Assembly: GCF_016623465.1 (NCBI RefSeq)
Contig: NZ_JAEDAJ010000002.1
Coordinates: forward strand, 384,093 to 448,092
Direction: 5' to 3'
DNA from: Brachybacterium halotolerans
GTDB taxonomy: Bacteria; Actinomycetota; Actinomycetes; Actinomycetales; Dermabacteraceae
DNA length: 64,000 nucleotides
Shown here one piece after another: positions 1-64,000 of the stretch. Below the pieces are notes generated by a model that saw only the letters and a list, made by a program, of their open reading frames with translations, searched no databases and was not told where the DNA came from. Every line of letters begins with the position of its first letter. Position 1 is the first letter of the stretch. The translations under genes and the position numbers were made by a program.

Positions 1-672
1 CGACGAGACTAGGGGGAGCGTGCGAGAATCGCAACTCCTCGATTCGTCGTCAGCCAGAATCGCAAGCATCATGATGTCCGAGCTGGCCGTGGCAACCCAG
101 ACAGCTCCGGCTATCCCGACAACCGCGATGAACCCGGCGAGGTCCTGCTGACGGCGCGGCCACTGTCAGAGCCCGGCGCCACGGGAAGTGACCCGCCGCG
201 AGGCACCCATGAGGCGACCACACTGGCGGGCTACCGCGCGGTCGAGGCCGCAATGTCCTTACACCGTGCCTGCCGTCCTCCGCTCCCCCGAACACCTGCG
301 ATCACGTGCTCCTCTGCATCTGGAGTCTGACACCTCCAGAATCTTTTCCGTCAGACGGCTCCAGGCACGACTATTCGGCCCATCGGTGTCGGGTCGACTG
401 AGCTTTTCGCTCTTACTACCAGGCCGCGGTACTGCACGGATTCACTCCCTTCACCACCGACTCTTTGTGCCCCGCCCGCGCCGGAAACGTGCTGGTCGCC
501 AGGAGAACGAGCGCGTGGTTCAAGCACCTTCAGCAGCGGCGGCGCCTCATGCTGCTTCACCACCACGAACGTGATAGTGGAGGCACGACTGCGAAGCGGC
601 AGACCGCAGAAGCCGGGGCGCTGCCTTCACAATCGGCCACCGCGCTCTCCGGGATGGAATCGCCTGCCGGCG
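1..672. other. No supported gene (left edge)
   Basis: I see no convincing coding region here. Reading frames on both strands are Arg/Pro/Ser-rich and lack ribosome binding sites. On the minus strand within about 1-165 one frame contains a hydrophobic stretch (LAGFIAVVGIAGAVWVA) but it has no plausible start codon and runs off the left edge. It could be the remnant or end of a small membrane-protein gene. Confidence 0.4.
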
Positions 673-1506
673 TCAGTCCGCGGCACCCTCCTCGACGAAG
701 TGGGTGTCGTTCACGGACGTCGCCTTCCACGTGCCCGCCTCGTAGACGAGGGTGCTCACGGCGGCGTTCTCGATGCCTCCGTGCACGTTGCTGAGGTCCG
801 CCTTCAGCGTGGTCAGGACGCACATGATGGTGATGCCGCTGGAGACCACGAGGACATTGCCGCCCCCAGCCTTCGTCTGCGCAGCCCCGATCGCATCGAG
901 TGCCTTCAAGGCGCGCTCGGAGACGTCGGCCGACGTCTCCACCGGGAGATCGGTGTCCCCTGCGACGACAGCGATCGAGTCGAGGACATCGAGGTAGTCG
1001 AGCTTCCCCATGTCCGCCATCAGCGCCTTCTGGTCCGCGTATCCCTGATCCTCGGCGATTGCGTCCCACATGACCGCGTTCCTGTCCCCCTCGAACGGGC
1101 CGAAGGCCATCTCACGGAGGCGCTCGTCGCGCTCCGGTTCGAGGCTCGACCCGGCGGTGTCGAGCGCGTCGTGCGCGGTCGTGTAGTGGCGCACCATTTC
1201 GGCGCAGTATGCGCCGCCGAACTCGATTCCCGCCTTCGCGAGCCCCGTGCCGAGCTGCTTCGCGACCTTGCTTCCCGGATCCGTGAGCGGGGAGTCCGCC
1301 CAGCCTTGGACCCGGTCGAGCTCGTTGAGCAACGTCTCCCCGTGGCGCGTGAGGTAGATCGTCACGGGCTCGCCGCCGGCACCCGCTCCGTCGGAACCCG
1401 ATCCGCCAGAGCCCTTCGACGGTGCGCAGGCGACCAGGGAGGTCGTGGCCGCGGTGGCCACGGCTGCCGCGGCCAGGCCGCGCCGGGTGACTCGCGCTGT
1501 GCTCAT
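673..1506 (-). CDS. Histidine phosphatase (phosphoglycerate mutase-like) lipoprotein
   Basis: 277 residues. The N-terminus has a twin-arginine-like signal (Arg8-Arg9), a hydrophobic core and a lipobox LVAC with Cys27, so a membrane-anchored, extracytoplasmic protein is expected. A Gly/Ser linker (about 30-45) follows. The RHGE motif at 54-57 carries the phospho-accepting His55 of the histidine phosphatase superfamily, and REMAFGPFEG further on fits the same fold. Substrate unknown; phosphosugars or other phosphoesters are possible. I chose the start with MSTARV rather than an in-frame codon 57 bases upstream because that one lies inside the preceding gene's end. It follows the GH3 gene by 53 bases in the same direction, so it probably belongs to the beta-glucoside operon. 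Confident on family, not on substrate. Confidence 0.85.
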   Translation of the reverse strand: MSTARVTRRGLAAAAVATAATTSLVACAPSKGSGGSGSDGAGAGGEPVTIYLTRHGETLLNELDRVQGWADSPLTDPGSKVAKQLGTGLAKAGIEFGGAYCAEMVRHYTTAHDALDTAGSSLEPERDERLREMAFGPFEGDRNAVMWDAIAEDQGYADQKALMADMGKLDYLDVLDSIAVVAGDTDLPVETSADVSERALKALDAIGAAQTKAGGGNVLVVSSGITIMCVLTTLKADLSNVHGGIENAAVSTLVYEAGTWKATSVNDTHFVEEGAAD

Positions 1507-1559
1507 GCTGGTCTCCGTCTCGTGTGGGGAATCCGCCGCACGCCGGATGGCGGGGCCGG

Positions 1560-3353
1560 TCACAGCGTCAGTCCGTGGCCGAAGCGGAACAGGGGGTCCG
1601 CGGTGTCGAAGGGGACGTCGGAGCGGCTCGCGCGGACGGCCTCCATGCTGCGCGGCACCTCGAACGGGAGCCGGCCCTTCGCCTCGGCCGCGCCGGTGAG
1701 CACGTCCAGGAGGGCGCGCGGGCTCGCGCCGAAATCGGCCACGACGGCCGCCGCGGAGTCCACGATCGGCTCGAGGATCGCCGGGCGATCGAGGAACACG
1801 TCGACGACGGTCGGCACCTGCGCCGCGACCGCGGCCACATGGTCGAGCACGTGCTGGGGGAAGTCCAGGGAGCCCGAGTGGAAGAAGTTCTCGAAGGTCG
1901 TGCCGCGCTCCTCGAAGGGCGCTCGCAGTCGCAGCACGGCGGCGTCGGCCGCGGCCGGATCGTCCACGACGGTGCCGTACTCGGCGGCGACCTCCGGGTC
2001 GATGCCCTCGACGTACAGCGAGAGGCCGGAGCGCAGCGGGAGCGCCTGATCGTTGGTCAACACTGTGATCGCCGCGCGCTGCGCGCGCTCACCGGCCTCG
2101 CGGAACGAGGCGCTCCCGACGATCGAGGAAGCGCTGAGCTCATCCACGAAGGGATCGTCGAAGAGTCCCAGCCGGAACTTCTCGCGCAGCAGACGGCGGG
2201 CGGAGACGTCCAGCCGCTCCTCGCTCACGTCCCCGGAGCGAACCAGGTCGACGAGCAGTTCGGGGCACGACTCGCCGCCGAACTGATCGACACCGGCGTC
2301 CAGGGCCGCGACGATGCGCTCGCTCGGGCTCAGGTGCTCGAGCCCCCAGGCCCTCGCGGGGAACTCGTCGCCCATGATCGCGGCGTCGGTGAGCAGTCCC
2401 CAATCCGTGCAAACGACGCCGTCGAAGCCGAAGCGCTCGCGCAGCAGCCTGGTGATGACGGCGCGGTTGAAGCCGAACCCGACCTCCTCGAGCTCGGTGC
2501 CGACCGGCATCCCGTAGTACGGCATGATCTGGCTGGTGCCCGCGGCGAACGCCGCCTCGAAGGGCTTCAGGTGGTACTCGAAGTTGTGACCGGGGTACAC
2601 CTGCTCGCGCCCATGGGCGAAGTGGGGGTCCTCGCCGTCCTTCTGTGACCCGCCGCCGGGGAAGTGCTTCGTCATCGTCGCGACCGACCCCGGGCCGAGC
2701 TCCTCGCCCTGGAAGCCGCGGATGTAGGCCGTGACCAGCCGCGAGGTCAGCTCCGCGTCCTCCCCGAAGGTCGCGATCTGGCGGGACCAGCGGGGCTCGG
2801 TGGTGAGATCGATCTGCGGATGCAGTGCCACGCGCAGTCCGACCGCGGTGTACTCGGCGCGGGCTATGCGGCCGAACTCCTCGACCACGTCGGCGTCGCC
2901 GATCGCCGCGAGGCCCAGCTGCTCGGGCCACTGCGAGAAGGACCCGGCCAGCAGCGCGGCTCCCGGATTGTCGGTGAAGGAGTGCCGCGGGTCGGAGGAG
3001 AGGGTCACCGGGATGCCCAGGCGGGTCGAGCGCGCGTGGTCCTGGAGACGGTTGTGCCAGCGCGCCATGGTTGTGGCCTCGGGCGTCTCGCCGAGAACGT
3101 TGAAGTGCGTGAGCCGCCTGTCGTCGACGTACTCGGGGGTCGACGGCAGGCCGAAGGCCGGGTCCGCCTCGGCGAGCTCGCCGTCCACCCCCACCATGAT
3201 CATGGCGTGGAAGAAGAGTCCAGCCTTCTCCTCGACAGTCATCTGTCCGAGCAGGTTCTCGACCCGCGCGTCGATCGGCAGCGCGGGGTCGCGGAAGGTC
3301 GGGTCGATCCCCACTGCGGTGGGGGTGGTCTCGGGTCGCGGGGTGGTGCTCAT
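1560..3353 (-). CDS. Glycoside hydrolase family 3 protein (beta-glucosidase-like)
   Basis: 597 residues with no signal peptide, so cytoplasmic. The N-terminal barrel shows the GH3 landmarks TKHFPGGG near 229-235 and CTDWG, whose Asp317 should be the catalytic nucleophile. The C-terminal alpha/beta sandwich follows from about 420 and ends in the FRFGHGL-type tail (PLFRFGHGLTL) usual in GH3 beta-glucosidases. It is somewhat shorter than common bacterial GH3 enzymes, with no fibronectin-III-like C-terminal domain. It is read after the sugar carrier at 3433-4752 (79-base gap), so it probably cleaves an imported beta-glycoside. A start codon at 3353 is preceded by a GGAGAC-like ribosome site. Exact sugar specificity (glucoside, xyloside, N-acetylglucosaminide) cannot be read from sequence. 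Confidence 0.9.
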   Translation of the reverse strand: MSTTPRPETTPTAVGIDPTFRDPALPIDARVENLLGQMTVEEKAGLFFHAMIMVGVDGELAEADPAFGLPSTPEYVDDRRLTHFNVLGETPEATTMARWHNRLQDHARSTRLGIPVTLSSDPRHSFTDNPGAALLAGSFSQWPEQLGLAAIGDADVVEEFGRIARAEYTAVGLRVALHPQIDLTTEPRWSRQIATFGEDAELTSRLVTAYIRGFQGEELGPGSVATMTKHFPGGGSQKDGEDPHFAHGREQVYPGHNFEYHLKPFEAAFAAGTSQIMPYYGMPVGTELEEVGFGFNRAVITRLLRERFGFDGVVCTDWGLLTDAAIMGDEFPARAWGLEHLSPSERIVAALDAGVDQFGGESCPELLVDLVRSGDVSEERLDVSARRLLREKFRLGLFDDPFVDELSASSIVGSASFREAGERAQRAAITVLTNDQALPLRSGLSLYVEGIDPEVAAEYGTVVDDPAAADAAVLRLRAPFEERGTTFENFFHSGSLDFPQHVLDHVAAVAAQVPTVVDVFLDRPAILEPIVDSAAAVVADFGASPRALLDVLTGAAEAKGRLPFEVPRSMEAVRASRSDVPFDTADPLFRFGHGLTL

Positions 3354-3432
3354 CTGTCTCCGTGTTCCTGTCCCTGGTCCTGGTCGTTCGTCTCGGATGC
3401 CTCGGCGGGCGTCCGCCGGGCGGTTGGTCGGG

Positions 3433-4752
3433 TCACTTCACGGACTTGATGCGGTACACCAGGAGCGCGCCGCAGAGGGCGACGAGCGAGCCGAAGAGAT
3501 ACCACGTGGCATAGCCGCCGAGCGGGGTCATGGCTCCGAGCCCGATGATCGTGGGTGCGATGGCCGGGGCGATCGACTGCGGGATCGCATTGGCGATGTT
3601 CAGCACGCCCAGGTCCTTCGCGGTGTCCTCCGGGTTCGGCAGCACCTGGGTGGTCAGCGCCAGGTCGACGGAGAAGAAGGAACCGGCGCCGAGGCCGATG
3701 ATGCCCTGAGCGAGGATCACCAGCGGGATCGTCGGCGCCAGCGACAGCGTGACCAGGCCGATCACCATCACGATTCCTGCCACGGTGACGAAGATCCGGC
3801 GCCTGCCGATGCGATCGGACAGGATCCCGCTGAGAGGACTCGAGATCACCATCGCACCGGTCGAGGCGATGTTGGCGAGCAGAATCGTCGTGACGGCCTC
3901 CTGCTCGGAGAGCCCGAAGCTCTCGGTGAGGTAGTAGGGCAGGAACGTGGCAATGCCTGCGTAGCCGAACATGATCAGGAACTTGGTGATCCATGCCCAG
4001 CCGAAGTCGGGGTGCTTGACGGGGTTGAAGAGGAAGGATCCGAAGAACTGGCCGACCGTGAAACGGTGCGCGGGCTTCTGGGTGAGCTTGCGGTTCTTGA
4101 GCGTGATCCCGAAGAGCAGGCACAGCACGAGGGCGAGCGCCCCGGGCACGATGAACCGCGTCTGGTCGTTCGACAGGAAGTTGACGATGAGGCTGCCGGC
4201 CAGGATGCCCAGAGGCGTCGTGATGCCGACCAGGCCCGAGGCCTTACCTCTGCGCTCGGTCGGCACCTGGTCCGGCAGGGTGGCGTTCGCGGCAGCGAGC
4301 ACGGCGTTCATGGCGGTCTGCGCGATGCACCAGCCCACGAGGACGATCCAGATGGAGGAGGCGATACCGATCAGGCCGAGCGCGAGGAACCCGACCACGA
4401 CGCCGCCGATGATCCACGGTCGGCGCATGCCCAGGCTCGAGGTGGTGCGGTCCGAGAGTCGGCCCGCGAGCGGGTTGGCGACCAGCGCGAAAATAGCGCC
4501 GACACCCAGAACGAGACCCAGGTCCGCGGTGGCCTGGGCGGTCGTGGCCGAGAGGTGCTGCACCTTGAAAGCCATCGACACCATGACCGGCGTCAGCAGC
4601 GCCACGTAGATGCCGAAGTTCGCCCCGGCCAGCGCGGGTACGTAGCCGCGCGGCTCATGGCCAGGGGTTGTCGGGGCGCTCGACGCGGCGGCTGCGACCA
4701 GGTTCTCCGGGTCCGCGGAGAGCGATTCCGGTCGTGATGACGACTCTGTCAT
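3433..4752 (-). CDS. MFS transporter, probable sugar/glycoside carrier
   Basis: 439 residues. About twelve hydrophobic segments are visible with the major-facilitator signature between helices 2 and 3 (NPLAGRLSDRTTS) and a repeat of it in the second half (SPLSGILSDRIGRR). A ~20-residue polar N-terminus precedes the first helix. The start at 4752 is chosen over one 30 bases upstream because GAAAGGAT lies at normal spacing before it. It is the first gene of a leftward unit with the GH3 glycosidase and the phosphatase, and it is divergent from the tandem TetR regulator. I infer import of a beta-glycoside that the GH3 enzyme then cleaves. A drug-efflux role, common for MFS genes beside TetR regulators, is less likely given the glycosidase. 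Confidence 0.85.
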   Translation of the reverse strand: MTESSSRPESLSADPENLVAAAASSAPTTPGHEPRGYVPALAGANFGIYVALLTPVMVSMAFKVQHLSATTAQATADLGLVLGVGAIFALVANPLAGRLSDRTTSSLGMRRPWIIGGVVVGFLALGLIGIASSIWIVLVGWCIAQTAMNAVLAAANATLPDQVPTERRGKASGLVGITTPLGILAGSLIVNFLSNDQTRFIVPGALALVLCLLFGITLKNRKLTQKPAHRFTVGQFFGSFLFNPVKHPDFGWAWITKFLIMFGYAGIATFLPYYLTESFGLSEQEAVTTILLANIASTGAMVISSPLSGILSDRIGRRRIFVTVAGIVMVIGLVTLSLAPTIPLVILAQGIIGLGAGSFFSVDLALTTQVLPNPEDTAKDLGVLNIANAIPQSIAPAIAPTIIGLGAMTPLGGYATWYLFGSLVALCGALLVYRIKSVK

Positions 4753-4794
4753 GGGGGTGATCCTTTCGGTGCTGGGCGCCACTGCCCACGGGGA

Positions 4795-4846
4795 GCGTAG
4801 CCCAAAAATCGACCGATTGGTTAGCTTCTTGGCTCTCGCATAGAAT
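4795..4846. promoter_or_regulatory. Divergent promoters with central TetR-type operator candidate
   Basis: Rightward promoter: TTGGTT at 4817-4822, 18-base spacer, TAGAAT at 4841-4846, 25 bases before the GTG start at 4872. Leftward: a TACGCT -10 box (4800-4795, minus strand) for the MFS gene. Between them an imperfect inverted repeat at about 4808-4823, with the core ACCGATTGGT, overlaps the rightward -35 box. That placement fits autorepression by the TetR-like protein. The sites are seen; the binding is inferred. Confidence 0.5.
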
Positions 4847-4871
4847 TGGCCAGCTTGCAGAGGAGGTCAGC

Positions 4872-6020
4872 GTGGGGACGACGACGGTGCAGCGGTACGC
4901 GGCGGGTCGAGCGCGCGAGGTCGAGCTGCTCGACGCGGCGAGCTCGCTCTTCGCCGAACGCGACTTCGGCGGCGTCTCGCTGCGCGACATCGCCGCGCGC
5001 ACGGGGATTTCGCACGCATCCGTACTGCGCTACTACCCGTCGAAGGACGCGATCCTCCGGGCGCTCCTGGACCGCTGGGAGCAGGGGAACATCGCCTTCT
5101 CCCGCGAGCATCCCGAGCTGCGGGGGCCCGAGCTCACGATGGCACTCGCCCGGCGCAACGATGCCGTGCCCGGGTACGTCGAGCTGTTCGCGGTTCTCGC
5201 CGGGGAGGCGACGCCCAGCCAACACCCGGCCCATGACCATTTCGCACGCCGGTACCGCGATCTCCGCGGCGGTTTCGACAACCCTGGACAGGCACCCGAA
5301 CCAGGGCTCAGTGCCCTCTGGGACGGTCTCCAGATCATGTCCTTGTACATCGACGAGCTACAGGTCCCTGACGAGCTCGCCGCGTTCCTCGGGGGCGCCG
5401 GCGCGCCAAGGCGCGCGTGGGACCTCCCCGAGCCCCCCGCGGAGGCCCTCGGGCGCGAGGCGGGAGCCGGGTACTCGAAGGGCCGGCGCCGGCGCGCAGA
5501 GATTGTCAGAAACGCCTCTCGACTCTTTGCCGAACGCGGCTTCCTCGCGACCAGCCTCAGCGAGATCGCGCGCCACGCGGGAGTCTCGAAGTCGACCCTC
5601 GTGCATCACATCGGCACGAAGAACAACTTGCTAGCCTCCGTGCTGCAGGCGCGAGACCACGCGGTCATCGAGACCTTCGACGCCGATGGCGGGATGCGAC
5701 TCTCTGATCTCGTGACCGGATCCCGGTTGAACGAGCTCAGCTCAGGCCTCGTCGAGCTGTACACAGTTATGGTGTGCGAGGCGACGAGCCCTCTCCACCC
5801 CGCCCATGACTACTTCTCCCGGCGCTACCGGAACACAGTCTCCCGGTTCGCCGAGCTGTTGCGCGCCGAAGCACCGGGGATCCCCGATCCGCTACGCTCC
5901 GCGACCTGGTTCGTGGCCACGTGGGACGGCCTCCAGATCCAGTGGCTGTACGACCGCGACGCGGTGGACGTCCCCGGAACCCTCGCACGCCTGCTCGCGG
6001 ACCTCTCGACGCGCGACTGA
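4872..6020 (+). CDS. Tandem-duplicated TetR regulator (two TetR units in one chain)
   Basis: 382 residues, about twice the usual TetR length. Two complete TetR units are visible: the first helix-turn-helix at about 14-60 (LFAERDFGGVSLRDIAARTG) and the second at about 207-255 (LFAERGFLATSLSEIARHAG). Each is followed by a ligand-domain segment with a shared motif (HPAHDHFARRYR / HPAHDYFSRRYR and WDGLQI.SLY / WDGLQI.WLY). The first C-terminal domain is shorter. TetR proteins normally act as homodimers, so this looks like a covalent pseudo-dimer (inference). GTG start with AGAGGAGG at ideal spacing. The gene is divergent from the MFS-GH3 unit and likely represses it. The halves are far from identical, so the duplication is old and the two heads may recognise different half-sites. 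Confidence 0.88.
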   Translation: MGTTTVQRYAAGRAREVELLDAASSLFAERDFGGVSLRDIAARTGISHASVLRYYPSKDAILRALLDRWEQGNIAFSREHPELRGPELTMALARRNDAVPGYVELFAVLAGEATPSQHPAHDHFARRYRDLRGGFDNPGQAPEPGLSALWDGLQIMSLYIDELQVPDELAAFLGGAGAPRRAWDLPEPPAEALGREAGAGYSKGRRRRAEIVRNASRLFAERGFLATSLSEIARHAGVSKSTLVHHIGTKNNLLASVLQARDHAVIETFDADGGMRLSDLVTGSRLNELSSGLVELYTVMVCEATSPLHPAHDYFSRRYRNTVSRFAELLRAEAPGIPDPLRSATWFVATWDGLQIQWLYDRDAVDVPGTLARLLADLSTRD

Positions 6021-6575
6021 CGACGGGTCGACGCCCGGGCGGACCGGAAGCACGCCCTCGCACGACAGCACCGCGCCCAGCTACGCGACCCCTGTCCTGA
6101 CAACGGCACCCGTCGCGGTCCTCGTGCCTGCGCCGGTGATCGTCCTCGACATCTTCCCCCATCTCACCGTGGTGGTCATCGCTCTGCGAGCGCCCACGCC
6201 AAGCAACTCATCCTCCAGACGCCCACCATCCCCACGGCTGTCGGGTCCCCGCTCGACAGCCCCTCCCCCTCCCCCACCTTCCCCGTCACGCCACCACCGC
6301 CCACAGGAAGCACCAAGACGATTCGGTGCACCCCACGGGCCTTGCTCCCTGCGCCGCGTACTGGACGAAGGCGGACTTCCCCGGCAGACAAGCGCGGGGA
6401 CGGACCCGGCGGGCCATGGTCGCCCCTGCGACTGGCCCCTGAAAGCTCATCGCGCCCACCAGAGCAAACAGTCTCCGCTTCGGTGCGGGAGGTACGATCG
6501 GTCGCAGATCCCGGGAGCGGCACAGCAGCCCAACGACGAGCAGGCGCACCTCCCCGAACATGGGTGGAGCCTCCG
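6021..6575. other. Gene-free stretch at the start of the accessory island
   Basis: No coding region is supported. Frames in both directions are proline/arginine-rich and lack ribosome sites. The stretch marks the change from high-GC metabolic genes to the lower-GC region that follows. Confidence 0.4.
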
Positions 6576-6782
6576 ATGACTACCCTCGAACTCACCGACC
6601 CAGACGGCGACTGCCTCACCATCACCATCGACTCCGGATCGATCTGGATCACCTGCACCAACGACGATGACGAGGTGACCGTCGGCCCGTTCGCCCCCGA
6701 CCAACTGGACTCGCTCTCTCGTACCGCAGCCAGGCACTCACGACCCTGGGCCGAAGCGAACAAGCGGCACCCGCGGCGATAA
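6576..6782 (+). CDS. Small acidic protein of unknown function
   Basis: 68 residues, starting MTTLELTDPDGDCLTITIDS. I do not recognise it. The sequence alternates hydrophobic and polar residues as in a small beta-strand fold, has an acidic middle (TNDDDEVTV) and a basic C-terminus. The start has GGTGGAG 7 bases upstream. It is the first plausible gene of the island and is followed closely by another very short frame at 6824. No membrane segment or signal is visible. Confidence 0.5.
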   Translation: MTTLELTDPDGDCLTITIDSGSIWITCTNDDDEVTVGPFAPDQLDSLSRTAARHSRPWAEANKRHPRR

Positions 6783-6823
6783 ACATGCGGTCGATTGTCC
6801 GGCCCGCCGAGCACACTGCTCCC

Positions 6824-6991
6824 ATGGCGAGGAGCATGCGTGAGCGGGACGCTGAGTGGGCGCACGAGGTGCGGATGAGGATCGAGCATCGGGTGCACCC
6901 GTACTTCGAGCCGCCCGCACCGCCAGCCGGTGACGAGTGGGCGCGCCGTGGCGAGGAGTCTCAGGATCCGGGCGACTGGGAGGCAGCGTAG
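6824..6991 (+). CDS. Possible short hypothetical protein
   Basis: 55 residues (MARSMRERDAEWAHEVRMRI...), charged, with a likely amphipathic helix followed by a proline-rich part. No clear ribosome site. An alternative in-frame start lies at 6785. It sits between two better-supported rightward genes, which is the main argument for it. Function unknown. Confidence 0.3.
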   Translation: MARSMRERDAEWAHEVRMRIEHRVHPYFEPPAPPAGDEWARRGEESQDPGDWEAA

Positions 6992-7037
6992 TACCTGAGA
7001 GACTGGTGCACACGTTCGAGAGAGTTGGAGGCACACG

Positions 7038-8153
7038 ATGACAGATGGCTCGTACCGTGGCGTGCGAGTGCTCCTGGTGTCGGATCCGGGGCTTCCGACT
7101 CGGCGCTCACAGTCCATAAAGGATGACCTTCAGGAACATTTGAATGAGGTGTTCAGTCCGCCGGTGGAGTTGCACACGCGCACGGCGATGCTTCGCCTAC
7201 GGCCGGATAACTCTCTCGACCTCAGCGATGCAGTGCAGCTTGCGGAGGAGTACGAGCGCCCGGACGTGGTGCTGCTGTTGACGGAGATTCCTCGCCTCAC
7301 TGACGGGAGACCCCTGATCGCGGAGATCTTCCCCGACGAGCAGGTGGCGGTGATCTCGTGCCCGACCCTCGGAGCGTTCGCCAGCCGGCGACGCATCCTG
7401 GACACCCTCATGGACTGCATTCTGAGGATGAAGCCGACGGGCGAACCGCGCGATCCGTCGCCGTTCGGTCGATCCTGGCTTCACTGGAGTGACGCTGAAG
7501 AAGCGGGGGCCCACTCGACTCTCCATGCCAACCCGGCGGTCGGTGGGGTGCGGACCGTTCTGGGGATGGTCGCCGGCAATGAACCGCGCAAGACCGCTCC
7601 ACGGCTCTCGAGCGCGCTGGCAGCGGCCTCAGCGACCGGGGCGTTCGGGATTTTCTACAGCTCGATCTGGGCAATGTCCACGTACCTCTCGACGCCGCGC
7701 CTGCTCAGCATCGGAGTGCTCGCGATAGGCGCCATGGTGGTGTGGTTGATCGTCAGCAACGCGTTGTGGGATTCGCCGAAGCGGAGCTCTCTGGCTCGAG
7801 TCGTGCTGCTGTACAACCTCTCCACGGTCATGACGCTGCTGGTCTGCGTGGTCGCCCTCTACCTGGCTCTCGTCCTCCTGATCCTGGCCGGTGGGCTGAT
7901 CGCCATCTCGCCGGATTACATGGCCACGATCATCGGGGAGACACCTACCTTCGCGACGTACCTTGACATCGCGTGGCTCAGTGCGGCGATGGGTGTCGTT
8001 GCCGGCGCACTCGGCTCGAGCTTCGATCGGGAGACGAACCTCCGCACCCTCACGCACGGGCAGCGCGAGCGCCAGCGCCGATACACCGAGGAGAACGAGC
8101 GCGACTCGGGCCCGGTCGCAACTTCGGCGAATCACGACCGTCAGTCAACGTGA
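7038..8153 (+). CDS. Membrane protein of unknown function with soluble N-terminal domain
   Basis: 371 residues. Residues 1-130 form a soluble alpha/beta-like domain (VRVLLVSDPG..., then PDVVLLLTEIP, VAVISCPTLG) that resembles a nucleotide- or receiver-like fold without a recognisable catalytic motif. About four membrane segments follow (roughly 195-215, 222-243, 257-292 as one long or two helices, 308-330) and a charged tail. TTGGAGG lies at good spacing before the ATG. Its stop overlaps the GTG of the next gene (GTGA), so the two are translationally coupled. G+C at third positions is lower than in flanking metabolic genes. I do not recognise the family. Confidence 0.7.
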   Translation: MTDGSYRGVRVLLVSDPGLPTRRSQSIKDDLQEHLNEVFSPPVELHTRTAMLRLRPDNSLDLSDAVQLAEEYERPDVVLLLTEIPRLTDGRPLIAEIFPDEQVAVISCPTLGAFASRRRILDTLMDCILRMKPTGEPRDPSPFGRSWLHWSDAEEAGAHSTLHANPAVGGVRTVLGMVAGNEPRKTAPRLSSALAAASATGAFGIFYSSIWAMSTYLSTPRLLSIGVLAIGAMVVWLIVSNALWDSPKRSSLARVVLLYNLSTVMTLLVCVVALYLALVLLILAGGLIAISPDYMATIIGETPTFATYLDIAWLSAAMGVVAGALGSSFDRETNLRTLTHGQRERQRRYTEENERDSGPVATSANHDRQST

Positions 8154-8494
8154 GCGAGCTTGAGCGGTACACGGCATCGGAGCCCATCGAGCAGATCATC
8201 TCCTCCGTGCTCATCGGCTACCGGCTCGCGATCCGTGGCGGCACACCGGTGGAGTCGATGCCCTGGCACCGCGACGACACCCTGCCCCGCTACTCCGTGC
8301 GGGTGTCGACGCCCGACGACACCATCGTCTACACCGCGCACGTATGGGCGGGCCGCGACGACGAGCTCGAGGAGCACCTGCGCCGGTGGCTGCTCGAGCG
8401 GATCAACATCGCGGGCACGAAGCGCGGCCACGGGCGGCGACCGAACCCGTGGTGGTCCTCCGTGCGGAGGAAGGCGAACCCGGGCCGGGCATGA
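8150..8494 (+). CDS. Small hypothetical protein coupled to the membrane protein
   Basis: 114 residues starting at a GTG that overlaps the previous stop codon (GTGA). The sequence (ELERYTASEPIEQIISSVLIGYRLAIRGGT...) mixes helices and strands, has a likely beta section around YSVRVSTPDDTIVYTAHVW, and a basic, Trp-containing tail (RRPNPWWSSVRRK). No signal or membrane segment. Coupling with the upstream membrane protein suggests they work together. It ends directly before a strong hairpin. Family not recognised. Confidence 0.6.
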   Translation: MSELERYTASEPIEQIISSVLIGYRLAIRGGTPVESMPWHRDDTLPRYSVRVSTPDDTIVYTAHVWAGRDDELEEHLRRWLLERINIAGTKRGHGRRPNPWWSSVRRKANPGRA

Positions 8495-8495
8495 C

Positions 8496-8536
8496 GAAGC
8501 CCCGACCTCGACCGTGAGGTCAGGATGGGGCGCTTC
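8496..8536. terminator. Bidirectional GC-rich hairpin between convergent genes
   Basis: Arms GAAGC-CCCGACCTC and GAGGTC-AGGA-TGGGGCGCTTC can fold into a long stem with small internal loops. It lies 2 bases after the rightward gene's stop and 5 bases before the leftward small membrane-protein stop, so it can serve both strands. It is one of several similar hairpins in 8.5-14 kb. Confidence 0.6.
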
Positions 8537-8540
8537 GCTG

Positions 8541-8696
8541 TTACTCCGGGTCGTGATGGCCTCGTCGTGCAGCGTCGCGGTGCCCCTCGGAGACGCCGCG
8601 GCGGATGATCCAGATGGCCAGCCTGATCACGAAGGCGAGCACGAGGGCCACGATGATGACGATCGCGATGATGTGGGGCGCGGAGAGTTCACTCAT
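8541..8696 (-). CDS. 51-residue single-span membrane protein
   Basis: Starts MSELSAPHIIAIVIIVALVL. One strong transmembrane helix covers about residues 8-31, followed by a short basic cytoplasmic-type tail (RRGVSEGHRDAARRGHHDPE). No cleavable signal site is evident. There is no clear ribosome site directly upstream. It converges on the 8150-8494 gene with a shared hairpin between the stops. Such short one-helix proteins occur in phages and small regulatory systems, but nothing here fixes a role. Confidence 0.5.
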   Translation of the reverse strand: MSELSAPHIIAIVIIVALVLAFVIRLAIWIIRRGVSEGHRDAARRGHHDPE

Positions 8697-8790
8697 GCGT
8701 AGCACGCTATGCACGGCACTCCGGTGTCGGGTCCGTCATCAGTAGCGGATAGAATCCGTCCTTGGTCGGGTGCCTAGTCCCCGGAAGCAG

Positions 8791-8828
8791 GAAGCGCCCA
8801 CATCTCCTGGAGGGGGCGGGGGCGCTTC
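8791..8828. terminator. Hairpin terminator candidate downstream of 8853-9029 gene
   Basis: Nine-base arms GAAGCGCCC (8791-8799) and GGGCGCTTC (8820-8828), with a C-rich/G-rich interior. It lies 25 bases beyond the stop of the leftward small gene. It shares the AAGCGCCC/GGGCGCTT arm with other hairpins of this region. Confidence 0.55.
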
Positions 8829-8852
8829 ACTGTCTATAGGTAGTCGCTCGGG

Positions 8853-9029
8853 TCAGCTATCACCGGCGAAGGCTTCGAGCGATGTCTCGCTATACCAGCC
8901 TTGAGACCGCTCGTCAGAGCGCACCAAGTACTTGCCTCCGGTCGCGTCGATGTCGAGGACTGTTCCGACGACGCCCCGCATAGGCATGGTGGTGATTCGT
9001 ACGGTGTCGCCGATCAAGTGGTCGGCCAT
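8853..9029 (-). CDS. Small SH3/KOW-like beta protein
   Basis: 58 residues, MADHLIGDTVRITTMPMRGV... The pattern 'GDTVRI....GVVGTVLDID..GGKYLVRSD......WYSETSLE' is that of a small five-strand SH3-like barrel such as KOW or Tudor modules (inference from pattern only). AAGGAAGGAAT precedes the ATG at good spacing, which decides the start. Such small barrels are common in actinobacterial phages and islands. Likely cytoplasmic; function unknown. Confidence 0.6.
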   Translation of the reverse strand: MADHLIGDTVRITTMPMRGVVGTVLDIDATGGKYLVRSDERSQGWYSETSLEAFAGDS

Positions 9030-9142
9030 GAGATTCCTTCCTTGGAAAGGGATCCACCGTAACGGCCGCGCCTGGGTGCCCGTCGAGCATGAGAGCGCTC
9101 CTGGCCAGGCGGGGCGTTGCGAGGAGTGCGTCGCCGTGCGGG

Positions 9143-9301
9143 TTAGCCTCGCCAGCGCGCGACGGCGAGGCGCGCTTCGTGCGGACTCACCAGTGCCGAA
9201 TGGCGATCCCACGCGAGGGCGACGTACTCGGAGGCCATGTCCTCCGCAGGGCCAGCGTGCAGCATGCCGGCGACGGTGCGCTGTTCGGTCTCGGTCCACA
9301 T
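9143..9301 (-). CDS. Possible small hypothetical protein
   Basis: 52 residues from MWTETEQRTVAGMLHAG. The composition is protein-like (EDMASEYVALAWDRHSALVSPHEARLAVARW) with helical character. No strong ribosome site is visible and the start is uncertain; an in-frame start at 9352 would add 17 residues. It is in line with the SH3-like gene downstream. Confidence 0.35.
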   Translation of the reverse strand: MWTETEQRTVAGMLHAGPAEDMASEYVALAWDRHSALVSPHEARLAVARWRG

Positions 9302-9831
9302 GACCGGAGACGCTACCTGTGGCACATGCTCTGGTGAAGGGGATGTGGGCAATGCGGAAACGCCCCCGCCTCCCGGAGGAGATGGGGGCGCTTAGGGTTG
9401 CGGGAGTGGCTGCTCTCGCGACGCGGGGACCTCTCCGACGTTCTACAGAAGAAGCCACCTGACGAGGATGATACGCCCGGGTTGAGAGCACTGGTGGTTG
9501 AGTGCGAGAGAGCGCTCCCCCTACCTGCGGCACGTCCATTGTGGCGGATTCCCGATGAGGGTTACCGAGCGGTCACCGCAGGGGCTACGCTTCGCCTCAC
9601 CGGCCGCCTTGATGGGGGTCAAGACGGCCGGCGCACCCCATCACCGGGGAGGTCCAGGACCGTGTCATCGGGGGTGGTTCCGGACCTGGCGACCGTGGTG
9701 CTCCTTTGCTCGACGAAGCGGAGGAGCGCCACGGTTACCTCAAAGTAACCCATGTCGCCCATCTGCGCATATGGTGCCCATCATCCGATTCGAGTAGTTC
9801 CCTCGCAGCGCTGCCCCTCGGCCCTCGCGAT
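9302..9831. other. Gene-free stretch with small hairpins
   Basis: No supported gene. It contains a hairpin with arms CGCCCCC (9361-9367) and GGGGGCG (9384-9390), similar to others in this region, and a short inverted repeat GGTTAC(6)GTAACC at 9733-9750 that could be an operator or a weak terminator for the leftward gene ending at 9832. Confidence 0.4.
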
Positions 9832-10110
9832 TCAGATGAGTCGGCCGGCAATCTTGAAGGCACCGTCGACGGGCATCAGCGACCAGCTCTTTGCGGCGAG
9901 GTGCGTCCCGGCGTCCGTGACGTACCGGTCGACCTGGAGGATGAAGCCGTCACGGGAATGGTGGACCGCGCCCTCGGCCCGCGAATGGTCGCTGAACAGG
10001 ATGACGACATCCGTGTGGAGCACCAGGAAAGGGTCCTCTCGGTCAGCGTGGAGCTGAGCGCCCGGGAAGAGGTGGGTGTGGCTCGCGTGGAGGGCGACGA
10101 TGTCATCCAT
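9832..10110 (-). CDS. Hypothetical protein, small alpha/beta fold
   Basis: 92 residues, MDDIVALHASHTHLFPGAQL... Alternating strands (FLVLHTDVVILFSD, GFILQVDRYVTDAG) suggest a small beta-rich domain resembling nuclear-transport-factor-2-like or DUF pockets, but I cannot assign it. CAGGAG occurs 12 bases before the ATG. It is divergent from the regulator gene at 10325, separated by 214 bases. No signal or membrane span. Confidence 0.5.
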   Translation of the reverse strand: MDDIVALHASHTHLFPGAQLHADREDPFLVLHTDVVILFSDHSRAEGAVHHSRDGFILQVDRYVTDAGTHLAAKSWSLMPVDGAFKIAGRLI

Positions 10111-10324
10111 TGACGAAGGCTACTCCTGGGCGCCTTTGACGGCGGAGTCCGTAGTTGGCTCGGGTTGCGGGGTGCTGGAGGACTGAGACCGGATTGTTAT
10201 GGACCGAAACCAATTCAGCTGATGGACTGCATGCGAGGGCAAACGCCGCCCTACGGTGTGAGCCCAGGGTCGCAAAGAGGCGGTCGCTGGTGATGTTGTG
10301 AATCAGGTGACGGAGGTTTGATCA

Positions 10325-10702
10325 GTGTCGATCGATCGACGTGCGTGGGTGCAAGCCGCTTCGCGAGGGATGAGCAAGGACCAACGTGACGCGCTCATAC
10401 GGATGGTGGGCGACTACTTCTCGCGTCCAGGCGCCTCCGACCAGGACCCACCCTCTACAGAGGAGAGGGACAGCGAGGACATGGCGACCCTCGAGGCGAT
10501 CGCGAAGACGATCCGTCAGGAGGACTCCCTGGAGCAGGCAGCCGCCCGCGCGCGCAGTGCTCAAGTCAAGTTGACGGGCTGGGTTCGTGCGGCAGCCCTG
10601 TTCGGCGAGACCGTGCCGATGATTGCCCGGCAAACAGGAATGATGAAACCCACGGTCAGAAGGCGACTCCGGGAGCTCCGTAAAGCCCCCGAGACTCCGT
10701 GA
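10325..10702 (+). CDS. Putative helix-turn-helix DNA-binding protein
   Basis: 125 residues with a GTG start and CGGAGG 8 bases upstream. The C-terminal part from about 85 (VRAAALFGETVPMIARQTGM then MKPTVRRRLRELRK) has the layout of a helix-turn-helix with a basic recognition helix, like small sigma-region-4 or resolvase-type domains. The N-terminal part is charged and helical. It is followed 21 bases later by a perfect 11-bp hairpin. Probably a regulator of the island; targets unknown. Confidence 0.55.
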   Translation: MSIDRRAWVQAASRGMSKDQRDALIRMVGDYFSRPGASDQDPPSTEERDSEDMATLEAIAKTIRQEDSLEQAAARARSAQVKLTGWVRAAALFGETVPMIARQTGMMKPTVRRRLRELRKAPETP

Positions 10703-11204
10703 CGGACCTGCGTGCACAGAGCAGTGCCCCCTCCCGGGCTTCAAGGACAGGAGGGGGCACCGGGATCTAGTCTACCGGCCAAGCGGGCAGAGCGTCACCC
10801 CAACGGCTCGATACGAAGGAAGCGCCCCACCCCCGGGCAGGGAGGTGGGGGCGCCGGTCGAGCGGAGCGACGACCCCGCTCGAGGCGACCAGTCCCTTCC
10901 CTGGAACTCCCGATGGCCGCCAGCGCCCACGCTACGTCACCGATGCTGTAGACGGGGGCGTTCCACCCAGCCCGCTTCCGCGTCTCGGATCATCCACAGT
11001 TATATTCGAGCTGGGTATCGTGCCTATCGACGCACCGCTGCTCAGAAGTGTCGGCACTCGCATTCCCATACCGCTCCCATCCCCTCCTTCATTGATGCCT
11101 CACCGAGCCGTGCGCCTCACGGCACCCCTCGCGTCGCATGAGCACTCCAGCTATCGTCGTGATCGGCGGCACACCCGCCGTCTCGGACGTACTAGGAGGC
11201 TCGC
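10703..11204. other. Intergenic region upstream of the repeat-peptide cassette
   Basis: Holds the terminator at 10724-10760, a second GC hairpin (GCGCCCC.. / ..GGTGGGGGCGC, about 10822-10854), and a stem TCGAGCGG/CCGCTCGA at about 10857-10886. A 26-codon frame at 11138-11218 (MSTPAIVVIGGTPAV...) overlaps the start of the repeat peptide and could act as a leader, but it has no ribosome site I trust. An AT-richer patch TTATATTCG near 11000 may be promoter DNA. Confidence 0.4.
10724..10760 (+). terminator. Perfect 11-bp hairpin terminator
   Basis: Arms GTGCCCCCTCC (10724-10734) and GGAGGGGGCAC (10750-10760) pair without mismatch. It lies 21 bases after the HTH gene's stop. There is no T-run, as is common for high-GC actinobacterial terminators. 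Confidence 0.65.
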
Positions 11205-11462
11205 ATGAGCATCAGTGATGACGACATCAGCAGCACGGGACCGGGCATTGGCGAAGGCCCCGCTGACGGCGGCGCTAATCCGCATGGCCACGACGGGGGT
11301 GCGGACGGCACGGCAGCAGCTGGCGAAGGCCCTGCTGACGGCGGCGCCAATCCCAATGGCCACGACGGCGGTGCCGACGGCACGGCAGCAGCTGGCGAAG
11401 GGCCCGCTGACGGTGGCGCTAATCCGCATGGCCACGATGGCGGTGCGGACGGCACAGCGTGA
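11205..11462 (+). CDS. Tandem-repeat peptide, candidate substrate/precursor of the adjacent hydroxylase
   Basis: 85 residues. After a 15-residue N-terminus (MSISDDDISSTGPGI) the protein is three repeats of 24 residues (16-39, 40-63, 64-85), each containing GPADGGANP(H/N)GHDGGADGTA. The repeats use only G, A, D, E, N, P, H and T: no Cys, Lys, Arg, aromatic or bulky aliphatic residue, so no ordinary folded core. AGGAGG at 11194-11199 is an excellent ribosome site, and the stop overlaps the GTG of the JmjC-type gene. I infer a small secreted or cytosolic peptide whose His, Asn or Asp residues are hydroxylated by the next gene's product, i.e. a RiPP-like precursor. Alternatives: a metal-binding repeat peptide, or a low-complexity linker protein. 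No cleavage site is obvious. Confidence 0.75.
   Translation: MSISDDDISSTGPGIGEGPADGGANPHGHDGGADGTAAAGEGPADGGANPNGHDGGADGTAAAGEGPADGGANPHGHDGGADGTA
11250..11459 (+). repeat. Three 72-base tandem coding repeats
   Basis: Units at 11250-11321, 11322-11393 and 11394-11459 (last one 6 bases short). They differ at only a few positions, mostly third-codon changes; the clearest replacement is His to Asn in unit 2. High DNA identity implies recent amplification or ongoing homogenisation. Confidence 0.9.
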
Positions 11463-12694
11463 GCACTTTCAACATCCGTGACGAGCGCGGGTCGAGCAAT
11501 CGGCCCGCGCTCGCGCGTCTCACTCGTCTCGACACAGACACCTTCTCTCGCGAGCACTGGGGCGAAATGCCCCTACTGACCCGCCGCGCGGACGACTTCC
11601 ACGACCTCTTCAGCGCGGAAGCGGTCGATGAGCTCGTTGCCGAGCGGGCGCTGCGGACGCCGTTCGTGCGCATGGCATCCGAAGGAAGGGTGCTGAACCC
11701 ATCGATGTTCACCGCCCCCGGCGGCGTCGGGGCCGAGGTGGGTGACCAGCTCGACTCCGGCAAGGTGCTCGAGAACTTCGCGAACGGTGCGACGCTCGTG
11801 CTGCAGGGCCTACACCGCACGTGGGAGCCGATCTCTCGGTTCACTCGCCGTCTTGTCGAGGAGTTGGGGCATCCCGCGCAGGTGAATGCCTACATCACCC
11901 CCGCCTCCTCACGCGGATTTGACCCTCACTACGACACCCACGACGTGTTCGTCATCCAGATCGCCGGTGCCAAGCGCTGGACGATCCACGAACCGGTGCA
12001 TCGCCATCCGCTTCCGGGCCAGCCCTGGAGCGACTATCGCCCCGAGGTTGAAGAGGCAGCATCTGGCGAGCCCGTCATCGACGAGGTGTTCGAACCCGGT
12101 GACGTGCTCTACCTTCCTCGCGGGTGGTTGCACTCCGCAGTTGCCCGAGGGGGAACATCCATTCACCTCACGATCGGGGTACGCGCAACCACACGGCATG
12201 ATCTTCTGCAGCGCATCCTCGCTGCCGCGGGGGACGAGGAGGCGCTCCGTGCTCCTCTCGCACTCGGCGTTGACTACACCGACTCCGCCTCGCTCTCGGG
12301 GGATCTGGCCGAGACCATCCGGGCCACCCGCGATCTCCTCGAGCACTCGATCGATGACACGGCGATCGCTGCTTCCATGCAGCGTCGCTTCGTCGAGGAC
12401 ACAAGACCGGCACCGGTCCGCCCGCTGGCAACTGTCGATCTCCTCTCCGACCTCGGCCCGCAGACTCTCCTGGCGTGGCGCGACGCCCTGCAGACGCGGA
12501 TTGAAGATGACGGGGACACTGTGCGGATTGTGCTGCGCACCAAGACAGTGACGCTTCCCGCGGAGGCCAGCGCCGCCATCCACGCATTGCATCAGACCGA
12601 GCAGAGGGCTGGGAAACTACCGGCCCTCGACCACGAATCCTCTCTTGTGGTCGCCCGGCGCCTCCTGCGGGAGGGCATCGCGGTGCCACGGTGA
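11459..12694 (+). CDS. JmjC/cupin-type Fe(II)/2-oxoglutarate hydroxylase (ribosomal-oxygenase-like)
   Basis: 411 residues. The double-stranded beta-helix core shows PHYDTHD with the HxD metal motif (His157, Asp159) and the distal histidine in LYLPRGWLHS (His225), the facial triad of JmjC/Cupin_4 hydroxylases. KRW at 172-174 is placed for 2-oxoglutarate contact. An N-terminal helical part and a C-terminal helical/winged region follow the ROX family layout (bacterial YcfD/RoxA, human NO66 and MINA53), which hydroxylate Arg or His in ribosomal proteins. Here the gene overlaps the stop of the repeat peptide (GTGA) and its own stop overlaps the next GTG, so I infer that the repeat peptide is the substrate. 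A housekeeping uL16/uL2 hydroxylase is the alternative. Family assignment is firm; substrate is not. Confidence 0.85.
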   Translation: MSTFNIRDERGSSNRPALARLTRLDTDTFSREHWGEMPLLTRRADDFHDLFSAEAVDELVAERALRTPFVRMASEGRVLNPSMFTAPGGVGAEVGDQLDSGKVLENFANGATLVLQGLHRTWEPISRFTRRLVEELGHPAQVNAYITPASSRGFDPHYDTHDVFVIQIAGAKRWTIHEPVHRHPLPGQPWSDYRPEVEEAASGEPVIDEVFEPGDVLYLPRGWLHSAVARGGTSIHLTIGVRATTRHDLLQRILAAAGDEEALRAPLALGVDYTDSASLSGDLAETIRATRDLLEHSIDDTAIAASMQRRFVEDTRPAPVRPLATVDLLSDLGPQTLLAWRDALQTRIEDDGDTVRIVLRTKTVTLPAEASAAIHALHQTEQRAGKLPALDHESSLVVARRLLREGIAVPR

Positions 12695-13650
12695 CAGCAC
12701 AAGTCCCCACCAACGTCCCGCCGACTTCTCCCGACGGCGATGCAGGGAGCTGGGCTCCGTGCAGTGACCGTTCGCGGGACCGAAGGGACTCGCTCGTCGG
12801 CACCGCCGGCTTCGGAGCCAAGTGGCTGCTTGTGGAGATCGACGGCTCCTGGGGCGAACATGCTTTTCTCCAGTCCCGGATCAACACGGACATCGGAAGG
12901 GCCATCGTCCGCCGGGCCGAAGCTGCCGGGCTGCGCCCCGTCGCCATCCGCCGCTTCGGGCGACGGGCCGATGAACGCCGGGCATCATCCGGACACCGAT
13001 GGGCGATCGCCGACGCCCGGCAGGGCCGAATCTCGATGCGCTGGGGCAGCGTTGATGACCCCGCTGAACTGCTCGAAATCCCGCTGGACGGCTCAACAGG
13101 TCACCCCACAACGGAACCGGCGTATCTCGTGTGCACCCACGCACGGCACGACAGATGCTGCGCCGTGCGCGGCCGGCCCGTTGCACAAGCTCTCGCCCAT
13201 GCAGACCCGGAGAACACCTGGGAGTGCTCGCATCTCGGCGGCGATCGCTTCGCTACCACGATGATCGTCCTGCCCCACGGGCTCTGCTATGGCAGGGTCC
13301 CTGCCGAGCGCGCCCACGAGATCCTCACCGCAACTCGCGAGGGCAGGATCGTCCGGGATCTCTTCCGCGGTCGCAGCAGCCTCCCCAACGTCATCCAAGC
13401 CGCACAGGCTTTCGCCCGGCAAGAGCTCGACGAGGACCACATCGATACTCTCCCACCACTCCCAGACGCCATCCACCAAACAGGGTCGCAATGGACGGTT
13501 GCCCTCGCCCACGCCCACCAGACCGTTCGTGTGCGCCTGAATGAAGACTGGTCACAACCGCTTCTCAGCACCTGCGCCGCACGCATCGCAGCACCCGTGC
13601 GCACATACGAGCCCGTGTCCCTCCACTTCACCTCCCCACCTGGCCAGTGA
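12691..13650 (+). CDS. Suc/Fer-like (Apd1-type) thioredoxin-like [2Fe-2S] protein
   Basis: 319 residues. It belongs to the 'sucrase/ferredoxin-like' family: an N-terminal Cys24 segment (WAPCSDRSRD...LVGTA), then the thioredoxin-like ferredoxin core with CTHARHDRCC (Cys148, Cys156, Cys157) and WECSHLGGDRFA (Cys179, His181). Related Apd1 proteins bind a [2Fe-2S] cluster with Cys and His ligands, so a redox role is likely. It starts at a GTG overlapping the hydroxylase stop, so all three cassette proteins are made in a coupled way. It may supply electrons or keep the hydroxylase iron reduced (inference). Cytoplasmic; no signal peptide. Confidence 0.85.
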   Translation: MTAQVPTNVPPTSPDGDAGSWAPCSDRSRDRRDSLVGTAGFGAKWLLVEIDGSWGEHAFLQSRINTDIGRAIVRRAEAAGLRPVAIRRFGRRADERRASSGHRWAIADARQGRISMRWGSVDDPAELLEIPLDGSTGHPTTEPAYLVCTHARHDRCCAVRGRPVAQALAHADPENTWECSHLGGDRFATTMIVLPHGLCYGRVPAERAHEILTATREGRIVRDLFRGRSSLPNVIQAAQAFARQELDEDHIDTLPPLPDAIHQTGSQWTVALAHAHQTVRVRLNEDWSQPLLSTCAARIAAPVRTYEPVSLHFTSPPGQ

Positions 13651-13907
13651 ACCACCGCGCGGACAAACTGAAAAGATGGGCACGTCCTAGAACAGCCGCA
13701 GATCGAGGTGCCTCGTCCCCGTCGCGCACCGTTCAAAACGGTGCATTTGTGACAGATCTGCAAGCTGCAGGTACGGCCCTTCGCCGACGGTCTCCTGCAC
13801 CCGGGCGACACGCCGGGGCTCGGGACCGGGCCGGCGCAGCCCACGACTACTCGCCCGCTTACCTGCCGGTGAACCGGCTCACCGACGGCACCATGCACGA
13901 CTGGTGA
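13647..13907 (+). CDS. Doubtful small frame after the cassette
   Basis: 86 residues from a GTG that again overlaps the preceding stop (GTGA), ending just before a strong terminator. The sequence is Arg/Ala-rich and not obviously protein-like, apart from the C-terminal part (HDYSPAYLPVNRLTDGTMHDW). It could be a fourth coupled gene or a chance frame. Confidence 0.22.
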   Translation: MNHRADKLKRWARPRTAADRGASSPSRTVQNGAFVTDLQAAGTALRRRSPAPGRHAGARDRAGAAHDYSPAYLPVNRLTDGTMHDW

Positions 13908-13922
13908 CCGCCTCGCACGAAT

Positions 13923-13957
13923 GCGCCCCGCCCTCGGCTGAAGAAGGGGCGGGGCGC
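13923..13957. terminator. Bidirectional hairpin terminator closing the island cassette
   Basis: Perfect 11-bp stem GCGCCCCGCCC (13923-13933) / GGGCGGGGCGC (13947-13957), followed by TTT on the plus strand. It lies between the rightward cassette and the leftward PepSY gene, so it can stop both. Confidence 0.7.
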
Positions 13958-13970
13958 TTTCATACCGCCG

Positions 13971-15332
13971 TCAGGACATGCTGCGGTGGGCACCGAGCAG
14001 TTGTCGGGCGAGGTCGACCGCCATGAAGATGATCAGGGACACCCCGAGAAGCGGCAGGAGGACTCCGAGCATCGCCGCGGCGGCGAGGAGGATCCCATAG
14101 GCGCCGGCGGTGTCGACCCGTCGCCCCAGCGGCTTCGGCAGCCCGGCCCCCGGTCCCTTCGGTCGCCTGCGCCACCACATGCGGTAGCCGATCACGATCA
14201 GGGTGATCACGACTGCGGCGACGGCGATGAGCACGAGCTGGTTCACCCAGCCGAACAGGATCCCCATGTGGAGCGAGATGCCCGCTTCAGCGAGCTTCCC
14301 GGCCAGCGGCCAGTCTTCGAACTTCACCGAATCCACAACGCTTCCCGAGCTGGGGTCAATCGCGAGCGAGTCCTGCTTGAGAGGCCACGATCGCTGGACC
14401 TGGCTGACAGTCCACGCTCCACCGTCGTTCGCAGGGGTGATTGCGACGGGATCACCGAGGTCGTGGCCGCGGGCGACCTCGAGGACCTTCTGAGCGGTCT
14501 GCGGGACATCATCCTGCGCAACGGCTGGGGTGTTGGTGGTGTCGGTGGCGACGGTGGGGGTGGACCAGTGCAGGCTCGCGCGTAGGGCGGAGACGTTCCC
14601 TCCGGCGAACTGGGACCAGGTCAGGCCCGTGGCAGAAAGGAAGAACAGTCCGATCGCGGCCCAGATTCCGACCGTGGCGTGGAGGCTCATCGACCGCTGC
14701 CGCTGCGGGCCCTTCCTGGTGGGCAGAAGGTAGGCGCGGGTGGAGCGCTTGCGGATCTTGCGGGTGATCCAGGTGATGATCCCGCTAAGCGCGAGGACCC
14801 ATAGCCAGCTGGCGGCGAGCTCGCTGTAGACGCGACCAGGGTCCCCAAGATGCAGATGGCGATGCATGTCATCGAACCACGTCCGCAGCGGCAGCCACTC
14901 CCCGAACGTGTTCAGCACCCCGGTCACCTTGCCGGTGTGAGGGTCGACGAACGCCGTGAGCTGGCGATCCTTTTCCGCTGACGGAGAATCGAAGGTGACG
15001 CGGGTCGTGGACTCCGCGTCCTTGGGCGGCCGGATCTCGGCGATCGTGCCATCTGGCACGGCGGCTCGCGCGGCCTGCACCTGCTGCGCCAAGGCGACGC
15101 TCTCTCCGTTCGCGGGAGCGCTCGCGTGCAGCTCCTTGTCGTAGACGACCTGCTCGATCTGCGGGGTCAGCGCATACAGGATTCCCGTGACGGCAGCGAC
15201 CAGGAGGAACGGGGCGATGAACAGACCCACGTAGAAGTGCAGGCGCAACAGGAGCTCGCGCAGCTCGTCTCGCAGACGTCGAGGTTTCGCGGTGCCGCCG
15301 CCAGCGGGGCGCACGGGAGCGTGAGTCGTCAT
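13971..15332 (-). CDS. PepSY-associated membrane protein (PiuB-like)
   Basis: 453 residues. The N-terminus has a basic patch and a first membrane helix (LHFYVGLFIAPFLLVAAVTG), followed by a long extracytoplasmic region with PepSY-type sequence, then HRHLHLGDPGRVYSELAASW and a second helix, a further external domain, and C-terminal helices. This is the PepSY_TM architecture of iron-regulated or metal-related membrane proteins. It follows the DUF5134 gene in the same direction (52 bases). The pair probably works at the membrane on a metal; copper is suggested by the partner's His/Met-rich loop, iron by the family. It converges on the repeat-peptide cassette. Confidence 0.8.
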   Translation of the reverse strand: MTTHAPVRPAGGGTAKPRRLRDELRELLLRLHFYVGLFIAPFLLVAAVTGILYALTPQIEQVVYDKELHASAPANGESVALAQQVQAARAAVPDGTIAEIRPPKDAESTTRVTFDSPSAEKDRQLTAFVDPHTGKVTGVLNTFGEWLPLRTWFDDMHRHLHLGDPGRVYSELAASWLWVLALSGIITWITRKIRKRSTRAYLLPTRKGPQRQRSMSLHATVGIWAAIGLFFLSATGLTWSQFAGGNVSALRASLHWSTPTVATDTTNTPAVAQDDVPQTAQKVLEVARGHDLGDPVAITPANDGGAWTVSQVQRSWPLKQDSLAIDPSSGSVVDSVKFEDWPLAGKLAEAGISLHMGILFGWVNQLVLIAVAAVVITLIVIGYRMWWRRRPKGPGAGLPKPLGRRVDTAGAYGILLAAAAMLGVLLPLLGVSLIIFMAVDLARQLLGAHRSMS

Positions 15333-15384
15333 GGGGCGGGCCTTTCGCAGAACAACCAGAGGAGAGAGGAGGGGAGTGGAGGGG

Positions 15385-16011
15385 TCACATCAGGGCGAGC
15401 ATGAGGGCCATCCCTGCAGCCATCAACAGGTGGCAAGCAGCGTGAACGCGGTGCCCACGCTCGCGAAGGATCCGCACGAGCCACCACACGGCGACCACGA
15501 AGCTCAGGCTCACAGCGACCCAGTTCACGGTGGTCGCCCACGCTGGTGCGGGAGTCATCTGCATCGGCATCGAGTCCATCGACCCGCCGCCGTGGTGAGC
15601 GGCATGCTCATCCGAGGACATATCCATCGCGTGTCCCATCAGCAACGGCATCGCCAGCAGCATCCAGACCATCGCCGCGTTCAACACGAGATGCGTGAAG
15701 ACGCCCACGCGCTCGACCCAGCCGTGGACCGAGGGCAATCCGGCGAGCATCAGCACACCGAACACGCTGAAGATGATGACCTGCACCCACGTGCCGACCT
15801 GCCCGACCGGGCGCCACACCATCAGCAGCATCGCCAGACTCATCACCAGGTGGTTCACGTGCACCGCGGTCGCCACCGGCCCCTGATGCGCAGCATGGTG
15901 CGGGTCTGAAGTACCGACAGAACGACGAGCCTGGGCCAAGTGCAGGATGCAGATCACCGCCGTCACTACGAAGACGACGGACAGGAGCACGGAGTACGGG
16001 GCTTCGATCAC
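15385..16011 (-). CDS. DUF5134-like multi-span membrane protein with His/Met-rich loop
   Basis: 208 residues with about six membrane helices. A loop near 130-155 is rich in Met and His (MDMSSDEHAAHH, then SMDSMPMQM), typical for binding copper or other soft metals. Additional histidines occur near helix ends (LHLAQ, HHAAHQ, HVNHL). It is the promoter-proximal gene of a two-gene unit with the PepSY protein. Family known mainly from actinobacteria, function not established; metal handling is my inference from the loop and neighbour. Confidence 0.7.
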   Translation of the reverse strand: MIEAPYSVLLSVVFVVTAVICILHLAQARRSVGTSDPHHAAHQGPVATAVHVNHLVMSLAMLLMVWRPVGQVGTWVQVIIFSVFGVLMLAGLPSVHGWVERVGVFTHLVLNAAMVWMLLAMPLLMGHAMDMSSDEHAAHHGGGSMDSMPMQMTPAPAWATTVNWVAVSLSFVVAVWWLVRILRERGHRVHAACHLLMAAGMALMLALM

Positions 16012-16020
16012 AAGCCCGTA

Positions 16021-16038
16021 CTCTACGCGATGTAGAAG
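16021..16038. promoter_or_regulatory. Inverted repeat upstream of DUF5134 gene
   Basis: CTCTAC-GCGAT-GTAGAAG lies 10 bases before the leftward start at 16011. Its TAC...GTA symmetry is reminiscent of BlaI/CopY-type boxes. On the minus strand GTAGAGT could also supply a -10 element. Candidate operator only. Confidence 0.35.
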
Positions 16039-16246
16039 TCACGCACGACGAGTCGGCGCAGTCGGTCGATGCCCCGTCGATCCCAGGGGAGGAAGCCACC
16101 CATCCGGACACCCGCCCCCGAGGTCGCCAGAGCCGGCCTGCATCCAAAGATGCAAGATCCCGGATTCGCCCGAACGGGTCTCGAAGCGCGTCCTCGCACC
16201 GTGGACCGTGGAGGAGTCAGCGCCCCTCTACGACCGGAGGCCCTCC

Positions 16247-17158
16247 ATGGTGCACCTCATCCGTTCTCGTCCCGTCCTCAGCTATTTCCTCCTGGCCTGC
16301 GGTCTCAGCTGGCTGGGGTGGCTCAACTACATCCTCTCCACCAGCGGCCTCGGCATCATCGACGTGGACTACCCGGTGGTGCTCGGCTCCACACAGCTGC
16401 TCGGCGTCATCCCGGGGGCGTTCCTCGGTCCCGTCGGCTCCGCGCTCATCGTCACCGCCGTCGTGGACGGCCGCGCCGGCCTGCGCGCCTGGGCGGGGCG
16501 TCTGTTCCGGTGGCGCGCGAACTGGCGCTGGTACGCGATCGCCCTGCTCGCGGTCCCCGCAGGGCTGACCGCTGTCGGCACCGCGGCCTCTCTCGCCGTC
16601 GGCGGGAGTGTCGTCGCACCCCCGGTCGCGCTGCTCGCGCTGTACGCGCCGATGCTGGTGCTGCAGCTGCTGACCACCGGCCTCGCGGAGGAGCCCGGCT
16701 GGCGGGACTTCGCCCTCAGCCGCCTCCAGCACCAGCGCAGCCCGCTCGCGTCCGCCGCGATCCTGGGGCCCGTGTGGGCCGTGTGGCACTACCCGCTGTT
16801 CCTCACCGACTGGGCCGACGGGCCCGGCCGCAGCGTGACCGGCCTGCTCGCCTTCACCCTCTTCTGCCTCGGCTTCAACATCGTCATGTCCTGGGTGTTC
16901 AACCGGACCGGTGAATCGCTGCCGCTGTCGATGCTCATGCATGTCAGCGCGAACACCTTCGCCTCCGTGCTGTGGTCGGCCATGTTCCCGTCGATCGCGG
17001 CGCAGTACGTGTACCCGCTGCTGGCCGTGGCGGCCGTCGTCGCGGCGGCAGGGATCATCCTCGCCACGCGAGGACGCCTCGGCATGCGTCCCCCGGAGCC
17101 GACGCTTCCCGCTCCGACGTCCCTCCCCCGCCGCCAGGAGCTACCGTCGAGCTCATGA
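16247..17158 (+). CDS. CPBP-family intramembrane metalloprotease (Abi/CAAX-like)
   Basis: 303 residues with about eight membrane helices. Diagnostic motifs are present: EEPGWRDFAL (Glu148-Glu149, Arg153), the HYPLF histidine (His181), and HVSANTF in a later helix. These are the proposed active-site residues of CPBP (Abi) intramembrane proteases related to Rce1. CGGAGG precedes the ATG. The stop overlaps the start of the sensor kinase gene (ATGA), so it is co-translated with the two-component system. It may process a membrane protein or peptide connected to the sensed signal. Immunity to self-made peptides is another known role for this family. Confidence 0.85.
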   Translation: MVHLIRSRPVLSYFLLACGLSWLGWLNYILSTSGLGIIDVDYPVVLGSTQLLGVIPGAFLGPVGSALIVTAVVDGRAGLRAWAGRLFRWRANWRWYAIALLAVPAGLTAVGTAASLAVGGSVVAPPVALLALYAPMLVLQLLTTGLAEEPGWRDFALSRLQHQRSPLASAAILGPVWAVWHYPLFLTDWADGPGRSVTGLLAFTLFCLGFNIVMSWVFNRTGESLPLSMLMHVSANTFASVLWSAMFPSIAAQYVYPLLAVAAVVAAAGIILATRGRLGMRPPEPTLPAPTSLPRRQELPSSS

Positions 17159-18441
17159 CGGCGAGCACGAGTCCAGCGCCGCCATGGCGAGGCCCCGCCC
17201 CACGGAGGGGCGACGCCGTGGCGGCGCTGTGCTGCCTCGCGATCGCCGCCGGAACACTGCTCGCGATCCCGCTGCTCGAACGGGCGGGAGGCGAGCCGAT
17301 GGGGGCGCCTCCCGCAGGCTCGGCCGCATGGTGGGCGGTCCTGCTCACGCTGCTCGCCCAAGCGGCGGCGCTCGCCCTGCTCCGGCCCCTCCCGCGCCTC
17401 GCAGCGGTGGTGGTGAGCGCGCTCCCGCTGCTGCTCGCCGTCCTCGCCCCGGGCACCGCCTTCGGCACCACGACCGTCGCGGTGCTGTGGGCCGCCCTCG
17501 TCGCCGGGATCCGGCTCCGCCGCGAGCATCTCGCCCCTGTGGCGGGGGCGATGCTCGCGCTCACCGTGCTGGCCACGACCGTGAACACGCTCGGATCGGA
17601 AGATGCGGGCGCCGTCCAGGCCCTCCTCGCCGGGATCGGGCAGGGGGTGATCGTCATCGGCGTGCCGCTCCTCCTCGCCCTGATCGTGGTCAGCCGCCGG
17701 CAGGCGCGCACCGCCCACGAGCGGGAGCTCACGGCCCTGCGCCGGGAGCAGGACGCCCAGGTCGCCGTGGCGATCGCCGCCGAACGCACCGCCGTCGCCC
17801 GCGACCTCCACGACATCGCCGCCCACCACATGTCGGGCATCGCGATGCTGGCCTCCGCACTCGAGCGCCAGGTGGACCCTGCACCGGAGGCGGCGAAGGA
17901 ATCCGCTCGCGACATCCGCATGCAGAGCACCGCCGTGCTGCGCGACCTGCGGCGCCTCGTCGGCCTGCTGCGCGACGAGCACGCGGTGCCGCTCGCCGAC
18001 CGGTCCCTCGCCTCTCTCCCGCAGCTCGTGGACGAGCGGCGCGCTGCCGGGGCGGAGATCGGACTGACGGTGGAGCCGCAGGGCGCGGACCCCGGCGCCG
18101 ATGTCGGCGCGCTCGCGCAGCTGGTGGGCTATCGCATGGTCCAGGAGTCACTCGCGAACGCGGCCGTCCACGCCCCCGCGGCGGACTGCGAGGTGCGCGT
18201 CGACGCGCGTTCCGCGCAGCGGGTGCGGATCGTCGTGGTCAACGGGCGACCGGCGCGCCCCGGTCCGCAGCCCGGCCGCACCGGAGGGTTCGGTCTGATC
18301 GGCATGCGGGAGCGGGCGGAACTGGTGGGTGCCGGCCTCGAGTACGGCCCCACCGGCGCAGGAGGCTGGTCCGTGACGCTGGACCTGCCCCGTGACGGCG
18401 TCGTCTCGGGGCAGCCGCAGCAGAGGGAGGAACCGACATGA
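17155..18441 (+). CDS. NarL/DesK-type sensor histidine kinase
   Basis: 428 residues. The N-terminal half holds about six membrane helices with short loops and no large external sensor. The HisKA_3 box ARDLHDIAAHHMSG has the phospho-accepting His219. The ATP-binding domain follows with QESLANAAVHA (N-box) and GFGLIGMRERAELVG (G-box), ending in a typical VTLDLP. Its start overlaps the CPBP stop and its stop overlaps the regulator start, forming a coupled three-gene unit. The lack of a sensor domain suggests that a membrane event or partner, perhaps the CPBP protein, is sensed. Confidence 0.9.
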   Translation: MTASTSPAPPWRGPAPRRGDAVAALCCLAIAAGTLLAIPLLERAGGEPMGAPPAGSAAWWAVLLTLLAQAAALALLRPLPRLAAVVVSALPLLLAVLAPGTAFGTTTVAVLWAALVAGIRLRREHLAPVAGAMLALTVLATTVNTLGSEDAGAVQALLAGIGQGVIVIGVPLLLALIVVSRRQARTAHERELTALRREQDAQVAVAIAAERTAVARDLHDIAAHHMSGIAMLASALERQVDPAPEAAKESARDIRMQSTAVLRDLRRLVGLLRDEHAVPLADRSLASLPQLVDERRAAGAEIGLTVEPQGADPGADVGALAQLVGYRMVQESLANAAVHAPAADCEVRVDARSAQRVRIVVVNGRPARPGPQPGRTGGFGLIGMRERAELVGAGLEYGPTGAGGWSVTLDLPRDGVVSGQPQQREEPT

Positions 18442-19100
18442 TCCGCGTGGTGCTGGCGGACGACCACGCTCTCGTGCGCAAGGGCCTCGCCTCGCTGCTG
18501 GAGGCCGAGCCGGACATGGAGGTGGTGGGCGTCGGGGAGGACGGCCCACAGGCGCTCGAGCTCATCCGCGAGCTGCGGCCCGACGTCGCGTGCCTCGACA
18601 TCCGCATGCCCGGGATGAACGGCATCGAGGTCGCCGAGGCGGTCCGCGAGCTCGAGGTGGAGGTGCTCATGCTGACGACGTTCGACCTCGACGAGTACGT
18701 CTTCGGCGCTCTCGAGGCGGGAGTCGCGGGCTTCCTCCTCAAGGACGCGGACCCGGACCTGATTTCGCACGCTCTGCGGCAGGTGGCGGCGGGTCGCGGA
18801 ACGATCGACCAGTCGCTCACCCGCCGCATCCTCCGCGAGGTCGCCGAGCGGCGACGCCTGCAGCCGGTCGTCGTGCGCCCGGACAGCGGCGCCGAGGACG
18901 TCCTCACCCCGCGGGAGCTGGAAATCCTGCGTGCGCTGGCGGAGGGCATGAGCAACGCGGACATCGCCGCGCACCTGCACGTCGAGGCCTCGACCGTGAA
19001 GTCCCACCTCGCACGGATGCTGCCGAAGCTCGGCGTGGCCTCGCGCCTGCAGGCCGTGGTGTGGGCGTATCAGAACCGCGTGGTCGATCTGCGGGAGTGA
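18438..19100 (+). CDS. NarL/LuxR-family response regulator
   Basis: 220 residues. The receiver domain has Asp8-Asp9, phospho-acceptor Asp54 (CLDIRMPGMNG), and the conserved Lys in FLLKDADP. A LuxR-type helix-turn-helix covers about 150-215 (LTPRELEILRALAEGMSNAD). The ATG overlaps the kinase stop, so this is the partner of that kinase. It probably controls its own operon or nearby membrane genes; LtrA follows 181 bases later on the same strand. Confidence 0.92.
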   Translation: MIRVVLADDHALVRKGLASLLEAEPDMEVVGVGEDGPQALELIRELRPDVACLDIRMPGMNGIEVAEAVRELEVEVLMLTTFDLDEYVFGALEAGVAGFLLKDADPDLISHALRQVAAGRGTIDQSLTRRILREVAERRRLQPVVVRPDSGAEDVLTPRELEILRALAEGMSNADIAAHLHVEASTVKSHLARMLPKLGVASRLQAVVWAYQNRVVDLRE

Positions 19101-19280
19101 GCGATGGCGAGCGCATGGATCGGATCGAGGGGCACCGGTCCGGCCCGACGCAACGCCCGCACCCGCGCTGCACCCATGCGGCATGCGGCATGCGGATCGT
19201 TCGCCGCTCCGCGTACGCTCTTCGAGGCTCGCGCACAGGCGCAGGCACGCGCCCCCATCCCCACCCCCTCCGAGGTGCCC

Positions 19281-20456
19281 ATGACCACGACCACCGCCTC
19301 CCGCTGGCGGCTGCTGCCGATGCACCCCCGCGACCCCCACGAGGAGGGACGGGCAGGCTCATCGCTCGAGCTGTTCTTCGACCTGGTCTTCGTGATCGCC
19401 GTGAGCATCGCGGGCGTCCAGCTCCACCACGCTCTCGCCGAGTCGCACGTGGCCGGCGGTGTGGGCCACTACGCGATGGCGCTGTTCGCGATCTGGTGGG
19501 CGTGGATGAACTTCACCTGGTTCGCCACCTCGTTCGACACCGACGACTGGCTCTACCGGGTGCTCACCATCGCCCAGATGGGCGGCGTGATGGTGGTCGC
19601 CGCGGGCATCGGCCCCGTCTTCGAGCACGATTCCTTCGGCGTGATGATCGCCGGGTACGTGGTCATGCGCCTGTCGATGGTCGTGCAGTGGCTTCGGGCG
19701 GCGGCGACGCCGTCCTCGACGGGCGAGGCGCGGCGAGCGGCCCTCCACTACGCCGTCGGCATCGCGATCGTCCAGGCGCTCTGGGTGCTCATGCTCCTGC
19801 TGCCGCACGGCCTGCTGATCCCCGCGGCGATCTTCCTGATCCTCGCGGAGATCAGCGTTCCCGTCATCGCGGAGCAGCGCGGGCGCACCCCCTGGCATCC
19901 CGAGCACATCACCGAGCGCTACGGCGGATTCACCCTGATCCTGCTGGGAGAGAGCCTGCTCGCGTCCTCCCACGCGATCATCGAGGCGCGCGACGCCGAG
20001 GTCCCGCTCGCGGACCTGGTCCCGCTCGGCGCAATGTGCCTGATCGTGACCGCCGCACTGTGGTGGATCTACTTCTGGCCGCCCCACCACGAGGCAATCG
20101 GCTCGCTGCGCAGCTCCCTGCTCTACGGCTACGGCCACTACGTGATCTTCGCGGCCGCGGGCGCATTCTCCGTGGGCGTCGAGCTCGAGGTCGATGTCGC
20201 CATGGGCGAGTCGGAGATCGGTCCGACGGCCGCCGCGTACGCGGTCTCCCTGCCGATCGCGATCTTCCTGGTGGGCATGTGGTGCGTGGTGATCCGCCGC
20301 TCGGCCGACGCCGTGGTGAGCACCTCGATCGCGCTCGCGGTGCTCGTGGTGCTGATCGATCCGCTGGTGCCCCTGCCCATCGCCCTCACCACGATCGTCA
20401 TGGTGCTGCTCGTCGCGGTGATGGTCTGGCGCAGGCCGCGGACGTCGGCCCGCTGA
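19281..20456 (+). CDS. ltrA: Low-temperature-requirement A-like membrane protein
   Basis: 391 residues with about ten membrane helices. The N-terminal signature SSLELFFDLVFVIAVS and the internal EHITERYGGFTLILLGESLL are characteristic of the LtrA family. The start at MTTTTASR is preceded by CCGAGGTG; frames upstream are not protein-like. A TACGCT -10 box at 19214-19219 suggests its own promoter with a ~55-base leader. The family is named for a Listeria cold-growth phenotype, but its biochemical role is not known. Confidence 0.85.
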   Translation: MTTTTASRWRLLPMHPRDPHEEGRAGSSLELFFDLVFVIAVSIAGVQLHHALAESHVAGGVGHYAMALFAIWWAWMNFTWFATSFDTDDWLYRVLTIAQMGGVMVVAAGIGPVFEHDSFGVMIAGYVVMRLSMVVQWLRAAATPSSTGEARRAALHYAVGIAIVQALWVLMLLLPHGLLIPAAIFLILAEISVPVIAEQRGRTPWHPEHITERYGGFTLILLGESLLASSHAIIEARDAEVPLADLVPLGAMCLIVTAALWWIYFWPPHHEAIGSLRSSLLYGYGHYVIFAAAGAFSVGVELEVDVAMGESEIGPTAAAYAVSLPIAIFLVGMWCVVIRRSADAVVSTSIALAVLVVLIDPLVPLPIALTTIVMVLLVAVMVWRRPRTSAR

Positions 20457-20519
20457 CCCGTCGGCCCGCGGACCCGCGGACCCGATCTCACCCTGGCCGA
20501 CGCCGCGCGCCCACCGCGC

Positions 20520-22058
20520 TCACACCGTCGCGTGCAGCTCCTGGAGGAGGGCCCGGGCGCCGCGGGTGCGCAGCACCTCGAGTGCGTGGAGGTACGGGGT
20601 CGTGAACGCCTCGTGCTCGACGAGGTCGCCGAACAGCTCCGCGTCGCGCAGGAACGCGAGAGGGTCCTCGTCATGCTTCGCGGCGGCGGCCATGACGCGG
20701 TCGTGCAGACGGTCGACGACAGGCCACTCCTCGCCGTTCTCCCCCGTGCCCTCCGCGTAGCGGGCCCAGGAGGCGACGATCGCCGCGCATGCGCTCACGT
20801 CGCGCCCGGCCTCGATGTTCTCCTGGATCACGGGCACCATCCAGGTGGGGATGCGGTCGCTGGACTCGGCGGCCAGACGCGCGAGGGTGTCGCGCACGTG
20901 CGCGTTGGAGAAGCGCGCCATGAGCTCGTCCTTGTAGGCGTCGAGGTCGATGCCGGGGACGTCGGGGACCGTGGGCGTGCCCTCCCGGTCCATGTACAGG
21001 GTGCGGGTGAAGGGGGCGAGGTCCTCGTCCTGCGCGGCCTCATGGGCGAAGGTCTGCCCGAGCAGCAGCCCGAAGTAGGCGATGGCCTGGTGGGAGCAGT
21101 TGAGCAGGCGCAGCTTCATGAGCTCGTAGGGCTCGACGTCCTCGACCATCTGCACGCCCACCTCCTCCCAGGCGGGGCGGCCCAGCGGGAAGGAGTCCTC
21201 GAGAACCCACTGCACGAAGTCCTCGCTGACCACGGGCCAGGCGTCCTGGACGTCGTACTCGCGGGAGATCATCTCGATGTCGGATTCGGCGGTGACCGGG
21301 GTGATGCGGTCGACCATGCAGTTGGGGAAGGCGACGTGCTCGTCGATCCACGGGGCCATGGGCGCATCGCCGTGCAGACCGGCCTCGTCGCGCAGCTGCG
21401 CGTACGCGAGGATCATGCGCTTGGCGAGGTCGCCGTTGCCGCGCACGTTGTCGCAGGACATCACCGTGAAGGGGGGCGTGCCGGTCTCGCGGCGGCGACG
21501 CAGCGCCTCGACGACGAAGCCGAACATCGTCTGCGGGTGGCCGACTGGCGCGTCCCCGCTCCCCTCGCCGAAGGCGGTGCGCAGGTCCTCGGCGACGGCG
21601 GGCGTCTCGCGCTGGAACTCACCGGTCGAGGGGTTGTAGTTGTAGCCGCCCTCGGTGACGGTGAGGGAGACGATGCGGGTGCTCGCCTCGCTCATGCGCG
21701 CGAGCACGGCCTCCGGGTCGTCAGGCGCGAAGAGGTACTCGGCGATCGAGCCGATCACCCGCGGGTCCTGGGTGCCGTCGGGCGCCTTCGTGACCAGGGT
21801 GTACAGCCCGTCCTGCGCGCCGAGCGCGTCGCGCATGCGCGCATCGCCCGGCAGCAGGCCCACGCCGCACAGCGCCCAGTCGCGGTCGCGTCCGGCGCGC
21901 ATGAGGCGGTCCAGGAACATCGCCTGGTGGGCCCGGTGGAAGCCGCCGACGCCGAAGTGGACGATGCCGACGGATCTCTCCTCGAGCGGGACATCGGGGA
22001 CCGGGATCCGGCCTGCGGCCGCGATCTCGGGCAGGGCGGCGGCGTTCAGGGAGGTCAT
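20520..22058 (-). CDS. Mannitol dehydrogenase-family polyol oxidoreductase
   Basis: 512 residues. The N-terminal Rossmann domain begins VGIVHFGVGGFHRAHQAMF, typical of long-chain mannitol/fructuronate/arabinitol dehydrogenases. The C-terminal domain has the catalytic motif MKLRLLNCSHQAIAYFG (Lys, Asn and His of the KxxxxNxxH type). It uses NAD(P) to oxidise a sugar alcohol to a ketose. GAAGGATGCGTC before the ATG decides the start. It lies directly downstream of the SorC regulator and near the ABC importer for sugars, so mannitol, sorbitol or arabitol catabolism is likely. Exact polyol cannot be read from sequence. Confidence 0.88.
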   Translation of the reverse strand: MTSLNAAALPEIAAAGRIPVPDVPLEERSVGIVHFGVGGFHRAHQAMFLDRLMRAGRDRDWALCGVGLLPGDARMRDALGAQDGLYTLVTKAPDGTQDPRVIGSIAEYLFAPDDPEAVLARMSEASTRIVSLTVTEGGYNYNPSTGEFQRETPAVAEDLRTAFGEGSGDAPVGHPQTMFGFVVEALRRRRETGTPPFTVMSCDNVRGNGDLAKRMILAYAQLRDEAGLHGDAPMAPWIDEHVAFPNCMVDRITPVTAESDIEMISREYDVQDAWPVVSEDFVQWVLEDSFPLGRPAWEEVGVQMVEDVEPYELMKLRLLNCSHQAIAYFGLLLGQTFAHEAAQDEDLAPFTRTLYMDREGTPTVPDVPGIDLDAYKDELMARFSNAHVRDTLARLAAESSDRIPTWMVPVIQENIEAGRDVSACAAIVASWARYAEGTGENGEEWPVVDRLHDRVMAAAAKHDEDPLAFLRDAELFGDLVEHEAFTTPYLHALEVLRTRGARALLQELHATV

Positions 22059-22113
22059 GACGCATCCTTCGTCATCGGCGGATGGAGACGGGGCCGACGA
22101 TACCAGCGCCCGG

Positions 22114-22126
22114 ATCAGATGAGCAG
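22114..22126. promoter_or_regulatory. ATCAGATGAGC motif upstream of the polyol dehydrogenase
   Basis: ATCAGATGAGC at 22114-22124, 56 bases upstream of the dehydrogenase start. The same 11 bases occur at 23255-23265 before the ABC operon. A shared operator for the SorC regulator is inferred. Confidence 0.45.
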
Positions 22127-22135
22127 TCCTCGCTC

Positions 22136-23065
22136 TCAGCCGAGCAGATCGGCGACCTGCGTCGCGAGCTCGGCGGAGAGCACGAGGTCGTCGACGAGGC
22201 CCGCGCGGGCGGCCGCGACCACGGCTTCGGGATGGCCCACGGCCGGTGCGACCGCCACCACGTGCGCGCGCCGCAGCTGCTCGGCGCCCACCCCGATCAC
22301 GCGCTCCTCGATGCCGGCCCGGGCGACCCGCCCCTCGGCGTCCACGAGGACGCCGGCGCACTCGGCGACCACGCCCGCCTCCCGCGCCCGGCCTCGCTCG
22401 TCCTCGGAGAGCCTGCTCCACAGGGTCGAGGCGCCGGGCCACCAGGCGCCGATCGAGACGGTCGCGACGTCGATCTCGTCGGCCGCCTCGAGGGCGGATC
22501 GCACCTCGTCCATGCCGCGCAGCGAGGCCGCGACCTCGGGCGAGTCGACGATCAGCGGGGTGGGCAGCGCCCAGATGCCGCCGCCCGCGAAGGATCCGAG
22601 CGTGTGGATGAGGGCCGAGGAGTGCGCGCTCGAGTAGCCGGGAGCACTGAGGGGGCCGACGAGCTGGACGACATCGACCCTGGGCAGGGCGTCGAGCGAG
22701 TCGGGCAGGTGCATGAGCGTGCGCGACCAGGCGACCCCGAGGCGCCCGCCGTCGTGCAGGAGGTCCGGCAGCAGGCGCCCGACCTGCCGGGCGAGGGCCG
22801 CGCGCATGGTCTCGTCCACACGCGGGGAGGCGACGACGACGCGGGAGATGCCGAGCTTCTCGGCGAGCGGCGCGAGATCGCGGCCCGACTCGGCGGGGTC
22901 GTGGATCTGGATCCGCACGATGCCCTGCGCACGCGCCTCCTCGAGCATCCGCGCGACCTGGAAGCGCGAGAGCCCGTGCTCCTTGGCGATGTCCACCTTC
23001 GAGCGGTTCTGGAGGTAGTACTCGGTCGCCAGATGCGCCTTGAGGGAGCCGTCGTCCGCGGGCAT
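22136..23065 (-). CDS. SorC/DeoR-type sugar-binding transcriptional regulator
   Basis: 309 residues. An N-terminal helix-turn-helix (YYLQNRSKVDIAKEHGLSRF then QVARMLEEARAQG) precedes the sugar-binding domain starting at about 65, with the family's VVASPRVDETMRAALARQVG pattern and a GAWWPG phosphosugar-pocket region. CAGGAGCTTCC immediately before ATG decides the start; an upstream in-frame start would encode a Thr-rich tail of no sense. It is divergent from the sugar ABC operon and upstream of the dehydrogenase, and probably controls both in response to a phosphorylated sugar or polyol. Confidence 0.88.
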   Translation of the reverse strand: MPADDGSLKAHLATEYYLQNRSKVDIAKEHGLSRFQVARMLEEARAQGIVRIQIHDPAESGRDLAPLAEKLGISRVVVASPRVDETMRAALARQVGRLLPDLLHDGGRLGVAWSRTLMHLPDSLDALPRVDVVQLVGPLSAPGYSSAHSSALIHTLGSFAGGGIWALPTPLIVDSPEVAASLRGMDEVRSALEAADEIDVATVSIGAWWPGASTLWSRLSEDERGRAREAGVVAECAGVLVDAEGRVARAGIEERVIGVGAEQLRRAHVVAVAPAVGHPEAVVAAARAGLVDDLVLSAELATQVADLLG

Positions 23066-23498
23066 GGAAGCTCCTGTGGGTGGTCGAGGGGGCGTGATGG
23101 TCGTGGCAGTCGTGATGGTCATGGTGGGCGACGTCGCGTCGCGCCGGATCGGCGCGGCCGGTTCCGGGGATGCCGGCCGACGCTGCGCGCCGCACCCGCG
23201 TCCCGATTCCGTTCCGCCTGTTGCTCCGCGAAGCGTATATGACTACGCTCACGAATCAGATGAGCGCAGCCGCCCATCAGATGTGCGGCCGCTCGCGACG
23301 GCCCATCGACCGCACCGACCACCTGCGGGTCCGACTCCGACGTCGGCCCGCGACCCGGCCCGACCGACCCCGGTTCCAATTCCGTACCAGGACCGACCGA
23401 CTCCGGCTCCGGACCCGGACCCGGACCCGGACCCGGACCGACGTTCCGACGCGAGACCCGTCGACACCGACGCCGACACCGCCCAGAGGGGACAGCCC
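23066..23498. promoter_or_regulatory. Divergent control region of the polyol locus
   Basis: Contains an inverted repeat AGCGTA(6)TACGCT at 23232-23249 and two direct copies of ATCAGATG at 23255-23262 and 23276-23283, exactly 21 bases (two helical turns) apart. This fits a SorC-type regulator binding on one DNA face. A degenerate GC-rich simple-sequence tract follows (about 23370-23470) that includes (GGACCC) repeats. Confidence 0.5.
23412..23440. repeat. (GGACCC) hexamer tract
   Basis: Nearly five head-to-tail GGACCC units in the leader of the ABC operon, about 60 bases upstream of the binding-protein start. Slippage could vary the length between strains. Confidence 0.8.
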
Positions 23499-24929
23499 AT
23501 GCCGCACCTCCGATCCCGCACCTCACCACCGCCGTCGGCCGACCCGGCCCCGTCGGCCCTCCGCACCACCCCCTCCCCTCCGGCCCGGCGCACGGTCCTG
23601 GGCGCGGGCGCGCTCGGCGCCGGCGCGGCGAGCCTGGGCCTGGCCGGCTGCGGCTCGGGCAGCAGCGGCGGCAAGCAGTCCATCGTCGTCGCGATCGTCT
23701 CGAACCCGCAGATGCAGGACGCGATCGGGCTCGTCGACCACTTCCGGGCCGACCACCCCGACGTGGACGTGCGCTTCGTGTCCCTCCCGGAGAACGAGGC
23801 CCGCGCGAAGATCACCGCGTCGGTGGCCTCGGGTGGCGGCGAGTTCGACGTCGTGATGATCTCCAACTACGAGACCCCGCTGTGGGCGAAGAACGGCTGG
23901 CTCACCGACCTGCAGCCCTTCATCGACAAGACCGAGGGCTACGAGCCCGAGGACTTCATCCCCACCATCCGCGAGGCCCTGACCTCCGGGAAGTCCATGT
24001 ACTCGGTGCCGTTCTACGGCGAGAGCGCGTTCCTCGTCTACCGCAAGGACCTCTTCGACGAGGCCGGGCTGACGATGCCCGGCCACCCCAGCTGGGACGA
24101 CATCCGCTCCTTCGCGAAGACCCTGCACGACCCCGAGAACGGCATGTCCGGCATCGCCCTGCGCGGCCTCGCCGGCTGGGGCGAGAACCTCGCGCCCATC
24201 AACACCGCCATCAACACCTTCGGCGGCTGCTGGTTCGACATGGACTGGGCGCCGCGACTGGACTCCGAAGAGGTCCACGAGGCCGTCTCCACCTACGTCG
24301 ACACCGTGCGCACCTGGGGCCAGCCGGGCGCGGCGACCTCCGGCTTCGGCGAGTGCCTCACCCAGTTCGCCCAGGGCAACGCCGCCATGTGGTTCGACGC
24401 CTCCTCGATGGTCTCCGGGATCGAGAACCCCGACTCCTCGACCGTGGCCGGCAAGACCGACTACACGCTGGGGCCGACGGTCGACACCGAGTCCACCGGC
24501 TGGCTCTACTCGTGGGCGCTCGCGATCCCCGAGACCTCCACGAAGAAGCAGGCCGCCTGGGACTTCATCGCCTGGATGACCCACCCCGACTACTTCCAGC
24601 TGGTCGGGAAGGAGGTGGGCTGGGAGTCGCTGCCCCCGGGCTCCCGCAGCTCGACCTACGAGATCCCCGAGTACAAGAAGCTCGCCGCCCACTACGCGAC
24701 CCCCACCCTCGACTCGATGGACAACGCGACCCAGGAGAAGGCCATGACCCAGGAGGTCCCCTACCCCGGACTGCAGTTCGTGGGCATCCCCGAGTTCCAG
24801 GACCTGGGCACGCGGGTGGGCCAGCAGCTCTCGGCCGCGATCGCGGGCGGGCAGAGCGTCGAGGACGCCCTCTCCCAGGCGCAGACCTTCGCCGCGTCCG
24901 TCGCCCGCACCTACGGATGGGAGGGCTGA
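23499..24929 (+). CDS. Sugar/polyol ABC transporter substrate-binding lipoprotein
   Basis: 476 residues. Long N-terminus with a twin-arginine (Arg30-Arg31, RRTVLGAGALG) and lipobox LAGC (Cys51): a Tat-exported lipoprotein. The mature part is a family-1 solute-binding protein (VAIVSNPQMQDA..., GGGEFDVVMISNYE, YSVPFYGESAFLVYRKDLFDEAG, KKQAAWDFIAWMTHP). Start chosen at MPHL with AGAGGGGAC upstream. First gene of an operon with two permeases. By analogy to SmoE/MtlE-type proteins beside mannitol dehydrogenases it may bind a polyol. Confidence 0.9.
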   Translation: MPHLRSRTSPPPSADPAPSALRTTPSPPARRTVLGAGALGAGAASLGLAGCGSGSSGGKQSIVVAIVSNPQMQDAIGLVDHFRADHPDVDVRFVSLPENEARAKITASVASGGGEFDVVMISNYETPLWAKNGWLTDLQPFIDKTEGYEPEDFIPTIREALTSGKSMYSVPFYGESAFLVYRKDLFDEAGLTMPGHPSWDDIRSFAKTLHDPENGMSGIALRGLAGWGENLAPINTAINTFGGCWFDMDWAPRLDSEEVHEAVSTYVDTVRTWGQPGAATSGFGECLTQFAQGNAAMWFDASSMVSGIENPDSSTVAGKTDYTLGPTVDTESTGWLYSWALAIPETSTKKQAAWDFIAWMTHPDYFQLVGKEVGWESLPPGSRSSTYEIPEYKKLAAHYATPTLDSMDNATQEKAMTQEVPYPGLQFVGIPEFQDLGTRVGQQLSAAIAGGQSVEDALSQAQTFAASVARTYGWEG

Positions 24930-24932
24930 ACG

Positions 24933-25898
24933 ATGACGACCGCCGCCGCAACCGGGACCCCGCAGTCCCGCGGGAGCTCGCAGCCCCGTCGCACCGCGCC
25001 GCCGCGCGGCGCCGCGCAGTCCCGGGCCGACGGGTGGAGCCGGCGCCTGCCGCTCCTGCCCGCCTTCGTGTTCGTGGTGATCTGCACGCAGATCCCGTTC
25101 CTGCTGACCATCTGGTACTCGCTGCGCTCGCGGAACCTCCTGCGCCCCGAGGGCGAGGAGTTCGTGGGCCTGCAGAACTTCCTCGACATCTTCCGCGACT
25201 CGACCTTCCGCGGCGCCGCGCTGAACTCGATCCTCATCACGCTCGCCTGCGTGGCCGTCGCACTGCTGCTGGGGCTCGGGCTCGCGCTGCTGCTGGACCG
25301 CAAGTTCCTGGGCCGCGGGATCGTGCGCACCCTGCTCATCACGCCGTTCCTCATCATGCCGGTCGCCGGCGCGATGCTCTGGTCGATCTCGATGTTCGAC
25401 CCCACCTACGGGCTCGTGAACTGGCTGATCTCCCTCGTGGGCGTCGGCCCCGTGGACTGGACCAGCCAGCTGCCGGTGTTCTCCATCGTGGTGGCGCTGG
25501 TGTGGCAGTGGACGCCGTTCATGATGCTCCTGCTGCTCGCGGGCCTGCAGTCGCAGACCGGCGACGTGCTCGAGGCCGCCTCGATGGACGGCGCCTCCCC
25601 GTGGCAGACGTTCCGCCACATCACGCTCCCCCACCTGCGCTTCTACATCGAGCTCTCGGTGCTGCTGGGCGCGATCTACGTGGTCAACACCTTCGACCAG
25701 ATCTACCTGATGACCGCGGGCGGACCGGGCACGGCGAGCGCGAACCTGCCGTTCTACATCTACCAGCGCGCGTTCCTCGGCTTCGACATCGGCCAGTCCG
25801 CCGCGATGGGCGTGGTCACCGTCGTCGCCACCATCATCATCTCGACGCTCGCGCTGCGCCTGATCTTCCGCAGCATCAACGCCAAGGAGCAGTCATGA
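24933..25898 (+). CDS. Sugar ABC permease (MalF-type)
   Basis: 321 residues with six membrane helices after a ~35-residue polar N-terminus. The EAA loop that contacts the ATPase is visible (EAASMDGASPWQTFRHITLP). It begins 3 bases after the binding-protein stop and its stop overlaps the next permease start (ATGA). It forms the translocation channel with that second permease. Confidence 0.92.
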   Translation: MTTAAATGTPQSRGSSQPRRTAPPRGAAQSRADGWSRRLPLLPAFVFVVICTQIPFLLTIWYSLRSRNLLRPEGEEFVGLQNFLDIFRDSTFRGAALNSILITLACVAVALLLGLGLALLLDRKFLGRGIVRTLLITPFLIMPVAGAMLWSISMFDPTYGLVNWLISLVGVGPVDWTSQLPVFSIVVALVWQWTPFMMLLLLAGLQSQTGDVLEAASMDGASPWQTFRHITLPHLRFYIELSVLLGAIYVVNTFDQIYLMTAGGPGTASANLPFYIYQRAFLGFDIGQSAAMGVVTVVATIIISTLALRLIFRSINAKEQS

Positions 25899-26821
25899 GC
25901 ACCGTCGCCGACGCCTCCCCCGCCCCGTCGCCGCGGCCCTCGCCCGCGGGATCCGCAGCCACCCGTACGTCGGCCCCCGACGCCCCCGCGATCCGACCCA
26001 AGCGCGCCCGCGGCACCACGACCGGACACCTGCTGGGCATCCTCGCCTGGATCGTCGGGCTGATCTTCTTCGCGCCGGTCGCCTGGATGGTGCTCACGAG
26101 CTTCAAGCAGGAGTCGCAGGCCGCCTCGAACCCGCCCACCTTCCTGTTCACCCCCACCCTCGACCAGTACAAGGCGGTGCTCGCCTCCGGCGCGGGCAGC
26201 TACCTGCTGAACTCGGTGATCGCGACGGCGTGCTCGACGCTGCTGGTGCTCGTGCTCGCCATCCCCGCCGCCTACGCGCTCAGCATCCGGCCGGTAAAGA
26301 AGACCCAGGACGTGCTGTTCTTCTTCATCTCCACCAAGATGCTTCCGGTGGTCGCGGTGATCATGCCGATCTACGTGATCGCCGGACAGCTGCGGATGCT
26401 CGACAACCTGCTCACGCTGATCGTGCTCTACACAGCGATGAACCTGCCGATCGCGGTGTGGATGATGCGCTCGTTCTTCCTCGAGGTGCCCGGCGAAGTG
26501 CTCGAGGCGGCCTCGATAGACGGCGCCTCCCTCATGCGCACGATGCGCACCGTGCTGCTGCCGATGGTGGCACCCGGCGTCGCGGCGACCGCGCTGATCT
26601 GCGTGATCTTCGCGTGGAACGAGTTCTTCTTCGCCCTGAACCTCACCGCCGCGAACGCCGCCACGGTGCCGATCTACCTCATGAGCACGATGACATCCGA
26701 GGGCCTGTTCCTCGCGCGGCTCTCCGCCGCCTCGGTCATCGCCTCCCTGCCCGTGGTGCTCGCCGGCTGGATCGCCCAGAAGCAGCTGGTGCGCGGGCTC
26801 TCGATGGGCGCGGTGAAGTAA
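25895..26821 (+). CDS. Sugar ABC permease (MalG-type)
   Basis: 308 residues, with a ~45-residue Pro/Ala-rich N-terminus before the first helix (HLLGILAWIVGLIFFAPVAW). Six membrane helices; EAA loop EAASIDGASLMRTMRTVLLP. The C-terminal KQLVRGLSMGAVK ending is characteristic of carbohydrate permeases. No ATPase gene follows, so this importer must use a shared MsmK/UgpC-type ATPase encoded elsewhere, as is common in actinobacteria. Confidence 0.92.
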   Translation: MSTVADASPAPSPRPSPAGSAATRTSAPDAPAIRPKRARGTTTGHLLGILAWIVGLIFFAPVAWMVLTSFKQESQAASNPPTFLFTPTLDQYKAVLASGAGSYLLNSVIATACSTLLVLVLAIPAAYALSIRPVKKTQDVLFFFISTKMLPVVAVIMPIYVIAGQLRMLDNLLTLIVLYTAMNLPIAVWMMRSFFLEVPGEVLEAASIDGASLMRTMRTVLLPMVAPGVAATALICVIFAWNEFFFALNLTAANAATVPIYLMSTMTSEGLFLARLSAASVIASLPVVLAGWIAQKQLVRGLSMGAVK

Positions 26822-26998
26822 GGGGGCCGCGGAGGGGCGGGGGCGAGGAAGAGCTCGTTCGGCGAGGCGCGGTCGTAAGGTGCGGGTGAGGCGGAGGCTT
26901 CGTGACTCGCCCGGCCTGACCTGGGTTTCAGTCGGGGCTGACCAGGGGAATGTGGATGATCGGCCGACGCTCCGCCCCGCCGCGTGCACCCTGGGGCG

Positions 26999-27922
26999 AT
27001 GACACGGACCCCGGAACCGCTCCCGAGCAGCCTCGGGCCCGTGTTCACCGCTGCCGAGGCGTTCGCGGCCGGCGTCAGCGCTCGCCGGCTGCGGGCGCCG
27101 GACCTGGGACGGGTGCAGCGTGGCCTCTACCGTCGGGGTCCACGGTTCACTGCCGAGGACGTCGCGCGGGCACTGCGCTGGTCGGACGCGAGCGTGATGC
27201 TGTGCGGCCCCACCGCCGCGCAGGTCCTCAGCATGCCGCTCCCCTCAACCCTCGACGTGGCGAACACCCAGCAGATCCACCTCACCAGCGCCCATGCACG
27301 GCGCAGCTCGAGGATGCTGGTCTGGCACCGCCTCACGATCGACCGTGACGACGTCTTCGACGCACAGGGATGCCGCCTCACCGGTCGGGTCCGCACGGCG
27401 ATGGACCTCGTCGAGCATCTGACGCCCGACGACCTCGTCTCCGTGCTCGATCACCTGATCCGCCACCCGCGCCCCCGCTTCGAGGGACGCTCCGCTCCGT
27501 ACGCGACCCCCGAGGGCCTGCGCATCGCGATCGACTCCTCCCGACGCACCGGGCGGGCTCCCCTGCGCGCAGCGCTCGGGCGAGCCAGGGTCGGCAGCGA
27601 CTCCCCGGCCGAGACGTCGCTCAGGCTGTCGCTCGTGCGCGCCGGCATCCCCGATCCCCAGCTCAACGTCAGGGTCTGGGAGGGCGGCGTCGACCTGGGG
27701 GAACCGGATCTGAGCTGGCCGGAGTGGAAGGTCTGCGTCGAGCACGAGGGGCCCAGCCACCTCACGCCCGAGCAGCTGGCGAAGGACATCCGTCGCGCCA
27801 AGCGGCGCGCGGCCCACGGGTGGCTCGAGATCCGCACCGTCGCCGAGCACCTCCGCGCCGGAGGACGACTCGCGGTGCACGAGGTGCGAGACGCCCTCCG
27901 CTCGCGCGGCTGGGAAGGCTGA
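26999..27922 (+). CDS. AbiEi-like / DUF559-related protein
   Basis: 307 residues. The N-terminal part (FTAAEAFAAGVSARRLRAPD, LGRVQRGLYRRG) matches the AbiEi-type winged-helix antitoxin domain, and the C-terminal part (ETSLRLSLVRAGIPDPQLN..., DLSWPEWKVCVEHEGPSH, LEIRTVAEHL) resembles a Vsr/DUF559 endonuclease-like fold. The acidic E/D-x-D/E-x-K-like residues are partly present (DLSWPEWKVCVE). Such proteins are frequent, single-gene entries in actinobacteria with no partner toxin; none is visible here. The start MTRTPEP has no ribosome site, so the message may be leaderless. It is followed by two copies of a nested palindrome. Confidence 0.7.
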   Translation: MTRTPEPLPSSLGPVFTAAEAFAAGVSARRLRAPDLGRVQRGLYRRGPRFTAEDVARALRWSDASVMLCGPTAAQVLSMPLPSTLDVANTQQIHLTSAHARRSSRMLVWHRLTIDRDDVFDAQGCRLTGRVRTAMDLVEHLTPDDLVSVLDHLIRHPRPRFEGRSAPYATPEGLRIAIDSSRRTGRAPLRAALGRARVGSDSPAETSLRLSLVRAGIPDPQLNVRVWEGGVDLGEPDLSWPEWKVCVEHEGPSHLTPEQLAKDIRRAKRRAAHGWLEIRTVAEHLRAGGRLAVHEVRDALRSRGWEG

Positions 27923-28028
27923 GCTGGGGGTGTGGGGGCTGAGCGTTGGCCCCTGGGTCCTGGCTCTCGACTCCTGGGCCCAGCTCCTGGGTCGTGGGTC
28001 CCGGCCCCGACTCCTGGCTCGACGCGAA

Positions 28029-28080
28029 AGTGCTGCGCAACAGTCGTTATGAGCCCTCAGAACGACCACTACGCAGCACT
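28029..28080. repeat. Nested palindrome, copy 1
   Basis: Outer arms AGTGCTGCG / CGCAGCACT, middle arms GTCGTT / AACGAC, inner arms TGAG-CC-CTCA. Nearly the whole 52 bases can fold. The same element recurs 104 bases later with substitutions only between the outer and middle left arms. Confidence 0.85.
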
Positions 28081-28132
28081 CAAGCTCCGAGCACCACTCC
28101 CAAGCACCCCAAAACAGGGGCCACACACGAAC

Positions 28133-28184
28133 AGTGCTGCGAAACGGTCGTTATGAGCCCTCAGAACGACCACTACGCAGCACT
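28133..28184. repeat. Nested palindrome, copy 2
   Basis: Same arms as copy 1 (AGTGCTGCG 28133-28141, GTCGTT 28147-28152, AACGAC 28165-28170, CGCAGCACT 28176-28184). The central 38 bases are identical in both copies. Might serve as a bidirectional terminator or as a repeated intergenic element. Confidence 0.85.
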
Positions 28185-28252
28185 CAAACGCAACGCGCAG
28201 TGGGAGGCACGGTGCGCTCCGCGCCCCGCGCTATGCGCCCCGGGCGACCTCG

Positions 28253-28792
28253 TCAGCCGGCGAGGCGCGCGATGACCTCGGCGTTGAAGGCGTCGAGGTC
28301 GCCGGGGTTGCGGCTCGTGGTGATGCCGCGGTCGGTGACGACCTGCTCATCGACCCAGTCGGCTCCCGCGTTGCGCAGGTCGGTCGCGACCGAGGTGAAG
28401 CTGGTCATCCGCAGACCGTCGACGAGGCCCGCCTCGATGAGGATCCAGGGGGCGTGGCAGATCGCGGCGATGGGCTTGCCCGCGGTGGCGCAGGCCTTCA
28501 CGAGGCCCACCGCGTCCTCGTCGATCCGCAGGGAATCGGCGTTCAGCGTGCCGCCGGGCAGGACCAGGGCGTCGAAATCATCGGCGTTCGCGCCCTTGAT
28601 GGGGCCGTCGACGGGGAACTCCTTGCCGCGATCCCAGTCGCCGTTCAGGGCGACGACGGTGCCGTCCTCGGCGGAGAGCAGCACGGTCTTCGCGCCGGCC
28701 TCCTGGAGGGCGGCGAGGGGCTTGGCGAGCTCGGGCTCCTCGACGCCTCGGTTCGCGATGAGTGCGACGGTGCGTCCGGTCAGGTCGGTCAT
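28253..28792 (-). CDS. DJ-1/PfpI family protein (general stress protein 18-like)
   Basis: 179 residues, the usual length. The nucleophile elbow AAICHAPW has Cys112 and His113, and Glu18/Glu19 (NRGVEEPEL) supplies the acid that activates the cysteine. LVLPGGTLNADSLR is the other conserved strand-loop. Members act as deglycases, chaperones or proteases against stress damage; which applies here is unknown. GAAGGGAAGC precedes the ATG. It is single, with a convergent gene on one side and the copper ATPase upstream. Confidence 0.9.
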   Translation of the reverse strand: MTDLTGRTVALIANRGVEEPELAKPLAALQEAGAKTVLLSAEDGTVVALNGDWDRGKEFPVDGPIKGANADDFDALVLPGGTLNADSLRIDEDAVGLVKACATAGKPIAAICHAPWILIEAGLVDGLRMTSFTSVATDLRNAGADWVDEQVVTDRGITTSRNPGDLDAFNAEVIARLAG

Positions 28793-29001
28793 GATGCTTC
28801 CCTTCGCTCGGGGGTTCCCGCGAGGCGGGACTCGACGTCCACGTTATGCCCGGCGGGTGCGGTCGTGAAGTGGTCGCGCCAGGAGCGAACAGGGCGCCGC
28901 GTTCCGGAAGGTGACCCGTCGCCACGCGACCCAGGAGCGAACAGGGGCACCATCGGCACTGTGCCCGCCTCGCACGCCCGCCCCGCGCGACCCCCGACCC
29001 C

Positions 29002-31464
29002 TCAGCGCGCGTCGGCGCGGAAGGTGCGCAGGCGCAGGCTGTTGAGCACCACGAACACGCTCGAGAAGGCCATGGCCGCGCCGGCGAGCATGGGGTTCAG
29101 CAGGCCGAGTGCTGCCAACGGGATCGCGGCGACGTTGTAGGCGAAGGCCCAGAACAGGTTCCCGCGGATCGTGCGCAGGGTGCGGCGTGCGAGGCGGACA
29201 GCGTCGGCCGCGGAGCGCAGGTCGCTGCGCACCAGAGTGATGTCGGCGGCCTGGATGGCCGCGTCGGTGCCGCCGCCCATGGCCAGGCCCAGGTCGGCCT
29301 GGGCGAGGGCGGCTGCGTCGTTCACGCCGTCGCCGACCATCGCGACCTTCCGGCCCTCGCTCTGCAGGCGGGCGATCACGGAGACCTTGTCCTCCGGCAT
29401 GACCTCGGCGATCACCTCGTCGATGCCGACCTCGGAGGCGACGCGCTCGGCGACCGTGCGGCCGTCGCCTGTGAGGAGCACGGGGCGCAGTCCCAGTTCG
29501 CGCAGACGCGAGATCGCGTCCGCGCTCGAGGGGCGCAGGGCGTCGGCGACGGTGAGGACGCCGCGCGCCTGGCCGTCCCAGGCGACGAGCACGGCGGTGC
29601 GCCCCGCGTCCTGTGCGCTCTCCTGGAACGCGGCGAGCTCGGAGGGCACGCGGATCGCGTCGACCTCATCGGCTCTATCGGCCCCGACGACCCCGTCAGC
29701 CCCGTCAGCCCCGTCAGCCCCGGCCACACGTCCCACGCTCACGAGCACGCCGTCGACGACCCCGCGGGCGCCGCGGCCGGGCAGGGCCTCGAAGTCGATC
29801 GCCTCGGGCAGGTCGCCGATGCGCTCGCCGACGCCGCGGGCGATGGCCTGGGCGATCGGGTGCTCGGAGGAGTCCTCGACGGCGCCCGCGCGGCGCAGCA
29901 GCGTCTCCGTGTCGACACCGTCGGCCGGATGGACGTCGACCAGGGTCATCCTCCCCGTGGTCACGGTGCCGGTCTTGTCCAGGACCACCGTGTCGAGGTC
30001 GCCGGTGCTCTCGAGCACCTCGGGGCCCTTGATGAGGATGCCCAGCTGGGCGCCGCGGCCGGTGCCCACCAGCAGAGCCGTGGGGGTCGCGAGGCCCAGC
30101 GCGCACGGGCAGGCGATGATGAGGACGGCCACGGCCGCGGTGAACGCGGCCTCCGCTCCGTGCCCGGTGAGCAGCCAGACGACGAGCGTGACCAGCGCGA
30201 TCCCCAGCACGATCGGCACGAACACGCCGGAGATCCGGTCCGCCAGGCGCTGCACCCGCGCCTTGCCGGACTGGGCGTCCTTCACGAGCTGCGCCATCTG
30301 GGCGAGCTGGGTGTCGGCGCCCACGCGGGTCGCGCGCACCACGAGCCGTCCGCCGCTGTTGACGGTCGCGCCGGTGACCGCGTCGCCCGCGGCGACCTCC
30401 TGGGGCACCGACTCGCCGGTGAGCATGGAGGCGTCCACGGCGCTGTGCCCGGAGACGACCTCGCCGTCGGTCGCGATCTTCTCGCCGGGCCGCACCACGA
30501 ACTCGTCGCCCACCGCGAGGTCGCCGATCGGCATGCGCACCTCGGTGCCGCCGCGCAGCACGGCCACGTCCTTCGCGCCCAGATGGAGGAGGGCTTGCAG
30601 GGCGGCCCCGGCCTCGCGCTTCGAGCGCTTCTCGATGTACCGGCCGGCGAGGATGAACAGGATGACCCCGGCGGCGACCTCGAGGTAGATCGTGGAGGCA
30701 CCATCGGACCGGGCGATGGTGAGGTCGAAGCCGTGGTGCATGCCCGGCATGCCGGCGTCCCCGAGGAACAGGGCGTACAGCGACCACAGGAACGCGGCCG
30801 TGGTGCCCATCGAGATCAGGGTGTCCATCGTCGCCGCGCCGTGGCGGGCGTTGATGAGCGCCGCGCGATGGAAAGGCCAGCCGGCCCAGACGATCACCGG
30901 TGCGGCGAGTGCGAGCGAGGCCCACTGCCAGTACGTGAACTGCAGCGCGGGAATCATGGCCAGGGCGATCACGGGGATCCCGAGCACGGCCGCGCCGATC
31001 AGGCGCTGGCGCAGGGTGACGAGCTCGGGGTCGACGGGTTCGACGTCGGAGGGCTCGGGGTCGGCGGGACCCTCGCCGGCGGAACCGGTCGAAGATCCCG
31101 AGGCGCCCGACGGGCCTGCTGCGCCGGATCCCGCAGGGGCCGACAACGCTCGGCCGGAGGACATCCCACCCGACGGCGCCGCGCCCGCTGCACCCGCCGC
31201 ACCCGCGGGCACAGTGGCCGTGTATCCGGCCTTGGCCACGGTCCCCACCAGCACCTTGGGGTCGAGGTCCACGGGGGCGGTGACCCTCGCGGACTCGGTC
31301 GCGAAGTTGACGCTCGCCTCCACGCCGTCGAGCTTGTTGAGCTTGCGCTCGATGCGGTTCGCGCAGGAGGCGCAGGTCATCCCGCCGATGTCGAGGTCGA
31401 TCCCGCGCAGCGGACCGACGGCGCCGCTCGGCGTGCTGCGCGCATCGGAGTCGGCGGATGTCAT
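29002..31464 (-). CDS. copA: Copper-translocating P-type ATPase
   Basis: 820 residues. One N-terminal heavy-metal-associated domain with GGMTCASC (about 28-35), a Gly/Ala/Ser-rich linker, then the P1B ATPase core: TGESVP in the actuator domain, [10 protein letters not shown] at about 451 as the metal site, DKTGTVT at about 495 with the phosphorylated Asp, and [10 protein letters not shown] near the end. The CPC motif and partner CopZ indicate Cu(I) export. GAAGGAGCTTCG precedes the ATG. Transcribed after copZ under the CsoR-type box. An Ala/Asp-rich insertion ([20 protein letters not shown] in two parts) sits in the nucleotide-binding domain. Confidence 0.95.
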
Positions 31465-31481
31465 CGAAGCTCCTTCGGGGC

Positions 31482-31536
31482 GGGATCGATTCGGGATGGG
31501 ATCCGTTCGGGACGGGATCCATTCGGGACGGGATCG
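31482..31536. repeat. 16-base tandem repeat between copZ and copA
   Basis: The unit GGGATC + NATTCGGGAY-type 10 bases repeats about three and a half times. It lies just upstream of the copA ribosome site, in the 140-base copZ-copA gap. It could form alternative secondary structures. Confidence 0.7.
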
Positions 31537-31604
31537 GAGGGGCGCGGGCGCCGGCGCGGACCAGGCCGGACGGCCGGCTCGGGGCACCGCCTCAGGGCGC
31601 CGCG

Positions 31605-31817
31605 TCAGCCGACGCGGCTGGCCTCGTACCCGGCCTCCTCGACGGCGGCGAGCACGGCGGTCTCGTCGATCGACTCGGGGCCGGTCACGACCAGACGGCC
31701 GGTCTCGTGGCTGACCTCGATGCCCTCGACACCGGGGACCTCGCCGACCTCCTCGCGCACGGACATCTCGCAATGCCCGCAGGTCATCCCGGTCACCTGG
31801 AACTCGGTCGTGGTCAT
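31605..31817 (-). CDS. copZ: Copper chaperone, heavy-metal-associated domain protein
   Basis: 70 residues, a single HMA domain with the metal motif GMTCGHC (Cys13 and Cys16 approximately) and the usual beta-alpha-beta order. It carries Cu(I) in the cytoplasm and delivers it to CopA, the next gene. CGAGGAGGAG directly before the ATG decides the start. A CsoR-like operator lies 48 bases upstream. Confidence 0.93.
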
Positions 31818-31864
31818 GGACTCCTCCTCGGTTCGTGGGTGCCCGCTCGGGCACACCCCGAATC

Positions 31865-31883
31865 TATACCCCTAGGGGGTATA
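31865..31883. promoter_or_regulatory. CsoR-type copper operator
   Basis: TATACCCCTAGGGGGTATA is a near-perfect palindrome of the form known for actinobacterial CsoR (ATACCC...GGGTAT), placed upstream of copZ-copA. Copper-loaded CsoR would release it. The csoR gene itself is not in the window. It also lies 145 bases upstream of the rightward LacI gene. Confidence 0.8.
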
Positions 31884-32027
31884 GGTGTCAACGGGCCCGG
31901 GAGGCCGTCCCGCCTCGGTCCGACCCCGCTCTCGGGTACCCTGCGGACACCCGTCCCCATCGATCCCATCGCGTCCACCCCGTCCCCGATCCCGTCGAGC
32001 CCTCCGCCCGACGCCTGGAGGTTCCCC

Positions 32028-33113
32028 GTGCCACCCAGGAAGCCGCCGACCGTCTACGACGTCGCGACGCGCGCAGGGGTCTCGATCGCGACGGTCTCGC
32101 GCGTGCTCCGCAGCCCGCAGAAGGTCACCGAGGCCACGCGCGAGCGGGTGCTCGCCGCGATCGACGACCTCGGCTACGTCCCCAATGCGAGCGCCCGGGG
32201 GCTCGCCGGCCGGCGCACCGGCGTGCTGGGCCTGCTGATCCCCGGCCACGACGCCCCTCCGATCGCGCCGCCGGGCTCCGCGGAGGAGCACGCCGTGGAG
32301 TTCATCGACGACATGGACCGCAGCTTCGTCGACCCCGAGCGCAACCACTACTTCGAGCAGCTCGTGCGCGGCTGCGAGATCAGCGCCTGGAGCAGCGGCT
32401 ACGCGCTCCTGGTCGCCTCCGGCACTGACCTCAGCCGGAGCGTGGTGCTCGACGACCTCGAGGGCCGGGTCGACGGGATCATCGTCATCTCCCGCACCGT
32501 GCCCGACGACCTCATCGCCCGCTCGGCGCGGCGCGTGCCGCTCGTGGTGGTCGCCGGCCGCGCCGCCGGGACGGCCGATTCGGTGCGCGTGGACAACGCG
32601 GGCGGGATGGCGGCGGTGACCCGCCACGTGCTCGCGCGCAAGCCGTCGGGCCCCGTGCTCTATCTGGGCGGGCCCGCGGATTCGCCCGACGGAGTCGAGC
32701 GCGAGGAGGGCTTCCGCCGGGAGGTCGACGGCAGCGGCGAGTCCTGGCGCATCGCGTCCACCGACTTCACGACCGAGGGCGGGGCGCGCGAGATGCGCCG
32801 AGCCCTCGCGGAGATCCGCCCGGGCGCGGTGATCGCCGCGAACGATCAGAGCGCGCTCGGGGCGCTCACGGCGCTGTCGGAGGCCGGCATCGGGGTCCCG
32901 GACGACTGCGTGGTCACCGGGTTCGACGGCATCGAGGACGCGCGCTGGTCGCAGCCGGCGCTGACCACCGTGCGCCAGCCGATGACGGACGTCGGCGTCC
33001 AGGCGGTCCAGACGCTGCTGCGCCGGATGGCCGATGCGGACGCGCCCGGACAGGACCTGCAGCTCCCCGTCGACGTGCTGCTGCGCGAGAGCTGCGGGCC
33101 GCTCGGGCGCTGA
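32028..33113 (+). CDS. LacI-family transcriptional regulator
   Basis: 361 residues. N-terminal LacI helix-turn-helix (TVYDVATRAGVSIATVSRVL) with the hinge helix following, then a periplasmic-binding-protein-like sensor domain (VLGLLIPG..., GIIVISRTVPDDLI, AVIAANDQSALGAL, VTGFDGIEDARW). An insertion around 75-110 (HDAPPIAPPGSAEEH...) lengthens the first sensor subdomain. GTG start with CTGGAGG upstream. No sugar gene is directly adjacent; it may control a carbohydrate locus in trans, for example the one beginning at 35526 whose leader has a LacI-type palindrome. Confidence 0.9.
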   Translation: MPPRKPPTVYDVATRAGVSIATVSRVLRSPQKVTEATRERVLAAIDDLGYVPNASARGLAGRRTGVLGLLIPGHDAPPIAPPGSAEEHAVEFIDDMDRSFVDPERNHYFEQLVRGCEISAWSSGYALLVASGTDLSRSVVLDDLEGRVDGIIVISRTVPDDLIARSARRVPLVVVAGRAAGTADSVRVDNAGGMAAVTRHVLARKPSGPVLYLGGPADSPDGVEREEGFRREVDGSGESWRIASTDFTTEGGAREMRRALAEIRPGAVIAANDQSALGALTALSEAGIGVPDDCVVTGFDGIEDARWSQPALTTVRQPMTDVGVQAVQTLLRRMADADAPGQDLQLPVDVLLRESCGPLGR

Positions 33114-33182
33114 GCGCCCGGCGGGCCCGTCAGTCCGTCGGCCCCTCGAACCGAGTCGCCTCCGACGCCCTCGCCCGCACCC

Positions 33183-33866
33183 TCAGACAATCGGCCGCAC
33201 GAGCATCCCCTCGGCGACGCTCCCGGGCACCTCGACGCCCTCGCGCCCGAGCACCCTCACCAGCGGGCCCGCGCCCGCCGCGCCGCTCTCCCCCGCGTCG
33301 ACGTCGAGCTCCACGCCCGGCACGAGCCCCAGCTCGCGGGCGGTGCGCAGCACCTCGGGGTCGGCGTCGGAGACCACGAGGACGCGGAAGCGGCCGCTGC
33401 CGGTGACGCTCGCGAGGCGCCGCGCGTCCTCGGGGTGGGCCCAGCGGTGGTCGGCATCGGGGATGGGGTCGCCGTGGGGGTCCGCCGTCGGATGCTCGAG
33501 GATCGCGTCGATGCGGGCGATGAAGGTGTCGCTGACGGCGTGCTCGAGGCGCTCGGCCTCGTCGTGCACCTCGTCCCAGTCGTAGCCGAGGGCCTCCACG
33601 AGGTAGGTCTCCAGCAGGCGGTGGCGGCGCACCATCGCGATCGCGCACTGCGCGCCGGCCTCGGTGAGCTCGACGGGCTTGTAGGGGATGCGGGCCACGA
33701 GGCCCTGGGCGTCCAGGCGCTTGAGGGTCTCGGTGACGTTGGCGGCGGAGGTGCCGAAGCGCTGGGCGAGCTCGCCGGTGGTGATCGGCGGAGCGCCCCA
33801 TTCGGTGCGCGACCAGATCACCTTGAGGTAGTCCTGGGCCACGGGACTGAGCTCGTCGGGATTCAC
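33183..33866 (-). CDS. DtxR/MntR-family metal-dependent repressor
   Basis: 227 residues: N-terminal winged helix (LSPVAQDYLKVIWSRTEWGA, ELAQRFGTSAANVTETLKRL), the dimerisation/metal domain with His and Glu ligands (HRLLETYLVEALGYDWDEVH, DEAERLEHAVSD) and a C-terminal FeoA/SH3-like domain. It starts at GTG, 6 bases after a TACGAT -10 box, so it is probably leaderless. It follows mntH in the same direction (49 bases). Manganese- or iron-responsive repression of mntH is the obvious role. Confidence 0.9.
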   Translation of the reverse strand: MNPDELSPVAQDYLKVIWSRTEWGAPPITTGELAQRFGTSAANVTETLKRLDAQGLVARIPYKPVELTEAGAQCAIAMVRRHRLLETYLVEALGYDWDEVHDEAERLEHAVSDTFIARIDAILEHPTADPHGDPIPDADHRWAHPEDARRLASVTGSGRFRVLVVSDADPEVLRTARELGLVPGVELDVDAGESGAAGAGPLVRVLGREGVEVPGSVAEGMLVRPIV

Positions 33867-33915
33867 CCCGGCATCGTATCGCCGGGGCCGATGGCGACCT
33901 CTGGCTCGCCCCTGC

Positions 33916-35193
33916 TCACCCGCCCGCGAAGGACATCGGGACGAGCGCGAGGTTCAGCGCGATGATGAGCGCGACGACGATCCAGGCGATCACGGTGACC
34001 GGCCGCGAGTTCGCGAAGCTCCCCATCAGGGCGCGCCTGCCGGTGAGGGTCACGAGCGGCACCAGCGCGAAGGGCAGGCAGAGGCTGAGCACGACCTGGC
34101 TGAGCACGAGGGCCGCGGTGGGCTCGGCGCCGATCGCGAGGACGAGCAGCGCCGGCAGCAGCGTGAGCAGGCGGGAGAGCACGAGCGGGATCCGCCGGTG
34201 CAGCAGGCCGCGCATGATCTCGCTGCCCGCGTAGGCGCCCACGGAGGAGGAGGCGAGGCCGGAGGCGAGCAGGCCGATCCCGAAGAGCACGCCGACCACG
34301 GGCCCGGAGGCGGCGGAGATCGCGGCCTGCGCGCCCTCGATGGTGTCGGTGCCGGGGATCCCGGGGAGCGCCTCGGCGGCCAGGACCAGCATCGCGATGT
34401 TCACGGTGCCCGCGAGGCACAGAGAGAGCACCACGTCCCAGCGCGAGGCGCGGACCACGCGGGCGATCCGCCCCGGAGAGCGATCGGTGCCGTGACGGTC
34501 GCGCACGAGCCCGGCGTGCAGGTAGATCGCGTGCGGCATGACGGTCGCGCCCAGCATGGAGGCCGCGAGCAGCACGGTGCCGCCGCCGTCGAAGCGCGGG
34601 ATCAGCCCGTCGGCCAGGGCGACCGGATCGGGCGGGGCGACGACGAGCCCGGCGAGGAATCCGATGGTGATCACCCCCAGCAGCCCGATGATCACGTGCT
34701 CGAAGGGCCGCTGGCCGAAGCGGGACTGCACGGCGAGCAGGGCCATGGAGACGGCGCCGACGATGACGCCGCCCACCAGCAGCGGGAGTCCGAAGAGGAT
34801 GCGCAGGGCGATCGCCCCGCCGACGACCTCGGCGATGTCGGTGGCGATCGCCATGGCCTGCGCCTGCAGCCAGAACAGCAGGCGCGAGCGCCGCCCCAGG
34901 GTCGCCCCGAGGTGGTCGGCGAGGGTGCGGCCGGTGACCGCGCCGAGCTTCGCCGAGAGGTACTGGACGAGCATCGCCATGAGGTTCGCGACCACGAGCA
35001 CCCACAGCAGCAGGTAACCGTGGCGGGCGCCGGCGGTGACGTTCGCGGCGATGTTCCCCGGGTCCACGTAGGCGACCGCGGCGACGAAGGCCGGGCCCAG
35101 CAGGCGCAGGGTGCGCCAGGGGCCGCGGGGCCGATGCGCTGCGCTCGCGGTCGCAGCGCGCTCTCGGCGCTCTTCGAGCACGTCTTCTGTCAT
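33916..35193 (-). CDS. mntH: Nramp-family divalent metal (Mn2+/Fe2+) importer
   Basis: 425 residues with eleven membrane helices. The metal-binding DPGN of helix 1 (AYVDPGNIAANV) and the helix-6 MPHAIYLH motif are present, which together define proton-coupled Nramp transporters. First gene of a unit with the DtxR-type regulator. A palindrome-like box lies only 3 bases upstream of the start codon and overlaps the ribosome-binding region (AAGGTAGG), so repressor binding could block both transcription and access to the start. Confidence 0.94.
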   Translation of the reverse strand: MTEDVLEERRERAATASAAHRPRGPWRTLRLLGPAFVAAVAYVDPGNIAANVTAGARHGYLLLWVLVVANLMAMLVQYLSAKLGAVTGRTLADHLGATLGRRSRLLFWLQAQAMAIATDIAEVVGGAIALRILFGLPLLVGGVIVGAVSMALLAVQSRFGQRPFEHVIIGLLGVITIGFLAGLVVAPPDPVALADGLIPRFDGGGTVLLAASMLGATVMPHAIYLHAGLVRDRHGTDRSPGRIARVVRASRWDVVLSLCLAGTVNIAMLVLAAEALPGIPGTDTIEGAQAAISAASGPVVGVLFGIGLLASGLASSSVGAYAGSEIMRGLLHRRIPLVLSRLLTLLPALLVLAIGAEPTAALVLSQVVLSLCLPFALVPLVTLTGRRALMGSFANSRPVTVIAWIVVALIIALNLALVPMSFAGG

Positions 35194-35196
35194 GAA

Positions 35197-35212
35197 TTTA
35201 ACCTACCTTAAA
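35197..35212. promoter_or_regulatory. MntR/DtxR-type box at the mntH start
   Basis: TTTAACCTACCTTAAA is an AT-rich imperfect inverted repeat in a very GC-rich surrounding, of the TTTAnnnnnnnnTAAA kind bound by DtxR-family proteins. Distance to the mntH start codon is 3 bases. Confidence 0.6.
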
Positions 35213-35352
35213 TATGGTCCCGATGCATGGGGCGCCGCCGACCCGGAACCGGCCTGGCCCTGGCGTGGCACCCGGCTCCGGCGCACACCTCGGGACCCCT
35301 CGACGAGACCGCCGCGTCGAAGAACCTGCGGCCCACCCCTTGCGCCCAGAAA

Positions 35353-35366
35353 TGTATGCGCATACA
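35353..35366. promoter_or_regulatory. Perfect 14-bp palindrome, LacI-type operator candidate
   Basis: TGTATGCGCATACA is perfectly symmetric about a central CG, the usual form of LacI-family operators. It lies 160 bases upstream of the first gene of the sulfatase/ABC locus. Confidence 0.55.
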
Positions 35367-35525
35367 GTCACACTCACGTCCATCGGGACGGCCACGCGGA
35401 GCCGCTACAGCTCCCGCCCCGACCCGAACCCGGGCCTCGGCCCTGCCGACGGCGGCGGGGCGAAGAGACCCGACCGCCTCCCTGGGGCTGGATCACCTTG
35501 AACAACGGCGTCAGGAATACGTCTC

Positions 35526-37199
35526 GTGCACCACTCGATCCCCATGCACATCGGCCGGCGCACCGTACTGAGCGGTGCCTCGGCGACCGCCCTCGCAGTT
35601 GCCGCCTCTGGATGCAGCCTGCAGATCCGCAGCCGGCCCGATCCGACCATCGGCTCCGACACCCTGCTGTCCGGGGGAGACGCCGGCACACCCACCTTCA
35701 CCGCGAACTTCAACCCGTACCAGCCCAATGCCCGTTCCAGCGTCGGCCTCCTCTACGAGCCGCTCCTGCTGCAGAACCCCCTCGACGGCGAGCTCACCCC
35801 CTGGCTGGCGGAGAGCTGGGAGCAGTCCGACCCAGCGGAGCTGGTGATGACCCTGCGGTCCGGCGCGCTCTGGAGCGACGGCCACGACCTCACTGTCCAG
35901 GACGTCACCTTCACCTTCGACATGCTCAAGGAGCACCCAGCCAACGACACGAAGGGGGCGTGGTCGCGGATCGACTCCATCGAGACGGACGGTCAGGACA
36001 TCCTGTTCCACCTGTCCGGAGACGACTCCCCCGCGGTCGGGTCGATCGGGCCCACGCTGATCGTGCCCCAGCACATCTGGAGCGGCGTCGAGGACCCGAC
36101 CACCTGGCGCAACGAGGATCCGGTGGGATCCGGGCCGTTCACGCTGGGCAACTTCACCCCGCTCCAGTACACCCTCGACCGGAACGAGGACTATTGGCAG
36201 GCGGACACCATCCTGATCCAGCACATCGTGCTGCCCGCGGCCACCTCCGAGATCGACCTGGTGACCAAGGGATACGACTGGGCGTACTCGTACATGAGCG
36301 ACGTCGACAACACCTGGGGAGCGGCCAACGACCACAACCGCCACTGGTTCCCGCCGGGCGGCATCATCGGCCTGCACCCCAATCACGACGTCGCCCCCTT
36401 CGACGACGTCGACGTGCGCCGAGGCCTCTCCCTGGCGCTGGACGGCGACGCCGTCGGCAAGGCCGCGGCGGAGGGATACATGGAGCAGGCCAGCCAGACC
36501 GGACTCCTGCTGCCCAACCAGGAGGACCTGCTGGACCCCTCCATTCCGGATCAGGGCATCGTCACACAGGACACCGACGCGGCGATCGCCGCGTTCGAGA
36601 AGGCGGGCTTCAGCCACGACGGATCCACGATGCGAACGCCCGACGGCGACCCGTTCAGCTTCGCCATCACCACCGCCAACGGGTACACCGACTGGCTGCG
36701 GGCCGTCCAGGAGGTGCAGCGCCAGCTCGGTGAGATCGGCATCGAGGCGACGATCCGGGCCCCGCAGGCCGCCGCCTACGAGGCCGCCCTGTCCAGCGGG
36801 GACTACGCGATCGCGATGGGCTCCTCGAACGGGTCCGATACGTTCCAGGGGTACGCCAACCTGCTCTCGAGCGAGTACTACGTCCCGGTGGGCGAGAGCA
36901 GCCAGAACAACCGGATCCGCTTCCGCGACGACGACGTCGACGATCTGCTGCAGCGCTACCGCGCGAGCGTCGACGAGCAGGAGCAGACCGAGATCATCCA
37001 CGGGTTGGAGCAGGTCTTCATGGATCAGATCCCCATCGTCGCCCTCTACTACGGCGGCCTGTGGGGACTGTACAACGACGGCCGCTTCACCGGCTGGCCC
37101 ACGGCCGATAACCCCTTCACCTCCCCGCAGACCTACGGCTCCTCGCCGCTGATGGTGCTGACGCATCTGCGGCCCGTCGAGAAGGAGCCGGCGACATGA
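35526..37199 (+). CDS. Family-5 (oligopeptide/oligosaccharide-type) ABC substrate-binding lipoprotein
   Basis: 557 residues. Twin-arginine signal (Arg11-Arg12, RRTVLSGASA) and lipobox ASGC (Cys30). The mature protein has SBP_bac_5 features: LYEPLLLQNPLDGELTPWLA, WSDGHDLTVQDVTFTFDMLK, VGSGPFTLGNF, DDVDVRRGLSLALDGDAVGK. Although the family is named for peptides, many members bind oligosaccharides, and this one heads a locus of glycosidases and sulfatases. GTG start with AGGA 9 bases upstream; an in-frame ATG at 35544 is the alternative and would keep the signal. Confidence 0.9.
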   Translation: MHHSIPMHIGRRTVLSGASATALAVAASGCSLQIRSRPDPTIGSDTLLSGGDAGTPTFTANFNPYQPNARSSVGLLYEPLLLQNPLDGELTPWLAESWEQSDPAELVMTLRSGALWSDGHDLTVQDVTFTFDMLKEHPANDTKGAWSRIDSIETDGQDILFHLSGDDSPAVGSIGPTLIVPQHIWSGVEDPTTWRNEDPVGSGPFTLGNFTPLQYTLDRNEDYWQADTILIQHIVLPAATSEIDLVTKGYDWAYSYMSDVDNTWGAANDHNRHWFPPGGIIGLHPNHDVAPFDDVDVRRGLSLALDGDAVGKAAAEGYMEQASQTGLLLPNQEDLLDPSIPDQGIVTQDTDAAIAAFEKAGFSHDGSTMRTPDGDPFSFAITTANGYTDWLRAVQEVQRQLGEIGIEATIRAPQAAAYEAALSSGDYAIAMGSSNGSDTFQGYANLLSSEYYVPVGESSQNNRIRFRDDDVDDLLQRYRASVDEQEQTEIIHGLEQVFMDQIPIVALYYGGLWGLYNDGRFTGWPTADNPFTSPQTYGSSPLMVLTHLRPVEKEPAT

Positions 37200-38176
37200 G
37201 ATACGCCCTGCGCAAGGTCGGCCTGTTCGCGCTCACGCTGTGGGCCGCCGTCACGCTGAACTTCCTGCTGCCCCGGATGATGCCCGGCTCGCCCGCCGAC
37301 GCCGCGATCGCCCGCCTCTCCCAGAACGGACCGGTGACCGACGAGACCCGGGCCGCGGTCGAGGCGCAGCTGGGCGTCCCGGACGGCAACATCCTCCAGC
37401 AGTACCTCGCCTACCTGGACCAGGTGATCCACCTGGACTTCGGGATCTCCTACGCCTTCTATCCCGAGCCCGTCTCCGGTCTCGTGGCCACAGCCCTGCC
37501 GTACACGATCGTCCTCGTGGGCACGGTGACCGTGATCGCCTTCATCCTGGGCACCCTGCTGGGCGTGCTGGCGGCATGGCGGCGCGGGACCTGGCTGGAC
37601 GCGCTGCCCACCGTGGGCGGCAGCTTCATGAACACGTTCCCCTATTTCTGGACGTCGCTGCTGCTTCTGTTCTTCCTGGGGTACGTCGCCCATCTGTTCC
37701 CGACGTTCGGGGCGTACTCGGCGACCGCCGTCCCCGGGATCAGCTGGGACTTCTTCGTCGACATCCTCTACCACGCCGCCCTGCCCGCGGTGACGCTGCT
37801 GATCACCTCCCTGGGCGGCTGGATCATCGGCATGCGCAACGCCATGATCAACACGCTCGGCGAGGACTACGTGACCTTCGCGGAGGCCAACGGGATCGGC
37901 GGGCGCACGGTGGCGCTGCGCTACGCGGCCCGCAACGCGATCCTGCCGAACCTGACCGGCTTCGGCCTGGCGCTGGGCGGCGTGGTCGGCGGCTCCATCC
38001 TCGTCGAACAGGTCTTCGGGTATCCGGGCATCGGATTCCTGCTGTTCAACGCGGTGATCGGACAGGACTACCCACTCATGCAGGCCCTGTTCCTCATGAT
38101 CACCGTCAGCGTGCTGGTGGCGAACCTGCTCGTGGACATCCTGTACGGCGTACTCGACCCGAGGACCAGGCGATGA
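37196..38176 (+). CDS. ABC permease, DppB type
   Basis: 326 residues, six membrane helices with a large first external loop containing PGSPADAAIARLS (family signature PGDP-like). EAA-like loop GEDYVTFAEANGIGGRTVAL. Start overlaps the binding-protein stop (ATGA) and stop overlaps the next permease. Together with it forms the channel of a Dpp/Opp-type importer. Confidence 0.92.
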   Translation: MRYALRKVGLFALTLWAAVTLNFLLPRMMPGSPADAAIARLSQNGPVTDETRAAVEAQLGVPDGNILQQYLAYLDQVIHLDFGISYAFYPEPVSGLVATALPYTIVLVGTVTVIAFILGTLLGVLAAWRRGTWLDALPTVGGSFMNTFPYFWTSLLLLFFLGYVAHLFPTFGAYSATAVPGISWDFFVDILYHAALPAVTLLITSLGGWIIGMRNAMINTLGEDYVTFAEANGIGGRTVALRYAARNAILPNLTGFGLALGGVVGGSILVEQVFGYPGIGFLLFNAVIGQDYPLMQALFLMITVSVLVANLLVDILYGVLDPRTRR

Positions 38177-39092
38177 GCGAGAACACGACCCGAGCATCCT
38201 CCCCCTCCCCCGTCGGTCATCGGCCCCATCCGGCCGTCGAGGCGCTGCGCGGGGGCCTGCGCGCCATCTGGGGCAACCGCAAGGCACGGATCGGCATGAT
38301 CCTGCTGGCGCTGTTCATCCTGGTGGCCCTGCTGGCGCCGCTGCTGGCGCCCTACGCCCCCAAGGACAATTCCTTCGACCGCAACCTCGGCGCCTCCGCG
38401 CAGCACTGGCTGGGCACCACGGCGGCGGGCGAGGACGTCCTCAGCCAGCTGATCCACGGCGCCCGCATCAGCGTGATCGTGGGCTTCGGCGCCGGTTCGA
38501 TCTCCACGCTGATCGCCGTGCTCATCGGACTCACCTGGGGGTACATCACCGGCTTCGCGGCCGACGTGGTGAATTTCGTGGTCAACCTGTTCCTCGTGAT
38601 CCCCGGCCTGCCGCTGATGATCGTGATCGCGACCTACCTGCAGAACGGCGGGATCTCGGTGATCATCGCCGTCATTGCCATCACGGGCTGGGCCTGGGGT
38701 GCGCGTGTGCTGCGCAGCCAGACCAGCACCCTGCGCAACCGCGACTTCGTGCAGTCCGCGAAGTTCTCGGGCGAGCGTGCGCCGCGGATCATCTTCCGGG
38801 AGATCCTCCCGAACATGACCTCGATCATCGCCGGCGGCTTCTTCGGCTCCGCCACCGCCGCGATCCTCGCTGAGGCGGGCCTGGAGTTCCTGGGCCTGGG
38901 CGACTCGTCGATCGTCAGCTGGGGGACGATGCTCTACTGGGCGCAGAACTCGAACGCCCTGCTCACAGGGCAGTGGGCGCTGCTGTTCGCCCCGGGCCTG
39001 TGCATCGCCCTGCTGGCCACCTCGCTCACGCTGATCAACTTCGGCGTGGACGGCATCTCCAACCCCCGCCTTCGCGAAGGGAGCACGGGACG

Positions 39093-39096
<4 letters not shown>
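38173..39096 (+). CDS. ABC permease, DppC type
   Basis: 307 residues with an N-terminal OppC-like segment (NRKARIGMILLALFILVALLAPLLAPYAP) and five further helices. The coupling loop is RNRDFVQSAKFSGERAPRII. Stop-start overlaps on both sides (ATGA) tie it to the other permease and the ATPase gene. It transports the same substrate as the binding protein at 35526. Confidence 0.92.
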
Positions 39097-41038
<1,942 letters not shown>

Positions 41039-41068
41039 ATCGTGCCGACACCGCGCAGAAGGAGTCCC

Positions 41069-42256
41069 ATGACCACCCTCCGCTTCCCCGACGGCTTCCT
41101 GTGGGGAGCCGCCACCGCCGCCCACCAGATCGAGGGCAACAACGTCAACTCGAACTGGTGGGAGATGGAGCACCGGCCGGGCACCCACGTGGTCGAGCCC
41201 AGCGGCGACGCCGCCGACGGCTACCACCGCTTCGCCGAGGACATCCGCCGCCTGGCGGAGCTGGGGATGAACTCCTACCGCTTCAGCGTCGAGTGGGCGC
41301 GCATCGAACCGGAGCGCGGGTTCGTCTCGCGCGCCGAGCTGGCCCATTACCGGCGGATGATCGACGTCTGCCGCGACAGCGGCGTGGAGCCGATCGTCAC
41401 GCTGATGCACTTCACGGTGCCGCGCTGGTTCGACCGCGACGGCTTCTGGCGCGCGTCGGACGCCCCCGATCTGTTCGCCCGGTACACCGAGCAGGTGCTG
41501 GGGATCCTCGAGGACGTGCGCTACGTGTGCACGATCAACGAGCCCAACATCGCCGCCATGCTCGCCGGCGGCGAGAAGGCGGAGAACCTGGTCGCCCATG
41601 GTCTGGCCCACCCCGACCTGCACGTGGCCGATCAGCTGCTGGCCTCCCACCGCCGGTCCCGGGAGGTCCTCTCCGGGCACGACGACATCCTCTCGGGGTG
41701 GACGATCGCCACGCAGGCGTTCCACGCGACCGAGGAGGAGGGCAGCGAACAGGCCCTGCACGAGTACGGCTATCCGCGCGATTTCTGGTACCTCGAGAAC
41801 GCGGCCGGGGACGATTTCCTGGGCGTGCAGGCGTACACCCGCACGTTCATCGGGCCCGACGGTCCGCTGCCCGTGGCCGAGGACGTCGAGACCACGCTCA
41901 CCGGCTGGGAGTTCTTCCCGCCGGCGGCAGAGCTGGGGCTGCGCAGCGCCTGGGAGCTCAGCGGCGGGGTCCCCCTGATGGTCACCGAGAACGGCATCGC
42001 CACCGGGGACGACACCCGACGGATCGCCTATACGCAGGGGGCTCTCGAGGGGGTGCACCGGGCGATCGCCGACGGCATCGACGTGCGCGGCTACCAGTAC
42101 TGGTCCCTGCTGGACAACTACGAGTGGGCCAGCGGCTACCGTCCCACCTTCGGCCTGATCGGCTGGGATCCCGATACCTTCGAGCGCCGCGTCAAGCCCA
42201 GCGCCCGCTGGCTCGGCGAGGTCGCCCGCGACAACGCCCTGACCGTGCAGGGATGA
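41069..42256 (+). CDS. Glycoside hydrolase family 1 beta-glycosidase
   Basis: 395 residues, shorter than the usual 440-480 for GH1. The N-terminal signature FLWGAATAAHQIEG is intact. Catalytic acid/base Glu158 in CTINEPN and nucleophile Glu307 in VTENGIA are both present, so the enzyme should be active. No signal peptide: it acts in the cytoplasm on imported oligosaccharides. AGAAGGAGTCCC before ATG. Lies in the operon with the ABC importer and two sulfatases. Shortening is mainly in the middle (around 160-270), which shapes the +1 subsites and may fit a modified or sulfated sugar. Confidence 0.9.
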   Translation: MTTLRFPDGFLWGAATAAHQIEGNNVNSNWWEMEHRPGTHVVEPSGDAADGYHRFAEDIRRLAELGMNSYRFSVEWARIEPERGFVSRAELAHYRRMIDVCRDSGVEPIVTLMHFTVPRWFDRDGFWRASDAPDLFARYTEQVLGILEDVRYVCTINEPNIAAMLAGGEKAENLVAHGLAHPDLHVADQLLASHRRSREVLSGHDDILSGWTIATQAFHATEEEGSEQALHEYGYPRDFWYLENAAGDDFLGVQAYTRTFIGPDGPLPVAEDVETTLTGWEFFPPAAELGLRSAWELSGGVPLMVTENGIATGDDTRRIAYTQGALEGVHRAIADGIDVRGYQYWSLLDNYEWASGYRPTFGLIGWDPDTFERRVKPSARWLGEVARDNALTVQG

Positions 42257-42397
42257 GAAGCCCGCAGCCCGTCGGGGCGAGTGAGCCTGCCCCGGCGGAG
42301 GCCGCCCCGCACCCCGCGCACCACCCCGCGCACCGCACACCGCACACCGCACACTGCACATCAGCCCGACATCGCTGAGGAAGGACGCCGAGGTCCC

Positions 42398-43864
42398 ATG
42401 ACCGAGCGCCGACCGAACATCCTGATGATCCTGACCGACGACCACGCCGCGCATGCCGTGGGCGCCTACGGGTCGGTCGTCAACACCACGCCCCATCTCG
42501 ACGAGATCGCCCGCGAGGGCTGGGTGATGGAGAACTGCTTCTGCACCAACTCCATCTGCACGCCCAGCCGCGCCTCGATCCTGACCGGGACCCACAGCCA
42601 CGTCAACGGCGTCACGACCCTGTCCACGCCGATGGATCCCTCACTGCCCACGTTCGTCTCGCGGCTGCACGAGGAGGGGTACCGCACCGGGATCGTCGGC
42701 AAGTGGCACCTCGGCGAGGGCCCCGACCACGAGCCGCAGGGGTTCGATTGCTGGGAGATCCTCCACGACCAGGGCGAGTACGTCGACCCGGTGTTCCGCT
42801 CCCCCGAGGGCGACCGCCGACGCCCGGGCTACGCCACCGACATCATCACCGATCTCGCCCTGGAGTGGATCGACCAGTGGGAGTCGGAGCGCCCGGGTGA
42901 CCCCTGGTGCCTGCTGGTCCACCACAAGGCTCCCCACCGGCCCTGGCAGCCCGACCGGGCGCACCGGGGCCTGTACGCGGACCCGATCCCCGTCCCGGCG
43001 ACCTTCCACGACGACTACGCCACCCGCGGCACGGCCGCACACCGCGCCGCGATGCGGATCGCCGACCACCTCACCCTCGAGGACGTCAAGGAGTATCCGC
43101 CGGAGGGGCTGAGCCACGAGCAGCTGGGCCTGTGGAAGTACCAGCGGTACATGCAGGACTACCTCGAGTGCGTGGCGTCGGTCGATGACAACGTCGGCCG
43201 GCTGCTGGCGGACCTGCGCTCGCGCGGCCTGTTCGAGGACACCCTGTGCGCCTATGCCTCCGACCAGGGTTTCTTCCTGGGGGACCACGGATGGTTCGAC
43301 AAGCGCTTCATGTATGACGAGTCCATCCGGATGCCGCTGCTGATCAGTTGGCCCGCCGCCCTCGAGCGCGGACGGCGCAGCACGCGCATGGTCACCAACG
43401 TCGATTTCGCCCGGACTTTCCTGGCCGCAGCGGGAGTCGACCCCGATCCGGGCATGCAGGGCAGCAGCTTCCTGGAGGCTCTGCGCGAGGACCTCCCCGA
43501 CGACCCCGATCCCGCCTTCTACTACCGCTACTGGGAGAACGACGACGGGATCCACGGGGCGCTCGCGCACTACGGGATCCGCACGGCGCGTTACAAGCTG
43601 ATCCGCTTCTACAACGACGGGCTGGGTCTGCCGGGGACCCGGCCCAGCATCTTCCCGCCCTACTGGGAGCTGTACGACCTCCAGGAGGATCCCGAGGAGC
43701 TGCGCAACGTGGCCGATGACCCCGGATACGCCTCGGTGCGCGCCGGGCTGATCGAGCGCCTCGCGGTGGAGCAGCGGGCGGTCGGCGACGAGCCGTACGT
43801 CCCCGCCATGGACGCCGACGGCCGGCCCGAGCGCCTGTCCTCGCCGATCGGACCGCAGCGATGA
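42398..43864 (+). CDS. Type I sulfatase (formylglycine-dependent)
   Basis: 488 residues. The sulfatase signature CTPSRASILTG has Cys54 (C-x-P-S-R), which a formylglycine-generating enzyme would convert to formylglycine. Metal ligands Asp14-Asp15 (LTDDH) and later D-Q (YASDQGFFLGDHG, matching the usual SDHG) are seen. No signal peptide is visible, so desulfation probably happens after uptake. Neighbours GH1 and GH172 suggest a sulfated carbohydrate rather than choline sulfate. CGAGGTCCC before ATG. The maturase is not in the window. Confidence 0.92.
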   Translation: MTERRPNILMILTDDHAAHAVGAYGSVVNTTPHLDEIAREGWVMENCFCTNSICTPSRASILTGTHSHVNGVTTLSTPMDPSLPTFVSRLHEEGYRTGIVGKWHLGEGPDHEPQGFDCWEILHDQGEYVDPVFRSPEGDRRRPGYATDIITDLALEWIDQWESERPGDPWCLLVHHKAPHRPWQPDRAHRGLYADPIPVPATFHDDYATRGTAAHRAAMRIADHLTLEDVKEYPPEGLSHEQLGLWKYQRYMQDYLECVASVDDNVGRLLADLRSRGLFEDTLCAYASDQGFFLGDHGWFDKRFMYDESIRMPLLISWPAALERGRRSTRMVTNVDFARTFLAAAGVDPDPGMQGSSFLEALREDLPDDPDPAFYYRYWENDDGIHGALAHYGIRTARYKLIRFYNDGLGLPGTRPSIFPPYWELYDLQEDPEELRNVADDPGYASVRAGLIERLAVEQRAVGDEPYVPAMDADGRPERLSSPIGPQR

Positions 43865-44961
43865 GCGCCGAGCACGACACCGACCCTGCGCCCATCGGCC
43901 CGGGCGGGCTGGCCGGCCTGGCCTCCCTCTCGAGCGCCCTCACCCGCTCCATCGGACCGGAGAACCCGGACGGCGCCCCCGGCGGCGGCGGACTCGCGAC
44001 CGACGGTCCCGGTGCCGGCTTCGCCCGCGAGCTCGGCCCCGGGTGGAAAGTGCGGCCCAACATCGTCGTCGAGCCCGGCGAGCGCGCAGAGCTGGCCGAC
44101 ATCACCGGGTCCGGCACCATCCGCCACCTGTGGCTGACCACCGCGCAGCCCGCGTGGCGCCAGATGCTGCTGCGTCTTCACTGGGACGGGGATCCGCAGC
44201 CGGCGGTCGAGGTCCCCCTGGGAGACTTCTTCGCGCAGGGCTGGTCGCAGTACGCACCGCTGAGCTCCGTGCCCGTGACCGTGGCCCCGAACGGCGGGCT
44301 GAACTGCTACTGGCCCATGCCCTTCTCCCACGGGGCGCGCATGAGCATCGAGAACCTCGGCGACCAGCCCCGCAACCTCTACTACGAGATCACCTACGAC
44401 CAGGAGCCCGCCCAGCGGAGCACAGGGCGGTTCCACGCCCAGTGGCGCCGCAGCAACCCGCTGGCCACGGGAGACGAACACGTGCTCGTGGCGGGGGTCG
44501 AGGGCCGCGGCCACTACGTCGGCACCTCCCTCGCCTGGGGCGTGAACAGCCGCGGCTGGTGGGGCGAGGGGGAACTGAAGTTCTTCCTCGACGGCGACCA
44601 GGAGCACCCCACCATCAACGGAACCGGCACCGAGGACTACTTCGGGGGCGCCTGGGACTTCCACGTCCCCTCCGAGGGCTATCAGGCGTTCACCACTCCC
44701 TATCTGGGGCTCCACCAGATCATCCGGCCGGACGGGCTGTACGAGAGCCAGCAGCGCTTCGCCATGTACCGGTGGCACGTGCCGGACCCGATCCGCTTCG
44801 CCACCGATCTGCGAGTCCAGGTGCAGGCGCTCGGCTGGCGCGAAGGCGGGCGCTACCTCCAACGCCACGACGACATCGCCTCGACCGCCCTGTTCTATCT
44901 CGACCGCACCTCCGCCGCGCGCCCGGCGCCGCCGACCGCGGACGAGCTCGAGACCCTGTGA
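43861..44961 (+). CDS. DUF2961 protein, GH172-type glycosidase
   Basis: 366 residues. It matches the DUF2961 family, founding domain of GH172 (difructose-dianhydride and alpha-D-arabino/fructofuranoside-acting enzymes): GSGTIRHLWLTT, VEVPLGDFF, NCYWPMPFSHGARM, HPTINGTGTEDYFGGAWDF. The acidic pair in GTEDYF is within the proposed catalytic region. No signal peptide. Its start overlaps the sulfatase stop (ATGA). This suggests the imported glycan contains furanosides such as D-arabinofuranose or fructofuranose, though GH172 also includes members of unknown specificity. Confidence 0.85.
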   Translation: MSAEHDTDPAPIGPGGLAGLASLSSALTRSIGPENPDGAPGGGGLATDGPGAGFARELGPGWKVRPNIVVEPGERAELADITGSGTIRHLWLTTAQPAWRQMLLRLHWDGDPQPAVEVPLGDFFAQGWSQYAPLSSVPVTVAPNGGLNCYWPMPFSHGARMSIENLGDQPRNLYYEITYDQEPAQRSTGRFHAQWRRSNPLATGDEHVLVAGVEGRGHYVGTSLAWGVNSRGWWGEGELKFFLDGDQEHPTINGTGTEDYFGGAWDFHVPSEGYQAFTTPYLGLHQIIRPDGLYESQQRFAMYRWHVPDPIRFATDLRVQVQALGWREGGRYLQRHDDIASTALFYLDRTSAARPAPPTADELETL

Positions 44962-45086
44962 GGCCGTGCGCGGCGCCCCGGCCGGGCTCCGGCCCCCGAG
45001 GCTGCCGACCCCGGGACTCCCAGCCCCGGGGCTCCCGACTCCGCGACTGCGGACCATCGGACATCCGGAAGGAGAGCTGATCACCC

Positions 45087-46550
45087 ATGCGGGTGCTGTA
45101 CATCGACGTGGACTCCCTGCGACCCGACCATCTGGGGGCCCACGGCTACGAACGCCCCACCAGCCCGACGATCGACGCGCTGGCCGAGCGCTCCACGGTC
45201 ATGGAGCAGACCTATTCTTCGAGCTCGCCGTGCGGCCCGTCGCGCGGATGCCTGATGAGCGGCGTGTTCGGCATCCGCCACGGTGTGCTCACCCATTGGG
45301 GCCCCGGCAGCCGATTCCGCTTCCCCGGGCAGGCCCACACCTATTTCCGCGACGCCCCGACCCTGACCAGGCACCTGCGCGAGAACGGCGTGTCCACCGT
45401 CAGCTTCTCCTCCTTCATGGACCGTCACCAGATGTTCTGGTTCGGCGCGGGCTGGTCGCAGATGAACACGTTCACGCTCAAGCAGGGCGACGAGGACGCC
45501 GACGAGGTGAACGCCGCGGTGATCCCGTGGCTGCGGGAGAACATCCGCGACACACCCGACCTCTTCCTGCACGTGCAGTACTGGGAGCCCCATCGCAACT
45601 ACACGATGCCCGAGCGCTGGGCGCGGGAGGTCGAGCACGCCCCGATCCCCTCCTGGCTCACCCCGGAGCGGGTGGCCGCCCACCGCGAGAGCGCCGCCCC
45701 CTACAGTCCGCAGGAGCTCTTCCCGGGTCGTCGGCGTGAGGACGCCCCCACGCCGTCGATGCCCCGCCGCATCGACGACCTCGAGGACGCGCACCGGTTC
45801 TTCGACGGCTACGACGGCGCCGTGCGCTACCTCGACGACCAGATCGGCATGCTCCTGCACGAGCTCGACCTGCTGGGCGTCCTCGAGGACACGGCGATCA
45901 TCCTCAGCGCCGATCACGGGGAGGCGCTCGGCGAGCAGTCCGTGTACGGCGACCACACGTCGGCCGCGAACGCGGTCCACCACGTCCCGATGATCGTGCA
46001 CTGGCCGGGAGCGCCGGCGCATCGACAGCAGGGCCTGACCTACCAGCTCGACATGGACGCCACGATCTGCGATCTGCTGGGAGTGCCGGTGCCCGAGGGC
46101 TGGGATTCGCGCTCCTTCGCCCCCGCGGTGCGCGGGGAGAGCGGGTGGAGCGGACGCGACCAGCTGGTGTGGGACCACGGTCTGTACTGCGCCCAGCGGG
46201 TCGTGCGGACCCCGCAGTGGCTCTACCAGCGCACCTACCATCCGGGGGTGTTCGAGCACCGGCCCACGTCCCTGTACGACGCCGAGGACGTCCACCAGGT
46301 CGACGACGTCGCCGACGCCCACCCGGGCACCGTCGCCGAGCTGGAGGAGGAGCTCGTCGCGTGGCGCCAGGATCAGCTCGCCCGCACCGACCTGCCCGAT
46401 CCTCTCGACGAGATCCTCGCCGGCGGCGGTCCCTACCGCTACGTCCAGCTCGAGCAGTGGATGCGACTGCTGGGCGAGAACGGACGGGAGAGCGAGGCAC
46501 GCCGACTGCGCGCCCACATCGAGGCCACGGCCCGCACCTGCGTGGCGTGA
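45087..46550 (+). CDS. Second type I sulfatase
   Basis: 487 residues, clearly different from the sulfatase at 42398. Active-site motif PCGPSRGCLMSG with Cys49 as the formylglycine site (C-G-P-S-R). Metal ligands Asp7, Asp9 (YIDVDSLRPDH) and the SADHGEALGEQ loop are present. The start MRVLYIDVDSLRPDHLG and the lack of a signal peptide resemble cytoplasmic phosphonate/sulfate-ester hydrolase-like sulfatases. GGAAGGAG upstream of ATG, at a long spacing. The pair of sulfatases implies two sulfate positions or linkages on the substrate. Confidence 0.9.
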   Translation: MRVLYIDVDSLRPDHLGAHGYERPTSPTIDALAERSTVMEQTYSSSSPCGPSRGCLMSGVFGIRHGVLTHWGPGSRFRFPGQAHTYFRDAPTLTRHLRENGVSTVSFSSFMDRHQMFWFGAGWSQMNTFTLKQGDEDADEVNAAVIPWLRENIRDTPDLFLHVQYWEPHRNYTMPERWAREVEHAPIPSWLTPERVAAHRESAAPYSPQELFPGRRREDAPTPSMPRRIDDLEDAHRFFDGYDGAVRYLDDQIGMLLHELDLLGVLEDTAIILSADHGEALGEQSVYGDHTSAANAVHHVPMIVHWPGAPAHRQQGLTYQLDMDATICDLLGVPVPEGWDSRSFAPAVRGESGWSGRDQLVWDHGLYCAQRVVRTPQWLYQRTYHPGVFEHRPTSLYDAEDVHQVDDVADAHPGTVAELEEELVAWRQDQLARTDLPDPLDEILAGGGPYRYVQLEQWMRLLGENGRESEARRLRAHIEATARTCVA

Positions 46551-46569
46551 GGGTGCGGGGCCGGGTGCG

Positions 46570-47193
46570 CTATGCCCGACGTGCCTTCAGCTGCCGGCGC
46601 AGGCCCTCGACGACCATCGGCACGACGGAGACGAACACCAGCGCCAGGACGGCGACCTCGAGGTTCTCGCGGATGAACGCCACGCCGCCCAGCGCGTACC
46701 CGAGCATCGTGATCAGCAGGACCCACAGCACGGCGCCGATCGCGGACCACGTGTAGAAGATGCGCCGCTGCATCTGGCCGACGCCGGCGACGACGGTGAT
46801 GAACGTGCGCACGATCGGCACGAATCGCCCGATCACAAGAGCACGCCTGCCGTAGCGCTCGAAGAACTCGATGGTGCGGTCGAAGTAGCGTCGCTTCAGG
46901 AGGCGGCCGTCGCGCTCGTAGAGCTTCTCGCCCACCGCCCGGCCGATCTCGTAGCCCACGACGTTGCCCGCGAACGCCGCGACGCACAGGGTCAGAAGCG
47001 AGATCCCCAGCGGCACGTCGAGGCCTCCGCCGTGGGAGAACATGCCGACGGCGAACAGCAGCGAGTCCCCTGGGAGGATGGGGAAGAACAGACCGCACTC
47101 GATGAACACGATTGCATGGGCGATCCACCAGAACGCCGCTCCGAACCGGTCCAACAGCTGCGTGGGGTCCATCAGCATGTGCAGCAGGTCCAT
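46570..47193 (-). CDS. DedA-family membrane protein
   Basis: 207 residues with about five hydrophobic segments including the two re-entrant-like ones. The family motif GRFVPIVRTFITVVAGVGQM is present. DedA proteins are proposed lipid flippases/undecaprenyl-phosphate recyclers needed for envelope integrity. CGGAAGAGG before ATG. Convergent with the second sulfatase (gap 19 bases). Confidence 0.9.
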   Translation of the reverse strand: MDLLHMLMDPTQLLDRFGAAFWWIAHAIVFIECGLFFPILPGDSLLFAVGMFSHGGGLDVPLGISLLTLCVAAFAGNVVGYEIGRAVGEKLYERDGRLLKRRYFDRTIEFFERYGRRALVIGRFVPIVRTFITVVAGVGQMQRRIFYTWSAIGAVLWVLLITMLGYALGGVAFIRENLEVAVLALVFVSVVPMVVEGLRRQLKARRA

Positions 47194-47568
47194 GGGGCCT
47201 CTTCCGTGGTCACGTCTCGTGGTCGCGTCGATGTCGGGGCGCTGTGCGCAGGATGCCGGGGAGCCCGGCGCGGGCGTCGCACACCGCACGAGACAGGTCG
47301 CGCGGCGGGGCGCGCGCGGGCGCCACGTCCATCTTCCGCCACGGTGTCCGATTCTGCGAGCGCTCGTGGTGCAGGCGTCATGCGAGGACTGTGCAGAAGC
47401 TGTGGGGGCGGGTCCGCGCCCTCCGCGGAACGGACCCCCACGTGGCCGGACTCGCACGGCCGTGCCCTGATGGACGGGCCGCCGGACGGATAGATTGTTG
47501 CCGCTCCGCGTCGCGCCTGCACCGTCCCGCGCCGCCGCACCACACCCGCCCCGCCCAGGAAGGCCCCC
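47194..47568. promoter_or_regulatory. Divergent promoter region of dedA and map
   Basis: 375 bases without a supported gene. A TAGATT -10-like box at 47491-47496 could serve the rightward map gene. No clear operator seen. Confidence 0.4.
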
Positions 47569-48354
47569 ATGATCGAGATCCTCAGCCCCGCCGAGATCAC
47601 CCGCGCCCGCGCGACGGGGGCGCTCGTCGGCCGCATCCTGCAGACCATGCGCGAGCGCACCCGGGTGGGGACGAACCTGCTGGAGATCGACGAGTGGACG
47701 AAGGAGATGATCCTCGAGGCCGGCGCGAAGTCCTGCTACGTCGACTACGCGCCCTCCTTCGGCGACGGCCCCTTCGGCCACTGGATCTGCACCTCGGTCA
47801 ACGACGCCGTGCTGCACGGGATGCCCCGCGATCAGGTCCTCGGCGACGGCGACCTGCTCACCCTCGACCTCGCCGTGATCCTCGACGGCATCGCGTCCGA
47901 CGCCGCGATCAGCTTCGTGGTCGGCCGGGAGCGCGACCCGGAGGACACCGCCCTCATCGAGACCACCCGGCGGGCACTCGCGGCCGGCATCGAGGCGGCC
48001 GGCCCGAGTGCGCGGCTGGGCGACGTCTCGCACGCCATCGGCCAGGTGCTCTCGGGCGCCGGATACCCGATCAACATGGACTTCGGCGGCCACGGCATCG
48101 GCACCACGATGCACCAGGACCCGCACGTCGCCAACGACGGACGCCCCGGTCGCGGACTGCGCCTGCGCCCCGGCATGCTGCTCGCGCTCGAGCCCTGGAT
48201 CATGGTCGACACCGCCGAGCTGGTCACCGACCCCGAGGACGGCTGGACCCTGCGCAGCGTGACGGGCGCGCGCACCGCACACACCGAGCACACGATCGCG
48301 ATCACCGCGGACGGCGCCGAGATCATGACCCTCGCCCCCGGCGCCGGCAGCTGA
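47569..48354 (+). CDS. map: Type I methionine aminopeptidase
   Basis: 261 residues. All five metal ligands are in place: Asp100, Asp111, His175 (HGIGTTMH), Glu208 (ALEPW) and Glu240 (HTEHTI); His83 is the substrate-contacting histidine. It removes the initiator methionine from new proteins. CAGGAAGG precedes the ATG. It stands alone rather than in the usual secY-adk-map cluster, so it may be a second copy. Confidence 0.93.
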   Translation: MIEILSPAEITRARATGALVGRILQTMRERTRVGTNLLEIDEWTKEMILEAGAKSCYVDYAPSFGDGPFGHWICTSVNDAVLHGMPRDQVLGDGDLLTLDLAVILDGIASDAAISFVVGRERDPEDTALIETTRRALAAGIEAAGPSARLGDVSHAIGQVLSGAGYPINMDFGGHGIGTTMHQDPHVANDGRPGRGLRLRPGMLLALEPWIMVDTAELVTDPEDGWTLRSVTGARTAHTEHTIAITADGAEIMTLAPGAGS

Positions 48355-48425
48355 CCTGCTCGCAGGCCGATGTCCCTGGAGGGCGGCGGCTCCGCTGCAC
48401 GGCGGCGCGCACTACGCTGAAGCGC

Positions 48426-50963
48426 GTGATGACGACGCCGTCCCCACCGACCTCCCCACCGCCCGCCGAGCACGATCCCGGTCGTGGTCCGGGCCCCGCT
48501 CGCGGCCTCAAGACCCTCCGCCCGCGGATCCCGCTGCCGGACGTCTGGCGGGCCGCCTGGATCACCGCCTCTCCGGGGGTCGCGGATCCGCACGCGGCCC
48601 CGATCTTCCGCCGCGCATGGGACCTGCCCTCCGCCGTCGCCCGGGCGACGCTGCACATCTCCGGGCTCGGCACCGTGCTGGCCTGGGTGAACGGCCATCC
48701 GGCGAGCGAGCAGCGTCTCGCCCCGGGGCTCACGAACGCCTCCATCGCCGCCCGCGCGGTGAGCTGGGACGTGACCGCGCAGACGGCGGGGTCGATGCGC
48801 GTCTGCCTCGCCGCGGAACTCGGGCGGGGCTTCTTCGACCTGCATTCGCCCGAGGTCTGGATGTGGTCGGAGGCGCCCTGGCGCGCCGCCCCGCGCCTGA
48901 CCGCCGAGCTCCACGTGACCTGCGAGGACGGCAGCGCGCACGTGCTGCCCACCGACGAGACGTGGCGCTGCGCGACCGGCGGGCTGCGCTTCGACAGCCT
49001 GTACGAGGGCGAGACCTGGGACGAGGCCCTCGAGCCCCATGGCTGGCGGGAGCCCGCCTTCGAGGACTCCGAGGACTCCGACGATTCCGAGGAACGCGAG
49101 AACTCCGAGGACTCCGACTCCCCCGACACCCAAGGCACCGGCAGGTGGGCACCCGTCACGGTGCTCGCCCCCGACCCCGGCCCGTCGGCCGCGCTGCCAC
49201 GTCCGCGCGCCGCCCGCGAGATCCCGACCGCCGGCCTGCCGCTGCGCGAGGCGATGGCCGAGCCGATCCTCGTGCAGGAGACCCTGCTGCCCACGTGGAC
49301 GGACCTCGGCGACGGACGCTTCGTCGGCGACCTGGGGCGCGTCGTCGCCGGCTGGACCCGTCTCGAGCCGCTCACGGACGAGCGTCTCGAGGTCACCCTC
49401 GTCCACGGCGAGCGCCTCGCGGACGACGGCTCCGTGATCGCCGAGAACGCCTTCATCCCCACCGGCCGCTTCCAGCGCGACGACGTGGCGCTCGAGGGCC
49501 GGCCCTTCGAGTCCCACCACACGTACAAGGGCTTCCGGTACGTCGAGGTGCGGGGCGCCGTGCCGGGCCGGGACGCCGAGATCCTGGGCCGCGCCGCCTG
49601 GGCCGACGTGCCGCTCGTCGGCGGCACGGAGACCTCGGACCCGACCCTCGCGTGGCTCGAGGAGGCCTTCGTCGCGACCGTGCGCGCGAACCTGCACTGG
49701 GTGCTCACCGACACCCCGACCTACGAGAAGAACGGCTGGACGGGCGATGCGCAGGTGGCTCTGCCGGCGCTGCTCACCCGCTTCGACCTGCGACGCTTCC
49801 TCACCAGCTGGCTCGACGACTTCCTGGACGCGCAGCGCGAGGACGGCTCTCTGCCCGTGATCGTGCCGTCGGCCGGATGGGGCTACGGCGACGGCCAGTG
49901 CGCGCCCGCGCCCGAGTGGACGACGCTGTATCCGGTGCTCGTGGACGCGCTCGAGGGCGAGTACGGCCTGGACCTGTGGCCGATCCACGGCGAGGCCGTC
50001 GAGGACTATCTGGACTTCGAGCTGGGACGGCTCGACGCGGACGGCCTCGCGGTCGGGATCCTGGGCGACTACCTCTCCCCCGGGGCCGACGGCCCGCCGC
50101 CCGAGGACGTGCGCCTGGAGTCCTCCCTGCTGGTGCACCGGGCCCTGGACGTGATCGCGCGCGCGGGCCGCAGCATCCATCGCGAGCGCTATGCCCGCGC
50201 CCGCGACGAGCTCGCCGCCCACGTGCTGCGCGTCTTCTTCGACGCCGAGCGCTCGCTGTTCGCCTCGGCGCCGCTGCACGGGCACCTCGCCGACGACAGC
50301 GCCGGGGCCTCGGCCCCGTCGGTCCCGGGTGCCCCCACGGACCCGGGTTTCCGCCAGACCCCGCAGATCCTGGCCCTGGCCTCCGGGATCGTCCCCGCCG
50401 GCCACGTCGACGCGGTCCGCGCGCATCTGATCGAGGACATCCGCGCGCGCGGCGACCACCACGACGCCGGCTGCCTGGGCATGGCCCACCTGGGCGGTGT
50501 CCTCGTGCAGGCAGGTCGCGCGGACCTGGCGCTCGCGGTCGCCCGCAACCCCGCGCCGCCCAGCTGGGAGAGCTGGCGCCTCGCGGGCCATCGCACCCTG
50601 CTGGAGATGTGGGTCGAGCCTGTGCGCTCGCGTGCGCACTACTTCATGGGCGCCGGCGTGGACTTCGTGGCCCGCGACCTGGTGGGCCTGCACCGGACCG
50701 CCCAGGACTGGGCGGCCTTCGAGCTGCGGCCCGTCCTCGTCCCTGGGATCGCGCGCCTCGCGATCGAGCACCGCGGGATCCGAGCGGGCTGGGAGCAGGG
50801 GGCCGACGAGGATCAGTGCGATGACGCGGATGGGACCTCCGACCTGCACATCCCCCGTTCGACGGTCCACCTCACGGTGCCCGATGGCTCCCGGGCGCTC
50901 GTGCATCTGCCGGACGGCCGCCGCCTCGAGGTCGGGCCGGGCGAGCACCACTGGGAGCTGTGA
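48426..50963 (+). CDS. Glycoside hydrolase family 78 alpha-L-rhamnosidase
   Basis: 845 residues from GTG (or 844 from ATG at 48429). A TACGCT box at 48413-48418 just upstream suggests a leaderless message. N-terminal carbohydrate-binding-like domains (TLHISGLGTVLAWVNGHPAS), then the concanavalin-type Rhamnosid_B part, then the (alpha/alpha)6 barrel with DTPTYEKNGWTGDAQ near 427-441, containing the catalytic glutamate of this family, and a C-terminal beta domain. No signal peptide. Odd: residues about 211-236 form an insertion of repeated Glu-Asp-Ser (EDSEDSDDSEERENSEDSDS) not usual for the family. It may extend the glycan-degradation capacity of the preceding locus, though separated from it by dedA and map. 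Confidence 0.92.
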   Translation: MMTTPSPPTSPPPAEHDPGRGPGPARGLKTLRPRIPLPDVWRAAWITASPGVADPHAAPIFRRAWDLPSAVARATLHISGLGTVLAWVNGHPASEQRLAPGLTNASIAARAVSWDVTAQTAGSMRVCLAAELGRGFFDLHSPEVWMWSEAPWRAAPRLTAELHVTCEDGSAHVLPTDETWRCATGGLRFDSLYEGETWDEALEPHGWREPAFEDSEDSDDSEERENSEDSDSPDTQGTGRWAPVTVLAPDPGPSAALPRPRAAREIPTAGLPLREAMAEPILVQETLLPTWTDLGDGRFVGDLGRVVAGWTRLEPLTDERLEVTLVHGERLADDGSVIAENAFIPTGRFQRDDVALEGRPFESHHTYKGFRYVEVRGAVPGRDAEILGRAAWADVPLVGGTETSDPTLAWLEEAFVATVRANLHWVLTDTPTYEKNGWTGDAQVALPALLTRFDLRRFLTSWLDDFLDAQREDGSLPVIVPSAGWGYGDGQCAPAPEWTTLYPVLVDALEGEYGLDLWPIHGEAVEDYLDFELGRLDADGLAVGILGDYLSPGADGPPPEDVRLESSLLVHRALDVIARAGRSIHRERYARARDELAAHVLRVFFDAERSLFASAPLHGHLADDSAGASAPSVPGAPTDPGFRQTPQILALASGIVPAGHVDAVRAHLIEDIRARGDHHDAGCLGMAHLGGVLVQAGRADLALAVARNPAPPSWESWRLAGHRTLLEMWVEPVRSRAHYFMGAGVDFVARDLVGLHRTAQDWAAFELRPVLVPGIARLAIEHRGIRAGWEQGADEDQCDDADGTSDLHIPRSTVHLTVPDGSRALVHLPDGRRLEVGPGEHHWEL

Positions 50964-51170
50964 GGGCCCGGCCGCGGCGGGCGGAGGTCCGCGAGGGTCC
51001 CGTGCACTTCGCGTAGCAGGAGGTCGGGTGACGTGTCATATATGAGCTGACACGACGTATGACTACGCGAAGTGCACGCGCGCATCGAAGACCCCGGAGA
51101 TCGCGCGGCTGGATGCCTGCGGTCTACACCTCCCTCCTGCGCCGTCGCCCAGCCCCAGGACCGAGCGCCC
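50964..51170. other. Convergent gap holding a long inverted repeat
   Basis: Lies between the rhamnosidase and the metal ABC permease. Contents are the 78-base nested palindrome listed separately; no coding potential. Confidence 0.6.
51001..51078. repeat. Nested palindrome with perfect 16-bp outer arms
   Basis: Outer arms CGTGCACTTCGCGTAG (51001-51016) and CTACGCGAAGTGCACG (51063-51078); inner arms CGTGTCA (51032-51038) and TGACACG (51048-51054) around TATATGAGC. The layout resembles the element at 28029-28184 (outer stem, inner stem, TATGAGC centre, CTACGC at the right arm). Confidence 0.85.
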
Positions 51171-52022
51171 TCACACCCTTCCGCGCGCCCCGGACACCAG
51201 GCGGCACACCCCGTAGATCACGAAGGAGATCGTGGTGATGAAGGGGCTGATCGGCACGGAGCTGCCCGCGGCCAGCAGCACGCCGCCCACGGAGGCGGCG
51301 AGCGCGAAGGCGACCGACAGCAGCGTGACCCGCACCGGCGAGGCGCTCAGACGCATGGCGGCCGCCGCCGGGGTGACCAGCAGCGAGAGCACGAGCAGCG
51401 CGCCGACGATCTGCACGGAGACGGCGACGGCCGCTCCCAGCAGCACCATGAACACGACCGAGAGCGCGCGCGTGGGCACGCCGCGGGCCTGGGCGGTGAC
51501 GGGGTCCGTGGAGGCGAACAGCAGCGGCCGCCAGATCACCAGCAGCCCCGCGGCGACGAGCGCGCAGATCACCAGCAGCGAGGTGATCTGCGGGTTGTCG
51601 ATGGCGACGATCTGCCCGGTGAGCAGGCCGAACTTGTTCGAGGCGCGCCCGGAGTAGAGGGAGAGGCTGAGGATGCCGAGTCCCAGCCCGAAGGGCATGA
51701 GCACGGCGGTCGCAGAGTTGCGGTCGCGCGCCCGGGATCCCAGCACGCCGATCACGAGCGCCGCGAGCATCGAGCCGATGAGCGAGCCGGGCACCACGCC
51801 CGCGCCGAGCAGCAGCCCCACGGAGGCGCCGGCGAAGGACAGCTCGCTGATGCCGTGGACGGCGAAGGCCATGTCCCGCATCATCACGAACACGCCGATC
51901 AGACCGCCCACGACCCCGAGGGCGACGCAGGCGATGATCGTGTTGCGCAGCAGCGGCAGCAGCTCCGTGTAGTCGGAGAAGTCGACGACCTCGGAGAGCA
52001 CCTGGGAGAGCTGGTCGCTCAT
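51171..52022 (-). CDS. Metal ABC transporter permease (ZnuB/MntB type)
   Basis: 283 residues with about eight membrane helices typical of the ABC-3 family (LGVVGGLIGVFVMMRDMAFA then VHGISELSFAGASVG). Start overlaps the ATPase stop (ATGA). Last gene of a leftward three-gene importer for zinc or manganese. Confidence 0.92.
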   Translation of the reverse strand: MSDQLSQVLSEVVDFSDYTELLPLLRNTIIACVALGVVGGLIGVFVMMRDMAFAVHGISELSFAGASVGLLLGAGVVPGSLIGSMLAALVIGVLGSRARDRNSATAVLMPFGLGLGILSLSLYSGRASNKFGLLTGQIVAIDNPQITSLLVICALVAAGLLVIWRPLLFASTDPVTAQARGVPTRALSVVFMVLLGAAVAVSVQIVGALLVLSLLVTPAAAAMRLSASPVRVTLLSVAFALAASVGGVLLAAGSSVPISPFITTISFVIYGVCRLVSGARGRV

Positions 52023-52882
52023 CGGGCGCCTCCCGTCTGTGCGTGGTCGTCGGCCGCGCGCGGGGCGAGCACGGCGTCGTCGTCATGGTGCTGGTGGTCG
52101 GGGACGCCCGCGACGAGGACGCGGCCGTGCAGGCGCAGCACGTCGACCTGGACGCCGTAGAGATCGCTGAGGACGTCCGAGCGCAGCACCTCGTCGGGCG
52201 TGCCGATGCGGAAGCGCGACCCGGCGATGTAGAGGACGCGGTCCACGATGTCCAGGATCGGGTTCACGTCGTGGGTCACGAAGAGGACCCCCAGGTCGAG
52301 GCGGGTGCGCGCGTCGTCGACGAGACGGGCGACCATCCGCTGGTGCGGCAGGTCGAGGGAGAGCAGCGGTTCGTCGCACAGCAGCAGGTCGGGGTCGGCC
52401 GCGAGGGCCTGCGCGATCCGCAGCCGCTGCTGCTCGCCGCCGGAGAGGCGGGAGACGGGGGCGTCGGCATAGCGGCTCGCTCCGACCGCGGCGAGCAGCT
52501 CGTCGACCCTCTCGCGGGCCGCACGGCGCGGCAGGGGCAGACCCCAGCGATCGCCGTCGAGCCCCAGGCGCACCAGGTCACGGCCGCGCAGAGGGAGCCC
52601 GTCGTCGGCCAGGCGCTGCTGCGGCACGAGCCCGATGCGTCGGCTCCCGCGCCCCACCCCGCGGCCGAGCAGTCGGATGCTGCCCGCGCTCAGCGGCTCG
52701 AGGCCGAGGATCGCGCGCAGCAGCGTGGACTTGCCCGAGCCGTTCGCGCCGAGCACGGCGATGACCTCGCCGCGGCGCACGTCGAGGTCGACGTCCTGCC
52801 ACAGCACGCGGTCGCCGAAGCGCTTGGTCGCCCCGCGCAGGGTGAGCAGGGGCGTCGCGGCGGGGTCGTTGCCGTCCGTCAC
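52019..52882 (-). CDS. Metal ABC transporter ATPase (ZnuC type)
   Basis: 287 residues with Walker A GANGSGKST, signature LSGGEQQRLRIAQAL, Walker B LLLCDEPLLSLD and the switch histidine in LFVTHD. GTG start overlapping the binding-protein stop (GTGA). C-terminus ends with His-rich residues (DHQHHDDDAV), which might sense or bind the metal. Confidence 0.92.
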   Translation of the reverse strand: MTDGNDPAATPLLTLRGATKRFGDRVLWQDVDLDVRRGEVIAVLGANGSGKSTLLRAILGLEPLSAGSIRLLGRGVGRGSRRIGLVPQQRLADDGLPLRGRDLVRLGLDGDRWGLPLPRRAARERVDELLAAVGASRYADAPVSRLSGGEQQRLRIAQALAADPDLLLCDEPLLSLDLPHQRMVARLVDDARTRLDLGVLFVTHDVNPILDIVDRVLYIAGSRFRIGTPDEVLRSDVLSDLYGVQVDVLRLHGRVLVAGVPDHQHHDDDAVLAPRAADDHAQTGGAR

Positions 52883-53835
52883 TTGCCCAGCGCGTCCTCG
52901 AGCGCGTCGAGGTTCGAGCTCATCCAGGCGACGTAGTCCTTGCCGTCGGGCAGGGTCTCGGTGACGCCGACGACAGGCACGTCCGCGTCCTCGGCGGCCT
53001 TCTTGACCTGCTCGGTCTGCGGTCCCGCGGTCTGCTCGTTGTAGGCGAGGAGGTCGACCTCGTGGTCGGCGAACAGGTCGAGGGTCTCCTTGAGCACGGA
53101 GGCGGAGACGTCGTCGCCCTCCTCGATGGCCTCGCTGAACTCCTCCGGGGTGCGGTTGGTGAGGCCGACGGCCTCGAGCATGTACAGCGGGACGGGCTCG
53201 GTGATGGCGACGCCCTTGCCCTTCGCGCTCGAGGAGAGGTCCTTCTCGCGGCCCTCGAGGTCCTCGATCGCGCTCGCGAGCTGCTTGCCGTTGGCCTCGA
53301 AGTCGGCCTTGCCCTCGGGGTGGGCGCTGCTGAGGGCGGTGACGAGCTCGTCGATGACCTTGCGGACGGTCGGGAAGTCGTACCAGACGTGCTCGTTGAG
53401 CTCCTCGCCCTTCTCGGCCTTAAAGCCGGAGATGGTGACGGCGTCGAGCACGGTGGCCGACGAGTTCCCGGCGGAGGAGAGCATGCGCGCGACGAAGTCG
53501 TCGTAGCCGCCGCCGTTCTCGAGGACGATCTGGGCCTTCTTCAGGGCGAGCTGGTTGCGGGTCGAGGCCTCGTACTCGTGGGGGTCGGCCTCCGGGTCGG
53601 TGATCAGGGACGTCACCTCGACGAGGTCGCCGCCGACCTGGGAGGCGATGTCTCCCCAGACGTTCGTCGAGGCGACGAGCGCGACGGCGGCGCCGCTGCC
53701 GCCCCCGTCGGACCCCGATCCCGAGTCGGAGCCGGTTCCCGAGCCGGAGCCGGAGTCGTTCCCGCTCGAGCAGGCGGCGAGGGTGGTCGCGGCCAGGGCC
53801 GCGGGGAGGGCGAGGAGCAGGGAGCGACGCTTCAT
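52879..53835 (-). CDS. Zinc/manganese-binding lipoprotein (ZnuA-type, cluster A-I)
   Basis: 318 residues. Signal peptide with lipobox LAAC (Cys22), then a Ser/Gly/Asp linker (about 24-50). Metal-site residues: His in DPHEYEAST, His in LNEHVWYDF, and Glu/Asp in LLAYNEQTAGPQ. The usual His-rich loop of zinc-specific ZnuA is absent and the third ligand histidine is not obvious, so manganese is possible. First gene of the importer; a Zur-like box lies 55 bases upstream, which favours zinc. Confidence 0.9.
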   Translation of the reverse strand: MKRRSLLLALPAALAATTLAACSSGNDSGSGSGTGSDSGSGSDGGGSGAAVALVASTNVWGDIASQVGGDLVEVTSLITDPEADPHEYEASTRNQLALKKAQIVLENGGGYDDFVARMLSSAGNSSATVLDAVTISGFKAEKGEELNEHVWYDFPTVRKVIDELVTALSSAHPEGKADFEANGKQLASAIEDLEGREKDLSSSAKGKGVAITEPVPLYMLEAVGLTNRTPEEFSEAIEEGDDVSASVLKETLDLFADHEVDLLAYNEQTAGPQTEQVKKAAEDADVPVVGVTETLPDGKDYVAWMSSNLDALEDALGK

Positions 53836-53886
53836 GGGGTGTCCTTCTCAGGGGCGAGGGCGGTGCGCGCGGCACCGGCTGACACG

Positions 53887-53909
53887 CTCACGATAATCGT
53901 TCGCATTAA
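53887..53909. promoter_or_regulatory. Zur-like operator candidate
   Basis: On the minus strand AATGCGAACGATTATCGTGA contains the central GATTATC of actinobacterial Zur boxes and a near-palindromic ACGATAATCGT core (53890-53900, plus strand). Position fits zinc repression of the importer. Confidence 0.5.
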
Positions 53910-53975
53910 AGCGGGACGACGAGAGGCACCGAATGTGGCGCACAGAACGCGACGACCCGGCCGGGCCGCCCGCCG

Positions 53976-56120
<2,145 letters not shown>

Positions 56121-56524
56121 GCGCCCAGCGTACCCAGGCGTCACGAGCGGTGCCGCTGCCGCTGACCACCCGGACTGCACGGCCGAGGGGCTCACGGCGG
56201 ACGGAACTCGGCGAACGGCTCACGGCTCACGGCATGTCTGTCCTGGACGGGCTGATGGTGCGGAGCCGTGGCGATATCGCCACGACTCCGCACCATCAGC
56301 CCGTGCGCGACACGGACCGTCCGCATCGCCTGCCGCAGCGGCGCCGGCGGACGACGACGGCCCACCATCCACCGCCAGCCCGCCAGCCCACCGGACCGCC
56401 GCTGCCGCCGGGCGCGTCCGCCGGGCCTCCTTCACGCTTCCTCCCCAGCTCCTCCCCTGCTCGTGCCCTTCGAATTCGCAGGATCCCCGTGACGGCGGTC
56501 TCCCCACCTGCTTGGATCGAAGGC
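56121..56524. other. Divergent gap between nadE and the ABC exporter
   Basis: 404 bases. Contains the 58-base near-perfect palindrome at 56247-56304 and promoter elements for nadE. Upstream in-frame codons for the ABC ATPase exist here but give Arg/Pro-rich sequence with no family similarity. Confidence 0.6.
56247..56304. repeat. 58-base near-perfect palindrome (cruciform candidate)
   Basis: Outer 19-bp arms (ACGGGCTGATGGTGCGGAG and its complement) enclose, after a two-base mismatch on each side, a perfect 16-base palindrome GTGGCGATATCGCCAC. There is virtually no loop. Found between divergent promoters. Confidence 0.9.
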
Positions 56525-57682
56525 GTGAGCACCTCATTGCCCTCGTTCGAGCCGCCGACCGGCGACTCCCCGCCACCGACCGACGATCCCGTGCGTCAGC
56601 CGCCGGTCTCCGGCACCATCCCGTCGGGCCCCGACGGCGCCGTCCCGTCGGCCCACGATCGCTCCCGTCCCCCGTACCCGCAGCACCCTGCCGCGCCGAG
56701 GTCGCCGCAGCAGCCGGGCGACGCCTCGGCCATCCCGCCGGCGATCATCGCGGCGGGCGTCTCGCGGTCCTTCGGGGCCGTGCACGCGGTGCGCGGGCTG
56801 AGCTTCACCGCGCAGGCGGGATCGGTGACCGCACTGGTGGGCCCCAACGGGTGCGGGAAGTCCACGCTCATGCTCATGCTCGCGGCGCTGCTCGCGCCCG
56901 ATGCCGGCCACATCCGCATCGGCGGCGTCGACCCGGCGCAGAACCCGACGGCCGTGAAGGCGATGGTGGGCTGGATGCCCGATCAGTTCGGCGCCTGGGA
57001 CTCGCTGCGCGTGCGGGAGGTCCTCGAGGTCATCGGCTCCTCGTACTTCCTTCCGCGCGAGGTCGCCCGCGGGCGCATCGAGCGCCTGCTGGACGAGCTC
57101 GACCTGCGGTCCCTGGCCGAGCAGCGCGCCCATGTGCTCTCCCGCGGGCAGAAGCAGCGACTGGGACTGGCTCGGGCGCTCATCCACGAGCCGCGCGTGC
57201 TGATCCTCGACGAGCCGGCATCGGGGCTCGACCCGGCGGCCCGGCGCCGCCTGCGCGACGTGCTGCGCTCCCGTGCGGAGGCCGGGGTGTGCGTGCTGAT
57301 CTCGAGCCACATCCTCTCCGAGCTCGAGGAGATGGCCGACTCCGTGGTGCTCATGGACCGCGGGGAGGTCGTGGACTCCTCGAGCCTGCGCGATCTCGCC
57401 CACCGGCCCCGCACCTGGCGCATCGAGGGGCTCTCGGCCGGTGCGCTGCGCGCGGCGCTGACGGCCCTGAACGTCCACGGCACCGAGGTGCGCGAGGGCG
57501 AGCGGACCACGAGCGGCCACGCCGAGGCGCTCATGGCCCTGCCCGACGAGGCGACCGCCGCGCGGCTGCTGCGCGACCTGGTCGCCCAGGACGCGCAGGT
57601 CGTCGGCTTCTCCCCCACCACCGGCCGTCTCGAGGCCGCGTATCTGCGCACAGACGCTGCACGACGGGAGGGATCCCTGTGA
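56525..57682 (+). CDS. ABC exporter ATPase
   Basis: 385 residues. A ~80-residue Pro/Ser-rich N-terminus precedes the nucleotide-binding domain: Walker A GPNGCGKST at about 108, signature LSRGQKQRLGLAR, Walker B VLILDEPASGLD. This is the DrrA/NatA-like class used for export or for membrane-lipid and antibiotic traffic. GTG start with GAAGG upstream. Stop overlaps the permease start (GTGA). Confidence 0.88.
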   Translation: MSTSLPSFEPPTGDSPPPTDDPVRQPPVSGTIPSGPDGAVPSAHDRSRPPYPQHPAAPRSPQQPGDASAIPPAIIAAGVSRSFGAVHAVRGLSFTAQAGSVTALVGPNGCGKSTLMLMLAALLAPDAGHIRIGGVDPAQNPTAVKAMVGWMPDQFGAWDSLRVREVLEVIGSSYFLPREVARGRIERLLDELDLRSLAEQRAHVLSRGQKQRLGLARALIHEPRVLILDEPASGLDPAARRRLRDVLRSRAEAGVCVLISSHILSELEEMADSVVLMDRGEVVDSSSLRDLAHRPRTWRIEGLSAGALRAALTALNVHGTEVREGERTTSGHAEALMALPDEATAARLLRDLVAQDAQVVGFSPTTGRLEAAYLRTDAARREGSL

Positions 57683-58866
57683 GCACTATGGCCCCGCCTC
57701 CCGCGCACCAGCCCTCGTCCCAGCCGTCGTCCCAGTCCTCGTCCCAGCCGTCGTCGGCCCCTCCGCCCGATCCCGGCGTGCGCCCGCGCCGCTCCGCCTG
57801 GGCGGCCACCCCGCGCGGCGTCGCGCTGATGGCCGGGCTCGAGCTGCGCCAGAAGGTACGCTCCGTGCGCTGGTACATCGCGCTCGCAGTGTGGTTCGTT
57901 GTGCTCACCGGCACGAGCGCGCTCGTGCTGGGCGCGTTCTGGCTGAACACGCAGGCCTTCGGGGACATGGAGGGGGTCTCGCGGGTCGTCTACTCGCTGA
58001 TCGTGCTGTTCCTCGTGTTCGCGATGATGCTCGTGCTGCCCGCGCTGAGCGCCGGCGCGATCAACGGCGAGCGCAGCACCGGGACCCTCGCGATACTGCA
58101 GGTCTCGCTGCTCACGCCGATGGAGATCGCGCTGGGCAAGCTCGCGGCCGGCTGGGTGACGGGCCTGGCCTTCGTCGCCGCCGCGCTGCCGGCCCTGCTG
58201 CCCGCGGCGCTGATCGGCCAGATCCCCCCGCTGTACGTGCTGCGCGTGCTCGCGATGATCGCGGCGATCGCCCTGTGCATCACCGCCGTCGGCATCGGGT
58301 TGTCCGCGCTCGCCTCGAGGCAGCTGGGCTCCGTGGTCCTCGCCTATCTGGTGGTGCTCGGCACCACCTTCGTGCTGCCGATCATCTGGGGCGCGAGCTC
58401 GGTGCTGCTCGTCCAGCATCGCGAGGTCACCATCTACGAGCAATCCTACGACGCCGAGAGCGACCAGGTCGGCCAGTGCGTCACCCGCCAGCAGCAGCGC
58501 GACGTGGTGCGCACGGACATCCCGCTCGTCCTCATGTGGCCGAACCCGATGGTGCTCGTCGCGGACATGGCGCCGTCGCTCGACCTCGACCGCTCGGGCA
58601 TGGACCCCGCGTCGTTCGACATGCTGAGCACGATCTCGCTGGGCATCCGCTACGCCGCCGATCCCACGCATCCCTCGAACTTCAACGAGTGCTACGACGA
58701 CGAGTCGCCCGGCTACCCGGCGGATCTGGGCAGCCCGCAGGATCATCCCGTCTGGCCGATGGGCCTGGGCATGTGGGTGCTCGCCGGAGCCGGCGGACTC
58801 GCCTTCACGGTGCGGCGCCTGGCGACGCCCCAGCGCCGCATGGGACGCGGCGAACGCATCGCCTGA
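57679..58866 (+). CDS. ABC-2-type permease
   Basis: 395 residues with about six or seven membrane helices and a Ser/Gln/Pro-rich N-terminus (PSSQPSSQSSSQPSSAPP). Sequence AGAINGERSTGTLAILQVSL marks the ABC-2 family coupling region. A large external loop between the last helices contains paired cysteines (GQCVTR, NECYDD). Coupled to the ATPase gene by a GTGA overlap. GGGAGG precedes the GTG. Confidence 0.85.
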   Translation: MSTMAPPPAHQPSSQPSSQSSSQPSSAPPPDPGVRPRRSAWAATPRGVALMAGLELRQKVRSVRWYIALAVWFVVLTGTSALVLGAFWLNTQAFGDMEGVSRVVYSLIVLFLVFAMMLVLPALSAGAINGERSTGTLAILQVSLLTPMEIALGKLAAGWVTGLAFVAAALPALLPAALIGQIPPLYVLRVLAMIAAIALCITAVGIGLSALASRQLGSVVLAYLVVLGTTFVLPIIWGASSVLLVQHREVTIYEQSYDAESDQVGQCVTRQQQRDVVRTDIPLVLMWPNPMVLVADMAPSLDLDRSGMDPASFDMLSTISLGIRYAADPTHPSNFNECYDDESPGYPADLGSPQDHPVWPMGLGMWVLAGAGGLAFTVRRLATPQRRMGRGERIA

Positions 58867-58943
58867 TCCGCAGGTCGGGCGATCCAGCGGTCAGGTGGTC
58901 GGGCCGCCCGACGGGCCGACGTCCCCGCCCGACCCCGGCGCGC

Positions 58944-60758
58944 TCAGCGCTCGCGCAGCTCGGTGGTCGAGCCCGGGATGGCGTGTCCGGGGGCCTGCCT
59001 CCTGCCGCCACCGGGGGTCGGTGCACCATCCTCGGCCCCGAAGTCCGGGAGGCCGACGGGCTCATCGCCCACTCCCGGTGCGCCGTGCGCGCCGGAGCCC
59101 GTCGGCCCCGCGCTCCCAGCACCACCGGGCCCGCCCGACCCGGCCGACCCGGAGTGTCCCGCCGCCCCGTCCGGATCGGGGCCGACGGGCTCGAGGCCGT
59201 ACTCGCCGACCTCGGCGCGCCGGCGTCGACGGATCTCGGCGATCACCACCGGGTCGTCCGCCCGGTCGGCGCGGGTGCCGAACAGCGGGGCGACCATCGC
59301 CCACGGGGTGCGCCGGCGCATGTACGCCCCGGCCCGCCCGTAGACCACGTAGCGCAGGTGACGGCGCATGGCCCAGGTGCCCGCGACGCCCACGAACGGG
59401 ACCAGCACGAGCACGTCGAGCACGAGCCACACCCATCCCACGGCGGTGAGCGCGCCCGCGAGCGCCAGCGTCATGCCCAGCACGACCACCGCGATCAGCA
59501 CCACCCCTGCCTGCGCGAGGCCCGTGCGGGTCGCGACGGCGCCCTCCCACGGGTTCACGGCCACCCGATCCGACCAGACCGGATGGGTGCGCAGGTCGGT
59601 GACGCGACCGCGCAGGGAACGGCTGGTGCGGATCGCCGCGAACGGGGCGAGGCCCAGTCCCAGCGCGGTGAGGGCTCCCAGCGGGACGGAGATCACGAGC
59701 AGCTGCCAGGGAAGCTGCGCGGGCGCCTGCTGCTGCCAGCTGCTGACCGAGCTCAGGCGGGAGAACAGCACGACCACGTCGGTGATCGCGAAGACGATCC
59801 ACGCTAGCCCCAGCCCGGCGGGGACCACCCACAGGCACCAGCCGCGCGCGGTCACGCGCAGGGCGCGCAGCACCGATGCGGGCCCGAACTCCTCGCGATG
59901 AGGCGGGAGATGGCGGCGATCCTGCGCGCGCAGGCGCCCGGCGGCCTCGCGTCGCTCGTCGCGCGGCCCGATCATGACCGTGCGCTCGAGCTCGCCGGGC
60001 GAGGGCACGCCCAGCAGACGGGGCGCGGAGAGCACGCGCCGCAGGATGGTCTGGGCGATCAGGCACAGGCCGATCCCCATGGCCAGCGAGCTGAGGGCAC
60101 CCGCGCTGAGTCCTCTCCACTGCAGCGGCGCCTGCACCACCACGGCGAGGACCAGCAGGGCGATCACCGCGTAGGCGGGGGCGAGCAGCGGCAGCGCGGC
60201 GCGCAGGGAGACCGCCCGCTGGAAGGCCGTCTCGTCCAGCAGCTCGCGGGGACGGATCCTGCCCGCCCATGCCGCGGAGGCCGAGAGCAGCAGCAGGGAG
60301 AGGGCGGTCGCCAGCAGGGGCAGTCCAAGGAAGGCGAACAGGAGCCCGCCGCCGCTGAAGCCCATCATCACGGTGGTCTGGCGCAGCAGGGAGGAGTCCG
60401 CGATCGCGGCGAGCAGCGAGAGCAGCCAGAAGGTGGGCGAGGTGCCCAGCACGTAGAGCGCGACGAGGCACAGCCACAGGGGCCAGAGCACGAGGGCCGC
60501 CGCCCAGCTGCGCCGGACCAGGCGCCGCAGCAGGTCGCGCCGGGAGTCCAGCAGGTACTCCTCGGGCAGCACGGACGCGGGGTCCGTCGGCGGCACGCGG
60601 CGCGGCTCGGGCAGGCGCAGCAGCGGCGGGCGGCCACCGGCCGTGGGGGACCAGGAGGCGTTCGGGGCGCCGGAGGGATCCGGCGCGGGAAGCGGCACAG
60701 GGTGCGAGGCAGGTGGGGAGTACGAGGGGTGCGGGGGATGCGAGGGCGGCTGGGTCAT
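58944..60758 (-). CDS. Multi-span membrane protein of unknown function
   Basis: 604 residues. N-terminal Pro-rich part (1-60), then about ten hydrophobic segments with a central polar region around 260-300 (ERTVMIGPRDERREAAGRLR) and a long Gly/Pro-rich C-terminus after about 500. It resembles no family that I recognise. It lies 10 bases after recR on the same strand and converges on the ABC-2 permease. Its layout suggests a partner of the ABC exporter, but they are on opposite strands. Confidence 0.7.
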   Translation of the reverse strand: MTQPPSHPPHPSYSPPASHPVPLPAPDPSGAPNASWSPTAGGRPPLLRLPEPRRVPPTDPASVLPEEYLLDSRRDLLRRLVRRSWAAALVLWPLWLCLVALYVLGTSPTFWLLSLLAAIADSSLLRQTTVMMGFSGGGLLFAFLGLPLLATALSLLLLSASAAWAGRIRPRELLDETAFQRAVSLRAALPLLAPAYAVIALLVLAVVVQAPLQWRGLSAGALSSLAMGIGLCLIAQTILRRVLSAPRLLGVPSPGELERTVMIGPRDERREAAGRLRAQDRRHLPPHREEFGPASVLRALRVTARGWCLWVVPAGLGLAWIVFAITDVVVLFSRLSSVSSWQQQAPAQLPWQLLVISVPLGALTALGLGLAPFAAIRTSRSLRGRVTDLRTHPVWSDRVAVNPWEGAVATRTGLAQAGVVLIAVVVLGMTLALAGALTAVGWVWLVLDVLVLVPFVGVAGTWAMRRHLRYVVYGRAGAYMRRRTPWAMVAPLFGTRADRADDPVVIAEIRRRRRAEVGEYGLEPVGPDPDGAAGHSGSAGSGGPGGAGSAGPTGSGAHGAPGVGDEPVGLPDFGAEDGAPTPGGGRRQAPGHAIPGSTTELRER

Positions 60759-60768
60759 CGCTGCGCCC

Positions 60769-61362
60769 TCACACGCTCTGGCGCCCCAGGAAGGCGCGCC
60801 CCAGGGTGAGCTCGTCGGCGTAGTCGAGGTCGCCGCCGACGGGCAGCCCGGAGGCGAGGCGGGTGACGGTGATGTCCATGGAGCCGAGCAGGCGCGAGAG
60901 GTAGGCGCTGGTGGCCTCGCCCTCCACGTTCGGGTCCAGGGCGAGGATGACCTCCTCGGTCTCGCCGCTGCCCAGGCGCTTCATGAGCTCGGCGATGCGC
61001 AGGTCGTTGGGGCCGACGCCGCCGATCGGGTCGATCGCGCCGCCGAGCACGTGGTAGCGGCCCTTGAACTCGCGGATCCGCTCGATGGCGACGATGTCCT
61101 TGGACTCCTCGACCACGCAGATCACGGCGTCGCTGCGGCGCGGGTCGGTGCAGATCCGGCAGCGCTCCTCGGCTGAGACGTTGCCGCAGATCTCGCAGAA
61201 GCGCACGGTCTCCTTGACGCGGATGAGCACGTCGGCGAGCGTGCGCACGGACTGCTCGTCGGCGTCCAGGAGATGGAACGCGATGCGCTGCGCGGATTTG
61301 GGACCGATCCCGGGCAGCTTGCCGAGCTGGTCGATCAGGTCCTGGACGATGCCTTCGTACAC
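60769..61362 (-). CDS. recR: Recombination mediator RecR
   Basis: 197 residues, full length. N-terminal helix-hairpin-helix ([18 protein letters not shown]), four-Cys zinc finger (Cys56, Cys59, Cys68, Cys71), Toprim domain ([25 protein letters not shown]) and C-terminal Walker-B-like part. Acts with RecFO in gap repair. GTG start. Usual partner genes dnaX and ebfC should precede it; here a rightward GyrI-like gene intervenes and no ebfC is seen. Confidence 0.96.
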
Positions 61363-61470
61363 CCTGCCACTCTAGGCGAGGGGGCCGACGTCCCAGGGCA
61401 TGCACGCCCCGCGTTCGCGAGGGGCCGATCACGCGGCTACCGTGGGCGCAGGATCGACGAAGGAGCCGCG

Positions 61471-61989
61471 ATGTCCCTGCCCGCCCCGTACGACGCCGAC
61501 GCCCCGGTGACCGAGCTGCGCATCGCGGAAGCGCCCGTGGTGCGCACCGTGGTGGTCTCTCGCGAGGACTTCCCCGTGTTCAAACTGCCGCAGCTGATGG
61601 ACGGCGTGTTCTCGCATCTCGCGGGTGCGCTCGCGGAGCGCGGGATCCACCCGACGGGCGCCGCGTTCGCCCTGCACCACCGCTTCCCCGTGGACACGGC
61701 CGACCTCGAGGTCGGCTTCCCCGTCGACGGCCTGCTCGAGGGCCCGCTCGAGCTGCCGAGCGGCTTCACCGCACAGGCCTCGAGCCTGCCCACGGGCCGC
61801 GTGGCGATGCTCAGCCATCTGGGCGGGTACGGCGCGCTGGGCGATGCGTGGGGCGCGTTCATGGAGGCGGTCGGCGAGGCGGGCGAGCAGTCGCGCTTCC
61901 CGATCTGGGAGCTCTACGTGTCCAACCCCGCGGAGACGAAGGATCCGTCCACGCTGCGCACGGACCTGTTCTCGCTGCTCGAGGAGTAG
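61471..61989 (+). CDS. GyrI-like / effector-binding domain protein
   Basis: 172 residues: a single GyrI-like (BmrR effector-binding) domain (VRTVVVSREDFPVFKLPQLM, ALHHRFPVDTADLEVGFPV, GRVAMLSHLGGYGALGDAWG, FPIWELYVSNPAETKDP). Glu in WELY lies in the ligand pocket. No DNA-binding domain, so it is a stand-alone ligand binder. GAAGGAGCCGCG before ATG. It is inserted, in opposite orientation, between dnaX and recR. Confidence 0.88.
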   Translation: MSLPAPYDADAPVTELRIAEAPVVRTVVVSREDFPVFKLPQLMDGVFSHLAGALAERGIHPTGAAFALHHRFPVDTADLEVGFPVDGLLEGPLELPSGFTAQASSLPTGRVAMLSHLGGYGALGDAWGAFMEAVGEAGEQSRFPIWELYVSNPAETKDPSTLRTDLFSLLEE

Positions 61990-61998
61990 CGGCGGGCC

Positions 61999-64000
61999 TC
62001 ACCGGGTCTCGTCGATGATCTCCAGGACCTTCCCGCCCAGCACGGTCTCGGCGATCTCGCGTCCGCTGCGCGTGGCGACCTGCCCGGCGTCCACGTCCTC
62101 GTCGTACCAGGTGGCGCCGCCCGTGGGGTCCTCGTCCTGAGCATCGGGCTCGGGCGGTGCCTCGGCAGCGGAGCCGCGGCGCTGCACGGGCTGACTGCGG
62201 GAGGCGAGCACGGCTTCGCGCGCGAGCGCGGCGCCCGTCGAGCGGGTCGCCGGGGCGGGAGCTGCCGAGGACGCCGAGGCGGCGGACTGTGCGGACGGGG
62301 CGGGGGCCGACGGCGCGGAGGCCGGTGCAGCCGACGCCGCGGCCGGCGGGGCCGGCGGGGCGGACGCCGACGAGGCCGACGCCGCCGAAGGAGCCGGGGC
62401 AGCGGAGGTCGCGGACCCAGCGGGAGGGGCGACCGAGGACAGAGCCGAGGACCAGTCCGCGTCGGGCGATGCCGAGGGCGCAGACGGTGCAGACGGTGCA
62501 GCGACCGGATCGGGTTCCGGAGCGGAGGCCTCGCCCACCACTGGGGGCTGCGCGTCGTCTCCCCTGCCGCTGATGCCACTGTCGCTGGTGCCGCCAGCGC
62601 CGTCGTCGCCACCGATGTTGTCGCCACCGCTCCCATCGCTCGCGCTGTCGCTCTCCCCGCCGACGGGCGGGAGGGAGCGGACGGGGCGCCCGGACTCGAT
62701 CGCCTTCTTCAGCGCGGCCTGCCCGTGGGTGCGCGGGACGTCGCCGGAGAGCGCGTCACGGCCCTCGTCATGGACCTCGAGCACCTCACCGGTCGGCGCG
62801 GGGCTGGTCTCCGCGGCGTCGTGCGCGGTCGCGTCCGGCACCGATGCGTCCTGCGCGTCGGCACTCCCCTGCGCGGGGGAACCGCCCGACGGGGCTGACG
62901 ACGTCCCCGCGGTCTCGGGCCCCGGCGTCCCGGGAGCCGCGGTCTCGCGTGCCGAGGCGGGTCGCGCCATGGGCCGATCGGCAGGGCCGGGTGCGAAGGA
63001 GTCCCGCGGGTCGGGCGGGTAGGAGTCCTCGGGCTCGGGCGGATAGGGGTCGTCGTCGGGCTCCGGCGGGAAGTCGTCATGCGGCGCCGCGTCGCCCCAC
63101 GGGGCGGTTCCGCCACGCGGCGCCCGGCCACCGGCTTCGGCGGCGGGACGATTCTGCGGCGCGGCCTGCGGTGAGGACTGGGCGGAAGGCTGCGATGACG
63201 CCTGCGGGCGCGCCGGGGACCCCTGCGATCGCGGATCCTGCCGCCCGGGCGCATCCGCGCCACGAGGAGCGTTCTGCCCCTCGCCCTGCGCACCCCGCGG
63301 AGTCGGGGCGGCGGTTGCGCCCGACGCTCCCCCGCCGGGAGCACTGGCTGCGCCGCCCGATCCGCTGCCACCGGAGGGACCGTTGCCGCTGGCAGGGCCG
63401 TCGCCGCCGGCGGGGCCGCTGCCACCGCCCGAGCCGCCGGAAGGGCCGTCGTCCGAGGGGTTCTCGTCGAGCACCGCCTCCACGGTGATGTCCTGGTGCA
63501 TGATCTTCCGCACCGCCTGCGCGAGGTTCTCCGCACCGGTGCCGCGCCCGAAGGCGCTGAGCAGGCCGCCGGAGCGGAAGGAGATCGTCAGCTTCCCGCC
63601 GCTCAGGTCGGCGACGTGCGCGTGCTGTGAGACGAGCGCCCACGAGGGCCGACGGATCTGCTGCAGCGCGTCGAGGATCGCCGACCAGTGCTCACGGACC
63701 TCCTGCGCACCACCGCCGGATGCGGGCTGCGCCGCCTGGTCGGGCTGGCCGTCAGCGCCCTGGGCAGGAGCGGACGGCTGCGTGGGCGCCGCCTCCGGCT
63801 GCGGTGCGTCCGATCCGGGCGCCTCGACGGGTCGGGTGTCAGTCGTCGCGCTCCCGGGGATCGCCGCGACAGGGCCCCAGTCGTCGTCGGCCGCGGGCGC
63901 GGACTGCTCGCCCGGAGCACCGGCGGATGCGCCGGACTCGGGCTGGGTCTTCTCCGCCCCCTGCGCGGTCGACGCGGCCGTGGGCGCGGGCTGCGCGGAG
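61999..64000 (-). CDS. dnaX: DNA polymerase III subunit gamma/tau, C-terminal part (5' end outside window)
   Basis: 666 residues remain and the frame is open to the right edge, so the gene is cut by the window. The part visible is the tau-specific C-terminal region: VREHWSAILDALQQIRRPSW ... LTISFRSGGLLSAFGRGTGA ... EAVLDENP, followed by a very long Pro/Ala/Ser/Gly-rich tail (more than 450 residues) ending ...ETVLGGKVLEIIDETR. Gamma/tau loads the clamp and links polymerase and helicase. The low-complexity tail is much longer than in most bacteria, though extended tails occur in actinobacteria. The ATPase domain lies beyond 64000. Confidence 0.88.
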   Translation of the reverse strand, partial: SAQPAPTAASTAQGAEKTQPESGASAGAPGEQSAPAADDDWGPVAAIPGSATTDTRPVEAPGSDAPQPEAAPTQPSAPAQGADGQPDQAAQPASGGGAQEVREHWSAILDALQQIRRPSWALVSQHAHVADLSGGKLTISFRSGGLLSAFGRGTGAENLAQAVRKIMHQDITVEAVLDENPSDDGPSGGSGGGSGPAGGDGPASGNGPSGGSGSGGAASAPGGGASGATAAPTPRGAQGEGQNAPRGADAPGRQDPRSQGSPARPQASSQPSAQSSPQAAPQNRPAAEAGGRAPRGGTAPWGDAAPHDDFPPEPDDDPYPPEPEDSYPPDPRDSFAPGPADRPMARPASARETAAPGTPGPETAGTSSAPSGGSPAQGSADAQDASVPDATAHDAAETSPAPTGEVLEVHDEGRDALSGDVPRTHGQAALKKAIESGRPVRSLPPVGGESDSASDGSGGDNIGGDDGAGGTSDSGISGRGDDAQPPVVGEASAPEPDPVAAPSAPSAPSASPDADWSSALSSVAPPAGSATSAAPAPSAASASSASAPPAPPAAASAAPASAPSAPAPSAQSAASASSAAPAPATRSTGAALAREAVLASRSQPVQRRGSAAEAPPEPDAQDEDPTGGATWYDEDVDAGQVATRSGREIAETVLGGKVLEIIDETR

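Follow-up and report, generated by a model that had tools for sequence, protein, structure and literature searches.

Brachybacterium halotolerans has three adjacent genes, for an Asp-rich repeat peptide, an enzyme of the JmjC_2 family (PF08007) and a Suc_Fer-like protein. The same set recurs across Actinomycetota and has the look of a widespread, so far undescribed means of chemically modifying acidic peptides. From the genes, their linkage, the conservation at the protein level, the diversity of the peptide cores and the residue signatures, all of which were observed, we lean with modest confidence towards a RiPP-like system: oxidation of Asp in the peptide repeats by the JmjC enzyme, with the Suc_Fer-like protein as the likely electron donor.

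In the window, the whole stretch of 64,000 nucleotides of B. halotolerans DNA that was analysed, the trio lies on the + strand in the order peptide, enzyme, Suc_Fer-like protein. Its features are as follows.

11194..11199, + strand: ribosome-binding site AGGAGG of the peptide gene, five bases ahead of the ATG (direct reading)
11205..11462, + strand: Asp-rich repeat peptide of 85 aa, putative precursor, with leader-like residues 1-15 MSISDDDISSTGPGI; ATG at 11205, TGA ending at 11462 (direct reading, homologues, purifying selection in relatives)
11250..11321, + strand: repeat unit 1, residues 16-39 (sequence comparison of units)
11322..11393, + strand: repeat unit 2, residues 40-63 (sequence comparison of units)
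11394..11459, + strand: repeat unit 3, residues 64-85, 22 residues (sequence comparison of units)
11459..11462, + strand: GTGA stop-start overlap of peptide and JmjC genes (direct reading)
11459..12694, + strand: predicted JmjC_2/Cupin_4 Fe(II)/2-oxoglutarate oxygenase, 411 aa, with metal triad H157/D159/H225, K172, and R66, H119 and R120 (Pfam, alignment)
12691..12694, + strand: GTGA stop-start overlap of JmjC and Suc_Fer genes (direct reading)
12691..13650, + strand: Suc_Fer-like protein, 319 aa, C148-x7-C156-C157 ... H181-x-G-G-D185, an HxGGD variant (Pfam, alignment)

A preliminary description of this DNA had the three genes coupled by GTGA overlaps and the peptide gene preceded by a strong ribosome site, and both were borne out at the positions listed. 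A 4-base overlap of the JmjC and Suc_Fer genes is possible in 75 of the 132 relatives with an adjacent Suc_Fer. The peptide consists of a 15-residue head followed by units that begin at residues 16, 40 and 64, and its internal repeat score was reached by none of 1000 shuffles. Three 24-residue repeats had been described; units 1 and 2 have this length, and unit 3 has 22 residues. No Pfam or NCBIfam family matched the window peptide at E<=1. The peptides of eight relatives gave weak matches to curated families, all below the cut-off, so that none of the nine peptides tried has a Pfam or NCBIfam family above it. The three units of the window peptide differ from one another mainly at third codon positions. 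Between the peptides of loci L012 and L018, 17 codons differ synonymously and 2 non-synonymously, with 2, 1 and 17 substitutions at the three codon positions, and synonymous changes exceed non-synonymous ones in each of the other eight pairs compared. Judged from these codon changes, the relatives' peptides are evidently under purifying selection, i.e. the peptide is a selected protein.

The linkage of the three genes was counted over a set of 178 enzymes, after merging identical proteins and dropping those shorter than 250 aa. The window itself is left out of these counts, as are loci with fewer than 250 bases upstream or 600 downstream from the respective ones; L157 was removed as a false Asp-rich ORF. 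Where the preliminary description had raised the case of a hydroxylase occurring mostly without a repeat peptide, the opposite was found: an Asp-rich ORF lies directly upstream in 121/123 cupins sharing 40% identity or more with that of the window. The proportion is 29/34 at 33-40% identity and 5/15 below 33%. A Suc_Fer gene lies directly downstream in 99/122, 28/35 and 5/15 cupins of the same classes, those below 33% mostly having neither neighbor. Where both flanks could be read, none of 16 cupins lacking the peptide has a Suc_Fer directly downstream, and 21 of 118 close loci with the peptide lack an adjacent Suc_Fer. Two close cupins, at L019 and L067, are without a recognisable peptide, and elsewhere in the fetched stretches only unconvincing ORFs were seen. 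As a control, the 262 long ORFs of the window and of 11 loci were examined under a start rule looser than that of the main count, and 35 had an Asp-rich ORF upstream; without the 14 cases that are the peptide itself, these were 21 of 248 other long ORFs. The linkage of peptide, cupin and Suc_Fer is not due to chance.

Repeats beyond those of shuffled sequences are present in 114/121 upstream peptides of the closest class, 24/29 of the intermediate one and 5/5 of the most distant one; the seven close-cupin peptides in which none were detected belong to L055, L056, L058, L062, L073, L095 and L148. Within the tandem repeats, Asp residues are mostly spaced 2 to 4 positions apart, with Gly, Ala, Ser and Thr between them. 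A leader motif like (L/I)xD(D/E)D(I/M)xT is seen in many families; by a loose pattern with no chance baseline, it was scored in 107/155 peptides and 27/61 of type B (described below), and missed by 48/155 and 34/61, respectively.

The window genome contains one PF08007 match. The enzyme is present in 4 of 47 genomes of the family sample, the window's own counted, and was matched in 64/396 genomes of the order (E<=1e-10), 87/394 of the class (E<=1e-30) and 37/296 of the phylum (E<=1e-30), samples that overlap; four class genomes with a match (G598, G738, G536, G572) were left out of the locus reading. Of the 110 genera sampled within the order, 28 have a match at E<=1e-10, a few of these matches being distant PF08007 proteins. 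Named genomes, when scanned, contributed 15 loci, including ones in Nesterenkonia, Microbacterium, Glaciibacter, Agromyces and Dactylosporangium. The window peptide, searched for in 297 genomes of the order with at most 18 candidates scored per genome and other core types out of reach, matched in 7, its own genome counted, and adjoined the enzyme in 7/7. As in a RiPP, a ribosomal precursor thus stands beside a putative modifying enzyme (121/123; 7/7).

Around 19 loci, with flanks of 1.5 to about 9 kb, only the peptide, cupin and Suc_Fer recur widely, and other families (25 largest groups) occur in 4 loci or fewer each. No protease or exporter recurs there, and the stretches read show no larger conserved gene cluster, a possibility that was considered. 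Upstream of the genes in 18 loci, no strong recurring match was obtained to consensus strings for IdeR, Zur, Rex or CRP boxes.

The window enzyme matches PF08007 (JmjC_2) with an E value of 5.3e-31 in Pfam. The HxD...H triad had been described as intact, and H157, D159 and H225 are indeed invariant in a 16-row alignment. Among the larger set, H157 and D159 are found in 155/155 linked and 24/24 unlinked cupins, and H225 in 154 of 155 linked (one gap) and 24/24 unlinked ones; the triad and K172 are common to linked and unlinked PF08007 proteins. Three other positions separate the two groups: R66 (153/155 linked vs 4/24 unlinked), H119 (142/155 vs 4/24) and R120 (154/155 vs 7/24). In these alignments, R66, H119 and R120 mark the peptide-linked enzymes and are mostly missing from the unlinked ones, although shared ancestry could explain part of this, since the signatures set a clade against its outgroups. 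The extra basic residues would suit an acidic substrate. Solved structures matched by the enzyme sequence are NO66, MINA53, YxbC, 4csw (Cupin 4 family protein) and YcfD. The best-scoring is histidyl hydroxylase NO66 (E 5e-36, profile positions 15-307), and the match to 4csw, spanning 151-403, extends into the C-terminal part of the enzyme. No Pfam match to an RRE-type domain was obtained in 16 members.

The cores were assigned to types through text patterns. Type A, that of the window, reads EGxADGG(A/S)NPxGHDGGADG. Type B resembles EGPADGGAxGxPGx(H/Q)DGGADGGA, type C is nearly pure DGGA, type D is like GDADSGDSDATQVDPSGSDPAG, and type E is like DGTDGDATDTTDGD. Mapped on a FastTree tree built from 182 enzymes, the core type changes 22 times vs 102.7 in shuffled assignments, none of 200 being as low; the core type follows the enzyme tree. 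Type A comprises 42 peptides with 113 matched units, and its one to four units per peptide are the differing repeat number, beside a Cupin_4 gene, that the preliminary description had proposed to look for. In type A, 12 kinds of residue precede the G of GH, and the His before DGG is kept in 108 of 113 units. At the position before DGG in 78 matched type B units, H occurs in 43 and Q in 23.

Asp, Gly and Ala are present through all core families. Of 155 cores, 57 have no His, 96 no Asn, 103 no Arg, 136 no Lys and 1 no Ala, and all contain Asp and Gly; 22 cores are without any of N, H, R and K. The peptides were chosen by an Asp criterion, and the presence of Asp in all of them is partly by construction, so the weight of the argument falls on the absences of the other residues. 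Since His, Asn and Arg are missing from many cores and Asp from none, Asp would be the best general target, and His in type A remains a candidate, being nearly invariant there. His or Arg as the general target, implied when the enzyme was first proposed to act on the peptide in cis, is set aside on this composition of the 155 cores; the proposed action in cis finds good support in the linkage genetics (121/123, with varying unit number).

A modification in cis of another kind, i.e. His or Asn hydroxylation where these residues are present, or desaturation, cross-linking or backbone cleavage, is unlikely but deserves attention. The conserved His of GHDGG in type A (108/113 units) and the position of histidyl hydroxylase NO66 as best-scoring solved relative (E 5e-36) both speak for it, and 2-oxoglutarate-dependent macrocyclisation in RiPPs was reportedly described in a 2025 paper. 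The absence of His from 57/155 and of Asn from 96/155 cores belonging to the same enzyme clade argues against it, as does the occurrence of Asp in all core families. Less probable still is that the peptide assists the enzyme as an acidic partner, a regulator or a scaffold for docking, and that the substrate is something else. This would agree with the linked peptides that lack repeats (L055, L056, L062) and with the absence of a recurring maturation protease or exporter from the 19 loci, but a substrate matches better than a fixed partner with peptides built of a head and a varying number of repeats, and with core types that follow the enzyme tree. That the enzyme is an ordinary ribosomal oxygenase whose substrate is a ribosomal protein, with the peptide and Suc_Fer as incidental neighbors, is suggested by PF08007 membership and the PDB matches to NO66, MINA53 and YcfD, yet appears highly improbable given a peptide at 121/123 close cupins compared with 21/248 other long ORFs under the looser rule, and given the Arg/His signature of the linked enzymes.

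Under the preferred reading of Asp oxidation in cis, the ribosome would make an acidic precursor with a short N-terminal leader and tandem Asp repeats. The co-translated JmjC enzyme would bind leader and acidic core through the Arg/His residues typical of linked enzymes, and would oxidise Asp side chains repeatedly with Fe(II), O2 and 2-oxoglutarate. Hydroxylation is the presumed reaction and beta-hydroxyaspartate the most likely product, chosen because other 2-oxoglutarate oxygenases such as AspH, described as acting on Asp/Asn side chains, carry out this hydroxylation, and because beta-hydroxy-Asp occurs in a RiPP, where it is installed by PesHI according to the relevant part of PMC13060819. 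The HxGGD Suc_Fer would most likely keep the enzyme iron reduced, and the product might be metal-binding or have another role. A more far-reaching version is possible but doubtful: a phylum-wide class in which one JmjC enzyme makes poly-beta-hydroxyaspartyl chains, an encoded metal-binding polymer of tunable length, with a dedicated [2Fe-2S] protein carrying a Cys2-His-Asp cluster.

The Suc_Fer-like protein of the window matches PF06999 with an E value of 1.5e-19 (71.2 bits vs a cut-off of 34.9 in Pfam). The family named in the preliminary description is thereby confirmed; because the ligand motif departs from HxGGH, reading HxGGD, the [2Fe-2S] cluster named there is only putative. Apd1 and Aim32 are characterized, in the relevant part of PMC11138216, by C-x8-C-x(24-75)-HxGGH, with two His on a reducible iron. 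The window protein shares the C-x8-C ... H-x-G-G-x arrangement of such [2Fe-2S] proteins, as given in parts of PMC11138216 and PMC8482512, and has Asp in place of the second His; for this reason it is not filed as Apd1-type. Among the 132 JmjC-linked proteins, C148, C156, C157 and H181 are invariant, and the second His, unlike in Apd1 and Aim32, is replaced by Asp in 128 cases and by Cys in 4. PF06999 was also searched for separately in 60 genomes of the class and matched in 38, at 41 places, of which 30 were read, several of these being the same genes as among the 132. Beside a cupin, the window included, HxGGD was found in 13/13; without a cupin neighbor, HxGGH was found in 16/17. The exception, L224, belongs to genome G452, whose enzyme and peptide are located elsewhere (L105).

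Of 21 genomes with the enzyme and no adjacent Suc_Fer, 18 have a distant one and 3 none at all. The distant proteins are HxGGD in 4 genomes, all of one family, and of the H-type only in 14. The genome of L019 has a distant HxGGC form, and no Suc_Fer was found in that of L020. HxGGD is tied to the enzyme, yet Suc_Fer is missing in some genomes; therefore, the Asp form tracks the system, and Suc_Fer is not indispensable everywhere. A ferredoxin-like protein as reductant, suggested at the outset, is made plausible by the linked HxGGD variant and weakened by the close loci without an adjacent copy (21/118) and the genomes without any (3/21).

It is already known that JmjC hydroxylases act in RiPP pathways. 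The present enzymes share the PF08007 domain, HxD...H triad and K172 with the ribosomal oxygenases NO66, MINA53 and YcfD, and differ in the dedicated acidic repeat-peptide gene, the Suc_Fer gene and the R66/H119/R120 signature. BipG and PbsQ are JmjC/cupin enzymes that hydroxylate Orn in RiPP precursors, as set out in the pertinent parts of PMC12707348 and PMC12257519. The biphenomycin type (BipG/BpmG/PbsQ) is alike in having a JmjC-type hydroxylase on a RiPP precursor, which is putative here; there, these sources describe one tailoring step, which acts on Orn, in clusters that also encode an MNIO, a B12-radical SAM enzyme and an arginase, whereas here no modifying enzyme other than the JmjC protein is evident in the recurring set and the repeats are Asp-rich. 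PF08007 proteins with RRE-like folds, and bacterial homologues in RiPP-like contexts, were described by Bregman et al. 2025 (PMC12710340); the resemblance lies in JmjC PF08007 proteins near RiPP-like genes, and the section on these proteins has no Asp-repeat precursor or Suc_Fer partner. An Asp-repeat precursor, a single-enzyme trio and an HxGGD Suc_Fer were not found in the open PMC text searched.

If the proposed oxidation of Asp is true, this would be a common and simple peptide-modification system of one enzyme and one precursor, with no exporter or protease seen alongside, and would provide a natural means of making Asp repeats that carry several oxidations. It would also offer many natural enzyme-substrate pairs for studying residue choice by JmjC enzymes, a possible new [2Fe-2S] ligand set tracking one partner enzyme, and a testable role for peptides like the nine tried, which have no Pfam or NCBIfam match above the cut-off.

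Matches on plasmids (206 records) and phages (3 records) are all below 60% identity. A short peptide whose repeats contain Asp lies upstream at a Streptomyces clavuligerus plasmid locus, an S. virginiae plasmid locus has an upstream 45-aa peptide of a different kind, and two cyanobacterial plasmid loci have long proteins in place of the short peptide. In the phylum of the L020 genome, the enzyme was matched in 10 of 188 genomes, and all three genes are present at one locus of that phylum, L192, whose peptide is of the DADADASD type and has LTDDEIETL in its head. Four other loci are taken as leads, not members: the proteins of L195, L198 and L202 are longer, have repeats of the TDxDSG type and include a hydrophobic segment, and L203 encodes a peptide with a Gly-Gly boundary.

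A sequence element consisting of GTCAASCC and TACGCT, separated by a fixed spacing of 24 nucleotides (GTCAASCC-N24-TACGCT), was found 5' of the operon in all 7 of the Agromyces or same-genus genomes searched, where it lies upstream of the peptide gene (loci L010, L011, L012, L014, L018, L022, and L024). The pattern gave 8 matches in total, the one beyond these seven being at locus L204, and the reversed pattern, used as a control, gave 1. It is possible that this element represents a putative dedicated promoter of the operon. By eye, the element was not seen in the window.

The genes surrounding the cassette in the window are as follows.
10325-10702, + strand, 125-aa helix-turn-helix-like protein (family matches only under cut-off), approximately 500 bases 5' of the cassette
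13647-13907, + strand, 86-codon ORF, whose start overlaps the Suc_Fer stop by GTGA
13971-15332, - strand, PepSY_TM protein (PF03929, E 6.4e-73), downstream of the cassette
15385-16011, - strand, DUF5134 protein (PF17197, E 3.3e-20), likewise 3' of the cassette
The 86-codon ORF is probably spurious, because it corresponds to none of the 25 largest gene groups of the compared loci.

At three loci (L055, L056, and L062), the Asp-rich peptide upstream of a close cupin has no internal repetition exceeding that of shuffled sequences, suggesting that repeats may not be essential. In Streptomyces clavuligerus, a 48-aa peptide (L187:2317-2463) adjoins a cupin gene and contains SLEPDEIEVI together with IADxDP-type repeats; no Suc_Fer match was found in this record.

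Several distant JmjC_2 genes, regarded as leads, were observed in the phylum of the L020 genome. At L195, L198, and L202, the gene lies downstream of a longer protein carrying TDxDSG-type repeats and a hydrophobic segment. At L203, it is preceded by a 105-aa peptide with a Gly-Gly boundary, similar to NHLP-type RiPP leaders.
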